Assembly (NCBI GenBank): GCA_002050235.1
Contig: MWST01000012.1
Location: forward strand, 1-64,000
Length of the DNA: 64,000 bases
Reading direction: 5' to 3'
Origin: Polyangiaceae bacterium UTPRO1
Lineage (GTDB): Bacteria; Desulfobacterota; Binatia; UTPRO1
Position 1 is the first letter of the stretch; every line of letters begins with the position of its first letter. Shown piece by piece: positions 1 to 64,000 of this stretch. The notes under the pieces are model-generated. The model was not told the DNA's origin and did not search any database. It worked only from the letters and a program-made list of their open reading frames with translations. The position numbers and the translations under genes were made by a program.

Positions 1-275
1 ACACCGATTGGCGGCTCCCGAACGTGAACGAGCTGCAGAGCCTCGCCGACTACCAGAACGTGGCCCCGGCGGTGAACCCTGCTTTCAATACGGGTTGTAC
101 GGGAGGCTGCACGGTGACGACGTGTAGTTGTACGCAGTCGTACCGCTACTGGTCGTCCACTACGTTCCAGGACAGTCCCGGCTACGCGTGGTTCGTGGGC
201 TTCTACGTCGGCGACGTGTACGCGACCAGCAAGAGCAACAACGGCTACGTTCGCGCCGTGCGCGGCGGCTCATGA
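1..275 (+). CDS. DGR target protein, C-terminal part (DUF1566/Lcl_C-type, C-type-lectin-like fold)
   Basis: This is the 3' end of a gene that begins before the window; the reading frame is open from base 3 and stops with TGA at 273-275. The visible part reads TDWRLPNVNELQSL, the hallmark of DUF1566/Lcl_C domains, then a short Cys-rich stretch, then YWSSTT and the ending YVRAVRGGS. These domains adopt C-type-lectin-like folds and usually bind ligands at the cell surface; several known DGR targets belong here. The last 47 or so codons coincide with the variable repeat, so the end of the domain is the diversified surface. Signal peptide and N-terminal domains lie outside the window. An internal ATG at 24 is not the true start because the motif begins upstream of it. 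Confidence 0.88.
   Translation, partial: TDWRLPNVNELQSLADYQNVAPAVNPAFNTGCTGGCTVTTCSCTQSYRYWSSTTFQDSPGYAWFVGFYVGDVYATSKSNNGYVRAVRGGS
132..274 (+). repeat. DGR variable repeat (VR)
   Basis: This 143-bp block aligns without gaps to 936-1078 (offset 804). I count 20 differences, all where the other copy has A: 10 A-to-G, 8 A-to-T and 2 A-to-C. The 99 non-A template positions are all identical. That is the signature of adenine-specific mutagenic retrohoming. The 3' block 246-274 is GC-rich and invariant and would serve as the initiation of mutagenic homology. Homology ends at the stop codon: TGA here, TGG in the template. Confidence 0.97.
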
Positions 276-318
276 TCGATCATTGGAGCATTTGAAGGTT
301 TGATCATTTGATTGGGGT

Positions 319-337
319 CTGGGGGCGGAGCCCCCAG
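319..337 (+). terminator. Perfect hairpin downstream of VR (cruciform-like or terminator)
   Basis: CTGGGGGC (319-326), loop GGA, then GCCCCCAG (330-337): a perfect 8-bp stem with a 3-nt loop, followed by GTTTT. It lies 44 bp after the end of the VR. DGRs such as the Bordetella phage BPP-1 element need a short DNA hairpin just downstream of the VR for efficient target recognition. The T-rich tail equally fits an intrinsic terminator for the target gene. Sequence alone cannot separate the two. Confidence 0.6.
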
Positions 338-357
338 TTTTCAGACGGGATCCAGCC

Positions 358-762
358 ATGGCGCACACCGAGCACCTGCCGATCTACAAGGCTGCGTACG
401 ACTTCTGCCTTTACGTCGAGCAACTCGTCCGGAAGTTTCCGCGCTACCACAAGTACGCCGCCGGCCAGGATCTCCGTGAGAGCGCCCGCGCGGTGCTGAA
501 GCTGATCGTGCGCGCCAACAGCCGGCGCGAGAAGCGCGCCGTGCTCTTCCAGATCCGCGAGGAGGTCGAGGCGCTCAAGGTCCTGCTGCGTCTCTGTCAC
601 GACGCGCAGGCATTTCCGAATTTCAATGCCTTCGAGCACGCCATCCGCCAGGTGACCGACGTAGCGCGACAGAACGAAGGGTGGCTGAAGAGTCAGCAAC
701 GGAGCCGTGGCCAGAGTCGGTCCGCGATTCTCGACGAGATAGCGGAGCCGAGCGTGCCATGA
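358..762 (+). CDS. avd: Avd-like DGR accessory protein (four-helix bundle)
   Basis: A 134-residue, basic, all-helical protein beginning MAHTEHLPIYKAAYDF, close in length to the BPP-1 Avd (about 128 residues). Avd forms a positively charged pentameric barrel that binds the reverse transcriptase and template RNA and is required for mutagenic retrohoming. The pattern of a Y-K-x2-Y-D-F helix, an R-E-S-A-R helix and a long R-E-E-V-E-A-L-K helix fits the S23-like four-helix-bundle family that contains Avd. It lies between the target gene and the TR, the BPP-1 order of target, avd, TR, RT. The ATG at 358 has no strong ribosome-binding site. Assignment rests on length, helical pattern and position. 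Confidence 0.85.
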   Translation: MAHTEHLPIYKAAYDFCLYVEQLVRKFPRYHKYAAGQDLRESARAVLKLIVRANSRREKRAVLFQIREEVEALKVLLRLCHDAQAFPNFNAFEHAIRQVTDVARQNEGWLKSQQRSRGQSRSAILDEIAEPSVP

Positions 763-935
763 TCATGAGGTCCCCCTCCTACCGGCGGCTTCGGCCTCGG
801 CTGCCCGCCGGTGAACGCCGGAGCCCCGTAGTGGGGCCGAGGCACAAGGGCGCCTTCCCCGGCCGCGGCCGGGCCAGACGCCCGGATCCGTGTGCCGCTG
901 CGTGCGGCGCCACACGGGAACAAGCGGAGGGGGCG
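763..935 (+). other. Structured non-coding spacer between avd and TR
   Basis: No gene is credible here. The spacer has several inverted repeats: GCCTCGG (794-800) pairs with CCGAGGC (837-843); GCCCC (823-827) pairs with GGGGC (833-837); 858-873 is a perfect 16-bp palindrome; and CCGTGTG (888-894) pairs with CACACGG (911-917) around an inner CCGC/GCGG stem. If the TR transcript starts upstream of here, these would form a folded 5' leader. High GC makes chance hairpins common, so the RNA role is inference. Confidence 0.45.
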
Positions 936-1078
936 ACGCAGTCGAACAACTACTGGTCGTCCACTACGTACCAGAACAATCCCGACAACGCGTGGAACGT
1001 GAACTTCAACGACGGCAACGTGAACGCGAACAACAAGAGCAACAACAACTACGTTCGCGCCGTGCGCGGCGGCTCATG
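936..1078 (+). repeat. DGR template repeat (TR)
   Basis: Adenine-rich master copy of the VR with 44 A residues, most inside AAC codons (14 of the 44 complete codons when read in the VR frame). AAC is the typical DGR template codon because randomising both adenines gives NNC, which can encode 15 amino acids and never a stop. All 20 VR differences fall on its adenines. It is non-coding in function; the RNA is copied by the RT just downstream into mutagenised cDNA. The boundaries are sharp: base 935 differs from 131, and 1079 (G) differs from 275 (A). Confidence 0.97.
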
Positions 1079-1093
1079 GTCCTGCGGAGCGGT

Positions 1094-1164
1094 CCGGCGC
1101 GTTCCTGCGCCGGGCCGCACGGCTTCGTATCCGCGGCGGCGGGAGGTCCGGGACTTCCCGCCGC
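1094..1164 (+). ncRNA. Hairpins between TR and RT start (putative spacer part of template RNA)
   Basis: Two strong stems lie in the 93-nt gap between TR and RT. CCGGCGC (1094-1100) pairs with GCGCCGG (1107-1113) over a 6-nt loop. GCGGCGGGA (1136-1144) pairs perfectly with TCCCGCCGC (1156-1164), and its loop can fold further through GTC/GAC. In BPP-1 a structured spacer 3' of the TR is essential for RT/Avd binding and cDNA priming; this gap has the same place. The second stem ends 7 nt before the RT start and could also limit RT translation. Confidence 0.5.
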
Positions 1165-1171
1165 TGCTCCG

Positions 1172-2749
1172 ATGATGACGCCCGACCTCTACTCGTTCGC
1201 GAACCTCTGGCGGCAGTATCGCATCTGCCGCCGCAACAAGCGGAACACCCTGAACCAGCTCCGCTTCGAGATCGATGCCGAGCGGAATCTCCTCGCGTTG
1301 CAGAGGGAGCTCCGCGCCCACACTTACCGACCGGGCCAGTCGATTTGCTTCGTCACGCGCGGACCGAAGCCGCGTGAGGTCTTCGCCGCCGACTTCCGCG
1401 ACCGCATCGTGCACCACCTCCTGGTCGCGGAGCAGGAGCGGGTCTTCGAGCCGCGCTTCATCCACGACTCCTACGCCTGTCGCGTCGGCAAGGGTACGCT
1501 CGCCGCGAGCAACCGGCTGATGGAGTTTCTGCGCGCGGGGACGGCGAACGGACGCCGGCCGCTCTTCGCCCTCCACCTCGACGTCGCCGGCTTCTTCCCG
1601 TCGATCGACAAGGAGGTACTCTGCGCGCTCCTCGCGAGGCGGCTCCGCCATCCCGAGGTCCGCTGGCTCACGTCGGTCGTGCTGTTCCATGACGCGACGA
1701 CCGACTATCGGTTCTGCTCGCGCGACGAACGCACCGCTCCCCCTGGCCGAGCCGGATATCCCGTGCCGGCGCGCAAGAGCCTCTTCGGCAACGACAACCG
1801 GCGCGGTCTCCCGATCGGCAACCTGACGAGCCAGTTCTGGGCCAACGTCTACCTGAACGAAGTAGATCAGTTCGCGAAGCGCGTCCTGCGCTGCCGCTGG
1901 TATCTGCGCTATGTCGACGACCTGATGCTGCTCTCGCCGGATCCGGACGAGCTGCGGCGGTGGCACGCGGCGATCGCGCGCTTCCTAGAAGACCGTCTGC
2001 GTCTTAGGCTGCGCGCGGAAGACCGCCAGCCGGTGCCGGTCGGCCAAGGTGTCGACTTCGTCGGCTGGAAGACCTGGTGGAGCCACCGGGTCCCGCGGCG
2101 GCGTACCCTCGCGAACCTCCGGGCGCGCGTCCGGTCCTTCGAGCGCCGCCACGTTGCCCGCGCCTTCATGGGTGGCGCCGCGCGGGTGCGCGTACCCCGC
2201 CCGTCGCCGGGCGTGCGACGGATGACCCTCGGAAGATCGCGGAACGACCTCGCGGATCTCACGGCCGCGCTCGGCTCCTATGGCGGGCACCTGCGGCACG
2301 GCGGCGCGTGGCGCGTCTGGGATGAGGTATGGAAAGGTCGTCCGTGGCTCGACGCGCTCTTCGCGCGCTGCTGCTGGCGGCCCGCGCCGCGCTGGACACA
2401 CTGGCATCCGCGGGCTGGCGAGAGCTTCCGCCGCGCCTACGCCCGACTGCTGCGTTCGGCGCCGCCGGCAGGGCTGGTGTTTCTGCAGGTCGGACGCTTC
2501 GTCGAGCTCTACGGGCCGCAGCGCCTCCGGGCCGAGCGCGTGCTCGGTCTCCGCGCCGCCGCCTTGCCGCGTGCCGGCTACGCCTTCACCGTCGGGTTCC
2601 CCGCCTGCGCCATGCCCCGCTTCGCCGCGCGTGCGCTCGCGGCGGGTCATGACATCGTACAGATACGGACGAATGAAGACGGTGCCTGCGTCGTGCTTCT
2701 GACTCCCGTGGACAGTCGCGTGGCGCCGGCGGCGCCAACAGCCTGGTGA
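1172..2749 (+). CDS. DGR reverse transcriptase with C-terminal MutS domain-I-like fusion
   Basis: A 525-residue protein, longer than typical DGR RTs (about 350-400). It copies TR RNA into cDNA with mutations at adenines. RT motifs: catalytic Asp137 in LDVAGFFPSID; the DGR-diagnostic GLPIGNLTSQ at 212-221, with SQ where most RTs have SP; YVDD at 247-250; then GVDFVGW and a thumb region with SYGGHLRHGG. Residues about 432-520 form an extra domain, LVFLQVGRFVELY then a G-F-P-A-C-A-M segment and a G-H-D-I-V-Q-I strand. This follows MutS domain I and keeps Phe443-x-Glu445, matching the mismatch-reading Phe-x-Glu of MutS. The start is ATG at 1172 or ATG at 1175. The frame is open upstream to 890, but that stretch crosses the TR and is not protein-like. 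Confidence 0.95.
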   Translation: MMTPDLYSFANLWRQYRICRRNKRNTLNQLRFEIDAERNLLALQRELRAHTYRPGQSICFVTRGPKPREVFAADFRDRIVHHLLVAEQERVFEPRFIHDSYACRVGKGTLAASNRLMEFLRAGTANGRRPLFALHLDVAGFFPSIDKEVLCALLARRLRHPEVRWLTSVVLFHDATTDYRFCSRDERTAPPGRAGYPVPARKSLFGNDNRRGLPIGNLTSQFWANVYLNEVDQFAKRVLRCRWYLRYVDDLMLLSPDPDELRRWHAAIARFLEDRLRLRLRAEDRQPVPVGQGVDFVGWKTWWSHRVPRRRTLANLRARVRSFERRHVARAFMGGAARVRVPRPSPGVRRMTLGRSRNDLADLTAALGSYGGHLRHGGAWRVWDEVWKGRPWLDALFARCCWRPAPRWTHWHPRAGESFRRAYARLLRSAPPAGLVFLQVGRFVELYGPQRLRAERVLGLRAAALPRAGYAFTVGFPACAMPRFAARALAAGHDIVQIRTNEDGACVVLLTPVDSRVAPAAPTAW

Positions 2750-2997
2750 ACCGCACCCTCGGCTACTGCGAAGAACATCGCGACCTTTTCGAGGCATTTG
2801 GGAGAACGCCGGCATACCCTACGTAGCTATCGCGACCCGTGAAGCGTACGCCGAGGGAAAACCCGTCGCGCGTGCGCGTATCGAGAAGGAGATGGGCCGG
2901 TCCTGCCGGTGGCAGCGATCGCCGCCGCCGGCGCCCGGCTAGCAGCGGCTGACAGTCGGCGTTGACGCGCTCGCCGCAGCCGCGGAAAGAGAGCGGC

Positions 2998-5580
2998 GTG
3001 CGCATCCTCTTCGACCCTGCCTTCGATGCGACGCCGTGGCCCGGTCCGCTGGCCGCCCGTTGCGCGGTCGCGGGCGAGGCGTGGGCCGGGCCGCGGTTTC
3101 TCTTGAATCTGCTCGAGGCGCAGCTCGGGCTCGGCGGGCCGCCGGTCTCGGCTGCGCGCCGCGCCGCGGCGTTGATACCGGCGCTCCGCGCCCGCGCCGG
3201 CTTCTGGAGCGCTTCGGCCGAGGTCGATCCGCTCGGGACGGCGCGCACGCTCCTGGCCTGGCGCGATGCTCTGTGGATGGCCGGGTGGCGCGGGGAGGCG
3301 CTGCGCGGCGGGCGGATCTCGGCGCTCGCCGAGGTCACGCGCGGCGCCCTCCCGGGCATTCCCGATCGCATTGCCGCCGTGGTCGAAGCGCTCGGGCGCC
3401 GCGGTGCCGACGTCGCCGAGCTCGTGCTGCTCGAGCCGACCGAAGACCTGCCGCCGCTCTGGCGGGCAGTCCTGACGGGACTCGCCGCGCGCGGAACACG
3501 CGTCGGGACGACGGTGCTCGCTCCTGCCGTCGCCGGCGGCGATCTGGCGCGTGCCCAGACTCTTGCCTTCCGTCCCGAGGGTGACGGCGCGCTCCAGCTC
3601 CTGCGTCCGCACGGGCCGCTCCAGGCCGCCGAGGAGGTCGCGGCCTGGCTCGCGGCGCGGTCCACTTTGGAGCGGACGGTGATCATCGCTCCCGATCCCG
3701 TCCTCGATGCGGCGCTTCGCCGCCATGGACTGCCGACGACCGGAAGTCCCAGCCAGGTTCAGGACAACGCGCTCATCCAGATCCTGCCGCTCGTGCTGGC
3801 GCTCGGCTGGACGCCCGCCGATCCCGAGCAGGCGCTCGGACTCCTGACGCTCGCGGAAGGACCGGTTCCGCGGCGGATCGCTTGGCGCCTCGCGCGGGCG
3901 TTGCACGCGGAGCCGGCGGTCGACAGCGATTGCTGGCGCGAGACGCTTCGCGATGGACTAGCGGAGCTCGCGTCGGCCGACGAGCGGGCGCGGGTCGAGA
4001 CCCGTCTGCGCGCGCTCCTCACGGCGCCGGTTCCCCGCGGCGGCGCTTATCCAGCTGCCGAGGTGCGCCGTCGGCTCGGCGTGCTCGAGACCTGGGTGCG
4101 CGGGCGGATGACGGATGCGCCGGTCGATAGCCTGCCGGCGTGGACGGCTTTGTTGCACGCGGTTGGCGCTCTGCGGCAGTTGGTCGAGGTCTCGGCGCTC
4201 GCGGAGCTGACGGCGCCGGAGCTCGAACGCTTCATCGCCGGTGCGCTCGAGGGCGACGCGCCGCTGCCGGCGTTTCCGGCCGAGGCCGGGCTCGCGGCGG
4301 TGCAGTCGCCGGCCGCGGTCGCCGGGCCCGCGGCCTGCGTCGTCTGGTGGGGTTTCGACCTCGACTCGGTGCCGCCGCTTCCGGTGCTGCCGCTCACCCG
4401 TGCCGAACGCCGCGCCTTCGCTGCGGCCGGCGTGGTGCTGCCCGACGCCGGCGACCTCGCCATCGCCGCGGCGACGCGGTGGCGCCGTCCCCTGCAGCAA
4501 GCGACCGAAGCCCTGCTCCTCGTCTGCCCGCGTACGACCGCCGACGGGGCGGAGCGCTATCCGCATCCTCTGTGGGACGAGCTCGAAGCCGAGCTCGCCC
4601 CCGGGGCCTCGCTCGCCGCGCTCGTGCGGACGACGCCGGTAGCGGCGCCGGCCGCGGAACGGCGCACCGCCCGACCGCTGCCGCAGCCGCGCCGCGATTG
4701 GACCGTCGCTCCCGGGGCGCTGCGAGAGCGGGCCGGAGAGTCGCCGTCCAGTCTGGCGCAGCTCGTCGGCTGCTCGTTCAAATGGGCGGTCGCGAAGCTC
4801 GGCGGCGTCGAGGCGGGAGAGACGGCGGCGCTGCCGGCGGCCGAACGGCTCCTCGGAACGCTCACGCACATCCTGCTGGCACGCTCGCTCCGCGCCGGCG
4901 TCGTCTCGCCCGATGCGGCCGAGACGCACGCCGCGGCGCTCTTCGATACCGAGGGCCCGCGCATCGCGGCGGCGCTCTTCCTCCCCGGCTTCGATGCGGT
5001 CCGCGCCGACGCCCGCACCGTCTTCGTGCGTGCCGCCCGCGAGCTGCACCGCGTGCTCGGCGTCTCGAAGCTTGCCGTGCGCGCGATCGAGACCGGCGTC
5101 GAGCGCGAGACCAGCGAGGGTCGGCTCAAGGGCTGGCCCGATCTCGTGGTCGGCCCGCCGACTGCGGTGATCGATCTCAAGTGGAGTGGGGCGGGTTACC
5201 ACCGCGAGCGCCTCGTCGCCGGCACCGCGTACCAGCTCGCTGTCTATGCCCGCCTCGTTGCCGGCGACGGCGCCGCGCCGCTACCGGCGGTCGGGTACTT
5301 CATAGTGAGCGATCAGCGGCTGCTCACCAGCGACCCGACGGTGCTCCGCGGGGGCGACCGGGTCGACGGTCCGTCGCTCGCCGCCACCTGGGACGCGCTG
5401 ATCGCGGCCTGGCGGCAGCGCCGGGCGGCGCTCGCGAGCGGCAGGCTGGAGGCCCCGATGCTAGACCTCGATGCGGCACCGCCGGCCGACGCGATCGTCG
5501 AGGGAGTGCTGGCGCTGCAGCCTGCCTGCGGCTACTGCGATCTGCAGACGCTCTGCGGGCGCGTTTTCGGAGCGGCGTGA
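2998..5580 (+). CDS. addB: AddB-like PD-(D/E)XK nuclease (double-strand break repair)
   Basis: An 860-residue protein that fits the second subunit of AddAB, the helicase-nuclease that processes double-strand ends for recombination. The C-terminal nuclease shows Asp715 (WPDLVV), then Asp726-Leu-Lys728. Cys592 with Cys844, Cys847 and Cys853 matches the C...Cx2Cx5C iron-sulphur staple of AddB-type nucleases. The N-terminal half looks like a degraded helicase without a Walker A motif, as in AddB. GTG at 2998 is chosen because GGAAAGAGAG ends six bases before it; TTG at 2962 is an alternative. The stop at 5578-5580 directly abuts the next ATG, so the two genes are probably one transcriptional unit. 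Confidence 0.85.
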   Translation: MRILFDPAFDATPWPGPLAARCAVAGEAWAGPRFLLNLLEAQLGLGGPPVSAARRAAALIPALRARAGFWSASAEVDPLGTARTLLAWRDALWMAGWRGEALRGGRISALAEVTRGALPGIPDRIAAVVEALGRRGADVAELVLLEPTEDLPPLWRAVLTGLAARGTRVGTTVLAPAVAGGDLARAQTLAFRPEGDGALQLLRPHGPLQAAEEVAAWLAARSTLERTVIIAPDPVLDAALRRHGLPTTGSPSQVQDNALIQILPLVLALGWTPADPEQALGLLTLAEGPVPRRIAWRLARALHAEPAVDSDCWRETLRDGLAELASADERARVETRLRALLTAPVPRGGAYPAAEVRRRLGVLETWVRGRMTDAPVDSLPAWTALLHAVGALRQLVEVSALAELTAPELERFIAGALEGDAPLPAFPAEAGLAAVQSPAAVAGPAACVVWWGFDLDSVPPLPVLPLTRAERRAFAAAGVVLPDAGDLAIAAATRWRRPLQQATEALLLVCPRTTADGAERYPHPLWDELEAELAPGASLAALVRTTPVAAPAAERRTARPLPQPRRDWTVAPGALRERAGESPSSLAQLVGCSFKWAVAKLGGVEAGETAALPAAERLLGTLTHILLARSLRAGVVSPDAAETHAAALFDTEGPRIAAALFLPGFDAVRADARTVFVRAARELHRVLGVSKLAVRAIETGVERETSEGRLKGWPDLVVGPPTAVIDLKWSGAGYHRERLVAGTAYQLAVYARLVAGDGAAPLPAVGYFIVSDQRLLTSDPTVLRGGDRVDGPSLAATWDALIAAWRQRRAALASGRLEAPMLDLDAAPPADAIVEGVLALQPACGYCDLQTLCGRVFGAA

Positions 5581-8500
5581 ATGGGCCGCATCGAGATCAT
5601 CTCGGCGAGCGCCGGCAGCGGCAAGACGCACCGGCTGACGGAGGTCCTGAACGAGGCCATCGCTGCCGGCAGCGCGCGGCCCGACGCCGTGCTCGCCACG
5701 ACGTTTACCAACCTGGCCGCCGCCGAGCTGCAGGAGCGGACCCGGACCCGGCTTCTGCGGGCGGGGCGGATCGTAGATGCGCACCGGCTCGCCGCGGCGC
5801 GCATCGGCACCGTGAACTCGGTCTGCGGCCGGCTAGTCGCCGAGTTCGCCTTCGAGCTCGGTCTGGCGCCGGACATCCGCGTGATCGACGAGCGGGCGGC
5901 GAGCGCGGCGCTTCGCCGGGCGATGTCGCGCGTCGTCACGGCCGAGGACAGTGAATGCCTGGCCGACATCAAGCAACGCTGCGACGAGACATTGGATTGG
6001 CAGGCCGACGTCAATGACATCGTTGCCCTGGCGCGCGCGAACGGTATCGGCGCCGACGCCCTCGAGCGCGCGTGCGCGCGCAGCATCGCCGGCCTCCTCG
6101 CGTTCTTCGCGCCGGCGGCGAGCGATGGCGGCGCGCTCGACGCCGCTCTCGTCGCGGCTCTCGAGGGATTCCTGGCCGCGGTCGATCGCGAGGTCGATAC
6201 GACCAAGAAGACGCAGCTCGTCGTCAGCGAGGCGGAGCGATGCCTCGGCCGCATGCGGCGCGGGTTGCGGCTTCGTTGGGCCGACTGGTACCGCCTCCAG
6301 AACCTCGATGTCGGGAAGAAGTCGGCGGCGGCCAAGATGCCTCTTACGGCTGCGGCGGCGGCCCATGACCGTCATCCCGGCCTCCAGGAGGATCTGCGCA
6401 CGGTATGCGAGCGGGTGTACGCGATCGCCGCCCGGACCTTGCGCGCCTACGAAGATTACAAGCGCGCGTGGGGGTTCATCGACTTCACCGATCAGGAGGT
6501 CCTGGCTCTGGCGCTCCTCGACCGCGCCGACGTTCGCGCCCGGCTCGCGGGCGAGATCGACCTCGTGCTGGTCGACGAGTTCCAGGACACGAGCCCGCTC
6601 GAGCTCGCCATCTTCCTGCGGCTTGCGGAGGTGGCGAAGCGCAGCGTCTGGGTCGGGGATCAGAAGCAGTCGATCTTCGGCTTCCGGGGGACGGATCCGG
6701 CGCTCATGGATGCAGCGGTCGATACGATTCTCGCCGGCGCCGAACCCGAGACGCTCCCGAAGTCGTGGCGGAGCCGCCCCGAGCTCGTAGCGCTTACTTC
6801 GGACGTGTTCGCGCGCGCCTTCGCTCACCACGGCGTGCCGGAGTCGCGAGTCCGGCTCGAAGCGGAGAGCGCGAGCGAAAGCCCGGAGCTCGGGCCGGTC
6901 GTCGAGCGCTGGCGCCTGCCGGCCAAGAACCGCTCCGAGGATGCGGCGTATCTCGCCGCCGCCGTGAGCGATCTCCTGGCGGACTCCGAGGTCATGGTCC
7001 GCGATCGTGAGCTCGCGGGTCCGCGGCCGCTTAGGCCGGGCGACGTCGCCGTTCTCTGTTACCAGAATACGACGTGCGCGAGCCTGGCGCGCGAGCTCGC
7101 GGCGCTCGGAGTCCGGGCCGTGCTGCCCCGTACCGGACTTATGAAGACGCCCGAGGCGCTGCTCGTGCTCGCCGGTCTCCGGCTCTTCGTCGACAACCAG
7201 GACACGCTGGCGCTGGCGGAGCTCGCGCGCCTCACTGCGTACCCGGCAGCGGGGGACGAATGGCTCGCCGACCTCATGGCGCGGCCGGCCCGCGAAGCGT
7301 TCGCCGCGATCGACGTCGCGGAGCGGCTGGCGGCGGCGCGGCGCGCCGAGCCGCACGCCGGAGCGCTCGCCGCCTTCGATGCGGTGCTCGAAGCCGTGGA
7401 CGCCCGCGAGCACTGCCTCGCGTGGGGCGATGCGGCGACGCGCCTCGCCAACCTCGACAGGCTTCGCGCCCACGCCGTTACGTACGCGGACCTCTGCACC
7501 TCCGACGGTCGCAGCTGCACGCCGGCAGGGCTCGTCGCCGCGTTCGCCGAGTTGGAGGCCTCGGATCGCGACGCCCGCGCCGCCGATGTCCAGGAGGACG
7601 CCGTGGTCGTGAGCACGTGGCACAGCGCCAAAGGCCTCGAGTGGCCGGTCACCGTGCTCTTCGACCTCGATCGTGACCCACGCTACACGGCGCTGGGCGT
7701 GCAGGTGGTGACGGATCGCGCGGAGTTCGACGCCACCGATCCGCTCGCCGAGCGGTGGGTGCGCTACTGGCCGCAACCCTACCATCCGGCACAGACCAAG
7801 GCGCGATTCCACGACCGGCTGCGCCAGGCGCCCGAGACCGATGCCGCCCGCCGTCGCGAGGAGCGGCAGGCGCTCCGGCTCCTCTATGTAGGCTGGACGC
7901 GCGCGCGCGACCGGATCGTCCTTGCCGGACGGCCCGGCTGCCTCGGATCGGGAATGGTCGGGCGGTTGCAGGATGTCGCCGGCCGGCCGCTCCTCACCGA
8001 GGCTCCGAGCCCGGCCGACGGTCCGGTCGCAGATCTGGTATGGGCGGGGCGGCCGGTGCGCGTGCGCGTCCGCGACGCCGTGCTGCACGATGCTGTGCCT
8101 CGCGATGCCGTCCCGGGTCGTGGCTACGTCGCGCCCGGGCGGCGTTCGCACCCGCCGGCGATCGTCGTTCCGTCGGAGATGGCGCCGTCCGAGCGCGCCG
8201 CGGAGGCGGCGACGGTCGAACGCTGCGGGGATCGACTTCGGCTCGGCGCCAATCCCGACATGCAGAGGGTCGGCGAAGCAGTGCACGGTTTCCTCGCCGC
8301 CGACCGCCCGACGTTCGCCGCTGCCGAGCGCCGCGACATCGCTGCCGGCCTCCTGCAGCGCTGGGACGTCGCCGGCGTGCTCCGCGTCGATGACCTCCTC
8401 CGGGCGAGCGAACGGCTGCGCACGTGGGTGGCGTCACGTTTTCCGGGTGCCGTCTGGCATCGCGAGTGGCCTCTCCAGCATCGCCAGCCGAACGGCACCA

Positions 8501-8730
8501 TCGTCCGCGGCACCGCCGACCTCGTGATCGAGCACGGGAGCGGCTTCGCCATCGTCGACCACAAGAGCTTTCCGGGGACGGTGGAGCAGGCGGTGCGCCG
8601 GGCAGCCGGCTACGCGGGGCAGCTCGCCGCCTACGCGGCCGCCGTTGCCGCGGCGCGAGAGCAACCCGTGACCGGTAGCTTCGTCCACCTGCCGGTACTG
8701 GGGCTGATCGTGGAGCTGCGTTCGCCGTGA
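5581..8730 (+). CDS. addA: AddA-like UvrD/REP helicase-nuclease
   Basis: A 1049-residue superfamily 1A helicase. Walker A is ASAGSGKT at 9-16, and the Walker B/motif II is DEFQDT at 332-337. Later motifs include VGDQKQSIFGFRG (motif III), SWRSRPELV (motif IV), STWHSAKGLEWPVT (motif V) and LLYVGWTRARD (motif VI). A C-terminal nuclease carries Asp980 (GTADLVI) and Asp993-His-Lys995 (VDHKSF), the AddA arrangement. With the preceding AddB-like protein it would unwind and resect DNA ends and load RecA. The start codon follows the upstream stop with no gap, implying translational coupling. Confidence 0.9.
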   Translation: MGRIEIISASAGSGKTHRLTEVLNEAIAAGSARPDAVLATTFTNLAAAELQERTRTRLLRAGRIVDAHRLAAARIGTVNSVCGRLVAEFAFELGLAPDIRVIDERAASAALRRAMSRVVTAEDSECLADIKQRCDETLDWQADVNDIVALARANGIGADALERACARSIAGLLAFFAPAASDGGALDAALVAALEGFLAAVDREVDTTKKTQLVVSEAERCLGRMRRGLRLRWADWYRLQNLDVGKKSAAAKMPLTAAAAAHDRHPGLQEDLRTVCERVYAIAARTLRAYEDYKRAWGFIDFTDQEVLALALLDRADVRARLAGEIDLVLVDEFQDTSPLELAIFLRLAEVAKRSVWVGDQKQSIFGFRGTDPALMDAAVDTILAGAEPETLPKSWRSRPELVALTSDVFARAFAHHGVPESRVRLEAESASESPELGPVVERWRLPAKNRSEDAAYLAAAVSDLLADSEVMVRDRELAGPRPLRPGDVAVLCYQNTTCASLARELAALGVRAVLPRTGLMKTPEALLVLAGLRLFVDNQDTLALAELARLTAYPAAGDEWLADLMARPAREAFAAIDVAERLAAARRAEPHAGALAAFDAVLEAVDAREHCLAWGDAATRLANLDRLRAHAVTYADLCTSDGRSCTPAGLVAAFAELEASDRDARAADVQEDAVVVSTWHSAKGLEWPVTVLFDLDRDPRYTALGVQVVTDRAEFDATDPLAERWVRYWPQPYHPAQTKARFHDRLRQAPETDAARRREERQALRLLYVGWTRARDRIVLAGRPGCLGSGMVGRLQDVAGRPLLTEAPSPADGPVADLVWAGRPVRVRVRDAVLHDAVPRDAVPGRGYVAPGRRSHPPAIVVPSEMAPSERAAEAATVERCGDRLRLGANPDMQRVGEAVHGFLAADRPTFAAAERRDIAAGLLQRWDVAGVLRVDDLLRASERLRTWVASRFPGAVWHREWPLQHRQPNGTIVRGTADLVIEHGSGFAIVDHKSFPGTVEQAVRRAAGYAGQLAAYAAAVAAAREQPVTGSFVHLPVLGLIVELRSP

Positions 8731-8740
8731 AGGGATCGAG

Positions 8741-9073
8741 CTAACGGCGGTAGCCGTGATATCCGTTACGTCCGTGGCCGCCGTGCCAGCCATGCCCGCC
8801 GCCGTGCCAGCGCCGCGCTCCCCAGCCGCCTACGTATACGCCGCCGTAGGACGGGCGGTAGCCGTAATAATAGGAAGGGGCGTAGTACGGCCGCGGATAG
8901 TACACGGGCGGTGGGGGCGGGTAGTAGAGCGGCGGGGCCGGCGCATAGATCGCCACGCCCGGTAGCGGAATCCCGATTGCGATGTCGACACCGGCCGATG
9001 CTCCGGAGACATCTACCGATAACGACATGGCGAGCGCGATTCCGACTATGGTCAGCAGGGTGATCTTCTTCAT
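8741..9073 (-). CDS. Small exported Pro/Tyr/Gly/His-rich protein
   Basis: 110 residues with a clear signal peptide (MKKITLLTIVGIALAMSLSV, predicted cleavage after ASA). The mature part has a short hydrophobic start, then PPPPPVYYPRPYY-type proline/tyrosine tracts and a tail rich in Gly, His and Trp. Such low-complexity exported proteins occur widely without assigned function. The ATG at 9073 is preceded by a good GAGGAGGG ribosome-binding site about ten bases upstream. The gene diverges from the DUF6600-like gene at 9264, with a 190-bp shared upstream region. Confidence 0.75.
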   Translation of the reverse strand: MKKITLLTIVGIALAMSLSVDVSGASAGVDIAIGIPLPGVAIYAPAPPLYYPPPPPVYYPRPYYAPSYYYGYRPSYGGVYVGGWGARRWHGGGHGWHGGHGRNGYHGYRR

Positions 9074-9263
9074 GGTGGTGAGACCCTCCTCGGGGCGCGA
9101 CCAACGCGAGAAGAGCGATCGAGTTGCGGCGTGCTCCCCGGATCTCGCACCTTGTATCCCGCGATCGACCGCTGTGTCATCGTCGACGTTCCCGGCGACC
9201 GCGTCCCTGCGGTGGTTGCTTTGTTGAAGGCCGCGCTTCGGTTCCCAAAGGAGGACTCTCACG

Positions 9264-11633
9264 ATGATTCGGCGACCTCGCCTCGGTCGTATCTTCTGCT
9301 CGTGTCTCATAGCCTCGGCGCTCTGGATCCCGAGCGCCCGCGCGCAGCAGGCGCGCGCCGTCGGCGTCACGCCCCCCCGGCTGTCGTTCGTGGACGGGGA
9401 CGTATCGTATTGGCGCCCCGGCGCTGACGATTGGGTCCGGGCGCAGATCAACACTGCCCTCGGCGCCGGCGACTCGCTCTATGCCGATAGCGGCGGCAAC
9501 TTCGAGCTCGAGATCGGCACTCGCGCCTATGTCCGCGGCGGCCCGGGGACGCAGCTCGGCATCGATTCGCTGGAGACCGGGTACCTGCAGCTCCGGGTGC
9601 CTGCCGGCTACGCGGCGGTGGATCTGCGCCGCATCCCGGAAGGTCAGGAGATCGAGCTCGATACGCCGAACGGCGCCTTCCTGATCTCGCTTCCCGGGTA
9701 CTACCGCTTCGACGTCGATGATCGGGCGACGCGCTTCACGGTACGGCGCGGCGGCAGCGCCCGCGTCTTTCCGGCCGGCGCCAACGACGGAGTGGAGGTC
9801 GGCAGCAGCCAGACCGTCGTCGTGAGCGGTACCGACACGGCCGATCTTCAACGTGTGGCACCGGCGGACGAGGACGCCTGGGATCGCTGGAACTACGACC
9901 GCACCGCGAGCCTCGGCGGCGAGCCGCTCAGTGCCCGCTACGTCTCTCCCGAGGTGGCCGGCGTCGACGATCTCGATCGCTACGGCGACTGGCGGTCCAC
10001 GTCGTCGTACGGCGCAGTGTGGGTGCCGCGGGGCACCCCGTCGGGCTGGTCGCCGTACACCACCGGTCGTTGGGTGTGGGACGGCTACTACGGCTGGACC
10101 TGGGTCGACGACGCGCCCTGGGGCTGGGCGCCTTACCACTATGGTCGATGGTGCTGGGTCGACGGCTACTGGGGCTGGGCTCCGGGTCCGCTGGTAGCGC
10201 GTCCGGTCTACGCGCCGGCGCTGGTCGCGTTCTTCGGTAGCGGCGGCGTGAGCGTGTCTATCGGTATAGGCACACCGTTCGTTAGCTGGGTGCCGCTCGG
10301 CTGGGGCGAGCCGGTCGTGCCCTGGTGGGGTCCGCGCGGCTTCGTCGGCCGCCCGTACTGGGGCGGCTGGGGCGGACCGCGGGTCGTGAACAACACGGTC
10401 ATCAAGAACACCACCATCATCAACGTGAACAACATCAACTACTACGACAATGTTCGTCATCGCGCGGTGATCGGCGTCGACGGGAATCGCTTCGGGCGCG
10501 GGCGTCTCGAGACCGTGCGCGTCGACGCCGATCGTATGCGCACCATGCGGCCGGTGCGCGGCGAGCTCGGGATCCGGCCGGTGCGCGAAAGCCTCGTCCC
10601 GCGCGAGAGCCGCGGCCAGCAACCGCCCGCCCGCATCCAGAGCCGTCAGGTGGTCGCGACACGGGCGCCGCAAGATCCGTCGCGATTGCCGCGAGCGCGC
10701 GGACTGATTCGTGAAACCGATGCAGCCCGCCGTCCCGAGTCGCGTATCGTGGTGCCGCGCGGGAGCGGAATGAACCGCCTCGAGCGCGCCGGCGGACGGA
10801 CCGCGCCGCCGCCGACGCGGGGTGGGGTCGAGCGGGTTCCTCGCGAACCTGGCAGAGGCAGTACTGCCGCACCCGAGCTGCGCCGCGAGGGGGAGCTAAA
10901 CGAGCGCGGCGGTATCGAGCGCGGCACCGGGCGCAGCGAGCGCCCCGCGAGGACGCAGCAGTCCGAGCCGCCGGAGCGCGCGCAGCCGCCGTCCCGTCCC
11001 GTAGCGCCCGATTCGCCACGCTCGCGCAGTGGGGCATCGGGCGAGGCAGCCCCGCCACCGCGAACCGGAGCGGAGCGTCCGGAGGCACCGCGGATACAGC
11101 GCCAGGAGAGGCCGCGGATGCAGCGCCCGGAGGCGCCGCAGATACAACGTCAGGAGGCGCCGCGCATGCAGCGCCCGGAGGCGCCGCAGATGCAACGTCA
11201 GGAGGCGCCGCGGATGCAGCGCCCGGAGGCACCGCGGATGCAACGCCAGGAGGCGCCGCGGATGCAGCGCCCGGAGGCACCGCAGATGCAACGTCAGGAG
11301 GCGCCGCGGATGCAGCGCCCGGAGGTGCCGCGGATGCAACGCCAGGAGGCTCCGCGGATGCAGCGCCAGGAGGCGCCGCAGATGCAACGTCAGGAGGCGC
11401 CGCGGATGCAGCGCCCGGAGGTGCCGCAGATGCAACGTCAGGAGGCGCCGCGGATGCAGCGCCCGGAAGCGCCGCGGATGCAACGTCAGGAGGCGCCGCG
11501 GACGCAGCGCCCGGAGGCGCCGCAGATGCAACGTCAGGAGGCGCCGCGGACGCAGCGCCGTGACAGTCCGCCGCGTGGCGACGGGAATCGCGGTAGTGAC
11601 GCGAGCGACCGCGGCCGACGTGATCGCGATTGA
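9264..11633 (+). CDS. DUF6600/FecR-like exported protein with octapeptide repeat tail
   Basis: 789 residues. A signal peptide (cleavage near SARAQ) precedes a FecR-like beta region at about 35-190, with RLSFVDGDVSYWRPG at its start. A Trp/Tyr-rich module at about 245-320 contains WVPRGTPSGWSPY, GRWVWDGYYGWTW and GWAPYHYGRW, typical of DUF6600. An N/V/I-rich strand patch follows at about 375-390, then a basic Pro/Arg/Glu-rich tail with 19 tandem octapeptides. The tail looks disordered. The ATG is preceded by AAAGGAGG about nine bases upstream. Exact role unknown; probably periplasmic or envelope-associated. The following small gene overlaps its stop. Confidence 0.8.
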   Translation: MIRRPRLGRIFCSCLIASALWIPSARAQQARAVGVTPPRLSFVDGDVSYWRPGADDWVRAQINTALGAGDSLYADSGGNFELEIGTRAYVRGGPGTQLGIDSLETGYLQLRVPAGYAAVDLRRIPEGQEIELDTPNGAFLISLPGYYRFDVDDRATRFTVRRGGSARVFPAGANDGVEVGSSQTVVVSGTDTADLQRVAPADEDAWDRWNYDRTASLGGEPLSARYVSPEVAGVDDLDRYGDWRSTSSYGAVWVPRGTPSGWSPYTTGRWVWDGYYGWTWVDDAPWGWAPYHYGRWCWVDGYWGWAPGPLVARPVYAPALVAFFGSGGVSVSIGIGTPFVSWVPLGWGEPVVPWWGPRGFVGRPYWGGWGGPRVVNNTVIKNTTIINVNNINYYDNVRHRAVIGVDGNRFGRGRLETVRVDADRMRTMRPVRGELGIRPVRESLVPRESRGQQPPARIQSRQVVATRAPQDPSRLPRARGLIRETDAARRPESRIVVPRGSGMNRLERAGGRTAPPPTRGGVERVPREPGRGSTAAPELRREGELNERGGIERGTGRSERPARTQQSEPPERAQPPSRPVAPDSPRSRSGASGEAAPPPRTGAERPEAPRIQRQERPRMQRPEAPQIQRQEAPRMQRPEAPQMQRQEAPRMQRPEAPRMQRQEAPRMQRPEAPQMQRQEAPRMQRPEVPRMQRQEAPRMQRQEAPQMQRQEAPRMQRPEVPQMQRQEAPRMQRPEAPRMQRQEAPRTQRPEAPQMQRQEAPRTQRRDSPPRGDGNRGSDASDRGRRDRD
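11091..11546 (+). repeat. 24-bp tandem repeat coding for 19 octapeptides
   Basis: Nineteen in-frame 24-bp units encode variants of RMQRPEAP and QMQRQEAP. Pro/Gln alternates at position 5, so many units pair into 48-bp blocks. A partial unit follows at 11547. Near-identity at DNA level (CAGCGCCCGGAGGCGCCG and CAACGTCAGGAGGCGCCG types) points to recent slippage or unequal recombination, so copy number probably varies between strains. It is not a CRISPR array: there are no unique spacers and the array is fully coding. Confidence 0.93.
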
Positions 11634-11848
11634 TGGCAGGCAGAGATACCAGTCGGCCGACCGCTAGCCGTTCGTCGCGCTACGTCGCAATCCTCATCGG
11701 AGTGATCGGCGGCTACGTCGTCGGTCGCATGCTCGAGGATCGTCTGCCGTGGGAGCACGCGCGAATGCTGACCATGCCTCTCGGGGGGATGCTGGCTGGT
11801 ATAGTGGCTCGCTTCACGTTCTTTCGCGACTCGCCCTCCGATCGCTGA
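11633..11848 (+). CDS. Small two-helix membrane protein
   Basis: 71 residues. A basic Ser/Arg-rich N-terminus is followed by two hydrophobic segments, YVAILIGVIGGYVVG and MLTMPLGGMLAGIVA, with a short charged link. The ATG overlaps the stop of the repeat-tailed gene (TGATG at 11631-11635), so it is likely translated by coupling. Family not recognised. Confidence 0.6.
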   Translation: MAGRDTSRPTASRSSRYVAILIGVIGGYVVGRMLEDRLPWEHARMLTMPLGGMLAGIVARFTFFRDSPSDR

Positions 11849-11874
11849 AGCTCGCTACCGGTTGCCTCTCGCCC

Positions 11875-12213
11875 TCAGCCTCTCGGCTTGCCCGGCGTGT
11901 AGATAGCCGTCGGTAGGGTGGCGACCTTGCCGCCCGTCGACCCGACGGCGTGCACCTTGCCGCTGCCGCTCTTGTCGACGCTGTCGATGCGGATCACGGC
12001 GTGGAGGGGGACGAGCGTGCGCTCGACACCGGCGAATTCGATCTTGAGTTTCTCCTCGGACGGATCGACCACGACGCTCGAGCGCTCGCCGAAGAGGAAC
12101 CCCTCGATTTCTACGAAGCCGAACATGTCGGCCGGGCCGACCTTCCGACAGTAGACTTCGTACACCTCGCTGTCGTTGCGGAAGGTGACGCGGTAGACGC
12201 GCTTTTTCGCCAT
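11875..12213 (-). CDS. DUF1820 family protein
   Basis: 112 residues beginning MAKKRVYRVTFRNDSEVYEV, the characteristic start of DUF1820. The family is small, beta-rich, cytosolic and widespread in proteobacteria, with no established function. The segment GFLFGERSSVVVDPSEEKLK and the ending SGSGKVHAVG fit the family. The ATG at 12213 is chosen; an in-frame upstream extension lacks family similarity. It diverges from tesB, and their upstream regions overlap in under 100 bp. Confidence 0.85.
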   Translation of the reverse strand: MAKKRVYRVTFRNDSEVYEVYCRKVGPADMFGFVEIEGFLFGERSSVVVDPSEEKLKIEFAGVERTLVPLHAVIRIDSVDKSGSGKVHAVGSTGGKVATLPTAIYTPGKPRG

Positions 12214-12302
12214 AGGGGCGAAGAGTACGGAGCGCTGCGGAGCTTGGCAACCGTATCGGGCTCGATGGCGTGTCCTGCCGGCCTCCGCTAGGTTCACGCG
12301 CC

Positions 12303-13220
12303 ATGAGCGATCCTGTGAACGGCGTACCCGGCGGCCAGGCGGCGCTAGACCAATTGGTCTCGATCCTCGACCTCGAAGAGCTCGAGTTGAATCTCTTTCG
12401 CGGCCGCACGCCGAAGGAGGACCGGGTGCGCGTCTTCGGCGGCCAGGTCGCCGGGCAAGCGCTCGTCGCCGCCGGCCGCACCGTCGAGGCCGGACTCGTC
12501 GTGCATTCGTTGCATTCCTACTTCCTGCGCCCCGGCGACCCGTCGATTCCGATCGTCTATCAGGTGGAGCGCCTGCGCGACGGCCGGAGCTTCACCACCC
12601 GCCGTGTGACCGCGATCCAGCACGGTCTGCCGATCTTCAACCTCTCGGCGTCGTTCCAGCGGCCGGAACGGGGCATCGAGCACCAGATCGCGATGCCGGA
12701 ATCGCCGGATCCCGAGGCGCTGCTCACGTTCCGGCAACGCATCGAGCCTTATCTCGGGCGCGCCGACCTGCACCCCGAGCTCAAGAAGTGGCTGCAGCGA
12801 GAGCGGCCGATCGATATGCGCTACGTGAACCCCCCGGACTATCTCGATCCCGAGCCGCACCCGCCCCATCAGCAGGTCTGGATCCGCGCCGACGGCAAGC
12901 TCCCGGACGAACCGCTGCTGCTGCACCAGTGCGTCGTCGCCTACGCATCCGACATGACGCTCATCGATACCGCGACGTTGCCGCATGCGATCCCGTGGTT
13001 CGATCAGAACGTGCAGATGGCGAGCCTCGACCACGCCATGTGGTTCCACCGCCCGTTCCGCGCCGACGATTGGCTGCTGTACACCCAGGAGAGCCCGATC
13101 GCGACGGGCGCGCGCGGCTTCACGACCGGGCGGCTCTATACGCGCGACGGCGTGCTCGTCGTGTCGGTCGCACAGGAAGGGCTCATCCGCCGGCGCGACG
13201 ACAAGAAGGGCGGGCGCTGA
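12303..13220 (+). CDS. tesB: Acyl-CoA thioesterase II
   Basis: 305 residues, matching the double-hotdog TesB family that hydrolyses medium- and long-chain acyl-CoA to free acid and CoA. FGGQVAGQALVAA in the N-terminal hotdog and LHSYFLRPGD are family signatures. The catalytic Asp, Thr/Ser and Gln regions are visible as YASDMTLID, SLDHAMWFHRPF and VAQEGLIR. ATG at 12303 gives the usual length; an upstream TTG would add eleven residues of no similarity. It neighbours an acyl-CoA synthetase on the opposite strand, so activation and hydrolysis of acyl-CoA are encoded side by side. Confidence 0.93.
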   Translation: MSDPVNGVPGGQAALDQLVSILDLEELELNLFRGRTPKEDRVRVFGGQVAGQALVAAGRTVEAGLVVHSLHSYFLRPGDPSIPIVYQVERLRDGRSFTTRRVTAIQHGLPIFNLSASFQRPERGIEHQIAMPESPDPEALLTFRQRIEPYLGRADLHPELKKWLQRERPIDMRYVNPPDYLDPEPHPPHQQVWIRADGKLPDEPLLLHQCVVAYASDMTLIDTATLPHAIPWFDQNVQMASLDHAMWFHRPFRADDWLLYTQESPIATGARGFTTGRLYTRDGVLVVSVAQEGLIRRRDDKKGGR

Positions 13221-13231
13221 GGCGCGGCGAC

Positions 13232-14791
13232 TCAGACGATCCGCGACTCGCGTCCCTGCCAGTAGCGCTCCTTCAGGAGCCGCTTGTAGAGCTTTCCGGT
13301 CGGGTGGCGCGGTAGCTCGGCCGCGAAGTCGATCGAGCGCGGACATTTGTAGTGCGCGAGATGTTGGCGGCAGAACTCCGTCAGCTCCGCGGCGAGCGCG
13401 GGTCCGGCCTCGGCCATGTCCACCGGCTGCACGACCGCCTTGACCTCTTCGCCGAAATCCTCGTTGGGGACGCCGAACACCGCGACGTCGTGCACCTTCG
13501 GGTGGGTGACGAGCAGGTTCTCGGCCTCCTGCGGGTAGATGTTGACGCCGCCCGAGATGATCATGTTGGCCTTGCGGTCGGTGAGGTAGAGGTAGCCGTC
13601 GGCGTCGACGTAGCCGATGTCGCCGATCGTCGAGGCGCCGTCGGCGCGGCGGCTGGCGCGCGTCTTCTCCTCGTCGTGCAGATACTCGAAGTAGCTGCCG
13701 CCCGCGAAGTAGATCGACCCCGCCTCGCCGACCGGCAGCTCGACGCCGTCGTCATCGAGGATCTTGATCGTGCCGAGGAGGGCGCGGCCGACCGAGCCCT
13801 TGTGCGCAAGCCACTCGTGCGAGTCGAGCGCGCAGAGGCCGTTGCCCTCGGTCCCGCCGTAGTACTCATGGATGATCGGGCCCCACCACGCGATCATTTG
13901 CTCCTTGACCGGGATCGGGCAGGGCGCGGCAGCGTGGATCGCGTGCGTCAGGCTCGAGATGTCGTAGCGCCGGCGGATCTCCGGGGGGAGCTTCAGGAGG
14001 CGTACGAACATCGTCGGCACGACCTGCGTGTGGGTGATGCGATGCCGTTCGACGAGGCGCAGGAACTCTTCGGCGTCGAAGTGCTCCATGATCACCGAGG
14101 TGCCGCCGAGGCGCTGGACGGCCAAATTGAAGCGCAGCGGCGCTGCGTGGTAGAGCGGCGCCGGCGAGAGGTAGCGCGTCTCCGGACCCATGGCGTAGAG
14201 CGCGGTCACCATCGCGATCAGCGCGTTCGGCGTACCCAGCGGATCGCCGCGCAGGGGGAACTTCACGCCCTTGGGACGTCCCGTCGTCCCCGACGAGTAG
14301 AGCAGGTCCGCGCCTTCGCGCTCGTCCGCGATCGGTGTCGCCGGCTCGCCGGCAACCGCGGCCTCGAACGAGTCGTAGCCGGCGATCGTGCCGCCGACCA
14401 TGAGCTTCTTGGCGACGTTGGGCAGGCGATCGCGGACCGCCGCTGCGAGCGGCGCCAGCGTCTGCGAGGTCACGAACACCTTCGCCCCGCAGTCGTTCAG
14501 GATGTACGCGAGCTCGTCTGCCGTGAGGTGAGTGCTGGCGGCGGTGTAGTAGAGCCCGGAACGCTGCGCCCCCCAGACGATCTCGTAGTAGCGCGCCGAG
14601 TTCTCCATGCAGATCGCTATGCCGTCGCCGAAGCCGAGCCCGGAGCGCCGGAGTATCTGCGCGACGCGATTCGAGGCAGCGTCGAGCGCGGCGTAGGTGA
14701 CGACCTCGTCCTCCCGCGAACCGGCATGTGCAGGTACCATGACATAAGCCGGTTTGTCCGGACGTGTCGTCGCGTGCGCGCCGGGGTGCAT
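13232..14791 (-). CDS. AMP-dependent acyl-CoA synthetase/ligase
   Basis: 519 residues of the adenylate-forming (ANL) superfamily: it activates a carboxylic acid with ATP and transfers it to CoA. The P-loop is LLYSSGTTGRPKGV; later motifs are EYYGGTEGNG, the GDIGYVDADGYLYLTDR hinge, and the C-terminal PTGKLYKRLL with the catalytic lysine. Similarity is to FadD-type medium/long-chain or aromatic acid ligases; the substrate cannot be read. ATG at 14791 is chosen because AAGGTGG lies six bases upstream; ATG at 14809 is an alternative. It converges with tesB, 11 bases apart. Confidence 0.9.
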   Translation of the reverse strand: MHPGAHATTRPDKPAYVMVPAHAGSREDEVVTYAALDAASNRVAQILRRSGLGFGDGIAICMENSARYYEIVWGAQRSGLYYTAASTHLTADELAYILNDCGAKVFVTSQTLAPLAAAVRDRLPNVAKKLMVGGTIAGYDSFEAAVAGEPATPIADEREGADLLYSSGTTGRPKGVKFPLRGDPLGTPNALIAMVTALYAMGPETRYLSPAPLYHAAPLRFNLAVQRLGGTSVIMEHFDAEEFLRLVERHRITHTQVVPTMFVRLLKLPPEIRRRYDISSLTHAIHAAAPCPIPVKEQMIAWWGPIIHEYYGGTEGNGLCALDSHEWLAHKGSVGRALLGTIKILDDDGVELPVGEAGSIYFAGGSYFEYLHDEEKTRASRRADGASTIGDIGYVDADGYLYLTDRKANMIISGGVNIYPQEAENLLVTHPKVHDVAVFGVPNEDFGEEVKAVVQPVDMAEAGPALAAELTEFCRQHLAHYKCPRSIDFAAELPRHPTGKLYKRLLKERYWQGRESRIV

Positions 14792-15015
14792 GGCGTGCCA
14801 CCTTGCCATCGTCGTGGCGCCCGGACCAGACCCGGCGGCTGGCGAGGCTGTCGTCGTATCACCGGTCAGCATCGCCCTTGTTGCCCCAGGGGTCCGTTTT
14901 CGCCACACCAGGAGCTGCAGTGTCGGCCACCGCTGCGCCTGCGCCGTCGCCGGCTCGGTGCGGATACGGTACGGTACGGAAGTTGTAAGAATCCTCGGCC
15001 AACGGAGCGCATTCT

Positions 15016-15321
15016 ATGGGCACGGCACGTACGACCTCGGTTCTGGGACTGGCATTGCTCGCGTGGATCATGACGGGCACAGGAGTGGCGCACGCCAAGG
15101 ATCTGCCGCCGGCCTACGGATCCTTCGGGACCGGTGCCGGCAGCGGCGCGGGTTTCGATCGTGACGCCGACGAAGAGGCCCCGCCTTCGAAGCCGAAGCC
15201 CCGGACGTCCTTCAAGGCTCGCGCGCCGGTCCGCCAGCCGCGGAAAGCGATCAAGACCAGTATCGACGGCAGCCTGGGCCACCGGGATTCGCGGGTCGAG
15301 GACGACGACGACGGTCTCTGA
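15016..15321 (+). CDS. Small exported hypothetical protein
   Basis: 101 residues. A hydrophobic signal peptide ending GVAHAKD precedes a Gly-rich stretch, a Pro/Lys/Arg-rich middle and an acidic tail (VEDDDDGL). No family recognised; the mature part is probably disordered. GGAG about eight bases before the ATG supports the start. It diverges from the acyl-CoA synthetase, with about 220 bp between them. Confidence 0.55.
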   Translation: MGTARTTSVLGLALLAWIMTGTGVAHAKDLPPAYGSFGTGAGSGAGFDRDADEEAPPSKPKPRTSFKARAPVRQPRKAIKTSIDGSLGHRDSRVEDDDDGL

Positions 15322-15401
15322 GCGGGGTCAGCTCGCGAGGCGCCGGCGTGCGACCGCGCCGCCTCGGTGGCGCGACGGCGAGGCGGCGGCGCCGGCCGCG
15401 A

Positions 15402-16616
15402 TCATCCGAGCGCACCGGCGGCGACGAGCTCGCTGATGCGGTCATCGTCGTAGCCGAGGATGGCCGCTAGCACCTCGTAGTTGTCGCGGCCGAGGGTGGG
15501 GGCGTCGCCGGCAACGACCGCCGGCGTCCGCGACAGCAGCGAGCGTGCGTTTTCGACCGGCGTCGTGCCGTAGGTCGGGTGTGCAAGCCGGCGGACGTGC
15601 TCGCGGTGGATGAGCTGCGGATCGGCGCAGAGCTCGGCGCTGCCAGCGACCACTGCCGCCGGCACGCCGGCCGCTTGCAACGCCGCCTCTGCCGCGTGCG
15701 CATCGCGGACCGCGGTCCACGCGGTGATCGCGGCGTCGAGGGCGGCGACGTTCGCCCGCCTCGCGGCGCCGCTCGCGAAGCGCGGATCGCGGGTCAGGCC
15801 TTCGTCGCCGAGCACGGACGCCAGGCCCGCGAACTGTGCGTCGTCGTGGACCGCGATCGCGATCCAGCGGTCATCGCCGGCGGCGGGATAGACGCCGTGC
15901 GGCGCCGCCTCGTCGTCGGCGTTGCCGTGCGCGCTCCGGATGCGACCGTTCACCGTGTAGTCGAGTATCGCCGGTGCCAGGAAGTGCAGCGACGCTTCCG
16001 CCTGCGCGAGGTCGATGAACTGGCCTTCGCCGGTGCGGCGGCGGTGATCGAGCGCGGCCAGGATCACGGCAGCGCTGAAGCGCGGCGCGATGTAGTCGGT
16101 GTAGGCTCCGAAGGGACCGGCCGGGGCGCGGTCCGGCCAACCGCAGAGCGCACCGAAGCCGGTGATCGAGTGGGCGAGGTTGCCGAAGCCGGCGTAGCGC
16201 GCGAGCGGTCCGGTCTGCCCCATGAGACAAGTGCTCAGCATGATGAGCGACGGATTCACTGCCCGGAGCGCCTCGTAGTCGAGCCCCATCGCCTGCATCG
16301 TGCCGGCGCTGTACGCCTCGGTGACGACGTCGGCCCAGCGCACCAGGTCGAGCAGGACCTCGCGGCCAGCGGGGGTGCCGAGGTCGAGGGTGAGCATGCG
16401 CTTCCCGGCGTTCATGTTGTGGAAGAGGACGGCGCTCTCGGACTCCGGCGGCAGCTCGTGGAACGGCATGATCGTGCGGCAGATGTCGGTGTGCTTGGGC
16501 GACTCGACCCGGACGATGACGGCGCCGTAGTCGGCGAGCATGCGGGTCGCAGCCGGGCCGGCGATCGCCCACATGAGGTCGAGGATCTTGACGTCGGCGA
16601 GCGCGGCTTCGGGCAT
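15402..16616 (-). CDS. CaiB/BaiF (family III) CoA-transferase, catalytic-type
   Basis: 404 residues of the formyl-CoA transferase fold, moving CoA between carboxylic acids. The start ILDLMWAIAGPAATRMLADYGA and the NAGKRMLTLDL segment are family signatures. Asp174 in GAYTDYIAP lines up with the catalytic Asp (Asp169 in formyl-CoA transferase) that forms the aspartyl-CoA anhydride. Its ATG overlaps the stop of the next upstream CoA-transferase gene (ATGA), so the two are co-translated. Substrate unknown; the acyl-CoA dehydrogenases nearby suggest activation of an organic acid for beta-oxidation-like degradation. Confidence 0.9.
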   Translation of the reverse strand: MPEAALADVKILDLMWAIAGPAATRMLADYGAVIVRVESPKHTDICRTIMPFHELPPESESAVLFHNMNAGKRMLTLDLGTPAGREVLLDLVRWADVVTEAYSAGTMQAMGLDYEALRAVNPSLIMLSTCLMGQTGPLARYAGFGNLAHSITGFGALCGWPDRAPAGPFGAYTDYIAPRFSAAVILAALDHRRRTGEGQFIDLAQAEASLHFLAPAILDYTVNGRIRSAHGNADDEAAPHGVYPAAGDDRWIAIAVHDDAQFAGLASVLGDEGLTRDPRFASGAARRANVAALDAAITAWTAVRDAHAAEAALQAAGVPAAVVAGSAELCADPQLIHREHVRRLAHPTYGTTPVENARSLLSRTPAVVAGDAPTLGRDNYEVLAAILGYDDDRISELVAAGALG

Positions 16617-17857
16617 CAGATCACTCCCCCGGCGCCGAGACGCGCCAGCTCGGCGTCGTCGAGGCCGAGCTCGCCGCCGAAGATCTCGCGATTGTGCTCG
16701 CCGACGGTGGGTGGGCGGCGGCGATAGCGCAGCGGCGTCGCCGAGAGGCGGGCGAACGGTCCCGGGTAGCGGACGGCGCGGTCGAGCTCGGGATGCGCGA
16801 GCGTTTGCCAGTAATCGCGCGCCGCCAGTTGGACGTTGTCGACGACCTCGCGCGTCGTCGCCACCGGGGCGATCAGCAGGTCGCGCTCGAGCGCCGCCTG
16901 CAGGAGCTCGGCCTTGGTCCTGGTGCGGGTGAAGTCCGCGACCAGCTCCTGGGTCCGGAAGAGCTCGGTGAACGACTCCTCGCCCGCGAACATGCGATCG
17001 AGGAAGCCGATCCAGTCCTTGTCGCGCGTCGCGGCGTCGCAGCCGCCTTCCTCGGCGATCCAGTGCATGAGCCGGCGCGTGAAGTGGCCGACCGACGAGC
17101 CGAAGAGGAAGGTGACCGAGACGTAGCCGTCGGCGGCGGGATACACGAAGCGGATCGAGAGCGGTCCGATGCCGGCGCCGCCGGCGATCCGCCGGGCGTC
17201 GGGAAACCCGACCGCGGCGCTCAGGAGGTACGACTGGGTGGCGAGGGTCACGGCTTGCTGCGCCGAGACATCGACGTGCTGGCCGCGCCCCGACCGCATC
17301 CGCTCGTGATGGGCGACGAGCGCCGCCCCGGCTGCTTCCGCAGCGGCGTGCGCGTACGCTTGCGGCACCCCGAGGCGGAGCGGCGCGCGATCCGCGTCGC
17401 CGTTCAGGCGCAGCGGACCACCGGCCGCGAGCAGCACGAGGTCGCTGTCGGCCCAGGCGGCCTTGGGCCCCGTCTGCCCGAAGGGCGTGATCGAGACGTA
17501 CACGAGGCGGGGATTGACGGCGGCCAGGGAGGCGTAGTCGAGGCCCCGGGCCGCCTGCACGCCGGGCGCCTCCGACTCGATCAGGAAGTCGGCGCTGTCG
17601 ACCAGTCGATGCAGCAGCTCGCGGCCGCGGGCGTCGTCGAGGTCGAGGGTGATGCCGCGCTTGTTGCGATTCTCGGACCACCAGGCAAGCGAGCGATCGA
17701 CGTGCGGCACGTCGTCGACGAAGGGACCGCGCCGCCGCGTCGGTGATCCGCCCGGCGGCTCCACCTGCACGACGTCGGCGCCGAGGTCGGCGAGGATCTG
17801 GCCGCAGAGGTGGCCGCGGCTACGAGTGAGATCGAGGACGCGGTAGGGACTGAGCAT
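16616..17857 (-). CDS. CaiB/BaiF CoA-transferase, apparent non-catalytic partner
   Basis: 413 residues with the family III fold (YRVLDLTRSRGHLCGQILAD, NRNKRGITLDLDD, TPFGQTGPKAAWADSDL). At the position of the catalytic Asp the sequence reads RLGVPQAYAHAA, with Tyr168 or a neighbour where Asp is expected. The downstream overlapping gene retains the Asp. Heteromeric family III transferases such as the benzylsuccinate type use two related subunits, so this may be a structural partner rather than an enzyme on its own. That is inference from a hand alignment. The first gene of the pair; the upstream region is shared with an acyl-CoA dehydrogenase operon on the other strand. Confidence 0.85.
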   Translation of the reverse strand: MLSPYRVLDLTRSRGHLCGQILADLGADVVQVEPPGGSPTRRRGPFVDDVPHVDRSLAWWSENRNKRGITLDLDDARGRELLHRLVDSADFLIESEAPGVQAARGLDYASLAAVNPRLVYVSITPFGQTGPKAAWADSDLVLLAAGGPLRLNGDADRAPLRLGVPQAYAHAAAEAAGAALVAHHERMRSGRGQHVDVSAQQAVTLATQSYLLSAAVGFPDARRIAGGAGIGPLSIRFVYPAADGYVSVTFLFGSSVGHFTRRLMHWIAEEGGCDAATRDKDWIGFLDRMFAGEESFTELFRTQELVADFTRTRTKAELLQAALERDLLIAPVATTREVVDNVQLAARDYWQTLAHPELDRAVRYPGPFARLSATPLRYRRRPPTVGEHNREIFGGELGLDDAELARLGAGGVI

Positions 17858-18165
17858 GATCGGCTCTTCGCGGCTCGTAGCCGAGGCGCGCCGCGGCTGT
17901 CAAAGCGAGGGCTGGGTCGGCGCGCGCCCGGAGGTGCGGCACGGCGATGGCCGGCGGTCGTACTCGCGAGGGCTCCGGTGATCCCGTTCGCGACCAGCCG
18001 CTACTGCTTCGCAGTGGGCGCGGCGCTACCCGCGCACTCGACATAGTGCACGATCGTGCAACCGCTTGCCGCGTGCCGGGGCTCGTGCCACATTCCCCGC
18101 CGGCCGCGATCCGTCTGCAGTGATCCCGCCCACCGAGAAGCGACACGCGAGAAGGAGCGTCTCCC
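17858..18165. promoter_or_regulatory. Divergent intergenic region of the CoA-transferase and acyl-CoA dehydrogenase operons
   Basis: 308 bp with no credible gene. It separates two divergent operons and so should hold both promoters. I see no convincing -35/-10 pair. It does contain a perfect 14-bp palindrome (listed separately), and AAGGAG ahead of the ATG at 18166. Confidence 0.5.
18047..18060. promoter_or_regulatory. 14-bp perfect palindrome, candidate operator
   Basis: TGCACGATCGTGCA is a perfect inverted repeat lying 105 bp before the acyl-CoA dehydrogenase start and 189 bp from the CoA-transferase start. TetR- and GntR-type regulators of fatty-acid catabolism bind such sites. No regulator gene is visible in the window, so the role is a guess from position. 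Confidence 0.35.
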
Positions 18166-19356
18166 ATGACCGAGCACGACGAGTTCCGTGAATACTGCCG
18201 CCGCTGGCTCGCCGAGAACCGCCCGGCGCCGCCGAGCTTCCGGCTGCCGCTGAGCCCCATCGAGGTCATGACCGAGGAGCAGCGGCGCTATCTCTGCGCG
18301 TGGGAGAAGAAGTGCTACGACGCGGGCCTCATCGGCTGCGACTACCCGAAGGAGTACGGCGGCGGCGGTCACTCGGGGTTCCAGCAGATCGCGAGCCAGG
18401 AGATGGGGCGCGCCCAGGTCCCGTACATGATCAACGTGATCGGGCTCTCGATGGCGGCGCCGACCATCCTGAACCACGGTACCGAGGAGCAGAAGCGCCG
18501 CTTCATCGCGCCGCTCCTTTCCGCCGACGAGATCTGGTGCCAGGGCTTCTCCGAGCCGAACGCCGGCAGCGACCTCGCGAACGCGCAGGCGTCGGCCGTT
18601 CGCGACGGCGACAACTGGGTCATCAACGGCCACAAGGTGTGGACCAGCCTCGCGCATTTCGCGAGCTGGATGATCATGGTGACGCGCACCAGCAACGACC
18701 ACAAGTACAACGGCCTCACGTACTTCATCGTGCCGATCGCGAACACCAAGGGCGTCACCGTGCGCCCGCTCATCAAGATCACCGGCGAGACCGGCTTCAA
18801 CGAAGTGCTCTTCGAGGACGTCGTCGTGCCCGACTCCTATCGCGTCGACGACATCGGCAAGGGCTGGACGGTCGCGATGACGACGCTCCTCTACGAGCGC
18901 GGCGCCGCCGAGGGCGCCGGGAGCGGCGGCGGCATCTCGCTCGACGAGCGCGTCGCGCAGTTGATCGACCTCGCCAAGCGCTGCCGGCGGGACGGCAAGC
19001 CGGCCTGGGACGACCCGATCATCCGCGATCGCGTGGCCGGGCTCGCGATCCGCGTCGAGGGCATGCGCCAGGTGCATCGCCGCAGCCGCGTCGAAGCGCT
19101 CACCGACCATCCGATGCGGCTTCCGCTCCAGGCCAAGGTGACCGTGAGCGAGCTCATGCAGGACATCGCGGCCGCGGCCCTCGAGATCGAAGGGCCGGCG
19201 TCGAGTCTCTACGTCGGCGACCCCGGCGCCCCCGACAACGGCCAGTGGCCGCTCGCCTACCTGAACTCCTACGGGTTCACGATCGCGGCCGGCAGCAACG
19301 AGATCCAACGCAACATCCTCGGCGAGCGCGTCCTCGGCCTCGCGAAGTCGAAATAA
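18166..19356 (+). CDS. Acyl-CoA dehydrogenase
   Basis: 396 residues of the FAD-dependent acyl-CoA dehydrogenase family, which introduces an alpha-beta double bond into acyl-CoA. Visible signatures are WCQGFSEPNAGSDLAN (FAD/substrate loop), VINGHKVWTSLAH, and the C-terminal SYGFTIAAGSNEIQRNILGE. AAGGAG precedes the ATG by about ten bases. The next gene, a second family member, starts 28 bp downstream. Paired genes of this kind often encode heteromeric dehydrogenases acting on unusual acyl-CoAs such as sterol side chains; substrate not determined here. Confidence 0.93.
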   Translation: MTEHDEFREYCRRWLAENRPAPPSFRLPLSPIEVMTEEQRRYLCAWEKKCYDAGLIGCDYPKEYGGGGHSGFQQIASQEMGRAQVPYMINVIGLSMAAPTILNHGTEEQKRRFIAPLLSADEIWCQGFSEPNAGSDLANAQASAVRDGDNWVINGHKVWTSLAHFASWMIMVTRTSNDHKYNGLTYFIVPIANTKGVTVRPLIKITGETGFNEVLFEDVVVPDSYRVDDIGKGWTVAMTTLLYERGAAEGAGSGGGISLDERVAQLIDLAKRCRRDGKPAWDDPIIRDRVAGLAIRVEGMRQVHRRSRVEALTDHPMRLPLQAKVTVSELMQDIAAAALEIEGPASSLYVGDPGAPDNGQWPLAYLNSYGFTIAAGSNEIQRNILGERVLGLAKSK

Positions 19357-19384
19357 GGTCCGCAGCGGAGGAGGAAGGACGACG

Positions 19385-20548
19385 ATGGCCCAGCCCAAGG
19401 ATTTCGGATTCGGCTCGGAAGAGCAGATGCTGCGCGACCAGGCGCGGAAGTTCCTGAAGGACAACGCCCCGATCGAGAAGCTGCGCGCGCTCGTCGCCAA
19501 GGACCACAAGCTCGCCTACGAGAGCCCGGTACAGCCGCTGGCGTGGGACGAGCGCGTCTGGAAGCAGATGGTCGAGCTCGGTTGGACCGCGCTCGCGGTG
19601 CCCGAGTCGGCGGGCGGCGCCGGCATGAAGATGATTGCGGTGGCCGCGCTCGCCGAGGAGATCGGCCGCGCCGCGCTGCCGTCGCCGCTGATCGCGACGC
19701 TGATTGCCACGTGCGTGCTGCGCGCGGCCGGAACCGCGGCCGCGACGGCGTGCTTGGAGCGCATCGCCGGCGGCGACGCCGCGTCGTTCGCCGGACCGGG
19801 CTCGGAAGGCTCGTGGCTGCCGGATGCGACCTCGATCACCGCGGCGGCGAGCGGCGACGGCGCCGTGCTGAGCGGCACCGCGCCCTTCGTGCAGGAGGCG
19901 CGGAAGGCGGCGTTCTTCCTGGTCGCGGCGCGCGGCGCCAAGGGCGTCGGCCTGTACGCCGTGGCCGCCGACGCGCCGGGCGTGAAGATCCACCCCGACC
20001 GGGTCGTCGACTTGACGCGCGACCAGGCGCACGTGGAGCTCGACGACGTGCGGGTCGACGGGGCCGGGGTCGTGGCGGTCGCCGGCGCCGGAGAGAAGGC
20101 CGTCGCCGCGGCGCTGCCCGCGATTCTGACGATCGTCGCCGCCGACCTCTGCGGCGCCGCCGAGTGGCAGCTGCAGACGACCGCCGAGTACGCCCGCGTA
20201 CGCACCCAGTTCGACCGCCTGATCGGCTTCTTCCAGGCCGTGAAGCACCCGATCGTGAACGTCATGATCGACGTCGACCGCGCCCGCTCGCTGGCCTATG
20301 CCGCGGCGTGCGCCATCGACACGGAGCCGGCAGACGCGCTTCGCCTCGCCCGCATGGCCAAGGCCGCGGCCTCGGACGCGGCGGCCTTCGCATCGAGCCG
20401 CTCCATCCAGCTCCACGGCGGCATCGGCTTCACCTGGGAGTGCGACGTGCATATCTACGTGAAGCGGCAGAAGCACAACCAGTTCTATTTCGGCGACGGA
20501 CCATACCAGCGAGCGAAGATCGCGCCGCTCATCGATCACTCGGCGTAG
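19385..20548 (+). CDS. Acyl-CoA dehydrogenase, second paralogue
   Basis: 387 residues, more divergent than its upstream neighbour. It has the N-terminal helical part (WKQMVELGWTALAVPESAGG), a beta middle domain and a C-terminal part with RVRTQFDRLIGFFQAVKHP and IQLHGGIGFTWECDVHIYVK, as in FadE-type enzymes. A GGAGGAGGAAGG purine run lies before the ATG. Likely forms a complex with, or acts in the same pathway as, the product of the upstream gene. Confidence 0.9.
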   Translation: MAQPKDFGFGSEEQMLRDQARKFLKDNAPIEKLRALVAKDHKLAYESPVQPLAWDERVWKQMVELGWTALAVPESAGGAGMKMIAVAALAEEIGRAALPSPLIATLIATCVLRAAGTAAATACLERIAGGDAASFAGPGSEGSWLPDATSITAAASGDGAVLSGTAPFVQEARKAAFFLVAARGAKGVGLYAVAADAPGVKIHPDRVVDLTRDQAHVELDDVRVDGAGVVAVAGAGEKAVAAALPAILTIVAADLCGAAEWQLQTTAEYARVRTQFDRLIGFFQAVKHPIVNVMIDVDRARSLAYAAACAIDTEPADALRLARMAKAAASDAAAFASSRSIQLHGGIGFTWECDVHIYVKRQKHNQFYFGDGPYQRAKIAPLIDHSA

Positions 20549-20587
20549 GCCCGTCGAGACCCGGCGAGCGCGGCACCTCTCGTCGTG

Positions 20588-21439
20588 ATGTTCCTGCGAG
20601 CCCGTGCCTACCCGCGCTTCTGGCGCCTGGTGGCTGCGGTCCTGGTGGCGGTGAGCCGCACGGGCGTGCTCGTGCTCGCAGGCGTGCTGATGGGCTTTCC
20701 GGATGCGCGGCTCGACAATCCTCTGCGCCTGCTGCGCGCGTTCGTCGCCCTGAGTCTGGCGCCGGGGCTGGCGGCGTGGTTGCTGGCGCGCGTATTCACG
20801 GCTGCGGTCACGATCGCCGACGGCCTACTGGTGGTCAGCCGTCGTGATCGACGTATCGAGGTGCCGCTGGCAGCGCTCGCCGGCGTCGCGCCGTGGCGCG
20901 TGCCGCTTCCGGGAAACGGCCTGGCGCTCGTACTGCGCTCGGGGCGACGGGCGCCGGTCGACCTCCAACTAGGAGATGTGAACGGCCTGGTCGAGGCGCT
21001 GGCAGCGGCGGGAGCGTCAGCGGCCGTCCGCGATCGCATGCGGACGCCGGCCGCCGTCTATCAGTCCTCGCGACGCGACGATCGCCGACGCTGGTGGCAT
21101 CCGCTGCTCTCGTATGGCGTGCTGGCGCTGGTACCGACGCTTCCGGTCTTTCGGCTCAATCAATGGATCGTCTACGGCGGTACCTTCGGCGAGTACTACA
21201 CATACGGACTGCGGGCGTATCTCTTCGGCTTCATCGCCTACTGGTGGACGTTCACGATCTATCTCGTGCTGTGGGCCGGCGTCCTGCGCGCCGGCGCCGA
21301 GGCCGTGGTCATGGCGACTGCGTGGGCGGCGCCCGCACGCGTGCCGGCCGTGCGCCGGGCGGTCGAGGTGATCGACCGCATCGCCTATTACGGCGGCGTG
21401 CCGCTCTTCCTGCTGCGGGTCGCCGTGCTGGCGTCGTAG
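20588..21439 (+). CDS. Hypothetical membrane protein
   Basis: 283 residues. Hydrophobic segments occur near residues 13-35, 45-70, 180-195, 215-235 and 260-282, so about four to six membrane spans are expected. A cytoplasmic segment around 80-150 contains VVSRRDRRIEVPLAALAGV, resembling a small PH-like or beta domain. No family recognised. ATG at 20588 (or GTG one codon earlier); no ribosome-binding site stands out. Follows the dehydrogenase pair by 39 bp. Confidence 0.65.
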   Translation: MFLRARAYPRFWRLVAAVLVAVSRTGVLVLAGVLMGFPDARLDNPLRLLRAFVALSLAPGLAAWLLARVFTAAVTIADGLLVVSRRDRRIEVPLAALAGVAPWRVPLPGNGLALVLRSGRRAPVDLQLGDVNGLVEALAAAGASAAVRDRMRTPAAVYQSSRRDDRRRWWHPLLSYGVLALVPTLPVFRLNQWIVYGGTFGEYYTYGLRAYLFGFIAYWWTFTIYLVLWAGVLRAGAEAVVMATAWAAPARVPAVRRAVEVIDRIAYYGGVPLFLLRVAVLAS

Positions 21440-21503
21440 CGGGCCGCGGCTGGCGCCGCATTGACTTCCGAGGCGCCGGGCCGGAAGCTGCGGCGTTCCT
21501 GCG

Positions 21504-22169
21504 ATGACGCCGACCGAGCTCTTCGATCCCCACAACGTGCTGATGACGAGCGGACTCACCGGCCCCGACGGGGCGCGGGTGCTGCTCGAGGCCGGCAAGG
21601 ACTTTCCGGGCGGGCCCGTCGGCCTGGTGTTCGCGCTCTTCTGGGCGCCGGTCGGCCCCGGCATCCCGGCAGGGGTGCTGCTGGCGCGCCACATACCGCT
21701 CCATCCGCTGCTGACGTTCGGTCTCTATGCCGTGTCGGACGTGCTCGCGGCGGCGGTCTGTCATCCGCTCTTCGCCGGCTGCAGGCGTTTGGCGCAGCGT
21801 CTTCCTTCGCTCCGTCGTGTCGGCAAGGCGATGCTCAGGCTCGCCATGCTAGGGACGTCGGCCGCCCCCGGCGCGGCTCGCGCAGCCGCGGCCACGAGGC
21901 CGGCGGCGCTCTTTCGCATCGCCGCGATCGGCTTCGGTATGGACGTCTACACCGCGGGGGCGGTCGCTACCGGGGTCGACGCGCCGCGCGTGACGCGCTG
22001 GCTCTGTGCGATCGCGGGGGATCTGGTCTGGTTCGCCGTCCTCCTCGGGAGCAGCCTCGCCGCCGCATCGTTCGCCGACGACGACCGCCTGGTCGGAGGC
22101 GTCGTCCTCGCCGCCATGCTGCTCGTGCCGCCGCTCGCCCGCCGGCTGTTCCCCTCGCTCCGGGTGTAG
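21504..22169 (+). CDS. Hypothetical integral membrane protein
   Basis: 221 residues with hydrophobic segments near 38-60, 68-90, 132-155, 165-185 and 195-212. The start is polar (MTPTELFDPHNVLMTSGL). No catalytic motif seen and no family recognised. It lies between another membrane protein and the U32 gene, with 16 bp to the latter's proposed start, so it may be co-transcribed with it. Confidence 0.65.
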   Translation: MTPTELFDPHNVLMTSGLTGPDGARVLLEAGKDFPGGPVGLVFALFWAPVGPGIPAGVLLARHIPLHPLLTFGLYAVSDVLAAAVCHPLFAGCRRLAQRLPSLRRVGKAMLRLAMLGTSAAPGAARAAAATRPAALFRIAAIGFGMDVYTAGAVATGVDAPRVTRWLCAIAGDLVWFAVLLGSSLAAASFADDDRLVGGVVLAAMLLVPPLARRLFPSLRV

Positions 22170-22185
22170 ACCGGAGGTGCTGGCG

Positions 22186-24834
22186 TTGCCGCTGCGCATG
22201 CGTACGCCGGGCGCTCCCGAGATCCTGGCGCCTGCGGGCGATCCCGAGGCCTTGAAAGCGGCGCTCGCGGCCGGTGCCGACGCCGTCTACTTCGGGCTCC
22301 GTGAAGGCTTCAACGCCCGCGCCCGCAGCGGCAACTTCGCGCTCGCCGATCTCGATGCGACCGTCGCGCGCATCCACCGCGCCGGCGCCCGGGCCTACCT
22401 GGCGCTCAACACCCTGGTCTTCGAGGCCGAGCTCGATTTTGTCGAGCAGGTGGTGCGGCGCGCCGCCGCGAGCGGCATCGACGCGCTCATCGTCCAGGAT
22501 CCGGCGGTGGCGGCGCTGGCGCGCGCCGTCGCCCCCGACCTGGCGCTGCATGCGAGTACCCAGATGACGATCTCCAGCGCCGAGGGCGCCGCCTTTGCGG
22601 CGAGCCTCGGCGCGGTGCGCATCGTCGTGCCGCGCGAGCTCTCGGTCGCCGAGATCCGCCGCCTCGCTGCCGGCACCGATCTCGAGCTCGAGGTATTCAT
22701 CCACGGCGCGCTCTGCGTCGCCTGGTCGGGGCAGTGCCTTACTTCGGAGGCATGGGGCGGGCGCTCCGCGAACCGCGGCCAGTGCGCGCAGTCGTGCCGT
22801 CTGCCGTACACGCTCGTGCTCGACGGCGCCGAGCGCGACCTCGGCGACATCCGCTATCTTCTCTCGCCGAAGGATCTCGCCGGTCTGCGCGCTGTCGCGG
22901 CGCTCGCGGCGATCGGCGTCCGCGGGCTCAAGATCGAGGGGCGGCAGAAGGGCGCCGCCTACGTCGCCACCGCGACGACGCTCTATCGTCGCCGGGTCGA
23001 TGCGCTGACGCGCCAGCGCGCCGCCGACGCCGCCGATCCAGCGACAGCGGCCGACGACCTCCTGCGTACGAGCCTCGCCTACTCGCGCGGCTTCGGCGAC
23101 GGCTTCCTCGGCGGAGCGGATCACCAGGCGCTCGTCGAGGGGCGCTTCCCGAAGCATCGCGGCGTGTTCCTCGGGCGCGTCGCGGCGGTGGCCGGCGACG
23201 CGGTGACGGTCGTGCGTGACCCGGCGGGCCGACCGTGGACGGGCGGACGCGGCGTCCCGGCCGCGGCCGCGACGCCGCACGGCGTCCCGGCGGCAGCGCT
23301 CCACGGGTTCGGCGGCGCCGCTGACGCCAGCACGGGGCCGCGCGCCGCCGCCCTGACGCCCCGTCCCGGCATGGGCGTGGTCTTCGACGCCGGCCATCCC
23401 GAGGATGCGCACGAACCCGGCGGTCCGATCTTCGCCGTCGCGGCGACGGACGACGGCTGGGTGCTGAGGTTCGGGGAGCCCGGTCCCGATCTCGCGCGCG
23501 TCGGGGCGGGAAATCGGGTGTGGGTGACGAGCGACCCCGCGCTCACGCGCGAGGTCGAGCGCCTGCTCGGCGGCGACGAGCCGACGGGCCGCATAGCGGT
23601 GGCGCTCGTCGTCGATGGCCGGGCCGGGGCGCCGCTTCGCGTGGTCGCGAGCGCGGGGTCGGCGCGGGCCGCGGCCGCGACCGCATCGGCGCTGCAGCCG
23701 GCGGCAGGCGCGGGCCTCACGACGGCGCTGCTGCGCGACAAGCTCGGCGCGCTCGGCGGCACGCCGTTCGCGCTCACGACCCTGGATGTGCGCGGGCTCG
23801 CAGCCGGCCTCCATGTGCCGGTCTCCGAGCTGAAGCGCGTACGGCGCGCCCTGGTCGCAGCGCTCCTAGCGGCGATCGAGCGCGGCCCGGTCTCGGAGCT
23901 GCGCTCGGCACCGGCCGCAGCCCGGCTCCGCGCCGCGGCGCGGCAGTTGCCGCCGTCGCGCTCGACGCCTCCCGCGGCACCGGAGATCGTCGCTCTCTGC
24001 AGGAGCGCCGCGCAGCTCGAAGCCGTGGTCGCGAGCGGCGCCCGCGCCGTCGCGCTCGACTGGATGGAGCTCGTAGGACTCGAAAAGGCGGTGGCGCGGG
24101 CGCGCGCTGCGGGTCTGCGCGTGACGCTCGCGACCGTCCGCGTCCAGAAGCCGGGCGAGGAGGGCTACGATCGCCGGCTCGCGGCGCTGGCGCCCGACGC
24201 CGTGCTGGTGCGGCACTGGGGCGCCCTGGAGGCGTTCCGCGCCCTCGCTCCCGAAGCCGCGCGACCGCTCCTGCACGGCGACTTCTCGTTGAACGTCACC
24301 AACTCGATCACTGCGGCCGAGCTCTTCGTCCGCGGCCTCGACACGCTGACCCCGTCCTACGACCTCGATCCCGAGCAGCTCGCGGCGCTCCTCGCTGCCG
24401 CGCCCGCCGAGCGCTTCACGGTCGTCCTGCACCAGCGCATCCCGACTTTCCACACCGAGCACTGCGTGTATGCGCACTTGCTCTCCGGCGGCCGCGACTT
24501 CCGTACCTGCGGCCGGCCGTGCGAGCGTCACGAGGTGGCGCTCCGCGACCCGACCGGGCGTTCGCACCCGGTCGTCGTCGACGTCGGCTGCCGCAACACG
24601 GTCTTCAACGGCGAGCTGCAATCGGCGGCCGAGCTCGTGCCCGAGCTCGTCGCCCGCGGCGTGCGGAGCTTCCGTGTCGAATTCGTGCGCGAGACGGGCG
24701 CGGAGGCGGCGGCGGTGCTCGCCGCCTACGGCGATCTCCTCGCCGGCAGGATCACGCCGCGCCAGTGCCTCGTCCGCGTCGCGGCGCGATCACGCTACGG
24801 GGTGTCGGCGACGCCCATGACGTTTCTCCGCTGA
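22186..24834 (+). CDS. Peptidase U32 family protein (RlhA/TrhP-type RNA hydroxylation)
   Basis: 882 residues. The N-terminal U32 domain starts with PEILAPAGDPEALKAALAAG and carries the U32 signature around EVFIHGALCVAWSGQC, then NRGQCAQSCRLPY: four conserved cysteines. A DUF3656-type C-terminal part follows, ending with QRIPTFHTEHCVYAHLL. E. coli relatives RlhA and TrhP hydroxylate rRNA and tRNA bases rather than cut proteins. This protein is longer than RlhA (about 650), with an Ala/Gly/Pro-rich insert near residues 350-390 (two GVPAAA copies). TTG at 22186 is chosen since GGAGG lies eight bases upstream; ATG at 22198 is the alternative. Confidence 0.85.
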   Translation: MPLRMRTPGAPEILAPAGDPEALKAALAAGADAVYFGLREGFNARARSGNFALADLDATVARIHRAGARAYLALNTLVFEAELDFVEQVVRRAAASGIDALIVQDPAVAALARAVAPDLALHASTQMTISSAEGAAFAASLGAVRIVVPRELSVAEIRRLAAGTDLELEVFIHGALCVAWSGQCLTSEAWGGRSANRGQCAQSCRLPYTLVLDGAERDLGDIRYLLSPKDLAGLRAVAALAAIGVRGLKIEGRQKGAAYVATATTLYRRRVDALTRQRAADAADPATAADDLLRTSLAYSRGFGDGFLGGADHQALVEGRFPKHRGVFLGRVAAVAGDAVTVVRDPAGRPWTGGRGVPAAAATPHGVPAAALHGFGGAADASTGPRAAALTPRPGMGVVFDAGHPEDAHEPGGPIFAVAATDDGWVLRFGEPGPDLARVGAGNRVWVTSDPALTREVERLLGGDEPTGRIAVALVVDGRAGAPLRVVASAGSARAAAATASALQPAAGAGLTTALLRDKLGALGGTPFALTTLDVRGLAAGLHVPVSELKRVRRALVAALLAAIERGPVSELRSAPAAARLRAAARQLPPSRSTPPAAPEIVALCRSAAQLEAVVASGARAVALDWMELVGLEKAVARARAAGLRVTLATVRVQKPGEEGYDRRLAALAPDAVLVRHWGALEAFRALAPEAARPLLHGDFSLNVTNSITAAELFVRGLDTLTPSYDLDPEQLAALLAAAPAERFTVVLHQRIPTFHTEHCVYAHLLSGGRDFRTCGRPCERHEVALRDPTGRSHPVVVDVGCRNTVFNGELQSAAELVPELVARGVRSFRVEFVRETGAEAAAVLAAYGDLLAGRITPRQCLVRVAARSRYGVSATPMTFLR

Positions 24835-24883
24835 CGGCCGGCGCGCTCTCGCATCCGACCGGGATTGGCGGCAGAGTCGCAGC

Positions 24884-25642
24884 GTGCGCACGCCCGGGAG
24901 CATGCTCGCCGTCCTCGGGCTCGCCTGCGGCGCCGCCGTGCAAGTGCTGGCGGCGCCGACGCCGGCGCCCGACGCTGTCCGCTGGGCGGACGGCCGCTTG
25001 AGCGTCCGCGCCACCGACGCGTCGCTCGACCGCGTACTCGCCGAGATCGCCGCGGCTACGGGGGCGACGGTGCGCGGCGAGGTAGACGCACGGCGGGTCA
25101 CGATCGACTTCCGCGCGCTCGCGCCCGCGGACGGGCTTGCCCGCATCCTCGGCGCCGAGAGCTTCATGCTGACCTATGCCGCCGACGGCTCGCTGCGCAC
25201 GATCGATCTGCTGGCGCGCGGCGCACTCGTGACGCCGATCCCGGTGCCGTCGCCGCGGCGGCCGCTCGCGGACGCCGAAGATCAGGCAGTCGTCCTGCAG
25301 CGGCCGGTGGCCGTCGCCGGGCCGCTCGCGGCGGCGGTCGGAGGCGACGAGGCGCCGATCGGGCGCGTTCTGCATGCCGTGATCATGGAGCCCGACCCGG
25401 CGACACGGGCGGCGGCACGGACAGTCGTGCTCTCCGCCTTTGTCGAAGATCCCACGGTCGAGGCTGCCTACCTCTCGACACTCGAGCCCGTCGCTGACGC
25501 CGTCCTGGCGCGCATCCTCCAGGCGTCCGCGGCCGACCCGCGGAGCGTCGAGGAGTGGATGGGTGTGCTCGCTGCCGGCGCGCCGTCGGCGGCGCTGCGC
25601 GCCAAGGCCGCCGCCGTGCTCGCCGTGCTGCGGCCGCATTGA
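24884..25642 (+). CDS. Exported protein with STN-like domain
   Basis: 252 residues. A signal-like segment (MLAVLGLACGAAVQVLAAP) precedes a short secretin/TonB N-terminal-like module at about 35-95: RLSVRATDASLDRVLAEIAA, a VTIDF strand, then LARILGAESFMLTY. Such modules usually sit on secretins or anti-sigma-linked receptors. The rest is helical, HEAT-like, without a known motif. GTG at 24884 or ATG at 24902 could start it. Starts 49 bp after the U32 gene. Confidence 0.6.
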   Translation: MRTPGSMLAVLGLACGAAVQVLAAPTPAPDAVRWADGRLSVRATDASLDRVLAEIAAATGATVRGEVDARRVTIDFRALAPADGLARILGAESFMLTYAADGSLRTIDLLARGALVTPIPVPSPRRPLADAEDQAVVLQRPVAVAGPLAAAVGGDEAPIGRVLHAVIMEPDPATRAAARTVVLSAFVEDPTVEAAYLSTLEPVADAVLARILQASAADPRSVEEWMGVLAAGAPSAALRAKAAAVLAVLRPH

Positions 25643-25675
25643 CGGCGCCGCGGCAGCAGGGTGCCGCCGGAGGCG

Positions 25676-28600
25676 TCAGTCGGACTCGTCTTTGAACTGG
25701 TCGGCGCGATTGCGGAGCGCTGGCGCGCTGAAGGTCGCGTCCCAGCAGGCGCCCGTCGAGCTGCGCAGCTGTACCGTGAGCGGCTGCGCGAACGGTAGTG
25801 TCGGCATTGCCAGGCCGCCGCCGCGGCCCTTGAGAAGGATCTTCGCCTTTCCCGGTGTTGTGCCGCTCTTGAGGGCCAGGCGCGTGATCCCGCGGCTACC
25901 GGTCTTGTCGGCATACTGGAAGCCGGACCCGTTCTCTCTCCAGCATGCTCGCCCGCCGCAGGCGCCACCCGCCGGGAGCGGCAGGCTCATGCGGAGCGCG
26001 CCGCCGTCATAAAGGCAGAGCTGATAGCCGGTGTCGATTGTCGGGTTACCGAAGTCGGTCTGCGGCGTTGCCGCGCCTCGGTTCCACTTCCACTGCAGGC
26101 TGTCGTGCGCTGCTGCCGCAGCGTTGCGGAGGAAGATCGACGCTCGTGCCGGAGCCGCGGGCGCACGGCAGCCCGCCTCGGGCGCCGGGCCGCAGCCGGG
26201 CGTGTTCTCGATCTGGCAGCTCGCGGAGCAGCCGTCACCGCTCGCGATGTTGCCATCGTCGCACTGCTCACCGCAGCCGGACTGAGTGATGCCGTCGCCG
26301 CAGATGTCGGTGTTCCCCAGACACTGGCCGGCGATGCACGTATCGGGGTGCGTGCAGACGGCGCCGTCGTTGCACGGCGTGCCGTCCGGCTCGGTGGCAT
26401 CGGCAGGGCACGCCGGGCTGGCACCGGTGCAGAGCTCGGCGACATCGCACGGACCGGAGGCCGGGCGGCATTCGACGCCCGCGGCCGCGAAGGCGTCGGC
26501 AGGACAGGCGTCGGAGACGCCGTCGCAGGTCTCGGTTGCGTCGCAGGCGCCGGCGGCGGCACGGCAGACGGCGGTGCTCTTGGCGTCGGCCGGGCAGTAG
26601 GCGCTGACGCCGGTGCAGAGCTCGGCGATGTCGCAGACGCCGGCGGCGCTGCGGCAGACGATGTCCGCCGGGCGCAAGCTGTCGGGCGGGCAGGCGTTGC
26701 CGACGCCGTCGCAGCTCTCGGCGAGATCGCAGAACCCGGCCGCAGCGCGGCAGACGGCGGTGCTCTTGGCATCGCCCGGGCAGGCGGGCGAGGCGCCGTC
26801 GCAGCTCTCGGCGAGGTCGCAGACGCCGGCCGCAGCCCGGCACGTGGTGCCTGCTGCTGCGACGACGTCGGCCGGACAGCCGTCGTGCGTGCCGTCGCAG
26901 CTCTCGGCTACGTCGCAGGAACCGGCGCTAGGACGGCAGACGGCGCTGCTCTTGACGTCGGCCGGGCAAGCGGCCGCGACGCCGGTGCAGGCCTCGGCGA
27001 CATCGCAGACGCCGACGGCGTTGCGGCAGATGACCGCCGGGCCGGCAAACGCGTCGGCGGGACAGGAGTCGTCGACGCCGTTGCAGCTCTCGGCGACGTC
27101 GCAGACGCCGGCGCTCGGACGGCAGACGGCGGTGCTCTTGGCGTCGGCCGGACAGGTGCCGCTCGTGCCGGTGCAGGTCTCGGCGACGTCGCACACCCCC
27201 GCGGCCGGGCGGCAGACGACACTCGCCGGCCGCACTGCGTCGGCCGGGCAGGCGTCATCGATGCCGTTGCAGCTCTCGACGACGTCGCACGAGCCGGCGC
27301 TCGGACGGCAGACGGCGGTGCTCTTGACGTCGGCCGGGCACGCGGCGGAGCTGCCGGTGCAGGTCTCGGCGGTATCGCAGACGCCGGCCGACGGGCGGCA
27401 CACGGTCGCGCTCGAGGCAAAGGCGTTCGCGGGACAGGCCGCCGCTGCGCCGGTGCAGGTCTCGGCGACGTCGCAGACGCCGGCGGCGGGCCGGCAGACC
27501 GTGTTCGCCGGCACGAAGGTGCAGCTTCCGAGACAGCACGAGCCGGGAGTCCCGTTCGCAGCTCCGAGATCGCATTGCTCGCCCGGATCGAGGATGCCGT
27601 TGCCGCACGGTGCTCCGGACCAGAAGCCGCCGGGATAGAAGCTCGTCTCGTCGGTGGCGGCGCAGCTCGCGTTCACCAGCGGGTCGGTCGCCGCCGCGCA
27701 ACACGGATTCGCAGCGCTGCACTGGATTCCCGCGTAGGTGCCCTCGGCGAGCTTCGCCTGGCCGGCCGCTGCGGGATGGAAACAGTCGCAGCACGAGATA
27801 TCGCCGCTCGAGAACTTGTAATGGAATGGCGCTTCGACGTAGCGGAGCCCGACGTCCGCCGCCTTGACGGCGCCCGTGGCCGACGCTTCCCCCGCCGGGA
27901 GCGCGGCGTACTCGGCGGTCACCGCCTGGAGGATCGCGTTGTAGGCGACGGTCGTTTCGTACATGTCGATGCGGCGTGCGCTCGAGCAGTCGGCGGTGAG
28001 CGAGTGGCAGACGCCGCCGGCGCCGAAGACCGTCGTCAGGGACTGCCAGAAGAAGCTGCAGCTGGTGCCGAAGCCGAGGCCGCAGCTGGCCTTCGAGCTG
28101 AAGTTGCAGAGCTCCGAGATGCGTACCAGCGCCGAGACCAGGATGCGGGCCTGCGGTACCTGGATCAGCTGGTCGAGGCCGCCGCGAAGCTCACGCTCGA
28201 AGGCCGCGGTGGTGGTGCGGCAATAGTTGTTCGGGTCTTGGTCCCCGCCGCAACCGCTGCCGGTCTTGTTCTCGGTGTTGGTACAGGCGTCGTTGTGGCC
28301 CATGAGGACGGTCACGTAGCGCGGGCCGGGTTGCGCGAGCAGGTTGACGCGCGCCGCCGTCGCCTGTGCTCGGAAGTCGCCGCGCATGGTGGCGCCGCTT
28401 TCGCCGTCGTTCAGGTTCACGATCTGGCCCGGCTTCGCGCACTCGAGGCGCTCGGCGTGGCTGAACGTCGCGTCGCCGCCCGAGGAGCAGTAGCTCGTGC
28501 CGTGGTCGTCGCCGGTCGCCCAGTTGCGAGGGACCTGGTCGCCGTAGGTGCAGCTATCGGCGTTGAAGCCGCGCGTGATGCTGTCGCCGGTAGCGTCGAT

Positions 28601-28999
28601 GGTGTCGGCGAGGAGGCCGTCGGTGAAGGTGGTTTGGGCGGCGAGCCCCGACGAGCGCCCGGTGGCCGTCAGGAGGAAGCCGGCGTGGAAGTGGCGCCAC
28701 CCGACGACGAAAGTGTCGTCGAGCACGTCACCGTCGCCGTCGGCGACGGTGATGAAAACGACGTCGTCGCCGTCGCCCGGCGATCGCTGCAGCAGGATCT
28801 CGACCGTTTCGCGGGGCTCCCAGCCCGATCCGAAAATCACGACCGTGTCGCCGGGAGCGTAGTCGTCCTTGTCGGTCTCGATGACGGCGGCGTGGGCGTA
28901 CTTGGCCGCCGGTGCGACCAGCGGCAGCAACAGCGCCAGAAGCCGTATGCAGGGGCGCAGCCAGGTTCGACGCGGCGTCGGGCGGGTCGTCGGATCCAT
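25676..28999 (-). CDS. Secreted GDSL/SGNH-type hydrolase with 12 disintegrin-like repeats
   Basis: 1107 residues. Signal peptide (about 1-37) and a beta-sandwich segment (about 39-130) come first. An SGNH hydrolase domain follows: Ser140 in ATGDSITRG, Asn235 in MGHND, and Asp404/His407 in CDCFHP, the four expected catalytic positions. Residues 500-873 are 12 Cys-rich repeats of the type CRPSAGVCDVAETC, matching the disintegrin pattern. A Myxococcus-type Cys-rich repeat (CGDGITQSGCGEQCDDGN) and a C-terminal beta domain complete it. It likely acts outside the cell on esters or glycans, with the repeats as a disulphide-rich stalk or adhesive region. Substrate unknown. Confidence 0.85.
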   Translation of the reverse strand: MDPTTRPTPRRTWLRPCIRLLALLLPLVAPAAKYAHAAVIETDKDDYAPGDTVVIFGSGWEPRETVEILLQRSPGDGDDVVFITVADGDGDVLDDTFVVGWRHFHAGFLLTATGRSSGLAAQTTFTDGLLADTIDATGDSITRGFNADSCTYGDQVPRNWATGDDHGTSYCSSGGDATFSHAERLECAKPGQIVNLNDGESGATMRGDFRAQATAARVNLLAQPGPRYVTVLMGHNDACTNTENKTGSGCGGDQDPNNYCRTTTAAFERELRGGLDQLIQVPQARILVSALVRISELCNFSSKASCGLGFGTSCSFFWQSLTTVFGAGGVCHSLTADCSSARRIDMYETTVAYNAILQAVTAEYAALPAGEASATGAVKAADVGLRYVEAPFHYKFSSGDISCCDCFHPAAAGQAKLAEGTYAGIQCSAANPCCAAATDPLVNASCAATDETSFYPGGFWSGAPCGNGILDPGEQCDLGAANGTPGSCCLGSCTFVPANTVCRPAAGVCDVAETCTGAAAACPANAFASSATVCRPSAGVCDTAETCTGSSAACPADVKSTAVCRPSAGSCDVVESCNGIDDACPADAVRPASVVCRPAAGVCDVAETCTGTSGTCPADAKSTAVCRPSAGVCDVAESCNGVDDSCPADAFAGPAVICRNAVGVCDVAEACTGVAAACPADVKSSAVCRPSAGSCDVAESCDGTHDGCPADVVAAAGTTCRAAAGVCDLAESCDGASPACPGDAKSTAVCRAAAGFCDLAESCDGVGNACPPDSLRPADIVCRSAAGVCDIAELCTGVSAYCPADAKSTAVCRAAAGACDATETCDGVSDACPADAFAAAGVECRPASGPCDVAELCTGASPACPADATEPDGTPCNDGAVCTHPDTCIAGQCLGNTDICGDGITQSGCGEQCDDGNIASGDGCSASCQIENTPGCGPAPEAGCRAPAAPARASIFLRNAAAAAHDSLQWKWNRGAATPQTDFGNPTIDTGYQLCLYDGGALRMSLPLPAGGACGGRACWRENGSGFQYADKTGSRGITRLALKSGTTPGKAKILLKGRGGGLAMPTLPFAQPLTVQLRSSTGACWDATFSAPALRNRADQFKDESD
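26381..27502 (-). repeat. Twelve disintegrin-like coding repeats
   Basis: Units of 30 or 32 residues, each with six regularly spaced cysteines (C-R...C-D...E-x-C...C-P-x-D). Lengths alternate 32 and 30 for the first eleven units, then a final 32. The alternation indicates that a two-unit block (about 186 bp) was duplicated repeatedly. The disintegrin consensus CDxxExCxGxxxxCPxD is kept in nearly all. Confidence 0.9.
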
Positions 29000-29218
29000 G
29001 TCCTGGCCCCGCCTGTAGCACGTTCCCGCTGCGAGCCGTCAATGCGAATCGCAGCCGGCGGCATATCGGCGCCGGCTCGTCTTGCATCGCGGCGGCGAGT
29101 GCGTCAAAGACGCCGCGCCCGCCGAGGTCGGCCCCCATGCGAGGAAATCCGTCCGCACCTGCATCGACTCCCACCCGTGCCGCGGGGCCTAGGCGCCCGC
29201 GGCCGCGCGCCTGAGCCG

Positions 29219-30238
29219 ATGCCGACGCAGCTCGTGCGCCGCGACGGCACGGTGCGCTTCGGCGTCTTCCCCGAGCCGATCGACGAGGTGAACCACCGCG
29301 ACTACGTGCTCCGCGATCCCTTCGGGAGGCGGCGCGGCCGCTTCGCCCGCCACTTCGGATTCCACCAGTTCCAGTTCCTCGGCGGCCTCTCGGAGCAGCT
29401 CGTCTTCGGCTGTGCGATCGTCGACATGCGCTGGCTCGGCACGGCGTTCGTGTATTGCTGGGATCCGAAGACGCGCCGCCGCGTCGAGCACGGCGGCAAG
29501 CGGCCGTTCGGCTGGGGACTCCGCGGCGTCGCCACGCCCGAGGTCGGGACGATGTCGTTCGCGGCGGCCGGCACGCGGATCGCGATGCACGCCGGCGCCT
29601 CGCCGCGGGAGCGCCGCCTCGAGGTGACGGGCGGTCCGATCACGATCGACGCGGTCTTCAGCGAGGAGACGCCGCCGATGGAGCCGATGCGCATCTGCAC
29701 GCGCGCCGGCGCCACCGGCTGGGTCTACGCGCGCAAGACGGCGGGGCTCGGCGTGCGCGGCACCCTCCGCACCGCCGCCGGGACCTGGGACCTGGGCGCG
29801 CTCGACGTCCACGGCCACCACGACTGGAGCGCCGGCTACATGCGTCCGGAGACGTTCTGGAACTGGGGTTGCCTCGCCGGCCGCACCGCCGCCGGTCGGG
29901 TCGTCGGCTTGAACGTGTCCTGCGGCGTCAACGAGACCGGCGTCACCGAGAACTGCTTCTGGATCGACGGCCGTCTGCACAAGGTCGATACGGTCGCCTT
30001 CGAATACGATCAGCGCGATCTCATGTCTCCCTGGCAGCTGCGCTCGGCCGACGGCCGCGTCGATCTCGCCTTCGCGCCCGAGGGCATGCACGTCGAGCGC
30101 GTCAACGCGCTCGTGCTCGCGACCAACTTCCACCAGCTCTTCGGCCGCTTCACCGGCACGCTCACGACCGCCGCCGGAGAGCGCACGGCGATCGAGCGCA
30201 TGCTCGGCTTCTGCGAGGACCACTACGCGAAGTGGTGA
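29219..30238 (+). CDS. DUF2804 domain-containing protein
   Basis: 339 residues spanning the whole DUF2804 family, which has a lipocalin-like beta fold and no settled biochemical role. Diagnostic strings are HHDWSAGYMRPETFWNWG and GVNETGVTENCFW. Possible links to lipid or hydrophobic ligand handling are suggested by fold only. The ATG at 29219 begins MPTQLVRRDGTVRFG; the open frame upstream runs antisense to the GDSL gene and is not used. No strong ribosome-binding site. Confidence 0.85.
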   Translation: MPTQLVRRDGTVRFGVFPEPIDEVNHRDYVLRDPFGRRRGRFARHFGFHQFQFLGGLSEQLVFGCAIVDMRWLGTAFVYCWDPKTRRRVEHGGKRPFGWGLRGVATPEVGTMSFAAAGTRIAMHAGASPRERRLEVTGGPITIDAVFSEETPPMEPMRICTRAGATGWVYARKTAGLGVRGTLRTAAGTWDLGALDVHGHHDWSAGYMRPETFWNWGCLAGRTAAGRVVGLNVSCGVNETGVTENCFWIDGRLHKVDTVAFEYDQRDLMSPWQLRSADGRVDLAFAPEGMHVERVNALVLATNFHQLFGRFTGTLTTAAGERTAIERMLGFCEDHYAKW

Positions 30239-30260
30239 CCGCGCAGCGGACGGTCACGCC

Positions 30261-31700
30261 CTAGAGCGGCGGGCGCCGCTCCGTCCAGCGCGCCTCGCTC
30301 TCGAGCTGGGCGCCGACCCGGATCAGCACGTCCTCGCGTCCGAAGGCGGCGACCAGCTGTACGCCTATGGGCAGGCCGGCCGCGTTCCAGTGCATGGGCA
30401 GCGACATCGCCGGCTGCCCGGTGACGTTGAACGGCACGGTGAACGCGACCATCGCGCCGGCCTTGGCCCAGGCGCTGAGCGGTGCCGCCGGATCGGGGGT
30501 CTGCTCGCCGAGGAGCGGCGGCGGTGTCGGGATCGTCGGCGTCACCAGGAGGTCGAAGCCGTCCGCCCAGAAGGCCGCCATGCGCCGGTTCCACTCGTGC
30601 AGCGCGGCGACGGCGGCCAGGTACTGCGATCCGGTCACCTGGCGGCCCATCTGCGTGATCGCCCAGTTGTCGCAGTCCATGTCCTCCGGTCCGAGCGAGC
30701 GGCCGAGCACGGACTCGAAATGGTCGATCTCTTGCGCCTGCGAGGTCGCGATCACGCGGATGGCGGCGTCGCTGACGGTCGGATCCTCAAGAGCCTGCGG
30801 GTGTGCGATCTCGACGTGGTGGCCGAGATCGGCGAGGAGCCGACCCGTCCTCTCGACCGCGGCCGTGCAATCGGCATGGACGGGGGCAGTGGCCGACGTC
30901 GCCATGAGGCCGATGCGGAGGACGCCGGTCGGGGCGCCGACCTCCTCGACGTAAGGTCGGAGGGGCCGCTCGGCGACGTAGGGATCGCCCGGCATCGGGC
31001 CAGCGACCGCGTCGAGCAGTCCGGCCGTGTCGCGGATCGAGCGCGTCACCGCGAGCTCGAAGGCAAGCCCGGCCCACATCTCGCCGATCGTCGGCCCCAT
31101 CGAGACCCGGCCGCGCGAGGGCTTCAGGCCGACGAGGCCGCATTCGCTGGCGGGAATGCGGATCGACCCGCCGCCGTCGCTGGCGTGCGCGGCGGCGACC
31201 ATGCGGGCCGCGACCGCCGCGGCGGCGCCGCCGCTCGAGCCGCCGCTCGAATGTTCGAGGTGCCACGGATTGCGCGTCGGCCCGTAAGCTTCGGGTTCGG
31301 TAGTCGTCCAGGCCCCGAGCTCGGGGACGTTGGTGCGGCCGACGATCACGAGCCCGGCCCGCAGAAACTTGTCGACCAGATACGAGGTCACCGGCGCCCG
31401 ATAGCCGGCGTCCTTGAGGAAGCGCGTTCCCCAGTGGATCGGGTCGCCGGCGCGGGTGCCGCTCGCGAGGTCCTTCAAGAGGAAGGGAACGCCGCGAAAC
31501 GGTCCGTCGGGGAGCGGCCCGTCGGCCTCGCGTCGGGCGCGTTCGAAGTGCTCGTGGATGACGGCGTTCAGCCGCGGGTTCAGGCGCTCGATGCGGCGGA
31601 TCGCCTCGTCGACGAGCTCGCGCGGCGACACCTCGCGGCGGCGAACGGCCTCGGCCTGCCCGGTCGCGTCGCGGTCTCCGATCTCGGTGGTGCGGTCCAT
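30261..31700 (-). CDS. Amidase (amidase-signature family)
   Basis: 479 residues. Amidase-signature enzymes hydrolyse amide bonds with a Ser-cisSer-Lys triad; here Lys76 (FLLKDLAS), cis-Ser near 155 (SSGGSSGGAAA) and Ser179 (DGGGSIRIP) are present. FLKDAGYRAPVTSYLVDKF resembles the 6-aminohexanoate cyclic-dimer hydrolase subgroup, but substrate is not predictable. GatA is unlikely: no GatB/GatC partners are near. It converges on the DUF2804 gene. Confidence 0.9.
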   Translation of the reverse strand: MDRTTEIGDRDATGQAEAVRRREVSPRELVDEAIRRIERLNPRLNAVIHEHFERARREADGPLPDGPFRGVPFLLKDLASGTRAGDPIHWGTRFLKDAGYRAPVTSYLVDKFLRAGLVIVGRTNVPELGAWTTTEPEAYGPTRNPWHLEHSSGGSSGGAAAAVAARMVAAAHASDGGGSIRIPASECGLVGLKPSRGRVSMGPTIGEMWAGLAFELAVTRSIRDTAGLLDAVAGPMPGDPYVAERPLRPYVEEVGAPTGVLRIGLMATSATAPVHADCTAAVERTGRLLADLGHHVEIAHPQALEDPTVSDAAIRVIATSQAQEIDHFESVLGRSLGPEDMDCDNWAITQMGRQVTGSQYLAAVAALHEWNRRMAAFWADGFDLLVTPTIPTPPPLLGEQTPDPAAPLSAWAKAGAMVAFTVPFNVTGQPAMSLPMHWNAAGLPIGVQLVAAFGREDVLIRVGAQLESEARWTERRPPL

Positions 31701-31790
31701 GCGCGTTACATGGCAGAGCCCGCCCGCGTTCGGCAAGGACGCCGCACGCCTTGACAGACGTCGAGCGCCGGCCCATGACCCTCCGGTCCC

Positions 31791-32144
31791 ATGGCCCGAT
31801 ACGAGATCCTCCACAATCCCCGCTGCAGCAAATCGCGCGAGACGCTCGCCCGGCTCACTGCTGCCGGCGTGACGCCGACCGTAGTCGAGTACTTGCGGGA
31901 TCCGCCGACGGCGCCGCGTCTGCAGGAGATCCTGCAGCTCCTCGGCCATAACGACCCGCGCGCACTGATGCGCACCAAGGAGCCGGTCTACGCCGAGCTC
32001 GGGCTCGCCAAGGTCACCGACCCGAAGAAGCTCGTCGCCGCCATGGTCGCGCACCCGATCCTCATCGAGCGGCCCATAGTCATCAAGGACGGAAGGCGCG
32101 CCGTCATCGGCCGGCCGCCGGAGAACGTCGACAGGCTGCTCTAG
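31791..32144 (+). CDS. arsC: ArsC family arsenate reductase (glutaredoxin-type)
   Basis: 117 residues with the thioredoxin-like ArsC fold. Cys12 in LHNPRCSKSRETL is the catalytic cysteine; ALMRTKEPVYAELGL and the ending RPIVIKDGRRAVIGRPPE are family signatures. The enzyme reduces arsenate to arsenite using glutathione/glutaredoxin. No arsR, arsB or acr3 lies nearby, so a general role or an orphan resistance gene is possible. Confidence 0.88.
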   Translation: MARYEILHNPRCSKSRETLARLTAAGVTPTVVEYLRDPPTAPRLQEILQLLGHNDPRALMRTKEPVYAELGLAKVTDPKKLVAAMVAHPILIERPIVIKDGRRAVIGRPPENVDRLL

Positions 32145-32160
32145 CCCGGCCGCGCCGCCG

Positions 32161-33363
32161 TCAGTACCAGCTCGAGAACCAGGAGGTGCTCTCGACGTCG
32201 CTCGGCGCCACCACGTCGACGCGCCCGAGCTGCTGGCCCTGCCGCGTCACCACCACCTCGCCGACGACCTGTCCCTTGGCGATCGGCGCTGCGAGCTGGG
32301 GCGGCACCTTGACCTCGATCTTCGCGTCCTTCGCCTCCGCACGCGCGAGCACCAGGCGGAGATCGCCGGCTGCGACGCCGGTGATCTCCGCGACCTTGCC
32401 GCGCGTGATCCTGATCGGACCGCCCATCGCGGCGCCGCGCCGGGCGGCGACGATCGCTTTCCAGCCGCTGAAGCCGGAGCTGAGGAGCTTCGCCGCCTCG
32501 TCGAAGCAGCCCTTCTTGGTCGGCGCTCCGAGCACGATCGCCATCAGGCGGAGATCGTCGCGGGTCGCGGTCGCCGTCACTTCGAAGCCGGCGGCGACGT
32601 AGTAGCCGGTCTTCAGACCATCGGCTCCGGGATAGGTGCGGACGAGGTGGTTGGTGTTGCGCATCTGCAGGGTGCCGTTGCGGAACGGGGCTTCCGAGGT
32701 CTTCGCCCACTCCATGACCTCGGGAAACCGCGCCAGCTCCCGGCCGAGGGTCGCGAGGTCGGCGGCGCTCATGAGGTCGGGAAGCTGCCCTTTGCCCGGC
32801 GGCAAGCCGTGGACGCTATGGAACTCCGTGTCGGTCATTCCGAGCTCCTTGGCGCGCTGGTTCATGAGCTCGACGAAGGCATCGGTCGAGCCGGCGATCC
32901 GCTCCGCGACCGCGACCGCAGCGTCGTTCGCCGAAGCGATCATGATCGAGGCCAGGAGGTCGCCGAGCCGGAACTGCTCGCCCTCCGCCAGGTAGACCTG
33001 CGAGCCGCCGATCTTGCTCGCCCAGGCCGAGGCGATGACCGGATCGTCGAGGCGGAGCGCCTGGGCGCGCACCTGCTCCATTGCGATCAGGACGGTCATC
33101 ATCTTCGCCATCGACGCCGGCGGCCAGCGCCGGTGCTCGTTCTTCGCGAAGAGCACCTGCCCCGAGTCGCGGTCGAGCAGGAGGGCCGCCGCATACGGCG
33201 CCTCGGGACGGAACGGGCTCGCCGGCGCTGCCGGGACCGCGGCCGGCGCCGCCGTCGGGACGGGTCGCGCCGGCCCGGCGGTGCGGTTCCTCGCCTCCGC
33301 CGCCGCTACCGCCGCCGCCATCGCCACCGACACCGCTACGGCCACCAGCCACCGCACCCGCAT
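32161..33363 (-). CDS. D-alanyl-D-alanine carboxypeptidase (PBP5/6 type)
   Basis: 400 residues, exported. Signal peptide, then a Pro/Ala linker, then a serine-peptidase S11 domain with SMAK at 84-87, SAN at 144-146 and KTG at 251-253, the three penicillin-binding motifs. A PBP5-like C-terminal beta domain follows (PIRITRGKVAEITGVAAGDL). It trims the terminal D-Ala from peptidoglycan stem peptides in the periplasm. A GAGGAGG ribosome-binding site precedes the ATG. The start of this gene lies 11 bp after the tandem glutaredoxin-like gene, same strand. Confidence 0.93.
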   Translation of the reverse strand: MRVRWLVAVAVSVAMAAAVAAAEARNRTAGPARPVPTAAPAAVPAAPASPFRPEAPYAAALLLDRDSGQVLFAKNEHRRWPPASMAKMMTVLIAMEQVRAQALRLDDPVIASAWASKIGGSQVYLAEGEQFRLGDLLASIMIASANDAAVAVAERIAGSTDAFVELMNQRAKELGMTDTEFHSVHGLPPGKGQLPDLMSAADLATLGRELARFPEVMEWAKTSEAPFRNGTLQMRNTNHLVRTYPGADGLKTGYYVAAGFEVTATATRDDLRLMAIVLGAPTKKGCFDEAAKLLSSGFSGWKAIVAARRGAAMGGPIRITRGKVAEITGVAAGDLRLVLARAEAKDAKIEVKVPPQLAAPIAKGQVVGEVVVTRQGQQLGRVDVVAPSDVESTSWFSSWY

Positions 33364-33374
33364 CTCCCGCCTCC

Positions 33375-34073
33375 TCAGGCGCCGTACGTCTCGTTCAGGT
33401 AGCGCCGGATCTCCGCCGACTCGAACATCTCCCGGCCCGTATTCGGATCGACGAGGTAAGGCACCATCATCTTGCCCGACCGGGCCACGAAGTCCGGGCG
33501 TCCGGCGCCGTCCTTGCCGACGTTGTGCAGCACGTAGGGCAGCTCCAGCTCCGATAGAGTCTCGCGCGCGATCCGGCAGAACGGGCTGGCCTCGAAGCTC
33601 CAGAGCTCGAGCGGGTGCGCCGGCCGGTGCGAGGGCCGCGCCCGCGCGCCGAAGGCCGGCCGAAATGCCGAAGCCAGCATCGAGCTCGCGGTCGCGAGCG
33701 GACCGCGGGCGAGGATGCCCGGCTCGCGGCCGCCGTAGGTCGCGAAGAGGTAGGCGACGATATCGTCGGACTCGTAGAGCCGCTTGCCGTTGTTGGGGTC
33801 GACGAGGAACGGAAACTGCGCCTTGCCGCCGAGCGCGACGGCGCGCGGGCGATACACCGTGCCGCCGGCCGGACAAGGATAGATCATGGCGTCGAGATCG
33901 AGCTCGGTGAGCGCATCGCGCACCTTCCGGCAGTAGGGGCACCCCTCGAACTCGTAGAGCTCGAGCAGTCGAGCCGGCCGGTGCGCGGGGCGACGTGCCT
34001 GCAGGCCGGCCCCGAGGCGGCTTACGGTCGAGAACATCGACGTCGCGACGTCGAGAAAGCGCGGCAGCTCCAT
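33375..34073 (-). CDS. Tandem glutaredoxin/GST-N-terminal domain protein
   Basis: 232 residues with two thioredoxin-like domains in tandem. The first, from about residue 36, has YEFEGCPYCRKVRDAL with a CPYC redox motif. The second, from about 152, has WSFEASPFCRIARETL, where the first Cys is replaced by Ser. Both end in VDPN and a YLxxTYG helix. It resembles plant and bacterial double-GST_N proteins of unknown role. The asymmetry suggests one redox-active and one binding domain. Confidence 0.85.
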   Translation of the reverse strand: MELPRFLDVATSMFSTVSRLGAGLQARRPAHRPARLLELYEFEGCPYCRKVRDALTELDLDAMIYPCPAGGTVYRPRAVALGGKAQFPFLVDPNNGKRLYESDDIVAYLFATYGGREPGILARGPLATASSMLASAFRPAFGARARPSHRPAHPLELWSFEASPFCRIARETLSELELPYVLHNVGKDGAGRPDFVARSGKMMVPYLVDPNTGREMFESAEIRRYLNETYGA

Positions 34074-34227
34074 GGCTCGTGGGCGGTGCGGCGGAGGTTC
34101 GTCCTACGCTCGCCGCCGCGGGCGGTCAACCGCTGCGGGGGCGGACCGCGCGCTGTGGGCGCTGCCGCAGCCCCGCCTGACCGTTTGCTCGGAAGCGGCT
34201 TTCAGCGGATAACTTCCGGCCGGTCCC

Positions 34228-35552
<1,325 letters not shown>

Positions 35553-35556
<4 letters not shown>

Positions 35557-36386
35557 GGGCGTACGCCGGACGCGGGATTGCCGTGCTCCTCGCTGCTGCC
35601 GTCGCGGCGACGGGTGCGCGCGCGGCGGCGCCGCCGGCGCGCGTGAACGTGCTCGTACTGAAGGAGCACGGGGTAGGCGGGGCGGCGCTCGCGCAGGGCT
35701 ACCTCGACCGCTTCATTGCGCTCGCCGCCAAGCAGTACGGCTGGGGCGCCGACGCGTCCGGCCAGTATTACACGACGCGCGCCGCCGCCGAGGCGTACAT
35801 CCGCGACGAGAAGCCGAGCTTCGGCATTCTCTCGCTCGCCGCCTTCCTGGCGCTGGAGAAGAAATATCAGCTCGAGGTGCTGGGCACGGCGATCGTCTCT
35901 CGCGCCGGCGGCCAGCAATATTTCCTCATCAGCAAGAACGCACCCGACGTGAAGGGCTGCTTCGGCAAGCCGATGGCGACCGACCATGCCGACGATCCGC
36001 GCTTCATCGAGCGCGTCGTATCCGGGCACGCGTTCGTGCTCGGCGACTTTCGGCTGCTCGCTACCCAGCGTCCGCTCCAGGCGATCAAGAAGGTGCTGAC
36101 CGGCGAAGCGGAGTGCGCTCTCGTCGACGATGCGCAGATGGCGGAGCTCCCGCACATCGACGGCGCGGAAGGGATCCGGCCCATATGGGAGAGCGCGAAA
36201 TTTCCGTCGATGACGCTGGTCGCGTTCGGCACGACGCCGCCGGCGGAGCGCAAGAAGTTCAAAGACGGCCTCGGCCGGGTATGCGACGGCGAAGGGAAGA
36301 CCGCGTGCGCCGAGGTCGGGATCATCGCCCTCGCGGCCGCCGATTCCGGCAGCTACACGCCGATCGTGCAGGCGTACGGCAACTAG
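35553..36386 (+). CDS. PhnD-like periplasmic substrate-binding protein
   Basis: 277 residues with a signal peptide cleaved near ARAAA. The fold matches the phosphate/phosphonate-type ABC substrate-binding family (PhnD-like): RAAAEAYIRDEKPSFGILS, CFGKPMATDHADDPRFIERV and CALVDDAQM occupy expected places. No permease or ATPase gene is adjacent, so it may be an orphan or signalling binder. Its ATG overlaps the helicase stop (ATGA) and its stop overlaps the next GTG (TAGTG), giving tight translational coupling of three unrelated products. Confidence 0.78.
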
Positions 36387-37072
36387 TGGGCCGACCTGTC
36401 TTGCGGGCCTGCCGCGCGGTCGGCGCCGTCGCCGTCGTCGTGGTCGCGACGCTCGCCGGGTGCGGGCCGCTCGCGGGCATGAAGCTGCCGCTGCCGCTCG
36501 GCGAACCGGTCGATTGTCTAGCGGTCTCGGACGAGCTCGAGGCGCTCATCGAGAAGGGCGCCGGGACGCCGGCCGCACGCGCCGCCGCTTACGAGAAGGT
36601 CCGCCGGGCCGCGTGTGACGGGACCGCCGGCGACGCGTTCGGACGCGCCGCCGTGACCGGACGATACGTGGAGCAGCAGGGGCTCCTTGCCGCCAATCTC
36701 GTCCGCGACGTCGAGTACTACGCGCGCCGGAGTCGCGAGCTCGACCCCGGCTTTCGTGATCAGGCGGCTACCCGCATGCTCGGCACGCTCTACGTGCTGG
36801 CGCCGGCCGCGCTCCTCAAGCACGGCGACTCGGAGACCGGCCTGGAAATGCTCGAGACCATGGCGCGGGACCACTCCGACGTCCCCGAGAATCATCTCCG
36901 CCTCGCCGAGGCCTACGTCGTGCTCGGGGACAATGCGTCCGCATGCCCGCACGTCTGCGAGTGCCTGCAGATGCGGACGCGCCTGCGGCGCGACGAGCAG
37001 ACCCTGTTGAACCAGCTCTTCACGCAGCTCACCGCGGGCGGGAAGAGCCTCGGCTGCAGCGCGCCGCAGTGA
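36386..37072 (+). CDS. Lipoprotein with TPR-like helices
   Basis: 228 residues. The N-terminus has a lipobox, VVVATLAGCGPL, so it is a lipoprotein. The rest is alpha-helical with TPR-like spacing (GLEMLETMARDHSDVPENHL, LAEAYVVLGDNASAC) and several Cys near the end. GTG at 36386 overlaps the previous stop; the open frame further upstream lies inside the preceding gene. No specific family recognised. Confidence 0.75.
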   Translation: MGRPVLRACRAVGAVAVVVVATLAGCGPLAGMKLPLPLGEPVDCLAVSDELEALIEKGAGTPAARAAAYEKVRRAACDGTAGDAFGRAAVTGRYVEQQGLLAANLVRDVEYYARRSRELDPGFRDQAATRMLGTLYVLAPAALLKHGDSETGLEMLETMARDHSDVPENHLRLAEAYVVLGDNASACPHVCECLQMRTRLRRDEQTLLNQLFTQLTAGGKSLGCSAPQ

Positions 37073-37144
37073 GCCGGCAGCGATAGCCCGCGGTTCCGGC
37101 AGCGGACGGGCTCCGGGCGGCGTGCCTCCGGGAGGCCCCGGCCT

Positions 37145-37891
37145 TCACCTGAGACCGGGTTCGAGGTGGCCGCGGTGCTGGTCCAGCAGATCCCGGCGCA
37201 CCAGCGGGCGCACCAGGACGATACCCGCGGCGAAACCGCCGACGTGGGCCCAGAAGGCGACGCCGCCGCCCTCGATGCCGCTGCTCAAGAGGCCGCTCGC
37301 GAGCTGGAGGAAGGCCCAGTAGAGAAGCATGAACCACGCCGGCACCGCCACGCGCGTCAGGATGAAGCCGAGCGGCACGAGGCAGTAGACGCGGACGCGC
37401 GGGAAAAGCACGAGGTAGGCGCCCATGACGCCGCTGATCGCGCCCGACGCGCCCACCATCGGCACCACCGACGTCGGGTTGGTGAACGCCTGGGCGAGCG
37501 CCGCAGTGAGCCCGCAGGTCAAGTAGAATACGAGGAAGGTGACGCGGTTCATCGAGTCCTCGATGTTGTTGCCGAAGAGCCAGAGGAACCACATGTTGCC
37601 GAGGAGGTGCATCCACGAGCCGTGGAGGAACATCGACGTCAGGATGTTGCCGACCTGCCGTCCCGGATCGGTGAGGCAGACGATGCCGTCGCCCATGGGA
37701 AAGCGTGAGCCCGCAGGCCTGGTCTGCAGCAGCTCCGCCGGGATGAGCCCGAGCTCGCAGACCGACTTTGCGAGCGGCAGCGCTGCGCCGGCGCCCTGGA
37801 TCAGCACCCACGCGGCGAGGTTGGCGGCGATGAGCGCGAACGTGACGATCGGCGTGCGCACCGTCTCGTTCTCGTCGTGGTAGGGGAACAT
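37145..37891 (-). CDS. Rhomboid family intramembrane serine protease
   Basis: 248 residues with six or so membrane spans. Catalytic Ser149 lies in GASGAISG and His216 in AHVGGFAAG, both in the expected transmembrane positions; FLHGSWMHLLGNMWFLW is the L1/TM2 HxxxN-type signature. It cleaves single-span membrane proteins within the bilayer; substrate unknown. Its stop converges with the lipoprotein gene. Confidence 0.93.
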   Translation of the reverse strand: MFPYHDENETVRTPIVTFALIAANLAAWVLIQGAGAALPLAKSVCELGLIPAELLQTRPAGSRFPMGDGIVCLTDPGRQVGNILTSMFLHGSWMHLLGNMWFLWLFGNNIEDSMNRVTFLVFYLTCGLTAALAQAFTNPTSVVPMVGASGAISGVMGAYLVLFPRVRVYCLVPLGFILTRVAVPAWFMLLYWAFLQLASGLLSSGIEGGGVAFWAHVGGFAAGIVLVRPLVRRDLLDQHRGHLEPGLR

Positions 37892-37945
37892 GTGCTGCTC
37901 GTTCTAGCCGCGTAGGACCCCGGCCGCCACGGGACGGATGCCGGT

Positions 37946-40276
37946 TCAGCGGCCGGTCGGAGCGCGCGGTCTTTCCCGGAACAGTATCCACAGCGCCGCC
38001 GGCAGGGCCGTGAAGTCGGCGATCAGCGAGAGCGTGAACGCGAGCGCGGCGAGGATGCCGAACTGCTGGATCGGAGGCAGCTCGGCGAATACGAAGGCCA
38101 CGAAGCCGCCGGCGTTGATCATGGTCGCGAAGAGGATGGCGCGGCCGGCGACGAGCAGCGTGTGCGTCAGGGCGTGCTCGACGTCGCCGTCCTTCCGGCC
38201 TTCGAGGAAGTGGTAGAAGAAATGGATCTGGTCGTTCTCGGAGGTGCCGAGGACGGTCGATGCGATCAGGATCGTCGCGATGTCGAGCTGCATGCCCGTG
38301 AGCCGCATCACCAGGAACATGACGAGGATCGCGAAGAGCGACGGGATCATCGCCATCAGACGGGCGGTGCCGCTGCGGAAGACGACGACGAACGCGGTGA
38401 AGATGATCACGACCGTCAAGATGAAGCTCTCGACCAGCGTCGGGACCAGACCCTGCGCCATCTTCGCGTGCAGCGGCGCCAGGCCGACGATCCGCAGCTC
38501 GAATTGCCCGAGAGCCGGAACGCGCGCCGCCGTCGCCGCGAAGCTCGTGCGGATGTCGTCGGCGAGGCGCTTCAGGTCCGTGTATTCGGGCTTGCGGCTG
38601 ACGACGGTGAGCTGCGTCTGGGCGAGCTGGTGCGGCTGTACGAAGCGTTGCAGGAGCGGCTCCTGCCCGACTAGCGCTTCGAGCTGGGCCGCTGCCTCCT
38701 CGACTGCGGCAGGGTCGGTGGGCCAGGCGTCGCCCTGGCCGGCGAGGTAGCGGATCATGCGCAGGATGGTCGTCGCGCCGACGACCGAGCCGACGTCGGG
38801 ATTCTTCTCGAGCGCCGCCTGGAACTCGTGGAGACCGTTCAACACCTCGGGTTCGGAGACGCTGCCGAGGCCGCCCTTGAGCCAGACCTGCGTGACCGAG
38901 AGGCCGGGGATCTCGGGCTGCAGGCGTTGGATGTCGAGATAGAGCGGCGCGCGCGGATTCATGTAGGCGACGGGGTTGGTGAGGATGGTCATGGGCGTCA
39001 CCAGGCCGGGGAGCCCGAAGAGGGCTACGGCTCCGCATGCCGCGAGGGCGAGGGCGCTGGTCACGAGCGGCCAGCGCCAGCGGTAGGTCGCGCGCGGCAG
39101 CCACTCGGCGAAGCGCCGGATCCGCGCGCCGAAGGTACGGTGCTCCTGGCCGCTCGGGGTGCCGAGGATCGCTTGCAGCGCCGGAAAGAGGGTCAAGGAG
39201 ACCACCCAGACGGCCGCGAGTCCGAGCGCCACCCAGATGCCCATCTCGCGGATCGGCCGGATGTCCGAGACCGCCAGCGCCGCGAAGCCGGCGGCGGTTG
39301 CGAAGATCGACGCCGTGCAGGCGACGAATTTGTTGACGTACGAGAAGACCTGATGGGCGACGACGTCGCGGCCGGGCGGTCGGTCGACGAAGCGCGAGTG
39401 CAGGTAGACGAGCGTCGCCGTCGCGGTCACGAGGATCGTCATCGGCACCATCGGCGAGACGATCGTGAGCGTGCCGTCGAGGAATCCGATGATCCCCATC
39501 GAAAACGCCAGGCACACCGCGAGCGTGACCAGGAACGCGAGCAGCGTCGCCGCCGAGCGGTAGAGGACGAGGTTCAGCACGACGACGAACACCATGAAGA
39601 GCGCGAAGTACTTCCAGGCTCCCTGCTGCGTCTCGTCGAGGTACTGGTCGACCCAGGGCGCGCCGAGCTCGGTGAGCTTTGCGAGCGGCGCCGGACTGGC
39701 GCGAAACGGCGCGATCGCCTTCTCGATCGCCGCCAGCGCCGCTCGCCGCTGCGGGGCATCGGCGACGTCGAGGATGAGGCCGATCGCCAGATAGCGGTCG
39801 CCGACCAGACCCTGGCGCCGGAAGAGATCGGTGCCGGAGACGAAGGCGCGAAAGGCCGCCAGGCTCTCCGGCGTCGGCGTGAAGCCGGCTTTGGCGCGGC
39901 GGTAGATCGAGAGGGGGGAGTTGACCGCGACCCTGTCGATGCCGGCGAGCGCCCGCTCGATCTCGTCGACGCGGGTGACGATCGCCGGCGCCAGCGGATC
40001 GGCAGCCTCGGCGAGGAGGAGCGCGAACTCGCCCTCGCCGAAGACCTGCTCGAAAGCCCGGGTAGCGACGACGTCGGGGTCGGTGGCGACGATCAGCCGG
40101 TCCACCGAGTTGTCCTGTCGGACCTGGGTTGCGTAGAGAACGGCCGGGATCAGCAGCAGCGCGTACCCGGCGACCACGAGGCGGCGCCGGGCGATGACCG
40201 CGGCGAAGAAGCGCGCGAGGGGTCCGCTCCCGTCCTCGGGCTCGGCGTCGGACCGGCGCCGGGTCGGTTCGGCCAT
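37946..40276 (-). CDS. RND superfamily (MMPL/HpnN-like) exporter
   Basis: 776 residues. One span near 25-45, a large periplasmic loop, a block of five spans around 215-395, a second periplasmic loop, and a final block around 600-765 give the duplicated RND layout. FSMGIIGFLDGTLTIVSPMV and LGTSENDQIHFFYHFLEGRK resemble sterol-sensing/HpnN-type exporters that move lipids such as hopanoids across the envelope. No outer-membrane factor is nearby. Ligand not determinable. Confidence 0.85.
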   Translation of the reverse strand: MAEPTRRRSDAEPEDGSGPLARFFAAVIARRRLVVAGYALLLIPAVLYATQVRQDNSVDRLIVATDPDVVATRAFEQVFGEGEFALLLAEAADPLAPAIVTRVDEIERALAGIDRVAVNSPLSIYRRAKAGFTPTPESLAAFRAFVSGTDLFRRQGLVGDRYLAIGLILDVADAPQRRAALAAIEKAIAPFRASPAPLAKLTELGAPWVDQYLDETQQGAWKYFALFMVFVVVLNLVLYRSAATLLAFLVTLAVCLAFSMGIIGFLDGTLTIVSPMVPMTILVTATATLVYLHSRFVDRPPGRDVVAHQVFSYVNKFVACTASIFATAAGFAALAVSDIRPIREMGIWVALGLAAVWVVSLTLFPALQAILGTPSGQEHRTFGARIRRFAEWLPRATYRWRWPLVTSALALAACGAVALFGLPGLVTPMTILTNPVAYMNPRAPLYLDIQRLQPEIPGLSVTQVWLKGGLGSVSEPEVLNGLHEFQAALEKNPDVGSVVGATTILRMIRYLAGQGDAWPTDPAAVEEAAAQLEALVGQEPLLQRFVQPHQLAQTQLTVVSRKPEYTDLKRLADDIRTSFAATAARVPALGQFELRIVGLAPLHAKMAQGLVPTLVESFILTVVIIFTAFVVVFRSGTARLMAMIPSLFAILVMFLVMRLTGMQLDIATILIASTVLGTSENDQIHFFYHFLEGRKDGDVEHALTHTLLVAGRAILFATMINAGGFVAFVFAELPPIQQFGILAALAFTLSLIADFTALPAALWILFRERPRAPTGR

Positions 40277-40374
40277 CGCCGCAGGGAGGTAGCACAGGCC
40301 GCCGGCGCGCGCACGGCCTCTCGGGGCGCGGCGCGCTGTCGATTCGCGCCTGCATCCCTGCTACGCCTCGCCGC

Positions 40375-41253
40375 ATGGCGAAAGAGACGATGGTCGGGCG
40401 CGTCGGCGACATCCGCCGCTATCCGGTGAAGAGCATGGGCGGAGAGCAGCTGCAGGCGACGGCGGTGAGTGCGCGCGGGCTCCCCGGCGATCGCGCCTGG
40501 GCGGTGCGTGACGAGGTCAACGGCGGCATCCGCGGCGCCAAGAAGATAGCAGGCCTCATGCGGCTCTCGGCAGCGTACTCCGAGCCCCCGGCCGCCGCCG
40601 GCTCGAGCCCGGCGGTCATCACCTTCCCCGACGGTACGACCTGCGGCACCGGCGACGTCGACGTGAACGAGCGCCTGACGCGGGCGCTCGATCATCGCGT
40701 GAGCCTCTGGCCGCTCCTGCCCGCGGACGCCCTCGACCACTACCGGCGCGGCGCTCCGACCCATGCCGACTTCGAGCAGGAGATGCGCTCGATCTTCGGC
40801 CGCGCTGCGGACGAGCCGCTTCCCGACCTCAGCGTCTTTCCGCCCGAGCTCTTCGAGTACGAGTCGCCGCTCGGCACCTATTTCGACGCCTTTCCTCTCC
40901 TGGTCATGACGACGCGGTCGCTGGCGACGCTGGCGCAGCGCCATCCGGGGTCGCGCTTCGACGTCCGTCGCTTCCGCCCGAACTTCCTGATCGCGACCGA
41001 CGACGCGGGCGGCGACGACTTTCCCGAGGCCGCCTGGACGCGGCGGCGCCTGCGGGTCGGCGACGTCGTCCTGCGCCTCACCGCCGAGTGTCCGCGCTGC
41101 GTGATGACGACCCACGGCTTCGCCGATCTGCCGCGGGACCCAGCCGTCATGCGGGCGCTGGTGCGGGAGGTGGGAGGGCAGCTCGGCGTCTATGCGTGCA
41201 TCGAGACGCCGGGCTCCGTGCGCCTCGACGACCCCGTCGCTCTGCTCGACTGA
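40375..41253 (+). CDS. MOSC domain protein (mARC-like)
   Basis: 292 residues. N-terminal beta-barrel begins GDIRRYPVKSMGGEQL, typical of MOSC_N. The MOSC domain has FDVRRFRPNFLI and ECPRCVMTTHG, whose cysteine would bind the sulphurated molybdenum cofactor. Related mARC/YcbX enzymes reduce N-hydroxylated compounds. ATG at 40375 gives the family length. It diverges from the RND gene with 98 bp between. Confidence 0.88.
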   Translation: MAKETMVGRVGDIRRYPVKSMGGEQLQATAVSARGLPGDRAWAVRDEVNGGIRGAKKIAGLMRLSAAYSEPPAAAGSSPAVITFPDGTTCGTGDVDVNERLTRALDHRVSLWPLLPADALDHYRRGAPTHADFEQEMRSIFGRAADEPLPDLSVFPPELFEYESPLGTYFDAFPLLVMTTRSLATLAQRHPGSRFDVRRFRPNFLIATDDAGGDDFPEAAWTRRRLRVGDVVLRLTAECPRCVMTTHGFADLPRDPAVMRALVREVGGQLGVYACIETPGSVRLDDPVALLD

Positions 41254-41271
41254 CGCGGTCGCCTGGCGCCG

Positions 41272-42687
41272 TCAGGCGAGGAAGCCCATGTCGAAGTTCT
41301 CCTGGGTCCAGCGCTCGGCGGGATCGCCGGCGTCGAGCGCGAGGACGCTTCCGAGGATCGTTCCGTGCGCCATGCCGAGCCAGTGCTTCAGGATCGTGCC
41401 GTACACGTCGCGCATGTCGGTCGAGCGGAAGGGGTCGGCGGCGGCCTGCGAATAGACGGTGTTGCCGTCGTCCGAGAGCGCGCTCTCGTTGATGTTGGGG
41501 TGGTTGCCGTAGACGCCGCCCTGTACGGCGCCGCCGAGGACGAAGACCGGATATTGCGTGCCGTGGTCGGTGCCGCCGTCGTTCTGCGGCACGCGCCGAC
41601 CGAATTCGCTCCACACCATGATCACGACCTTGTCGCCGACGCCCATGTCGACGCAGTCGTCGTAGAAGAGCTTGAGCGAGTTGCCGACCTCGGCGAGGAG
41701 CCCCCAATGATGTCCGTCCGGAGTGGTGCTGCCCTGGTCGGAGTGGGTGTCGTAGCCGCCGGTGGCGACGTCGAGGAGGCGCGCATGCACGTTCGGGACG
41801 CCGCTGGCGATGCCGTGGATCACCTTCGCCGCTTCCCGCAGGTTGTATCCGAGCCGTTCGTCGAGATCCTCGTATGCTTGATTGAACTCGGGTCGATCGG
41901 ATTCGTAGAGATCGTGCAGTCCGGCGTAGCTTTCGGTCGCGAGCAGGGTCGCGATGCCGCTCGCGCCGATGTAGTCGGCGATCGGGAGGCCTGTCGATTG
42001 CGCGCCGGTGTAGAGGGCGTGGAACGCCTGGCGCTTGCGCTCGATGTCGTCCCAGAAAGCCGGGTCGTACGGAAAGTTCAGGTAGCGCAGCCGGCCGGTG
42101 GCGAGCACGCTCGTCGCAGTCTGGCGGAACTCGCCGCCGAGTCCCCAGCGCAGGCAGATGGCGGGGATGTCGTTGCCCGTGTAGTTCGCCGCCAGGTAGC
42201 GGCCGAGCCAGCCCGTGCCGGCGCTCTGCCCCGGGGGCGTGCCGGTCTCCCAGGCGAGGCGCGACGATTCGTGCGACAGGTTCGGCCGCGGATAGCCGCA
42301 GCCCTGGATGACCGCGAGCTTGCCGGCGTCGTAGAGCTGCTTGAAGCCGGTGAGCGCGGGGTGGAGTGCTAGCTGGGCGCCGCTGCCCGGGTCGGTGCCG
42401 ATCAGGGTGCCGGCGAGCGCCGCCGGGCCGATGTTGATGCCGCTGCTCCCGGTCGTGCGCGCGGCATCGTACGCGGTGCGCAGCGTCGCCCCGCCGTCGT
42501 CCACGGGGAGCACGGTATTGAAGCCGTCGTTGCCGCCGTCGAGGAAGACGGAGAGGAAGTAGCGATCGCCGATGGTGTCGGCGAAGGCCTTGCGGACGAA
42601 CGGATTGCCGAGAAGGGCCGGGGCGACGAGCGAGCTCGCCGCAGCGAGGCTGCTGCCCTTCAAGAAGCTACGTCGTGAGATCGCCAT
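41272..42687 (-). CDS. DUF1501 domain-containing Tat-exported protein
   Basis: 471 residues. The start MAISRRSFLKGSSLAAASS carries a twin-arginine signal (SRRSFLK), so it is exported folded. The body contains LSVFLDGGNDGFNTVLPVDD, GGYDTHSDQGSTTPDGHHW and WSEFGRRVPQNDGGTDHGTQ, the hallmarks of the sulfatase-like DUF1501 family. These occur almost always next to DUF1800 proteins, as here (18 bp apart). Function of the pair unknown; an extracellular or periplasmic role is likely. Confidence 0.93.
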   Translation of the reverse strand: MAISRRSFLKGSSLAAASSLVAPALLGNPFVRKAFADTIGDRYFLSVFLDGGNDGFNTVLPVDDGGATLRTAYDAARTTGSSGINIGPAALAGTLIGTDPGSGAQLALHPALTGFKQLYDAGKLAVIQGCGYPRPNLSHESSRLAWETGTPPGQSAGTGWLGRYLAANYTGNDIPAICLRWGLGGEFRQTATSVLATGRLRYLNFPYDPAFWDDIERKRQAFHALYTGAQSTGLPIADYIGASGIATLLATESYAGLHDLYESDRPEFNQAYEDLDERLGYNLREAAKVIHGIASGVPNVHARLLDVATGGYDTHSDQGSTTPDGHHWGLLAEVGNSLKLFYDDCVDMGVGDKVVIMVWSEFGRRVPQNDGGTDHGTQYPVFVLGGAVQGGVYGNHPNINESALSDDGNTVYSQAAADPFRSTDMRDVYGTILKHWLGMAHGTILGSVLALDAGDPAERWTQENFDMGFLA

Positions 42688-42705
42688 GGGTTCGGATCCT
42701 TCGTG

Positions 42706-44181
42706 TCAGTGGAGTTGGTAGGCCGGCGACTCCATGAGGAGCGCGAAGAGCCCGTGCAGTTTCCGGTTGCGGACCTCGGCGTCGGTGAGGTCGAGCGTCG
42801 CCACGGCGCCGCCGTCGGTCAGGTAGTCCTGGAGCACTTCGCGATCGCTCGGGCTCAACTGGTCGCGGATGCCGAGCACGTTGCTCGCGGCATCGATGAT
42901 GTCGTCGGGCGTCTGCAGCGTCAGCGGCACGAGCTTCTCCGGGTGGAAGCCTTGTTTGCCCTTGGCGCGCGCCGCCGCGACGTCGCGGACGAACCCGCAG
43001 CGCGCCAGCAGGGTGGCGCTGCTGATCCACGCCGCCTCCCAGTCCCATCCGAAGACGCTCGGCGGATCAAAGAGCCGTTGGCCCATGTCATCGAGGTAGC
43101 CGCGCAGCGAGTCGCGGTCGGGAATGGCGAGGCCGAGCCACTTGCGCCGCTTCGGCGCCACCCGCAGGAGGCGCAGCGTGCCGACGACGAAGTCCACCGG
43201 CCACTTCACCGACTTCTTGGTGCCGCCGAGATGGACGGGCACGGCGGTCTCGTAGAAGGCGTCGTGGACCAGGATCGTCTTCACCAGGGCCCCGATGTTC
43301 CAGGTAGTCGCGAAGCCCGAGGCGTCGAGCAGCTCGTCGACGAGCGCGGTCGACGGTGAGTCCCAGGCGAAATAGTCGAAGAGGTGCCGGGTGATGCGCC
43401 GTCCGACCGTGCTCCTGCCGGCGCTGTCGCGATGTCTCAGGATGGCGTCGATCACGGCGTCGATCTCCTGCGCTCCTTCTCCGGAGCCGGCGAGGTCGAC
43501 GCCTTCGGCTCCGAACATGCCGTGGCTCTTGAAGATGACCTTCGGACCGCGTTCCGGGTGGTCGGCGTTGAAGTCGTGGCGGCTCTCGCGGAAGACGGCG
43601 TTGCCGTCGTCGTCGAGGCGCCAGCCGCTGAAGGCGCGGGCGATCTGGACGATGTCTTCCTGGGCGTAGTTCGGCTGCCCGGCCTCGTCGACGACCCCGA
43701 GCGAGAAGAGCTCCATGAGCTCGCGCGCGTAGTTCTCGTTCGGCGTCTTGGCGTTGTTGCGGAGCGTGTCGAGGAACTCCATCACCGCCGGATCCTTGTT
43801 GATGCGTTTCAGGAATTGGCCGAAATCCCCCTTCGCCATGGTGCGCAGGAGGGCGTTCTGCTGCGCCATCCGCCGCGTGTTCTGCACCTTGGCGTTCGCG
43901 GTCGCGAAGTGGTCGTGCCAGAAGAGCACGAGCTTCTCGAGGAGCGGCGTCTTGGTCTTCAGCATGAGCTCGAGCCAGCGGTCGTAGACGTCGTCGAGCC
44001 CGTCCTTCTTGCCGACCTTGAGCGGCTTGGTCTTGAACTTGAGGAGGCCGTCGACGAGCTGCCCGCGCGTGAGGCCGCGCTTCGCGAGCTTCGCGAGCTC
44101 TTTCGGCGAGGCGCCGAAGCCGGCGCGGCGCATGAGGTGTCGGGCCTCGGCTTCGGTGAGGATGCTGTTGACGTCTCCCAT
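42706..44181 (-). CDS. DUF1800 domain-containing protein
   Basis: 491 residues matching DUF1800: ARHLMRRAGFGASPKEL at the start, KLVLFWHDHFATANAKV, NENYARELMELFSLGV and FSGWRLDD. Usually co-encoded with DUF1501. No obvious signal peptide at the ATG, although the family is often exported. It is the middle gene of a three-gene minus-strand set, after the haem-binding-type gene (19 bp) and before DUF1501. Confidence 0.93.
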   Translation of the reverse strand: MGDVNSILTEAEARHLMRRAGFGASPKELAKLAKRGLTRGQLVDGLLKFKTKPLKVGKKDGLDDVYDRWLELMLKTKTPLLEKLVLFWHDHFATANAKVQNTRRMAQQNALLRTMAKGDFGQFLKRINKDPAVMEFLDTLRNNAKTPNENYARELMELFSLGVVDEAGQPNYAQEDIVQIARAFSGWRLDDDGNAVFRESRHDFNADHPERGPKVIFKSHGMFGAEGVDLAGSGEGAQEIDAVIDAILRHRDSAGRSTVGRRITRHLFDYFAWDSPSTALVDELLDASGFATTWNIGALVKTILVHDAFYETAVPVHLGGTKKSVKWPVDFVVGTLRLLRVAPKRRKWLGLAIPDRDSLRGYLDDMGQRLFDPPSVFGWDWEAAWISSATLLARCGFVRDVAAARAKGKQGFHPEKLVPLTLQTPDDIIDAASNVLGIRDQLSPSDREVLQDYLTDGGAVATLDLTDAEVRNRKLHGLFALLMESPAYQLH

Positions 44182-44200
44182 CGATCGTTCCTCCGCGATG

Positions 44201-45199
44201 TCAGTCGGTTCCGGGGACCCAGCCGTCGACGGGGGCGCCGGCGTCGATCCAGCGCCGGATCACTGCGATGAGCGCCTCGTCGAGCTTGGCGCGCCGCAGC
44301 GGCATGCGCTCGCCGAAGCCGGGCGGCAGGTCCCCGGTGACCTTGTGGAAAAGGTAGCTCGTCGTGGTGTCGCCGCGGGCCGCGTCGAGCGTCGCGACGC
44401 GGCGCCAGCCGGCGGCGGCGGCGTCGGCGTTGGTGGGCGTCTTGCCGACGAGGTTGTCGTAGGCGGCGCCGCGCTCGAGCAGCAGGTTGGCGCGCGTGCT
44501 CTGGGAATCGTGGCAGCCGCCGACTGCGCACGAGCGGTCGAAGATCTGGGTCTGGATGCGGTCGAAGGTCGAGGCGAAGAAGGTGCGCGCCCCGCAACCC
44601 GCGGCCGCCGGCAGGCAGGCGAGCTTCAGGCGGTCGACGTCGGTGCGGACGCGGCCGCCGGCTGCCGTCGACACCGCGGTCATGCGGATCGTCTTCACGC
44701 CCTTGCGGCAGCGGCCGTTGCTTTGCGGTCCGTCGACGGCGACGTGGATCGTCGTCGGCGCGCCGCAGCGGTCCGAGCGCGTTTCCGGCAGCTCGAGCAC
44801 GAAGCCGAGACGCGCCGCCAGTGCCTGCATCTCGGGATCGAAGCCGGGCGTACCGTCGTCGACCGAGTTGGCGACGACGACTGCGGCGACGCCGGGCGAG
44901 GCGCAGCGGGGATCGGCGGTGCTGTTGGCGCAGACGGAGACGGAGAACTCGCAGCGGCCGTTCACCGCGCCGTCGGCGTCGCAGGGATCGCCGTCGGTGC
45001 AGCGCACGGCGCGCGGCCGGCGCGCCGGCTCGTTCGCCGGAGCGTCGAAGACGACCAGGCAGTCGGTCTTGACGCTGCCGCCGCCGCCGACGACCGCCGC
45101 CGCTGCCCTGCCGCCGCCGGCGGCGACTGCGACTGCGACGAGGAGCGCGGCCGTGGGCGCGGCGACGCCGGATGCGAACTGCAGCCGCAGGTTACTCAC
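44201..45199 (-). CDS. Exported protein with CX4CH haem-type motif
   Basis: 332 residues. A signal-like segment (PTAALLVAVAVAAGGGRAAA) is followed by a Cys-containing middle (DGDPCDADGAVNGRCEF). The C-terminal domain has CAVGGCHD (CX4CH), then a conserved Leu/Met ending (GERMPLRRAKLDEALIAVIR, WIDAGAPVDGW), the pattern of cytochrome-c-like 'planctomycete-type' domains. Normal CXXCH is absent, so haem attachment is uncertain. GTG at 45199 is chosen so the signal peptide is near the start; GTG at 45238 is an alternative. First gene of the DUF1800/DUF1501 set. Confidence 0.7.
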   Translation of the reverse strand: MSNLRLQFASGVAAPTAALLVAVAVAAGGGRAAAAVVGGGGSVKTDCLVVFDAPANEPARRPRAVRCTDGDPCDADGAVNGRCEFSVSVCANSTADPRCASPGVAAVVVANSVDDGTPGFDPEMQALAARLGFVLELPETRSDRCGAPTTIHVAVDGPQSNGRCRKGVKTIRMTAVSTAAGGRVRTDVDRLKLACLPAAAGCGARTFFASTFDRIQTQIFDRSCAVGGCHDSQSTRANLLLERGAAYDNLVGKTPTNADAAAAGWRRVATLDAARGDTTTSYLFHKVTGDLPPGFGERMPLRRAKLDEALIAVIRRWIDAGAPVDGWVPGTD

Positions 45200-45416
45200 A
45201 ATGCGATCGCCGTCGCCGCCGCTTCGCCGCCGGGCCACGCGGCCGTAGCAGCAACGCTCGTGCCGTTTGCTCGCGCGCTCCCGCTAGGGAGATGGCGCGG
45301 CGCGGACGCTCGCAGCGTCATCATGATGACGGTCGCCGACCGCGTGGTGCCGCCGGCTTGCTGCTGCCGTGCGCGATGCTTGAAAATCCGGGGGAGCGGC
45401 TGCTACCGACTGCAGC

Positions 45417-46490
45417 ATGGCCAGCGGCAGCGAGATCCTCGAGAGCGAGACCGGCGAGGTGCGCGCGGCGCACCGCTTCGATGTCGGCGCGCTCGCAGAC
45501 TACATGCGCGACCACGTCCCGGGATTCCGCGGTCCGCTCTCGGTGCGTCAGTTCAAGGGCGGACAGTCGAACCCGACCTTCCTGCTCGCGGCCGCGAGCG
45601 GCCGCTACGTCATGCGCAAGAAGCCGCCCGGAAAGCTCCTCGCTTCCGCGCACCAGGTCGACCGCGAGTACCGGGTGATCCGGGCGCTGGCGGCGACCGA
45701 CGTCCCGGTGGCGCGGGTGCACGCGCTCTGTACGGACGACGCCGTGATCGGCAGCGCCTTCTACGTCATGGACTGCGTCGAGGGGCGGATCTTCCGCGAT
45801 CCGCAGCTCCCCGGCTGCTCGCCCCGTGAGCGCGCCGCGATCTACGACGAGATGAACGACGTCATGGCGCGCTTCCATCGCGTCGACTACGAGGCCGTCG
45901 GGCTCGGGGACTTCGGCCGGCCCAGGAACTACATTGCGCGGCAGATCGCCCGCTGGGCGAAGCAGTACGAGGCGGCGCAGACCGACGAGGTCGAGGCGAT
46001 GCGGAACCTGATCGCCTGGCTGCCCGCGCACGTCCCGCCCGGCGATGAGACCTGCATCGTCCACGGCGACTTCCGGCTCGAGAACTCGATCTACCATCCG
46101 ACCGCGCCGCGTATGCTGGCGCTGCTCGACTGGGAGCTGGCGACGCTCGGCCACCCGCTCGCCGATCTCGCCTACAACTGTCTCCTCTACCACATGAACA
46201 GTCCCACCCAGGGCACGCTCGCCGGCGTCGATCTCGCCGCGCTCGGCATCCCGACCGAGGAGGCGTACGTCGCCGCCTACTGCCGCCGCACGGGGCGTCC
46301 CGGCGTCGAGCACTGGAGCTTCTATCTCGCCTTCTCGCTCTTCCGCCTGGCGGCGATCGCGCAGGGCGTCTACAAGCGCGGCCTCGACGGCAACGCCAGC
46401 TCGGAGCAGGCGATGATGTACGGTGCGATCTGCCAGCTACTGGCTGCGCTTGCCTGGGAGATCGTCGAGAAGGGCGCCGCGCGCTCGTGA
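45417..46490 (+). CDS. APH-type phosphotransferase (acyl-CoA dehydrogenase-linked)
   Basis: 357 residues of the aminoglycoside phosphotransferase/choline kinase fold. The Gly-rich QFKGGQSNPTFLL, MRKKPPG with the ATP lysine, the catalytic VHGDFRLENSIYH and metal-binding LLDWELATLGHP are seen. This subgroup resembles the kinase domain of ACAD10/11, thought to phosphorylate hydroxyacyl-CoAs, rather than drug-resistance enzymes. Family III CoA-transferases and dehydrogenases elsewhere in the window are consistent with this. Confidence 0.88.
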   Translation: MASGSEILESETGEVRAAHRFDVGALADYMRDHVPGFRGPLSVRQFKGGQSNPTFLLAAASGRYVMRKKPPGKLLASAHQVDREYRVIRALAATDVPVARVHALCTDDAVIGSAFYVMDCVEGRIFRDPQLPGCSPRERAAIYDEMNDVMARFHRVDYEAVGLGDFGRPRNYIARQIARWAKQYEAAQTDEVEAMRNLIAWLPAHVPPGDETCIVHGDFRLENSIYHPTAPRMLALLDWELATLGHPLADLAYNCLLYHMNSPTQGTLAGVDLAALGIPTEEAYVAAYCRRTGRPGVEHWSFYLAFSLFRLAAIAQGVYKRGLDGNASSEQAMMYGAICQLLAALAWEIVEKGAARS

Positions 46491-46527
46491 CCCGACTCCC
46501 GCGGCCGAGCGCCGCCGGGCAATAAGC

Positions 46528-49101
46528 TCAGATCTCGGCGATGTCGGCGCGGGCGATCCAGCCGCGCTTGCCGTCGGGACGGACGACTTGCGCCCAGCCG
46601 TCGCGTTCGGCGAGGACGCGCAGCACGGCGCCCGGCTTGGAGACGAAGTGCGGGGTGCCGCTCGCCGACGGCTCGAAGCGGACGTCGGTGTCGGCGGCAG
46701 CGACGACGACCGCGAAGGTCCGGCTGTCGATGGTGGCGACGCGGTAGACCGCCGCGGGTCCCGCGAGCGCGAGCCCGATGCCGGCCGCGGCGGCGACGGC
46801 GCGGCCGGCGCGGGCGGCGCCCGGCAGCAGGCGCAGCGCCGAGAGGGCCGCCATGAGCACGATGAAGCAGGCGCCCGCCGCCGCTACGAGCTCGTCGCTC
46901 GAGGCCCGGGACGCGAGCGGGAAGGCGACCCGCGCCCAGAGCGGCGCCGCCTCGGTGTCGCCGCTCCGGGCGCGCGCGTAGTCGAGGTTGGCGCGCAGGT
47001 CCGGGTCGCGCGGCATGAGCCGCCGCGCCCGCTCGTAGGCGAGCACCGCGCGGCCGACGTTGCCGGTCTTGAACCAGGCGTTGCCGAGATTGAAGTAGAG
47101 GTTGCCGCTCTCGACGCCCGCATGCAGCACCTTCTCCCAGGCCGCGATCGCCTCGGGGTACTTCTCCTCGCCGTAGAGCGTGTTGCCCTCGAAGAAGAGC
47201 GTCTGCGGCGTCTCGCTCGCGGGGCCGGCGGCGCCCGCCGCGGCGGCAACGGCGAGGACGGCGGCGACGAGCGCCGCCGCGAGCGGCGGACCGAGGCGGC
47301 GCTCGCGCTCGAGGGCGCGGACGACCATGCCGGCGCGCGCCAGCGTCCGCTCCATGTCGCCGTCGTCGCTGCCGGCGGGCGCGTAGCGGACCTCTTCGCA
47401 ATGGGCCAGGAGATCGCCGGCGAGCTGCGTGACCTCGGCGTCGACGCCCCGCTCGGCGAGGTGGGCGGCGACCGCGGCGGGCGCGACCGCGCCCGGCGGC
47501 AGCTGGAGCTTGGCAGATAGATAGTCGGTGAGGGCGCGGGTGACGGCGTCGTAGAATCCGGTCTGGTTACCGGGGCGGAGAGCGTGCTTGGCGGCGTCGA
47601 GGGCGCGGCGCGCCTCGCGCCCGGCGCGGGTGAAGCGCGCGTAGCCGGCGTCGCCGCGCAGCCGGCGGCGGCGGCGGTCGAAGACGACGACGGCGAGCCA
47701 GATCGCGAGCGCCGCGGCTTCCCCCAGCCAGAAGGCGCCGCTGCGATAGAGGCGCGCGCCGATCGGCTGCAGGCGTCCGGGCGTGTCTTTGATGAAGACG
47801 AGGTCGTGTCCGAGGGTTTCCGGCTGCGGAACCGGAGCGGCGGGCGCGGCGCCGATCACGTGCGACGGTACGCTCGCCGCCGCGCGCGGCGTCACGCGCA
47901 GGGGGATCGGAGCGTGGGCGGCCGTGCGGTAGGTGCCGGTGCCCGGATCGAAGTAGCTGAAGCGCAGCGCCGGCAGCTCGAGCGCGCCGGCGCGCTCGGG
48001 GATCACGACCTGCTCGAACGTCCGCTCCTGGACGTTGGCAGCCGCGGCCGACGGCGAGCCGGCGCTCGTCTGCTGCGCCGGGTAGACGCGCAGGACGTCG
48101 CTCGCCGGGATGGCGGGCGCGGTGACGTTCTCGAGGCTGCCGGTGCCGCGCATGGTCAGGGTCACGGTGACGGGATCCCCGGCCGCGACTTCGAGGGGCG
48201 CGGCCTTGACGTCGAAATCGAAGGCGCCGACGGCGCCCGAGAAGTCGGCGGGCTTGCCGGCGTCGGGGAGCGGTAGGACGGTCAAAGTCAGCGGATCGGA
48301 GGTGGCTTCGATCCGGCGCTGCTCGCCGCCGAAGAACGTGTCGTCGAAGAAACGGTCGAAGCCGCGCCGGGTGCGGCCGCGCACGACCATGGTGAGCCCC
48401 ATCTCGGCCGGGCCGACCGTCAGCGTGCCGCTGCGGAGCGGGGTGAGCACGGTCGGGAAGTCGAGCACCTGGAAGGTGCCGTCTGGCGTCTGCTCCTCGC
48501 GCCGATCGGGCTCGGAGAACTTGTCGACGGCGAAGCCGTCGCCGGGGACGGTCGGGTACTGGACGTCGGTGACGCGCACCTGCCCGACCATGAGCTTGAC
48601 GCGGATCGGCAGGCGCTCGCGCACGTAGACGGTGGTCCGCGGCGCCGAGAGCTCGAGCCGGAGCTGGTTGCCCCCCGGGCCGCCGGGGCTGCCGCCGCCC
48701 GGCCGGCCGGCGACGACCTCGAGGGTCGCGGTGCCGGCATCGTAGCGCTTGCCGCCGACGGTGACGCTGATCGGGCCCAGGGTGAGCCGTCCGGGGCTCG
48801 TCGCGCTCACCGAGAAGTGGTGCGTGACCGACGCCGACATCGCGCCGTTCACGAAGCTCACGCGCGACGACGGGCCGAGATAGCTGACCGCGGCGCCGCC
48901 GGCATCGGCGATCTCGGGGACGGCGCTGCTCTGCGCCCCCTGCACCTCGACGCCGAGGTCGGCGGTTTCGCCGACCGCCACCCGGGTTCGGTCGAAGGTC
49001 GCCCGCACCGTGACGTCGGCTCGGGCGACGCCGGCGGCGGCGAACGCCACGATGATCGCTGCCAGCAGGGCTCGTCGCGGAGCGGGCGGCGCGAGGGCCA
49101 T
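46528..49101 (-). CDS. BatD-BatE fusion protein
   Basis: 857 residues. The N-terminal half is BatD: signal peptide, Ig-like beta domains with DVTVRATFDRTRVAVGE and DPVTVTLTMRGTGSLENV, one membrane span near 465, then a cytosolic helical part. From about residue 625 a second part follows: a span, TPR repeats (LFFEGNTLYGEEKYPEAIAA, NLYFNLGNAWFKTGNVGRA), two more spans and a C-terminal SH3-like domain (VRVLAERDGWAQVVRPDGK region), as in BatE. The two are normally separate genes in Bacteroides-type bat operons. Last gene of the operon. Confidence 0.85.
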   Translation of the reverse strand: MALAPPAPRRALLAAIIVAFAAAGVARADVTVRATFDRTRVAVGETADLGVEVQGAQSSAVPEIADAGGAAVSYLGPSSRVSFVNGAMSASVTHHFSVSATSPGRLTLGPISVTVGGKRYDAGTATLEVVAGRPGGGSPGGPGGNQLRLELSAPRTTVYVRERLPIRVKLMVGQVRVTDVQYPTVPGDGFAVDKFSEPDRREEQTPDGTFQVLDFPTVLTPLRSGTLTVGPAEMGLTMVVRGRTRRGFDRFFDDTFFGGEQRRIEATSDPLTLTVLPLPDAGKPADFSGAVGAFDFDVKAAPLEVAAGDPVTVTLTMRGTGSLENVTAPAIPASDVLRVYPAQQTSAGSPSAAAANVQERTFEQVVIPERAGALELPALRFSYFDPGTGTYRTAAHAPIPLRVTPRAAASVPSHVIGAAPAAPVPQPETLGHDLVFIKDTPGRLQPIGARLYRSGAFWLGEAAALAIWLAVVVFDRRRRRLRGDAGYARFTRAGREARRALDAAKHALRPGNQTGFYDAVTRALTDYLSAKLQLPPGAVAPAAVAAHLAERGVDAEVTQLAGDLLAHCEEVRYAPAGSDDGDMERTLARAGMVVRALERERRLGPPLAAALVAAVLAVAAAAGAAGPASETPQTLFFEGNTLYGEEKYPEAIAAWEKVLHAGVESGNLYFNLGNAWFKTGNVGRAVLAYERARRLMPRDPDLRANLDYARARSGDTEAAPLWARVAFPLASRASSDELVAAAGACFIVLMAALSALRLLPGAARAGRAVAAAAGIGLALAGPAAVYRVATIDSRTFAVVVAAADTDVRFEPSASGTPHFVSKPGAVLRVLAERDGWAQVVRPDGKRGWIARADIAEI

Positions 49102-49112
49102 GGACCGTGCTC

Positions 49113-50093
49113 CTACCAGTCCAGGGCGGGCTCGGCGACGCGCCCGCCCTGGAGCTTCTTGATGACGTCTTCGGGCGCCACTTCCTCGCCGCGCTGCGAG
49201 TCGAGGATCGCCGCGGCCTCGCCGCGTGAGAGCTCGCCCTCCTGCTTCTTCTCGCCGGCGTAGGCGTCGCCGTTCGGCGGTGGTTGCGCCTGCGGCTCCC
49301 GCTGCTCGTCGCCGGGGTGCTGCTCGCCGGCCTCGTTCCCCGGCGCTCCCTCTTCGCCGGCCTCACGGTTCTCGTTCTCCTCCCCTGGCTGCTGCTCCTG
49401 GTTCCCTTGCTCGCCCTGCTGCTCCTGGTTCTCCTGCTCGCCCGTCTGTTCCTGCTGCTGCTCCTTCCCCGCGCTGTCCTGCTGCTCCGATTGCTGCTCC
49501 GGCTGCTGCTCGTTGGCCTGGTTGCCCTGCTGCTGCTCCTGCTGGTCCCGCTGTTCCTGCTGCTGCTCTTGCTGCTGTTCCTGCTGCTCCTGCTGCTGCT
49601 TCGCTTCCTCGAGGCGCTTCTTCACTTCGTCGATGCGCTTGGCCACGAATTCGTAGTTGAACTTGACGTCGGCGTCGTCGGGCGCGAGGCCGAGCGCGCG
49701 CCGATACGAGGCTAGGGTCTCGGCGTAGAGCTGCAGGGCCTTCTGCGGTTCGCTCTGCTCGAGCGCCTGACCCTTGCGGAACATGGCATTGCCGATGTTG
49801 TACGCGACGCGGCTCGCCCGCGCCGGCGCGTTGGCCGTCTCGACCTTCTGATAGGCGGCGATCGCCTCGTCGTAGTTCCCCTCCTTGAAGGTGGCGTCGC
49901 CGAGGTTGAAGTGCAGCTCCGACGAGTCGGGATGATCGACGAGGGCAGCGTTGTAGGCGGCGGCGGCCTCCTCGTACTTGCCCTCGGCGTAGAGGCGGTT
50001 GGCGTCGCGGATCGGCTGGTGCGGGTCGAGCCAGGCGATCGACGTGGCGGCGACGAGCCCGGCGGCGAGCAGCAGGCGGCGCGGCGCCGTCAC
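49113..50093 (-). CDS. BatC-like TPR protein with Gln/Glu-rich low-complexity region
   Basis: 326 residues. One hydrophobic N-terminal segment, then TPR motifs (ANRLYAEGKYEEAAAAYNAAL, LGDATFKEGNYDEAIAAYQKV, NIGNAMFRKGQALEQ). From about 185 to 285 it is almost entirely Gln and Glu with Gly/Asn, probably disordered. It sits between BatB and BatD-E, where BatC lies in other operons. The GTG at 50093 overlaps the BatB stop (GTGA), which fixes the start. Confidence 0.8.
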   Translation of the reverse strand: MTAPRRLLLAAGLVAATSIAWLDPHQPIRDANRLYAEGKYEEAAAAYNAALVDHPDSSELHFNLGDATFKEGNYDEAIAAYQKVETANAPARASRVAYNIGNAMFRKGQALEQSEPQKALQLYAETLASYRRALGLAPDDADVKFNYEFVAKRIDEVKKRLEEAKQQQEQQEQQQEQQQEQRDQQEQQQGNQANEQQPEQQSEQQDSAGKEQQQEQTGEQENQEQQGEQGNQEQQPGEENENREAGEEGAPGNEAGEQHPGDEQREPQAQPPPNGDAYAGEKKQEGELSRGEAAAILDSQRGEEVAPEDVIKKLQGGRVAEPALDW

Positions 50094-51187
50094 GCCGCCT
50101 CCTCTTCGCCCGGACGCGGTGCCGTCGCTGCCGGGCGCCGGTGCGACGGCTCGCGTCGCCGCCACCAGAGGACGCGGCGCCCGCCCGCGCGGCGGCGCGG
50201 GGCCCGGCGCTCGCCGAGCAGCGGCTCCGCGAGCAGCAGGACGAACGCCGCCGCCAGCGGCCATTGGAAGCGGTGCTCGAAGCGCCGCTCGAGCGTGCTC
50301 GCGAGCTCGCGCTTCTCCATCTTGGCGATGTAGTCGCGATAGAGCTCGGTAAGGCCGAAGGCGGTGTCGGTCGCGTGCAGGTAGGCGCCGCCCGTGCGCT
50401 CGGCGATCTTCCGGAGCGTAGCCTCGTCGAGGCGCGACTTCACCACCTGGCCGGCGCGGTCTTTGAGGAATCCGCCGCCGGCGAGCGGGATCAGCTCGCC
50501 TTCCGCCGTGCCGATGCCGACCGTGTAGATCTTCACCCCGCGCTCGGTCGCGCGCCCGATGGCGTCGTCGAGGTCACTGCCGTGGTCCTCGCCGTCGGTG
50601 ATGATCACCAGCGCCTGGTGCTGCGATTGCCGGCCCTCGAAGGCGGCGAGCGAGGTGTCGACCGCGGCGGCGAGGTTGGTGCCGCCGCGGGGGATGATGC
50701 CGACGTCGATCGCCTGCAGGCTCTGCGCGAAGGCGCCGAAGTCGAGGGTGAGCGGGCACTGCAGGAACGCGCTTCCCGCGAAGGCGACGAGCCCGACGCG
50801 GTCGCCGCCGATCTGCGCCAGGAGATCCTGGACCGCGAGCTTCGCGCGCGCCAGCCGATTCGGCTTCACGTCGGTCGCCAGCATGCTGCGCGAAGTGTCG
50901 ATGGCGACGATCAGGTCGATGCCTTGGCGCTGCACCTGCTGCCAGCGGAAGCCCCACATCGGCCCCCCGAGCGCGATCGCCAGCAGCAGCAACGCCAGGC
51001 AGAGGAGGACGGCGCGCACGCCGCGGCGGCGCGGGCCGAGATCGGGCGCCACCGCCGGGAGAAGCTCGGCGGCGACGAAGCGCGCCAGCGCCCGGCAGCG
51101 CCGGCGCCAGCTCCACGCCAGGAAGGCGGCGAGGGCCGGTACGAGCACCAGCGTCGCCAGGCTCGCAGGGTCGCGCCACTGGATCAT
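50090..51187 (-). CDS. batB: von Willebrand A domain protein (BatB)
   Basis: 365 residues. Two membrane spans near 10-27 and 57-75, then a VWA domain with MIDAS motif AIDTSRSM, GLVAFAGSAFLQCPLT and ITDGEDHG, and a third span near 312-325. It ends in an Arg-rich tail. Bat proteins influence oxidative-stress tolerance and motility in some bacteria, but their molecular role is unclear. Its ATG overlaps the BatA stop by four bases. Confidence 0.88.
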   Translation of the reverse strand: MIQWRDPASLATLVLVPALAAFLAWSWRRRCRALARFVAAELLPAVAPDLGPRRRGVRAVLLCLALLLLAIALGGPMWGFRWQQVQRQGIDLIVAIDTSRSMLATDVKPNRLARAKLAVQDLLAQIGGDRVGLVAFAGSAFLQCPLTLDFGAFAQSLQAIDVGIIPRGGTNLAAAVDTSLAAFEGRQSQHQALVIITDGEDHGSDLDDAIGRATERGVKIYTVGIGTAEGELIPLAGGGFLKDRAGQVVKSRLDEATLRKIAERTGGAYLHATDTAFGLTELYRDYIAKMEKRELASTLERRFEHRFQWPLAAAFVLLLAEPLLGERRAPRRRAGGRRVLWWRRREPSHRRPAATAPRPGEEEAA

Positions 51188-52179
51188 GGGAGCTTCCTCA
51201 ACGCCGTCTCCCCGAGCCCGATCTCGAGCAGCACGAGCGCCAGAGCCGGCCACACGAGCCAGGGATAGAGCTCCCGGTAGTCGAGATACTCCGGCGCTTC
51301 GAGCTCGGTCTTCTCGCTGCGGTCGATCTCGGCGTAGATCTCGCGCAGCGTCGGCGTGTCGGTAGCGCGGAAGTAGCGGGCGTGCGTCGTCGTCGCGATC
51401 TTCCGGAGCGTCGCTTCGTCGATGTCGACCGGCATCGGCCGGTAGACCTTGTTGCCGAAGAAGTCCCGGGTCGGGTAGGGCGCCATGCCCCGGGTCCCGG
51501 CGCCGACCGTGTAGACCTTGATGCCGAGCGCCGCCGCGGCTTCGGCGGCGGTCTGCGGCGTGATCCTGCCGGCGTTGTTCTGGCCGTCGGTGAGTAGCAC
51601 GACGAACTTGCTCTTGGCGGTCGACGGACGCAGCCGGTTCACGGCGGTGGCGAGCGCCGAGCCGATGGCGGTGCCGTCCTCGATCATGCCGACCTCGGCG
51701 CGGTCGAGGTTCTGGAGCAGCCAGCCGTGGTCGAGCGTCAGCGGACACTGCGTGTACGGCCGGGCGGCGAAGAGCACGAGCCCGATGCGGTCCTCGGGGC
51801 GCGAGGTCACGAACTCCCGGACGACCGACTTCACGGCCTGCAGCCGGCTCGCGCGCTCGCCGCCGAGCGTGAAGTCCTCGGCGAGCATGCTGCTCGAGAC
51901 ATCGACCGCGAGCATGACGTCGACGCCCTCGCGATGGATCTTGGTAGCCGCCGAGCCCGCCTGCGGCCGAGCGAGCGCGATGGCGATGGCGGCGAGTGCT
52001 ACCGCCCTGAGACCGAGGAGGACGGCGCGGCGGCTCCCCGCGTCGCGCGGGGCGACGGTGCGGAGGATGCCGAGGCTCGGGAAGCGGACGGCGGCGCGGC
52101 GCGCCGGTCGCCGTGCCGCGCGCAGCGCCAGCGGGATCGCGGCGAGCCCGAGCAGCCACCAGGGGTCAGCGAGGTGCAT
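51184..52179 (-). CDS. batA: von Willebrand A domain protein (BatA)
   Basis: 331 residues with the same layout as BatB: N-terminal spans (WWLLGLAAIPLALRA, VLLGLRAVALAAIAIALARP), a VWA domain with AVDVSSSMLAED as MIDAS motif, LTDGQNNAGR, and a C-terminal span. BatA and BatB are likely paralogues acting together at the membrane. Starts inside the end of the preceding gene (14-base overlap). Confidence 0.88.
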   Translation of the reverse strand: MHLADPWWLLGLAAIPLALRAARRPARRAAVRFPSLGILRTVAPRDAGSRRAVLLGLRAVALAAIAIALARPQAGSAATKIHREGVDVMLAVDVSSSMLAEDFTLGGERASRLQAVKSVVREFVTSRPEDRIGLVLFAARPYTQCPLTLDHGWLLQNLDRAEVGMIEDGTAIGSALATAVNRLRPSTAKSKFVVLLTDGQNNAGRITPQTAAEAAAALGIKVYTVGAGTRGMAPYPTRDFFGNKVYRPMPVDIDEATLRKIATTTHARYFRATDTPTLREIYAEIDRSEKTELEAPEYLDYRELYPWLVWPALALVLLEIGLGETALRKLP

Positions 52180-53176
52180 GCGTCTCCTCCGCTCTCGCGG
52201 CGCCGGCCTCGTTGACGACTGCGGTCTCGTCGACGAAGCGGGCGGCGGCGCCGTAGGCGCGCTCCGCGTCGGCGAGCGACGGGTGGTGGCGCGCGAACTT
52301 CACGAGGTCGGACTCGCCGAGGAAATCGCCGAGGAGGGCGCGGTGGCCGCCGGTGAGCGCCGCGCCGCCGCGCGCGGTCGCGATCAGGAACTCCTCGGTC
52401 GTCATCTCGGGCGCCCGCACCCGGAAACGCCGCTCCAGGTACGAACGCACGATGCCGGTGAGCGTCGAGTAGTATTCCTTGAAGGCGCCTTGCTCGGGGA
52501 GGCCGCGGGCCCGCAGCCGCTCCAACTCCTCGTGCGCGATCTCGTGCGCCGGCCGCGGCGGCGGCTCGATCCGGCGGCGGCGGGAGCGCCGCCGGAGGCG
52601 CAGCGCCGCGAAGGCGATGGCGGCGAGCGCGGCGAGGGCGGCGGCGAGCGCATAGTAGAGTCGCCAGTCGCGCGGCGGCTCTTCGGGCGGCTTGATGTCG
52701 CGGATGTCGGTGGCGTCGGGCTCGCGCGCCAGCAGGCTCACGATCTCGACGACGGTCTGCGCCGCCGGAGCTTCCGCGAGATCCTCGCCCGGGAGGCGGT
52801 AGCGCACCGGCGGCGACGGGATCAGGAAGTGGCCGGTGGCATAGCCGACGAGCTCGAACCAGCGGCTGACGACGGTCCGGCCGTCGCGTTCGCCGGGCGC
52901 GCTGTCGCCGAAGTCGACGATGTCGAAGTCGCCGAGCTTCGCGGTCGGCTGCGCCAGCAGGACCTCGACGCCGGGCGGCGCCGCGACGCGGACGGTGTAG
53001 CGGAAGCGCTCGCCGATCGTGACCTCACCCTTGTCGACGCTGCCGGATACCTCGACCGGAGCCGGTGCCGGCGATGCGGTCGGCGCCGGCGACGGGGCGT
53101 CGGCGCCGGGGGCGCCGGCGGCGACGAGGAGCGCCAGCAGCGGGATGCTGCACAGTGCCGGCACCCGGCGCTTCAT
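52166..53176 (-). CDS. BatD-like/membrane accessory protein of the MoxR-Bat operon
   Basis: 336 residues. Signal peptide, Pro/Ala-rich linker, a beta domain (GEVTIGERFRYTVRVAAPPG and ARLGDFDIV-type strands), one membrane span near 176-195, and a helical cytosolic end with SYLERRFRVRAPEMTTEEFL. This layout occurs in MoxR clusters between DUF58 and VWA genes. Start ATG overlaps the DUF58 stop (ATGA). Confidence 0.75.
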   Translation of the reverse strand: MKRRVPALCSIPLLALLVAAGAPGADAPSPAPTASPAPAPVEVSGSVDKGEVTIGERFRYTVRVAAPPGVEVLLAQPTAKLGDFDIVDFGDSAPGERDGRTVVSRWFELVGYATGHFLIPSPPVRYRLPGEDLAEAPAAQTVVEIVSLLAREPDATDIRDIKPPEEPPRDWRLYYALAAALAALAAIAFAALRLRRRSRRRRIEPPPRPAHEIAHEELERLRARGLPEQGAFKEYYSTLTGIVRSYLERRFRVRAPEMTTEEFLIATARGGAALTGGHRALLGDFLGESDLVKFARHHPSLADAERAYGAAARFVDETAVVNEAGAARAEETHAPR

Positions 53177-54048
53177 TGCCGCCGCTCGCGCATGCGGAAG
53201 AACCGCAAGAGCGCCTCCGTGTACGGCCGCTCGGTCCCGATCATGATGGCGTCGACCCCCGCTGCGTGCAGCCAGCGGTCGCGCGCCGTGCGCGCCGCCG
53301 CGGCGCTCTCGGCGAACGCCTTGCGGAGGCGCGCGTCGCCGGTGTCGACGACGTAGCGCTCACCGGTCTCGGCCTCCTCCAGCTCGACCAGGCCGACGTC
53401 CGGGAGCTCGCGCTCGCGCGGGTCGTCGAGGACGACCGCGATCACGTCGTGGCGGCGCGCCGCGATGCGCAACGCCCGCTCGGCGCCGGCGTCGAGGAAA
53501 TCCGACAGTACGAACACTACCGAGCGCCGCTTGCTCGCCATCCGGAGATGTTCGAGCGCGGCGGCGAGATCGGTGCCGCGGCCCTGCGGCTCGAGCGACA
53601 GCACCTCGCGGATCACGCGCAGCACGTGGCGCGTGCCCTTGCGCGGCGGCACCGCGAGCTCGATGCGGTCGGTGAACATCACCAGTCCGACCTTGTCGTT
53701 GTTGGTGATCGCGGAGAAGGCGAAGAGGGCGCCCAGCTCGGCGGCGAGCGTGCTCTTCAACTGCTTGACGCTGCCGAAGCGGGTGGAGGCGCTGGCGTCG
53801 ACGAGCAGCATCACGGTGAGCTCGCGCTCCTCGGCGTAGCGCTTCACGTGCGGCACGCCGGTGCGCGCGGTGACGTTCCAGTCGATCGTCCGCACCTCGT
53901 CGCCGGGCTGGTAGAGCCGCACTTCGGCGAACTCCATCCCGCGCCCTTTGAAAACCGACTGGTACTGCCCGGCGAAGAGGTCGGAGACCAGGTGCGAGGT
54001 CCGGATCTGGATCTTCCGGACCGCTCGTAGTTGTTCGCGCGTCAGCAT
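53173..54048 (-). CDS. DUF58 domain protein
   Basis: 291 residues. GRGMEFAEVRLYQPGDEVR and IDWNVTARTGVPHVK are the DUF58 signature; LLVDASAST resembles a VWA metal site. DUF58 proteins are usual partners of MoxR ATPases. Starts 21 bp after the moxR stop. Confidence 0.92.
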   Translation of the reverse strand: MLTREQLRAVRKIQIRTSHLVSDLFAGQYQSVFKGRGMEFAEVRLYQPGDEVRTIDWNVTARTGVPHVKRYAEERELTVMLLVDASASTRFGSVKQLKSTLAAELGALFAFSAITNNDKVGLVMFTDRIELAVPPRKGTRHVLRVIREVLSLEPQGRGTDLAAALEHLRMASKRRSVVFVLSDFLDAGAERALRIAARRHDVIAVVLDDPRERELPDVGLVELEEAETGERYVVDTGDARLRKAFAESAAAARTARDRWLHAAGVDAIMIGTERPYTEALLRFFRMRERRQ

Positions 54049-54069
54049 CGCGCGGCCGTCATTCCGCCG

Positions 54070-55059
54070 TCAGGGGACCGGCACCCCGTCGAGCACGCGC
54101 TTCACCACCTCGTCGGCGTCGATGTCCTCGGCCTCCGCCTCGTAGGTGACGATCAGTCGGTGGCGCAGCACGTCGGGTGCGATCGACTTCACGTCCTGCG
54201 GCGTCACGTAGCCGCGTCCCTGGAGGAACGCATGCGCCTTGGCGGCGAGCGTCAGGTAGAGCGTCGCCCGCGGCGACGCGCCGTACTCGATGAGCGGGCC
54301 GAGGTCGAGCTGGAAGGTTGCCGGCTCGCGGGTCGCGAACACGAGGTTGACCACGTACTCCTTGATCTTGTCGTCGAGGTAGATCTGGTCGACGAGGCTG
54401 CGGGCGGCGAGGATGTCGGCCGGCGTCACCGTCGCCGTCACCGGACGCGGCTTCGCGATCACCGCCATGCGCTCGAGGATCTGGCGCTCCTCTTCGCGGG
54501 TCGGGTAGCCGATCCTGAGCTTCAGCATGAAGCGGTCGACCTGCGCCTCCGGCAGCGGGTAGGTGCCTTCCTGCTCGATCGGATTCTGCGTCGCCAGCAC
54601 CAGGAACGGGTCGGGCAGGGGATAGGTCTCGTCGCCGATCGTGACCTGGTGCTCCTGCATCGCTTCGAGGAGTGCGCTCTGCACCTTGGCGGGGGCGCGG
54701 TTGATCTCGTCGGCGAGGATCAGCTGGGCGAAGATCGGACCCTGCTTCACCGTGAAGACGCCCTCGCGGGGGTTGTAGATCATGGTGCCGATGAGGTCGG
54801 CGGGGAGGAGATCGGGGGTGAACTGGATGCGCCGGAAGGTCGCCGAGATCGCCTGGGCCAGGGTCTTCACGGCGAGCGTCTTCGCCAGACCGGGGACGCC
54901 CTCGAGGAGCACGTGACCGCCCGCGAGGAGCCCGATCAGGAGCCGGTCGACGAGATAGCGCTGGCCGACGATGACGGTGCCGATCTCCTCGCGCAGGCGG
55001 TAGAGGAAGGTCGAGCCCTCTTTGACGCGGTCGTTGACGGCTGCGATGCCGGTATCCAT
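54070..55059 (-). CDS. moxR: MoxR family AAA+ ATPase
   Basis: 329 residues. Walker A EGVPGLAKT at 53-61, Walker B LILADEINRA, sensor region LATQNPIEQEGTYPLPEAQ and the lid are all present. MoxR ATPases act as chaperone-like activators of VWA proteins, which fits the two Bat VWA proteins downstream. First gene of the seven-gene minus-strand operon. Confidence 0.95.
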   Translation of the reverse strand: MDTGIAAVNDRVKEGSTFLYRLREEIGTVIVGQRYLVDRLLIGLLAGGHVLLEGVPGLAKTLAVKTLAQAISATFRRIQFTPDLLPADLIGTMIYNPREGVFTVKQGPIFAQLILADEINRAPAKVQSALLEAMQEHQVTIGDETYPLPDPFLVLATQNPIEQEGTYPLPEAQVDRFMLKLRIGYPTREEERQILERMAVIAKPRPVTATVTPADILAARSLVDQIYLDDKIKEYVVNLVFATREPATFQLDLGPLIEYGASPRATLYLTLAAKAHAFLQGRGYVTPQDVKSIAPDVLRHRLIVTYEAEAEDIDADEVVKRVLDGVPVP

Positions 55060-55327
55060 GGGTAGGTGGGGATACCAGAAAACGTCCGACCGTAAAGACG
55101 GGTCGGCCGCGAATCCGGGTGCGAAGCGGTCGGTTGTGCGCCTGCGTGCAGGCTGGTAAGGTGCCACCCAACGAGTCGTCCGACGCGAGTTCCCGCCGCA
55201 CGCTTCTCTGCGAATGTTCCTTCCGGATTCTCCTTGCAGCCGAGCGCGGCTCCGGGGGCCCGCCGCCCCGACCCGATCGATACATGGCAACGCAGATGCA
55301 GGCATACGACCGAAGACGGCGCTGAGC

Positions 55328-55747
55328 ATGGCCTCGAGCTCGATCGATAGCCGTCGCCAGCATCTGCGCCGCGAGCTGACGCGGCACGTCTCGGAGCTCG
55401 GCTACTCTCTGTCCCTGGAAGCTCCCGGGCCGGAGGAGCCGGAGATCCTGCGCATGAGCCCCGTCCGCCGGCGCATCGCGTACGGCGAGACGGTGCTGCG
55501 GAGCGATCTCAAGAAAAAGCGATGTCATGAGCGGCTGCGGGCGTTTTCGCAGCGGCGGACCCGCCGGCGGGGCAGCATCCTCTTCTTCATCGGGGTCTCG
55601 ATGGACGATCAGCGGGAGCTGGAAACCCTGCTCGTCGATCTCGAGATCCGCAGCGGCATTCGCGGCGGACATGTGCACATAGTGCCGATCGCGAAGCCGG
55701 AAACCTCGGTGCGGCGCGCGTCGGCCAAGCGCAGCGCCCGTGGTTGA
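55328..55747 (+). CDS. Hypothetical protein
   Basis: 139 residues, basic, mostly helical at the start (RRQHLRRELTRHVSELGYSL) and then RRGSILFFIGVSMDDQRELE with a strand-helix pattern, ending in a basic tail. ATG at 55328 is chosen; a longer upstream frame has no support. No family recognised. 131 bp before the helicase start. Confidence 0.5.
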   Translation: MASSSIDSRRQHLRRELTRHVSELGYSLSLEAPGPEEPEILRMSPVRRRIAYGETVLRSDLKKKRCHERLRAFSQRRTRRRGSILFFIGVSMDDQRELETLLVDLEIRSGIRGGHVHIVPIAKPETSVRRASAKRSARG

Positions 55748-55878
55748 TCGGCGTTCGCGGCCGCCGCAACCGGCGCGCTGAGCGCGTCGGCGCCACCGCC
55801 GCGAGGCACCTCGATTTCCCCCTACCGGAGTCGGTCGCAACGACCGCGGCTCCCATCACCCGAAAGGAAGCAGTCTCA

Positions 55879-57246
<1,368 letters not shown>

Positions 57247-57343
57247 GCCCCGCCGGGATGCCGCTCGCGTCGGGGGCTCCGCCGCGGCTCCCGAGGCCCC
57301 TCGGCAGGGGAGGCGCGCCCGACGGCCGCGTGTCCGCGCTGCA

Positions 57344-57973
57344 TCACCTGCCGGCGCTGCGCTTCGAGGGCGGCGGGTCGGCGGCGGCGGCGCGGCGCAC
57401 ATCGCCTCCCTCGGCAAGGGCGATCTCCGCGAGGAGGCGGTCGCTCGCAACCGAGCGCGGCTCTGCGGCCGTTATGTCGCGCGTCGAAGCGGCGCCGTCG
57501 CGGCGCTTGATGAGGAGCCAGCTCTCGCCGCTCCGGTAGCCGCGCGTGCGCACGAGCGCCCAGCCGCCGGTGAGCTTGGCGCCGTTCAGCGTGAATGCGA
57601 GCTCGCCTCGATCGAGGTGCTCGGCGACGTCGGGGTCGTCGGGCGACCACGTGCCGCGATCCCAGATCATCACCGTGCCGCCGCCGTACTCGCCGGCCGG
57701 AATGACTCCCTCGAACTGTGCGTACTCGAGCGGGTGATCCTCGACCCGCACCGCCAGGCGCTTCACGCGCGGATCGAGCGAAGGGCCCTTCGGCACCGCC
57801 CACGAGAGCAGCACGCCGCCCCACTCGAGGCGGAAGTCGTAGTGCAAGCGGCGAGCACCGTGCTTCTGGACGACGAAGCGGAGCTTCTTGGCGCGGCGGC
57901 GCGGCCTCGCAGCGCCTTTCGGCTCGCTGGTGCGATCGAAGCGGCGCTTGCGGCGATATGCCTCGAGAGCCAT
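57344..57973 (-). CDS. Stand-alone LigD-type 3'-phosphoesterase domain protein
   Basis: 209 residues matching the DNA ligase D 3'-phosphoesterase module: KLRFVVQKHGARRLHYDFRL, HPLEYAQFEGVIPAGEYGGG and SWLLIKRRD are typical. The enzyme resects 3'-phosphates or ribonucleotides at broken ends. There is no polymerase or ligase part and no Ku in the window, so it is a solitary form. The gene is 14 bp from an SDR gene on the same strand. Confidence 0.88.
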   Translation of the reverse strand: MALEAYRRKRRFDRTSEPKGAARPRRRAKKLRFVVQKHGARRLHYDFRLEWGGVLLSWAVPKGPSLDPRVKRLAVRVEDHPLEYAQFEGVIPAGEYGGGTVMIWDRGTWSPDDPDVAEHLDRGELAFTLNGAKLTGGWALVRTRGYRSGESWLLIKRRDGAASTRDITAAEPRSVASDRLLAEIALAEGGDVRRAAAADPPPSKRSAGR

Positions 57974-57987
57974 GCGCGGGCTCGGAG

Positions 57988-58755
57988 TCAGAAGATCGAG
58001 TAGCCTCCGTCGACGACGAGCGTGTCGCCGGTGTGGTAGCTGCTGGCGTCGCTCGTCAGGTAGACGGCGAGTCCGCCGAAGTCGGCGGGCTTGCCCCAGC
58101 GGCGGACCGGGATGCGCGGGAAGACCTTCTGCTGCATCGGCGCCCAGGTGAACAGGGCGTCGGTCATCGCGGTCTCGATCCAACCCGGAAGGATGGCGTT
58201 GGCGCGGATGCCGTAGCGTGCGTGCTCGACGGCGAGGGCGCGGATCATGGCGATCACGGCGCCCTTGGTCGCCGCGTAGTGCTCGCCGCGCGCCTGGCCC
58301 TCGACGGCGGCGAGGCTGCTCGTTGCCACCAGCGAGCCGCCGCCGCCGCGCTCGACCATGTGCCGCGCCGCCGCCCGGAAGGTGAAGAAGACGCCGTCGA
58401 GGTTCACGCGCAGCACGCGGTGCCACTCCTCGCTGGTCATGTCGACGAACGGCGCGGCGCCGCCGATGCCGGCGTTGGCGAAGCAGGCGTCGACGCGGCC
58501 GAGGGCCGCGAGCGTCGCCGCGAACGCGACGTCGACCGCAGCTTCGTCGCCGACGTCGCAGACGCGGGCGACGACGCGCGTGCCGTGGCGCGCCAGGGCC
58601 TCCCGCGCGGCCTCGTTCTTGTCGGCGTTGGTGCCCCAGATGCAGACGTCGGCGCCTGCTTGGGCGAGCGCCGACGCCATGCCGAGGCCGATGCCGGCGT
58701 TGCCGCCAGTCACGAGCGCTGCTTTGCCGGAGAGATCGAAGGGCGTGTAGGGCAT
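57988..58755 (-). CDS. SDR family NAD(P)-dependent oxidoreductase
   Basis: 255 residues. Cofactor motif TGGNAGIG at 16-23, NAG at 94-96, catalytic Ser near 147, Tyr160 and Lys164. Classical SDR; a hydroxyacyl or alcohol dehydrogenase/ketoreductase, substrate unknown. Asp/Glu preference for NAD or NADP cannot be decided. Confidence 0.93.
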   Translation of the reverse strand: MPYTPFDLSGKAALVTGGNAGIGLGMASALAQAGADVCIWGTNADKNEAAREALARHGTRVVARVCDVGDEAAVDVAFAATLAALGRVDACFANAGIGGAAPFVDMTSEEWHRVLRVNLDGVFFTFRAAARHMVERGGGGSLVATSSLAAVEGQARGEHYAATKGAVIAMIRALAVEHARYGIRANAILPGWIETAMTDALFTWAPMQQKVFPRIPVRRWGKPADFGGLAVYLTSDASSYHTGDTLVVDGGYSIF

Positions 58756-58825
58756 GCTCCCGTCTCGCAGAGTCCGCCGCCGCTGTCCATGCCGGCGCCC
58801 GTCGCCCCGGCGGTGCGCACAGCGC

Positions 58826-59587
58826 TCACAGCCGGCGGCGCTTCTCGAGGTCGCTCAGCAGGTCGATCTGCACCTGCTGCAGCTCGAGCAGGCGCTCCCA
58901 CTGCGAGTGCAGCAGGTGGTCGAGCTTCTCGTGCAGGTTCATGATCGCGATCTCGGCCTTGAGGTTGACGCGGAAGTCCTGGTCCGCTTGAGCGCGGTCG
59001 CGCGCCGCCTGGCGATTCTGCGCCATCATGATGATCGGCGCCTGCAGCGCCGCGAGGCACGAGAGCACGAGGTTCAGGAGGATGTACGGATAGGGATCGA
59101 AGGCGGTCCTGGTCAGCACGACCGTATTCACGATGATCCAGGCGATCAGCGCGAGCGTGAACCCGATGACGAATCCCCACGAGCCGCCGACGCGCGCCGT
59201 GGCGTCGGCCATGCGCTGGCCGAAGGTCATCGTGCGCTCGAACTCCTCGTCGAGATGCTCGGCGACGAGCAGGCTCTCGCCGGAACGGCGGGCGAGCTCG
59301 ATCTCGATCGCGGAGAGCTCGCCGCGCTCGCGTTCGAGCTCGGCGACGACATAGCTGCCGTTCTCGAGCGCCAGGCATCGCCGGCATATGAAGCCGGCTC
59401 CGGACCATTCCTTGCGCGTCGCCGCGATGTGGCTCGCGACCTGCGGCCGCACCACCGCGGCCAGGGCCAGGTCGCCGCGCCTCCCTACGCGGCCGCAGAG
59501 CTGGCAGCGGCGGTCGGAGGCGCCGTTGCCTCGCCGCGGCGAGGTCGGCGGCGCCGGCTCGGGCTGCTGGTGGGCGTCGTCGGTCAC
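58826..59587 (-). CDS. DUF1003 domain protein with zinc-ribbon-like N-terminus
   Basis: 253 residues. A CQLCGRVG...CRRC pair looks like a zinc ribbon, followed by the DUF1003 membrane domain with spans near 150-170 and 180-200 (GFVIGFTLALIAWIIVNTVV, YPYILLNLVLSCLAALQAP) and MMAQNRQAARDR. Function unknown. The GTG at 59587 overlaps the stop of the LLM gene (GTGA), fixing the start and implying coupling. Confidence 0.88.
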   Translation of the reverse strand: MTDDAHQQPEPAPPTSPRRGNGASDRRCQLCGRVGRRGDLALAAVVRPQVASHIAATRKEWSGAGFICRRCLALENGSYVVAELERERGELSAIEIELARRSGESLLVAEHLDEEFERTMTFGQRMADATARVGGSWGFVIGFTLALIAWIIVNTVVLTRTAFDPYPYILLNLVLSCLAALQAPIIMMAQNRQAARDRAQADQDFRVNLKAEIAIMNLHEKLDHLLHSQWERLLELQQVQIDLLSDLEKRRRL

Positions 59588-60525
59588 GAAGGTCGGAGGT
59601 GGGCGGGCATGACGTCGCGGATGAAGAGCTCGAGACCCTCCCAGTCGAAAGGAGCGCGCAGCGCCAGGATCACCCACTCGGCTCCGGCCCGCGCGTACTC
59701 GCCTATGCGGTCGACGACGCGCGCCGGCGTGCCGATCAGGATCCCCGGCCGCACGAACTCGGTGAGCCCGCCGAACATCTCCGGTAGTTTTTCCTCCTGC
59801 CGCCGCACCGCCGCGTCGTCGCGGCCGATCGCGAGGCCGACGTTGACGGTGCGGGTGATCGCACCCGGGTCGCGGCGCTCGACCGCGCACCAGTCGTCGA
59901 GGGTGGCGGCGCGCTCGGCGAAGACCTCGGGGGAGAGGAAGGGCACGTTCCAGCCGTCGGCATGGCGGGCGACGATGCGGAGGAGGCGCTTCTCGCCCTG
60001 ACCGCCGATCCACAGGCGCAGGTGCGGCTGCAGCGGCCGCGGCGCGCAGAGGGCGTCCTCGAGGCGGACGTGCTCTCCTGCGAAGCTCACGCGCTCGCCG
60101 TCGAAGAGGCGCCGCAGCACCATCGCCGTCTCCTCGAGGTGGTCGAGGCGCTCCTTGATCGGCCGGAACGGCATGCCGAACGCCTGGAACTCGCGCTCGT
60201 TCCAGCCGGCGCCGAGCCCGAGCTCGACGCGGCCGCCGCTCAGGTGGTCGATCGTGACCGCCGCTTTGCAGAGTACGCCGGGATTCCGGTAGCCGACGCA
60301 GAAGACGAGGCACCCGACCCGGACGCGGGTCGTCGCCGCCGCCAGCGCCGCCAGGGTGGCGACACCCTCGTATGCGGGCCGCGCGGGATCGGCGAGGTCG
60401 GAGATCGAATAGAGATGGTCCCACACCGAGCACCAGTGGAAGCCGTGGTCGTCGGCGAGCCGCCAGAGGCGGCGCAGGTCGTCGAGCGTGCAGTCCTGGG
60501 GTCCCGCGTGGATGCCGAAGCGCAT
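59584..60525 (-). CDS. LLM class (F420-dependent-type) oxidoreductase
   Basis: 313 residues of the luciferase-like TIM-barrel family. MRFGIHAGPQ at the start, VELGLGAGWNEREFQAFGMPF and HLRLWIGGQGEKRLLRIVAR are typical of F420-dependent members. It uses F420 or FMN to oxidise or reduce an unknown substrate. F420 use, if real, would fit Actinobacteria-like or Binatota-type metabolism. Upstream of DUF1003 in one unit. Confidence 0.9.
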   Translation of the reverse strand: MRFGIHAGPQDCTLDDLRRLWRLADDHGFHWCSVWDHLYSISDLADPARPAYEGVATLAALAAATTRVRVGCLVFCVGYRNPGVLCKAAVTIDHLSGGRVELGLGAGWNEREFQAFGMPFRPIKERLDHLEETAMVLRRLFDGERVSFAGEHVRLEDALCAPRPLQPHLRLWIGGQGEKRLLRIVARHADGWNVPFLSPEVFAERAATLDDWCAVERRDPGAITRTVNVGLAIGRDDAAVRRQEEKLPEMFGGLTEFVRPGILIGTPARVVDRIGEYARAGAEWVILALRAPFDWEGLELFIRDVMPAHLRPS

Positions 60526-60599
60526 GCGCGGTCGTGTACTACAGCCGCCGCGGCGATCCTAGAGAAACCCGGTGGCGCCGGTCTCCGGGCCGCGCCGGG

Positions 60600-61781
60600 T
60601 CAGGCGCGATCGCGGAGCGCGGCGAAGGCGGCCGCGGCGTGGGCCAGGTCGGCGTCGCTGTGGGTCGCCATGACCGTGACGCGGAGCCGCGCCGTGCCCT
60701 CGGGGACGGTCGGCGGACGGATCGCTTGCACGAAGACGCCGCGCTCGAGGAGGCGCCGCGACCAGGCCAGGGCGCGCTCGCTCGTGCCCGCCATGACCGG
60801 GATTATCGGTCCCGCGCCCGACGGGATCGTGAAGCCGAGCGCGCTCAGGCGGGCGCGCAACGTCGTCGCGACCTGCGCCAGGCGCGCCCGGCGCTCCGGC
60901 TCGCGGGCGACGATGTCGAGCGCCGCGTCGACGGCGGCGGCCACCGGCGGCGGCAGCGCCGTCGTATAGATGAAGCTGCGGGCGCGATTCACGAGGAGGT
61001 CGACGAGATTGCGGCTGCCGGCGACGAACGCGCCGGCGGCACCGAGCGCCTTGCCGAGCGTCCCCATCTGCACCGTGACCGCGCCGCCGAGCCCGAGCGC
61101 CTCGACGAGACCGGCGCCGCTCGGCCCGTCGACTCCGGTGGCGTGCGCCTCGTCGACCATGACCATGGCGCCGCGCGCGGCGGCGATGCGGCAGATTGCG
61201 GCGAGCGGCGCGTGGTCGCCGTCCATGCTGAATACCGAGTCGGTGACGACGAGCCGCCGGCGTGCGGGCGCGCGCGCCAGCAGGGCGTCGAGCGCGGCCG
61301 GGTCGGCGTGCGCGTAGACGTGGACCGCGGCGCCCGAGAGTCGGCAGCCGTCGATGATCGACGCGTGGTTCAGCTGGTCGCTGAAGACGGCGTCGCCGCG
61401 GCCGACGAGGGTGGTGATGGCGCCGACGTTGGCGTGGTAGCCGCTCGGAAATAGCAGCGCGGCTTCGGCGTGCTTGAAGCGCGCGAGCCGGGCCTCGAGG
61501 TCGCGATGGATGGCGAGCGATCCCGAGATGAGGCGCGACGCCCCCGCGCCGCCGCCGTACGCCACGGCGGCCCGCGCCGCTGCGGCGGCGAGCGCCGGAT
61601 GGTTGGCGAGGCCGAGGTAGTTGTTGGAGCAGAGCACCAGCGCGCGGATGCCGTCGACGTTGACCCAGGTGTCGACCGGGCCCTCGATGCGGCGCAGCTC
61701 CCGCCAGAGCCCGGCCGCTCTGACCTGCGCGAGCTCGTCTGCGAACGCCTGCTCGAACGTGCTCGCCATCCCCGGCTGCAA
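60600..61781 (-). CDS. bioF: 8-amino-7-oxononanoate synthase / glycine C-acyltransferase family
   Basis: 393 residues. A PLP enzyme of the alpha-oxoamine synthase family: LCSNNYLGLANHP near the start, Asp210 and His213 in VDEAHATG, and the PLP lysine Lys244 in MGTLGKALG. BioF condenses pimeloyl-thioester with alanine in biotin synthesis. No other bio gene is here, so a related 2-amino-3-ketobutyrate CoA-ligase-type role cannot be excluded. ATG at 61781 or ATG at 61769. Confidence 0.85.
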   Translation of the reverse strand: MQPGMASTFEQAFADELAQVRAAGLWRELRRIEGPVDTWVNVDGIRALVLCSNNYLGLANHPALAAAAARAAVAYGGGAGASRLISGSLAIHRDLEARLARFKHAEAALLFPSGYHANVGAITTLVGRGDAVFSDQLNHASIIDGCRLSGAAVHVYAHADPAALDALLARAPARRRLVVTDSVFSMDGDHAPLAAICRIAAARGAMVMVDEAHATGVDGPSGAGLVEALGLGGAVTVQMGTLGKALGAAGAFVAGSRNLVDLLVNRARSFIYTTALPPPVAAAVDAALDIVAREPERRARLAQVATTLRARLSALGFTIPSGAGPIIPVMAGTSERALAWSRRLLERGVFVQAIRPPTVPEGTARLRVTVMATHSDADLAHAAAAFAALRDRA

Positions 61782-61874
61782 TAGACCATGGCTGCCGGTC
61801 CGGCCAGAACGACCGTCGTGGGCCGATGCGACGCCTCGTTTCCGACCCGGCGCGCGCCGGCGCCCTTCCCGCGA

Positions 61875-63230
61875 TCAGCGGCGGGCGCGGATCCGCCGGT
61901 CGGTGATGCGGTCGATGGCACCGAAGAGCCCAAGGAGACCGCGTGCTGCGAGCCACAGGAACGGCTCGGGAGGCAGGGTCGGCGCCGGCTTCGGAAAGAC
62001 GTGCGCCCACTCGTCGTCGCGCCCGACGATGCCGTTGGCGAGTATCTCCCCGACCGCTATCGCCTGGGCGACGCCGTGGCCATTGTACCCCAGCGCGTGC
62101 CACAGCCGGCGGTCGCCGCCGAGCGGGCCGATCGAAGGTAGGAAGTTCAGCGTCATCGCGATCCAGCCGCCCCAGAAGCGTGCGATCGGTACCTCGGCGA
62201 GCGCCGGGAAGCGGGCGCGAAAGGCCCCGGCGATGCGCGCCTGCGTCGCCGCGTGCGGGCCGCCGCGGCCGGTCGGCCGGCCGCCCCATACGTAGCGCGG
62301 GACCTTGGAGCCGCCGATGATCGTGCCGTGCGCGCTCAGGCGGTAGCTCTCGAGCACCTCGTGCGCCGTGTACACGCCCTCGCGATTCGGCCAGCCGCCG
62401 AGCGCGGCGCGGGCGCCATCGTCGAGCGGCGCCGTTTCGAAGAGCGTGATGTAGAGGGGGAGGATCTTCACTCCGGGGGCGCCGATCTCGCGCGTCCAGG
62501 CGTTGCTCGCCATCACCACGTGCTCGGCGCGAACGGCGCCGTGCTCGGTGTCGACGAGCGGCGACGGTGCCGTCGCGACGCCGGTCACGCGCGTGCTCTC
62601 GTGGATGCGGACGCCGGCTGCGAGAGCGGCGCGGCGGAGCCCGAGCGCCAGCTTCCCGGGATCGAGCGTGCCCCCGGCGCCCTCGAGAGCGCCGCAGAGG
62701 AAGGCGGGCGGGAGGCCGCGGGCGCGCATGTCGTCGGGTTCGAGGAAGCGTACGCGGGCGCCGATGCGGGTCGCGGCGGCGGCGGCGCGCCGCAGGCGCT
62801 TTTCCTGCGCCGGGTGGACGACCGCCATGACGTTCCCCGACGGCGCGTAGTCGCAATCGATGCCGAGCTCGGCGAGGAGGTGCTCGGTGCGGTGCACGCA
62901 GTGGTCGGCGAAGCGCACGATCGCCGCCGTTCGCTCGGCGCCGTACATCATGAGTAGCGTCGGCAGGTCCTTGCCGATGGTCGGCGTCAGGTGGCCGGCG
63001 TTGCGGCCGCTCGCCCCGGAGCCGCAGAAATCGCGCTCGAGGACGACGACGTCGACGCCGTGGCGCCGGAGCGCGAGCGCCGTCGAGAGCCCGGTCAGTC
63101 CGCCGCCGACGACGGCGACGTCGGCGCGGGCGTCGCCGCCGAGCGCCGGCTCCCGCACCGGCTCGACATCGTCGAGGTAGGCGCTGATCGGGAGGAAGGG
63201 TGCGGTAAGATCGGAGAGCATCGGAACCAT
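61875..63230 (-). CDS. FAD-dependent oxidoreductase (DadA/GlpO-like)
   Basis: 451 residues. The dinucleotide motif VVGGGLTGLSTALAL starts near residue 40; SGRNAGHLTPTIG lies in the FAD ribose region, and the C-terminal WGGWIAMTLNFLPSIGPL and LGYNGHGVAQAIAVGE match DAO-family amine/amino-acid oxidases such as PuuB. It oxidises an amine-type substrate. ATG at 63230 or 63221. Located 93 bp upstream of bioF. Confidence 0.88.
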   Translation of the reverse strand: MVPMLSDLTAPFLPISAYLDDVEPVREPALGGDARADVAVVGGGLTGLSTALALRRHGVDVVVLERDFCGSGASGRNAGHLTPTIGKDLPTLLMMYGAERTAAIVRFADHCVHRTEHLLAELGIDCDYAPSGNVMAVVHPAQEKRLRRAAAAATRIGARVRFLEPDDMRARGLPPAFLCGALEGAGGTLDPGKLALGLRRAALAAGVRIHESTRVTGVATAPSPLVDTEHGAVRAEHVVMASNAWTREIGAPGVKILPLYITLFETAPLDDGARAALGGWPNREGVYTAHEVLESYRLSAHGTIIGGSKVPRYVWGGRPTGRGGPHAATQARIAGAFRARFPALAEVPIARFWGGWIAMTLNFLPSIGPLGGDRRLWHALGYNGHGVAQAIAVGEILANGIVGRDDEWAHVFPKPAPTLPPEPFLWLAARGLLGLFGAIDRITDRRIRARR

Positions 63231-63587
63231 TCCCGGACGCTGGAGCCGCCGGCGTCGGATCTCGATGGGTCCACGCCGCCGCCGACCTGTCAAGGCGCGC
63301 CGGCGAGTCGGGCGCCGTGCCAGTGCGTTCGGGGACAGCGGTGCCGGCGCCCGCGCCGTGAGACGTCCCGGAAGGCGCAGAAACGGAATCGCCTCGCGCC
63401 CGTGCTGCCGGCGGCAGAGCCGAGGGGCGAGGTGTTTGCTGCCCGCGGGCGCAGCGCCTGCCGTGCCGCTGGCGCCGCGCACCTCGGATTGTGCGCCCGC
63501 GAGCCAGTTACTATAGCTGCGCGATCGGGGCGGATGCCGGGCGCGTCTCGCGCGCTGCAGGGCGTGCCGCGCTGGCGAAGGAGCGGC
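63231..63587. promoter_or_regulatory. Divergent intergenic region, no gene seen
   Basis: 357 bp between divergent genes. No credible protein or RNA gene. A TTGTGC (63489-63494) and TACTAT (63509-63514) pair resembles promoter boxes but the spacing of 14 is too short to be convincing. The AAGGAG at 63578-63583 serves the lipoprotein gene at 63588. Confidence 0.35.
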
Positions 63588-63986
63588 ATGCGGTTCGAGG
63601 TCGTCGTATTGGTAGCAATGCTCGCGGGATTCGCAGCCTGCGGTCCCGCGTCGCATCGCGGCGGGGACGAGTGGGGCGATGGCCCGGCGCAGGAGCCGAT
63701 GATCTCCGGCGACAACGCCCGCGACGAGGCGCGCTGGCGGCGCGAGCTGGCGGCGGATCCCTGGGGCGACGATGCCGCGCTCCTCACCGACGATCCGCCG
63801 CAAACCGCCGCCGCATATCAGAACGCCGACGTACCGCCGCTCGACTTCGTGGGTCCGCCCGCGCCGCCGTCGACTTGGGAGGGCGTGCAGAAGGGCGGTG
63901 CGAAAATCGGCAAGGTATTCTTCTCCCTCATGACCGTCTTCGTGACGCTTGGCATGATGGCGGCACCCTACCTGATGATGATCTAG
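63588..63986 (+). CDS. Lipoprotein, hypothetical, with C-terminal membrane segment
   Basis: 132 residues. A lipobox-like LAGFAACGP follows the hydrophobic start, so acylation of the Cys is likely. The middle is acidic and Gly/Asp-rich; a hydrophobic end (VFFSLMTVFVTLGMMAAPYL) suggests a C-terminal membrane helix. AAGGAG lies four bases before the ATG. Family not recognised. Confidence 0.65.
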   Translation: MRFEVVVLVAMLAGFAACGPASHRGGDEWGDGPAQEPMISGDNARDEARWRRELAADPWGDDAALLTDDPPQTAAAYQNADVPPLDFVGPPAPPSTWEGVQKGGAKIGKVFFSLMTVFVTLGMMAAPYLMMI

Positions 63987-64000
63987 TGCCGAGACCGACG

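What the first reader, a model, noticed from the sequence alone, without database searches (positions are those of the whole stretch)
1..2749. Complete diversity-generating retroelement (target, avd, TR, RT)
All core DGR parts are present in BPP-1-like order. VR (132-274) and TR (936-1078) align over 143 bp with 20 mismatches, every one at a template adenine, and no change at 99 non-A positions. This is direct sequence evidence of past adenine mutagenesis, in what looks like a chromosomal setting, since no phage genes are seen in the 64 kb.
Basis: seen in the sequence. Interest (0 to 1): 0.95.

Follow-up and report, generated by a model that had tools for sequence, protein, structure and literature searches.

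The report
Mutator enzyme fused to mismatch reader
This is a bacterial self-mutating gene system (a diversity-generating retroelement) whose error-making reverse transcriptase ends in a relative of the mismatch-reading domain of the DNA-repair protein MutS, a domain that likely keeps the deliberate mutations from being repaired away.

Summary
The DGR is real. VR 132-274 and TR 936-1078 differ at 20 of 143 sites, all at template adenines (0 of 99 other sites). Lcl_C target, Avd and RT are in BPP-1 order. The target is cut by the contig end (90 codons left).

Two things were missed. (1) One TR serves several targets: three remote paralogs on two other contigs have VRs far closer to the TR at non-A sites (10 of 297 changed) than their flanks are to the local target (69 of 393; post hoc split). 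(2) The RT carries ~100 extra C-terminal residues that are MutS domain I. A family profile hits Thermus MutS (7.8e-16) and MSH6; the predicted fold matches MutS (Z to 13.5); the mismatch-reading Phe-x-Glu loop is conserved ([FY] 119, Glu 118 of the 120 best homologs).

The fusion carries a dozen phylum labels, was not seen in phage collections, and occurs almost only in hosts with mismatch repair (MutS1 in 31 of 32 hosts, against 16 of 43 for domain-less RTs), though few contrasts are independent. I infer that the domain binds DGR mispairs and shields them from repair. I found no paper on the fusion; three key DGR papers were not held.

The parts
3..275 (+). C-terminal 90 codons of the local target gene (Lcl_C domain, formerly DUF1566); the rest lies beyond the contig end
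   Evidence: window base 1 is contig C24 base 1
132..274 (+). variable repeat (VR)
   Evidence: 20 mismatches to TR, all at TR adenines, all at codon positions 1 or 2
272..283 (.). 12-bp palindrome over the stop codon at the VR end; candidate target-site element (inferred)
   Evidence: exact also at copy C43a, one base off at C1a, C1b and C1c, absent at C12 and C29
319..337 (.). 8-bp inverted repeat with 3-nt loop followed by TTTT; DGR target hairpin or transcription terminator (not resolved)
   Evidence: z -0.9 for the whole 83-nt stretch, so not remarkable by itself
358..762 (+). avd, intact, 134 aa
   Evidence: bAvd 1e-15; NCBIfam DivGenRetAVD 62.5 bits (below its cut-off of 80)
936..1078 (+). 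template repeat (TR)
   Evidence: homologous TRs upstream of the RT in five relatives
1079..1171 (+). TR-RT spacer that folds into two strong hairpins as RNA; possible counterpart of the BPP-1 spacer (inferred)
   Evidence: -70.3 kcal/mol, z -5.3 for 1079-1180; not shared in that form by relatives
1172..2749 (+). reverse transcriptase, 525 aa: DGR RT plus C-terminal MutS domain I
2408..2707 (+). MutS domain I part of the RT (about residues 413-512 of 525)
2498..2506 (+). codons of Phe443-Val-Glu445, the Phe-x-Glu mismatch-reading motif of MutS domain I
   Evidence: one search aligns the motif with E. coli MutS Phe36 and Glu38; [FY] 119 of 120, Glu 118 of 120

Best explanation
This is a chromosomal diversity-generating retroelement with one template repeat, one intact Avd and a reverse transcriptase fused to MutS domain I, and that domain likely binds the mispairs that the system creates and hides them from the host's mismatch repair. 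Shown: adenine-only TR/VR differences; a complete DGR RT followed by a MutS domain I with its Phe-x-Glu loop conserved; several VR paralogs. Inferred from sequence: the TR RNA is copied with errors at adenines and the cDNA replaces VRs of the local target and of at least three remote paralogs. Inferred, untested: when mutated cDNA pairs with a VR, about 20 mismatches arise within 143 bp, which host MutS and MutL would correct back; the RT-borne domain I has the mismatch wedge but none of the other MutS domains, so it could occupy mispairs without starting repair. The targets are Lcl_C proteins, three of them (on C1) full-length with what looks like an N-terminal signal sequence (by eye); they are likely displayed or secreted binding proteins.
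Against: The repair link is not phylogenetically independent: only 2 contrasts on starred branches (4 on the best tree), far from significance. Hosts without MutS1 and with a domain-less RT are mostly small genomes (22 of 27 under 2 Mb, sizes), so general genome reduction explains it as well. One domain-bearing RT (L026) is in a host without detected MutS1 or MutL, another (L078) without MutL. Short-type DGRs also occur in hosts that have repair: 13 of 27 such hosts outside the branch have MutS1. Four long RTs with a degenerate domain live in hosts with MutS1 and MutL, and 9 of 28 domain-bearing loci lack aromatic-x-Glu. I know of no report that isolated MutS domain I binds mismatches. In a DGR reconstituted in E. 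coli, deleting mutS did not change transfer of an 18-nt insertion; the same paper (PMC12875486, passages seen) expected substitutions to be better preserved, but the passages give no wild-type comparison. The whole RT scores 18.2 bits for MutS_I, under the 20.6 cut-off. The split of six remote copies into homed and not homed was made after seeing the VRs.
Confidence: 0.4

Rival explanations
1. The domain acts during synthesis: it grips mispaired primer-template behind the active site so that the RT can extend past adenine-directed errors. Host repair plays no part.
For: The domain follows the complete DGR RT fold on the same chain. The fraction of TR adenines changed is higher with domain-bearing RTs (per-locus median 0.433, 20 loci, against 0.357, 29 loci, p 0.004).
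Against: Only 2-4 starred independent contrasts for that difference, not significant. Short DGR RTs show the same substitution spectrum (C 0.16/G 0.47/T 0.37 with the domain against 0.18/0.44/0.38; p 0.42). It does not explain why the domain tracks host MutS/MutL.
Confidence: 0.25
2. The domain is a repurposed nucleic-acid or protein contact of the DGR particle (TR RNA, spacer hairpins, Avd) and no longer reads mismatches.
For: 9 of 28 loci with the domain lack aromatic-x-Glu, so the motif is not essential everywhere; a strong RNA hairpin lies next to the RT start in the window. In all 28 long-RT loci with a found TR it lies upstream of the RT on the same strand, against 15 of 29 short ones.
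Against: In the window's own group the residues of the mismatch loop are among the most conserved of the domain; a mere dock would not be expected to keep these. The spacer hairpin is not shared by relatives.
Confidence: 0.25
3. The domain recruits rather than blocks repair: it marks heteroduplex so that host MutS/MutL fix it in favour of the cDNA strand.
For: Also predicts co-occurrence with MutS1 and MutL.
Against: Pfam finds domain I alone in the protein; the parts that in MutS carry dimerisation, ATPase and MutL contacts (recalled) are not found.
Confidence: 0.08

Closest known systems
BPP-1 DGR of Bordetella phage (mtd-avd-TR-brt; order recalled)
   Different: Chromosomal; the RT continues past the end of the BPP-1 RT match (model residue 399) into a MutS domain I; several targets; Lcl_C targets.
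DGRs with several or remote targets (cyanobacteria, PMC7517822; Stenotrophomonas SKA14, PMC6642488; passages seen)
   Same: Paralogous VRs at gene 3' ends; Lcl_C/DUF1566 targets as in SKA14.
   Different: Here remote targets on C1 sit in tandem units, two of them with truncated avd copies (L009 4585-8850), one TR was found, and the RT is fused.
MutS / MSH6 domain I (PF01624)
   Same: Fold and Phe-x-Glu loop.
   Different: No other MutS domain found; Gly-Asp-Phe-Tyr-Glu of MutS reads Gly-Arg-Phe-Val-Glu here, followed by a conserved Gly-Pro-Gln-Arg; fused to a reverse transcriptase.
Other reverse transcriptases fused to DNA-processing domains (Cas6-RT-Cas1)
   Same: RT joined to a domain of a DNA-processing pathway (PDB 7kft listed).
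   Different: Different RT class and domain.

Membership tests
Diversity-generating retroelement | TR/VR pair with mismatches confined to template adenines | tested here: met
   20 of 20 at A, 0 of 99 elsewhere
Diversity-generating retroelement | RT with (I/V/L)GxxxSQ and YxDD motifs, nearest to DGR RTs | tested here: met
   IGNLTSQ and YVDD; profile to BPP-1 RT 2.5e-55 against 1e-15 for group II RT; no tree with non-DGR outgroups was made. SQ motif as given in PMC3521204 (passages)
Diversity-generating retroelement | Avd or other accessory protein | tested here: met
   (bAvd over cut-off; NCBIfam Avd model below its cut-off)
Diversity-generating retroelement | VR at the 3' end of a target gene with a C-type-lectin-like domain | tested here: met
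   Lcl_C 8e-20; DUF1566 reported as CLec fold in PMC6642488 (passages); that Lcl_C is the former DUF1566 is recalled
Diversity-generating retroelement | IMH and hairpin/cruciform after the VR | tested here: inconclusive
   GC-rich 3' end shared by TR and VR; an 8-bp inverted repeat lies 44 nt downstream at the local target but was not seen in the 90 bases after the remote copies
Diversity-generating retroelement | ongoing homing in the cell | not testable with these tools
   no reads or strains; only paralog comparison
MutS domain I (PF01624) | sequence profile over the curated cut-off | tested here: met
   22.6 bits against 20.6 for the domain alone, 21.7 in the genome search; but 18.2, below cut-off, for the whole protein
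MutS domain I (PF01624) | fold | tested here: met
MutS domain I (PF01624) | Phe-x-Glu mismatch-reading motif | tested here: met
MutS domain I (PF01624) | binds mismatches | not testable with these tools
MutS mismatch repair protein | domains II-V with ATPase | tested here: not met
   at E up to 1 Pfam finds RVT_1, MutS_I and one insignificant match (LCM, 0.057), no other MutS domain; the genome has a separate MutS of 930 aa

The most novel reading that the evidence does not exclude
A large branch of cellular DGRs has captured the mismatch-recognition domain of MutS and uses it as a built-in blinder of mismatch repair: the mutator carries its own decoy reader, so dozens of clustered mispairs survive in the chromosome at chosen genes while the rest of the genome stays repaired. 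The domain is dropped where the host has no MutS/MutL to hide from.
Probability: 0.3. Interest if true: 0.9.

Novelty: new variant of a known kind. Interest (0 to 1): 0.7.

Why it matters
How clustered DGR mutations escape mismatch repair in a chromosome is, as far as I know, open. An error-making polymerase joined to the part of MutS that reads errors, with the reading loop under strong constraint, gives a concrete and testable handle on it. It also marks a widespread DGR subtype for which I found no description, and a possible module for targeted mutagenesis in repair-proficient cells.

Tried and rejected
AddAB-like helicase-nuclease genes directly downstream (2962-8730) as DGR partners: rejected; no match in any of the 21 related loci tested, within the flanks held, some of which are short.

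Higher adenine-change rate as proof of a polymerase role: difference at p 0.004 per locus but only 2-4 starred independent contrasts, so not used. In one search five loci (L027, L029, L032, L052, L053) were counted as degenerate; the profile later called them domain-bearing. TR/VR pairs were found in 20 of 25, 8 of 9 and 29 of 46 loci of the three groups; the rest dropped out.

L077 and L043 were first scored domain-less or not scored; a frame-by-frame search found the domain in a second frame in both, and the counts use that. L013 has it too but its genome was not in the repair survey. L062's genome is not held and was not searched; L110's genome (G049) was not included.

More contrasts from Omnitrophota: 8 of 117 genomes drawn have a DGR-like RT match at E 1e-30, none reaching the MutS domain (matches end at 170-359 of 515); no new independent contrast.

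Whole-model structure search showed no MutS in the 50 rows listed, because the RT fills the list; the domain folded alone did.

Spacer hairpin as a conserved DGR RNA element: strong in the window (z -5.3), weaker in the same-genus relative (z -1.6) and not alignable.

Literature: no paper on an RT-MutS fusion in searches of an open-licence library. Of the 6 papers with both 'diversity-generating retroelement' and 'MutS' (5 listed) I read passages of two (in the second the only hit is an author name) and saw the other three only in the listing. Wu 2018, Paul 2017 and Handa 2025 were not held, so the fusion may be in print there. The combination is visible in precomputed Pfam labels (52 of 120 rows by my count) and in one JGI name there.

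Full report
THE OBSERVATION. Target piece, Avd and RT are identified by Pfam. The window begins at the end of contig C24 of a 3.8-Mb, 45-contig genome, 89% complete, so the local target is only its last 90 codons. A target N-terminus at the end of contig C8 may or may not belong to it. The genome likely belongs to Candidatus Binatia: the same-class relatives G049 and G050 have contigs of exactly the lengths of those that hold P0107 (named Candidatus Binatia bacterium) and P0042; this is an inference from contig lengths. Of 32 ORFs of 150 aa or more from 2962 to 63803, picked for length and GC3, 26 have a Pfam family at E 1e-5, none a phage one.

SEVERAL TARGETS. VR paralogs lie on C1 (three, in tandem units of about 1.56 kb, two of them followed by a truncated avd copy), C43, C12 and C29; a second, more diverged Lcl_C gene follows on C43. 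Their non-A/A differences from the TR are 1/21, 5/17, 18/23 (C1a-c), 4/18 (C43a), 11/12 (C12) and 24/22 (C29). If a VR had only drifted with its gene, its non-A sites should have diverged as much as the 131 bp before it. For C1a, C1b and C43a they have not: 10 of 297 against 69 of 393 (p 1e-9), and at third codon positions 5 of 138 against 26 of 132 (p 3e-5). For C1c, C12 and C29 they have: 53 of 297 against 72 of 393 (p 0.92). I made this split after seeing the VRs; without it, all six give 63 of 594 against 141 of 786 (p 1.3e-4) and, at third positions, 36 of 276 against 60 of 264 (p 0.003). Selection on the fold could contribute, but third positions show it too. The simplest reading is homing from one TR into at least four genes, with three older copies left behind. 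In six Binatia relatives with a near full-length RT, an adenine-biased TR/VR pair upstream of the RT was found in five: three with only A changes, two with 4 and 6 non-A changes besides 20 A changes each; in the sixth (L108) my scan found none. Across the window's TR and these five, 26 of the window TR's 44 adenines are invariant (my count).

WHERE IT OCCURS. Of 80 DGR loci from named genomes (the best 80 of 572), 28 have the domain by profile; three more (L013, L043, L077) have it in a broken frame. The records carry twelve phylum labels (nearly all are metagenome bins). Aromatic-x-Glu is kept in 19 of 28, Glu in 22 of 28. In a quick tree of 83 RT cores all domain-bearing RTs fall within one 54-row branch (SH-aLRT 95); on the corrected labels, degenerate rows left out, the tree needs 4 changes. 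Of 94 phage records with a match none covers 80% of the protein (15 rows seen, ending at residue 383 or before), and none of 4 viral contigs matches past residue 328.

LINK TO MISMATCH REPAIR. I asked whether hosts have MutS1 (MutS_II, PF05188) and MutL (PF01119). One row per genome, 75 genomes: domain-bearing RT, MutS1 in 31 of 32 and MutL in 30 of 32; domain-less RT, 16 of 43 and 14 of 43 (Fisher p 3e-8 and 5e-8, which ignore relatedness). Inside the branch, hosts of domain-less RTs have MutS1 in 3 of 16; outside it in 13 of 27. The four degenerate-domain RTs (Pseudomonadota by label, Aeromonas media among them) are in hosts with both. Against a strong reading: independent contrasts are few (2 on well-supported branches, 4 on the best tree; MutS1 went the same way in 1.4 and the other way in 0.0 of 2 on average, not significant), bins are incomplete, and 22 of the 27 hosts with neither domain nor MutS1 have genomes under 2 Mb. 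It is a lead, not a proof.

MECHANISM. Known for BPP-1 (PMC3240598, passages; otherwise recalled): the TR RNA is reverse transcribed with errors at adenines and the cDNA replaces the VR next to the IMH and hairpin. Inferred here: the mutated cDNA pairs with the old VR and makes clustered mismatches, the substrate of MutS. The RT keeps the wedge of MutS without its engine; held near the cDNA it would occupy mispairs and keep MutS off. This would explain the conserved loop, the association with repair-proficient hosts, and the absence from the phage collections searched, since phages may outrun repair. An extension aid at the active site, or a plain docking domain, remain open; the experiments in the next-steps field separate them.

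NOVELTY. The DGR is a member of a known kind; several targets are known from cyanobacteria and others (PMC7517822, PMC6642488; passages). The fusion is, as far as my searches go, not described: the passages I read of the large DGR survey (PMC8144416) do not mention it, and MutS has 0 hits in the main texts of PMC8934634, PMC6642488 and PMC3521204. Three key papers were not held.

Noticed in passing
window 2962-8730: AddAB/RecBCD-like pair (PDDEXK nuclease; UvrD helicase-nuclease) directly downstream of the RT; not found beside the DGR in the 21 related loci tested.
   Followed up: yes
window 1079-1180: Two strong hairpins between TR and RT start (-70 kcal/mol, z -5.3); the same-genus relative has a different, weaker one.
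   Followed up: partly
L009 4585-8850 (contig C1): Three tandem target genes with two truncated avd copies between them, as if target-avd units were duplicated and only one avd kept.
   Followed up: partly
G049 (Binatia relative): 23 matches to the Lcl_C target in one genome, a large target-like family in a genome with one fused DGR RT match.
   Followed up: no
L067 2401-4041 (Aeromonas media CECT 4232) with L046, L051, L055: Long DGR RTs whose MutS-like domain is degenerate; a natural control for loss of the mismatch loop in a named strain.
   Followed up: partly
L077 around 8986-10300, L043 around 8843-10360, L013 around 2196-3668: Fused RTs split over two reading frames in public bins; assembly errors or decaying genes.
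   Followed up: partly
window 25679-28999 (-): GDSL lipase-like protein with a very strong Pfam Disintegrin match (3.4e-56), odd for a bacterium.
   Followed up: no
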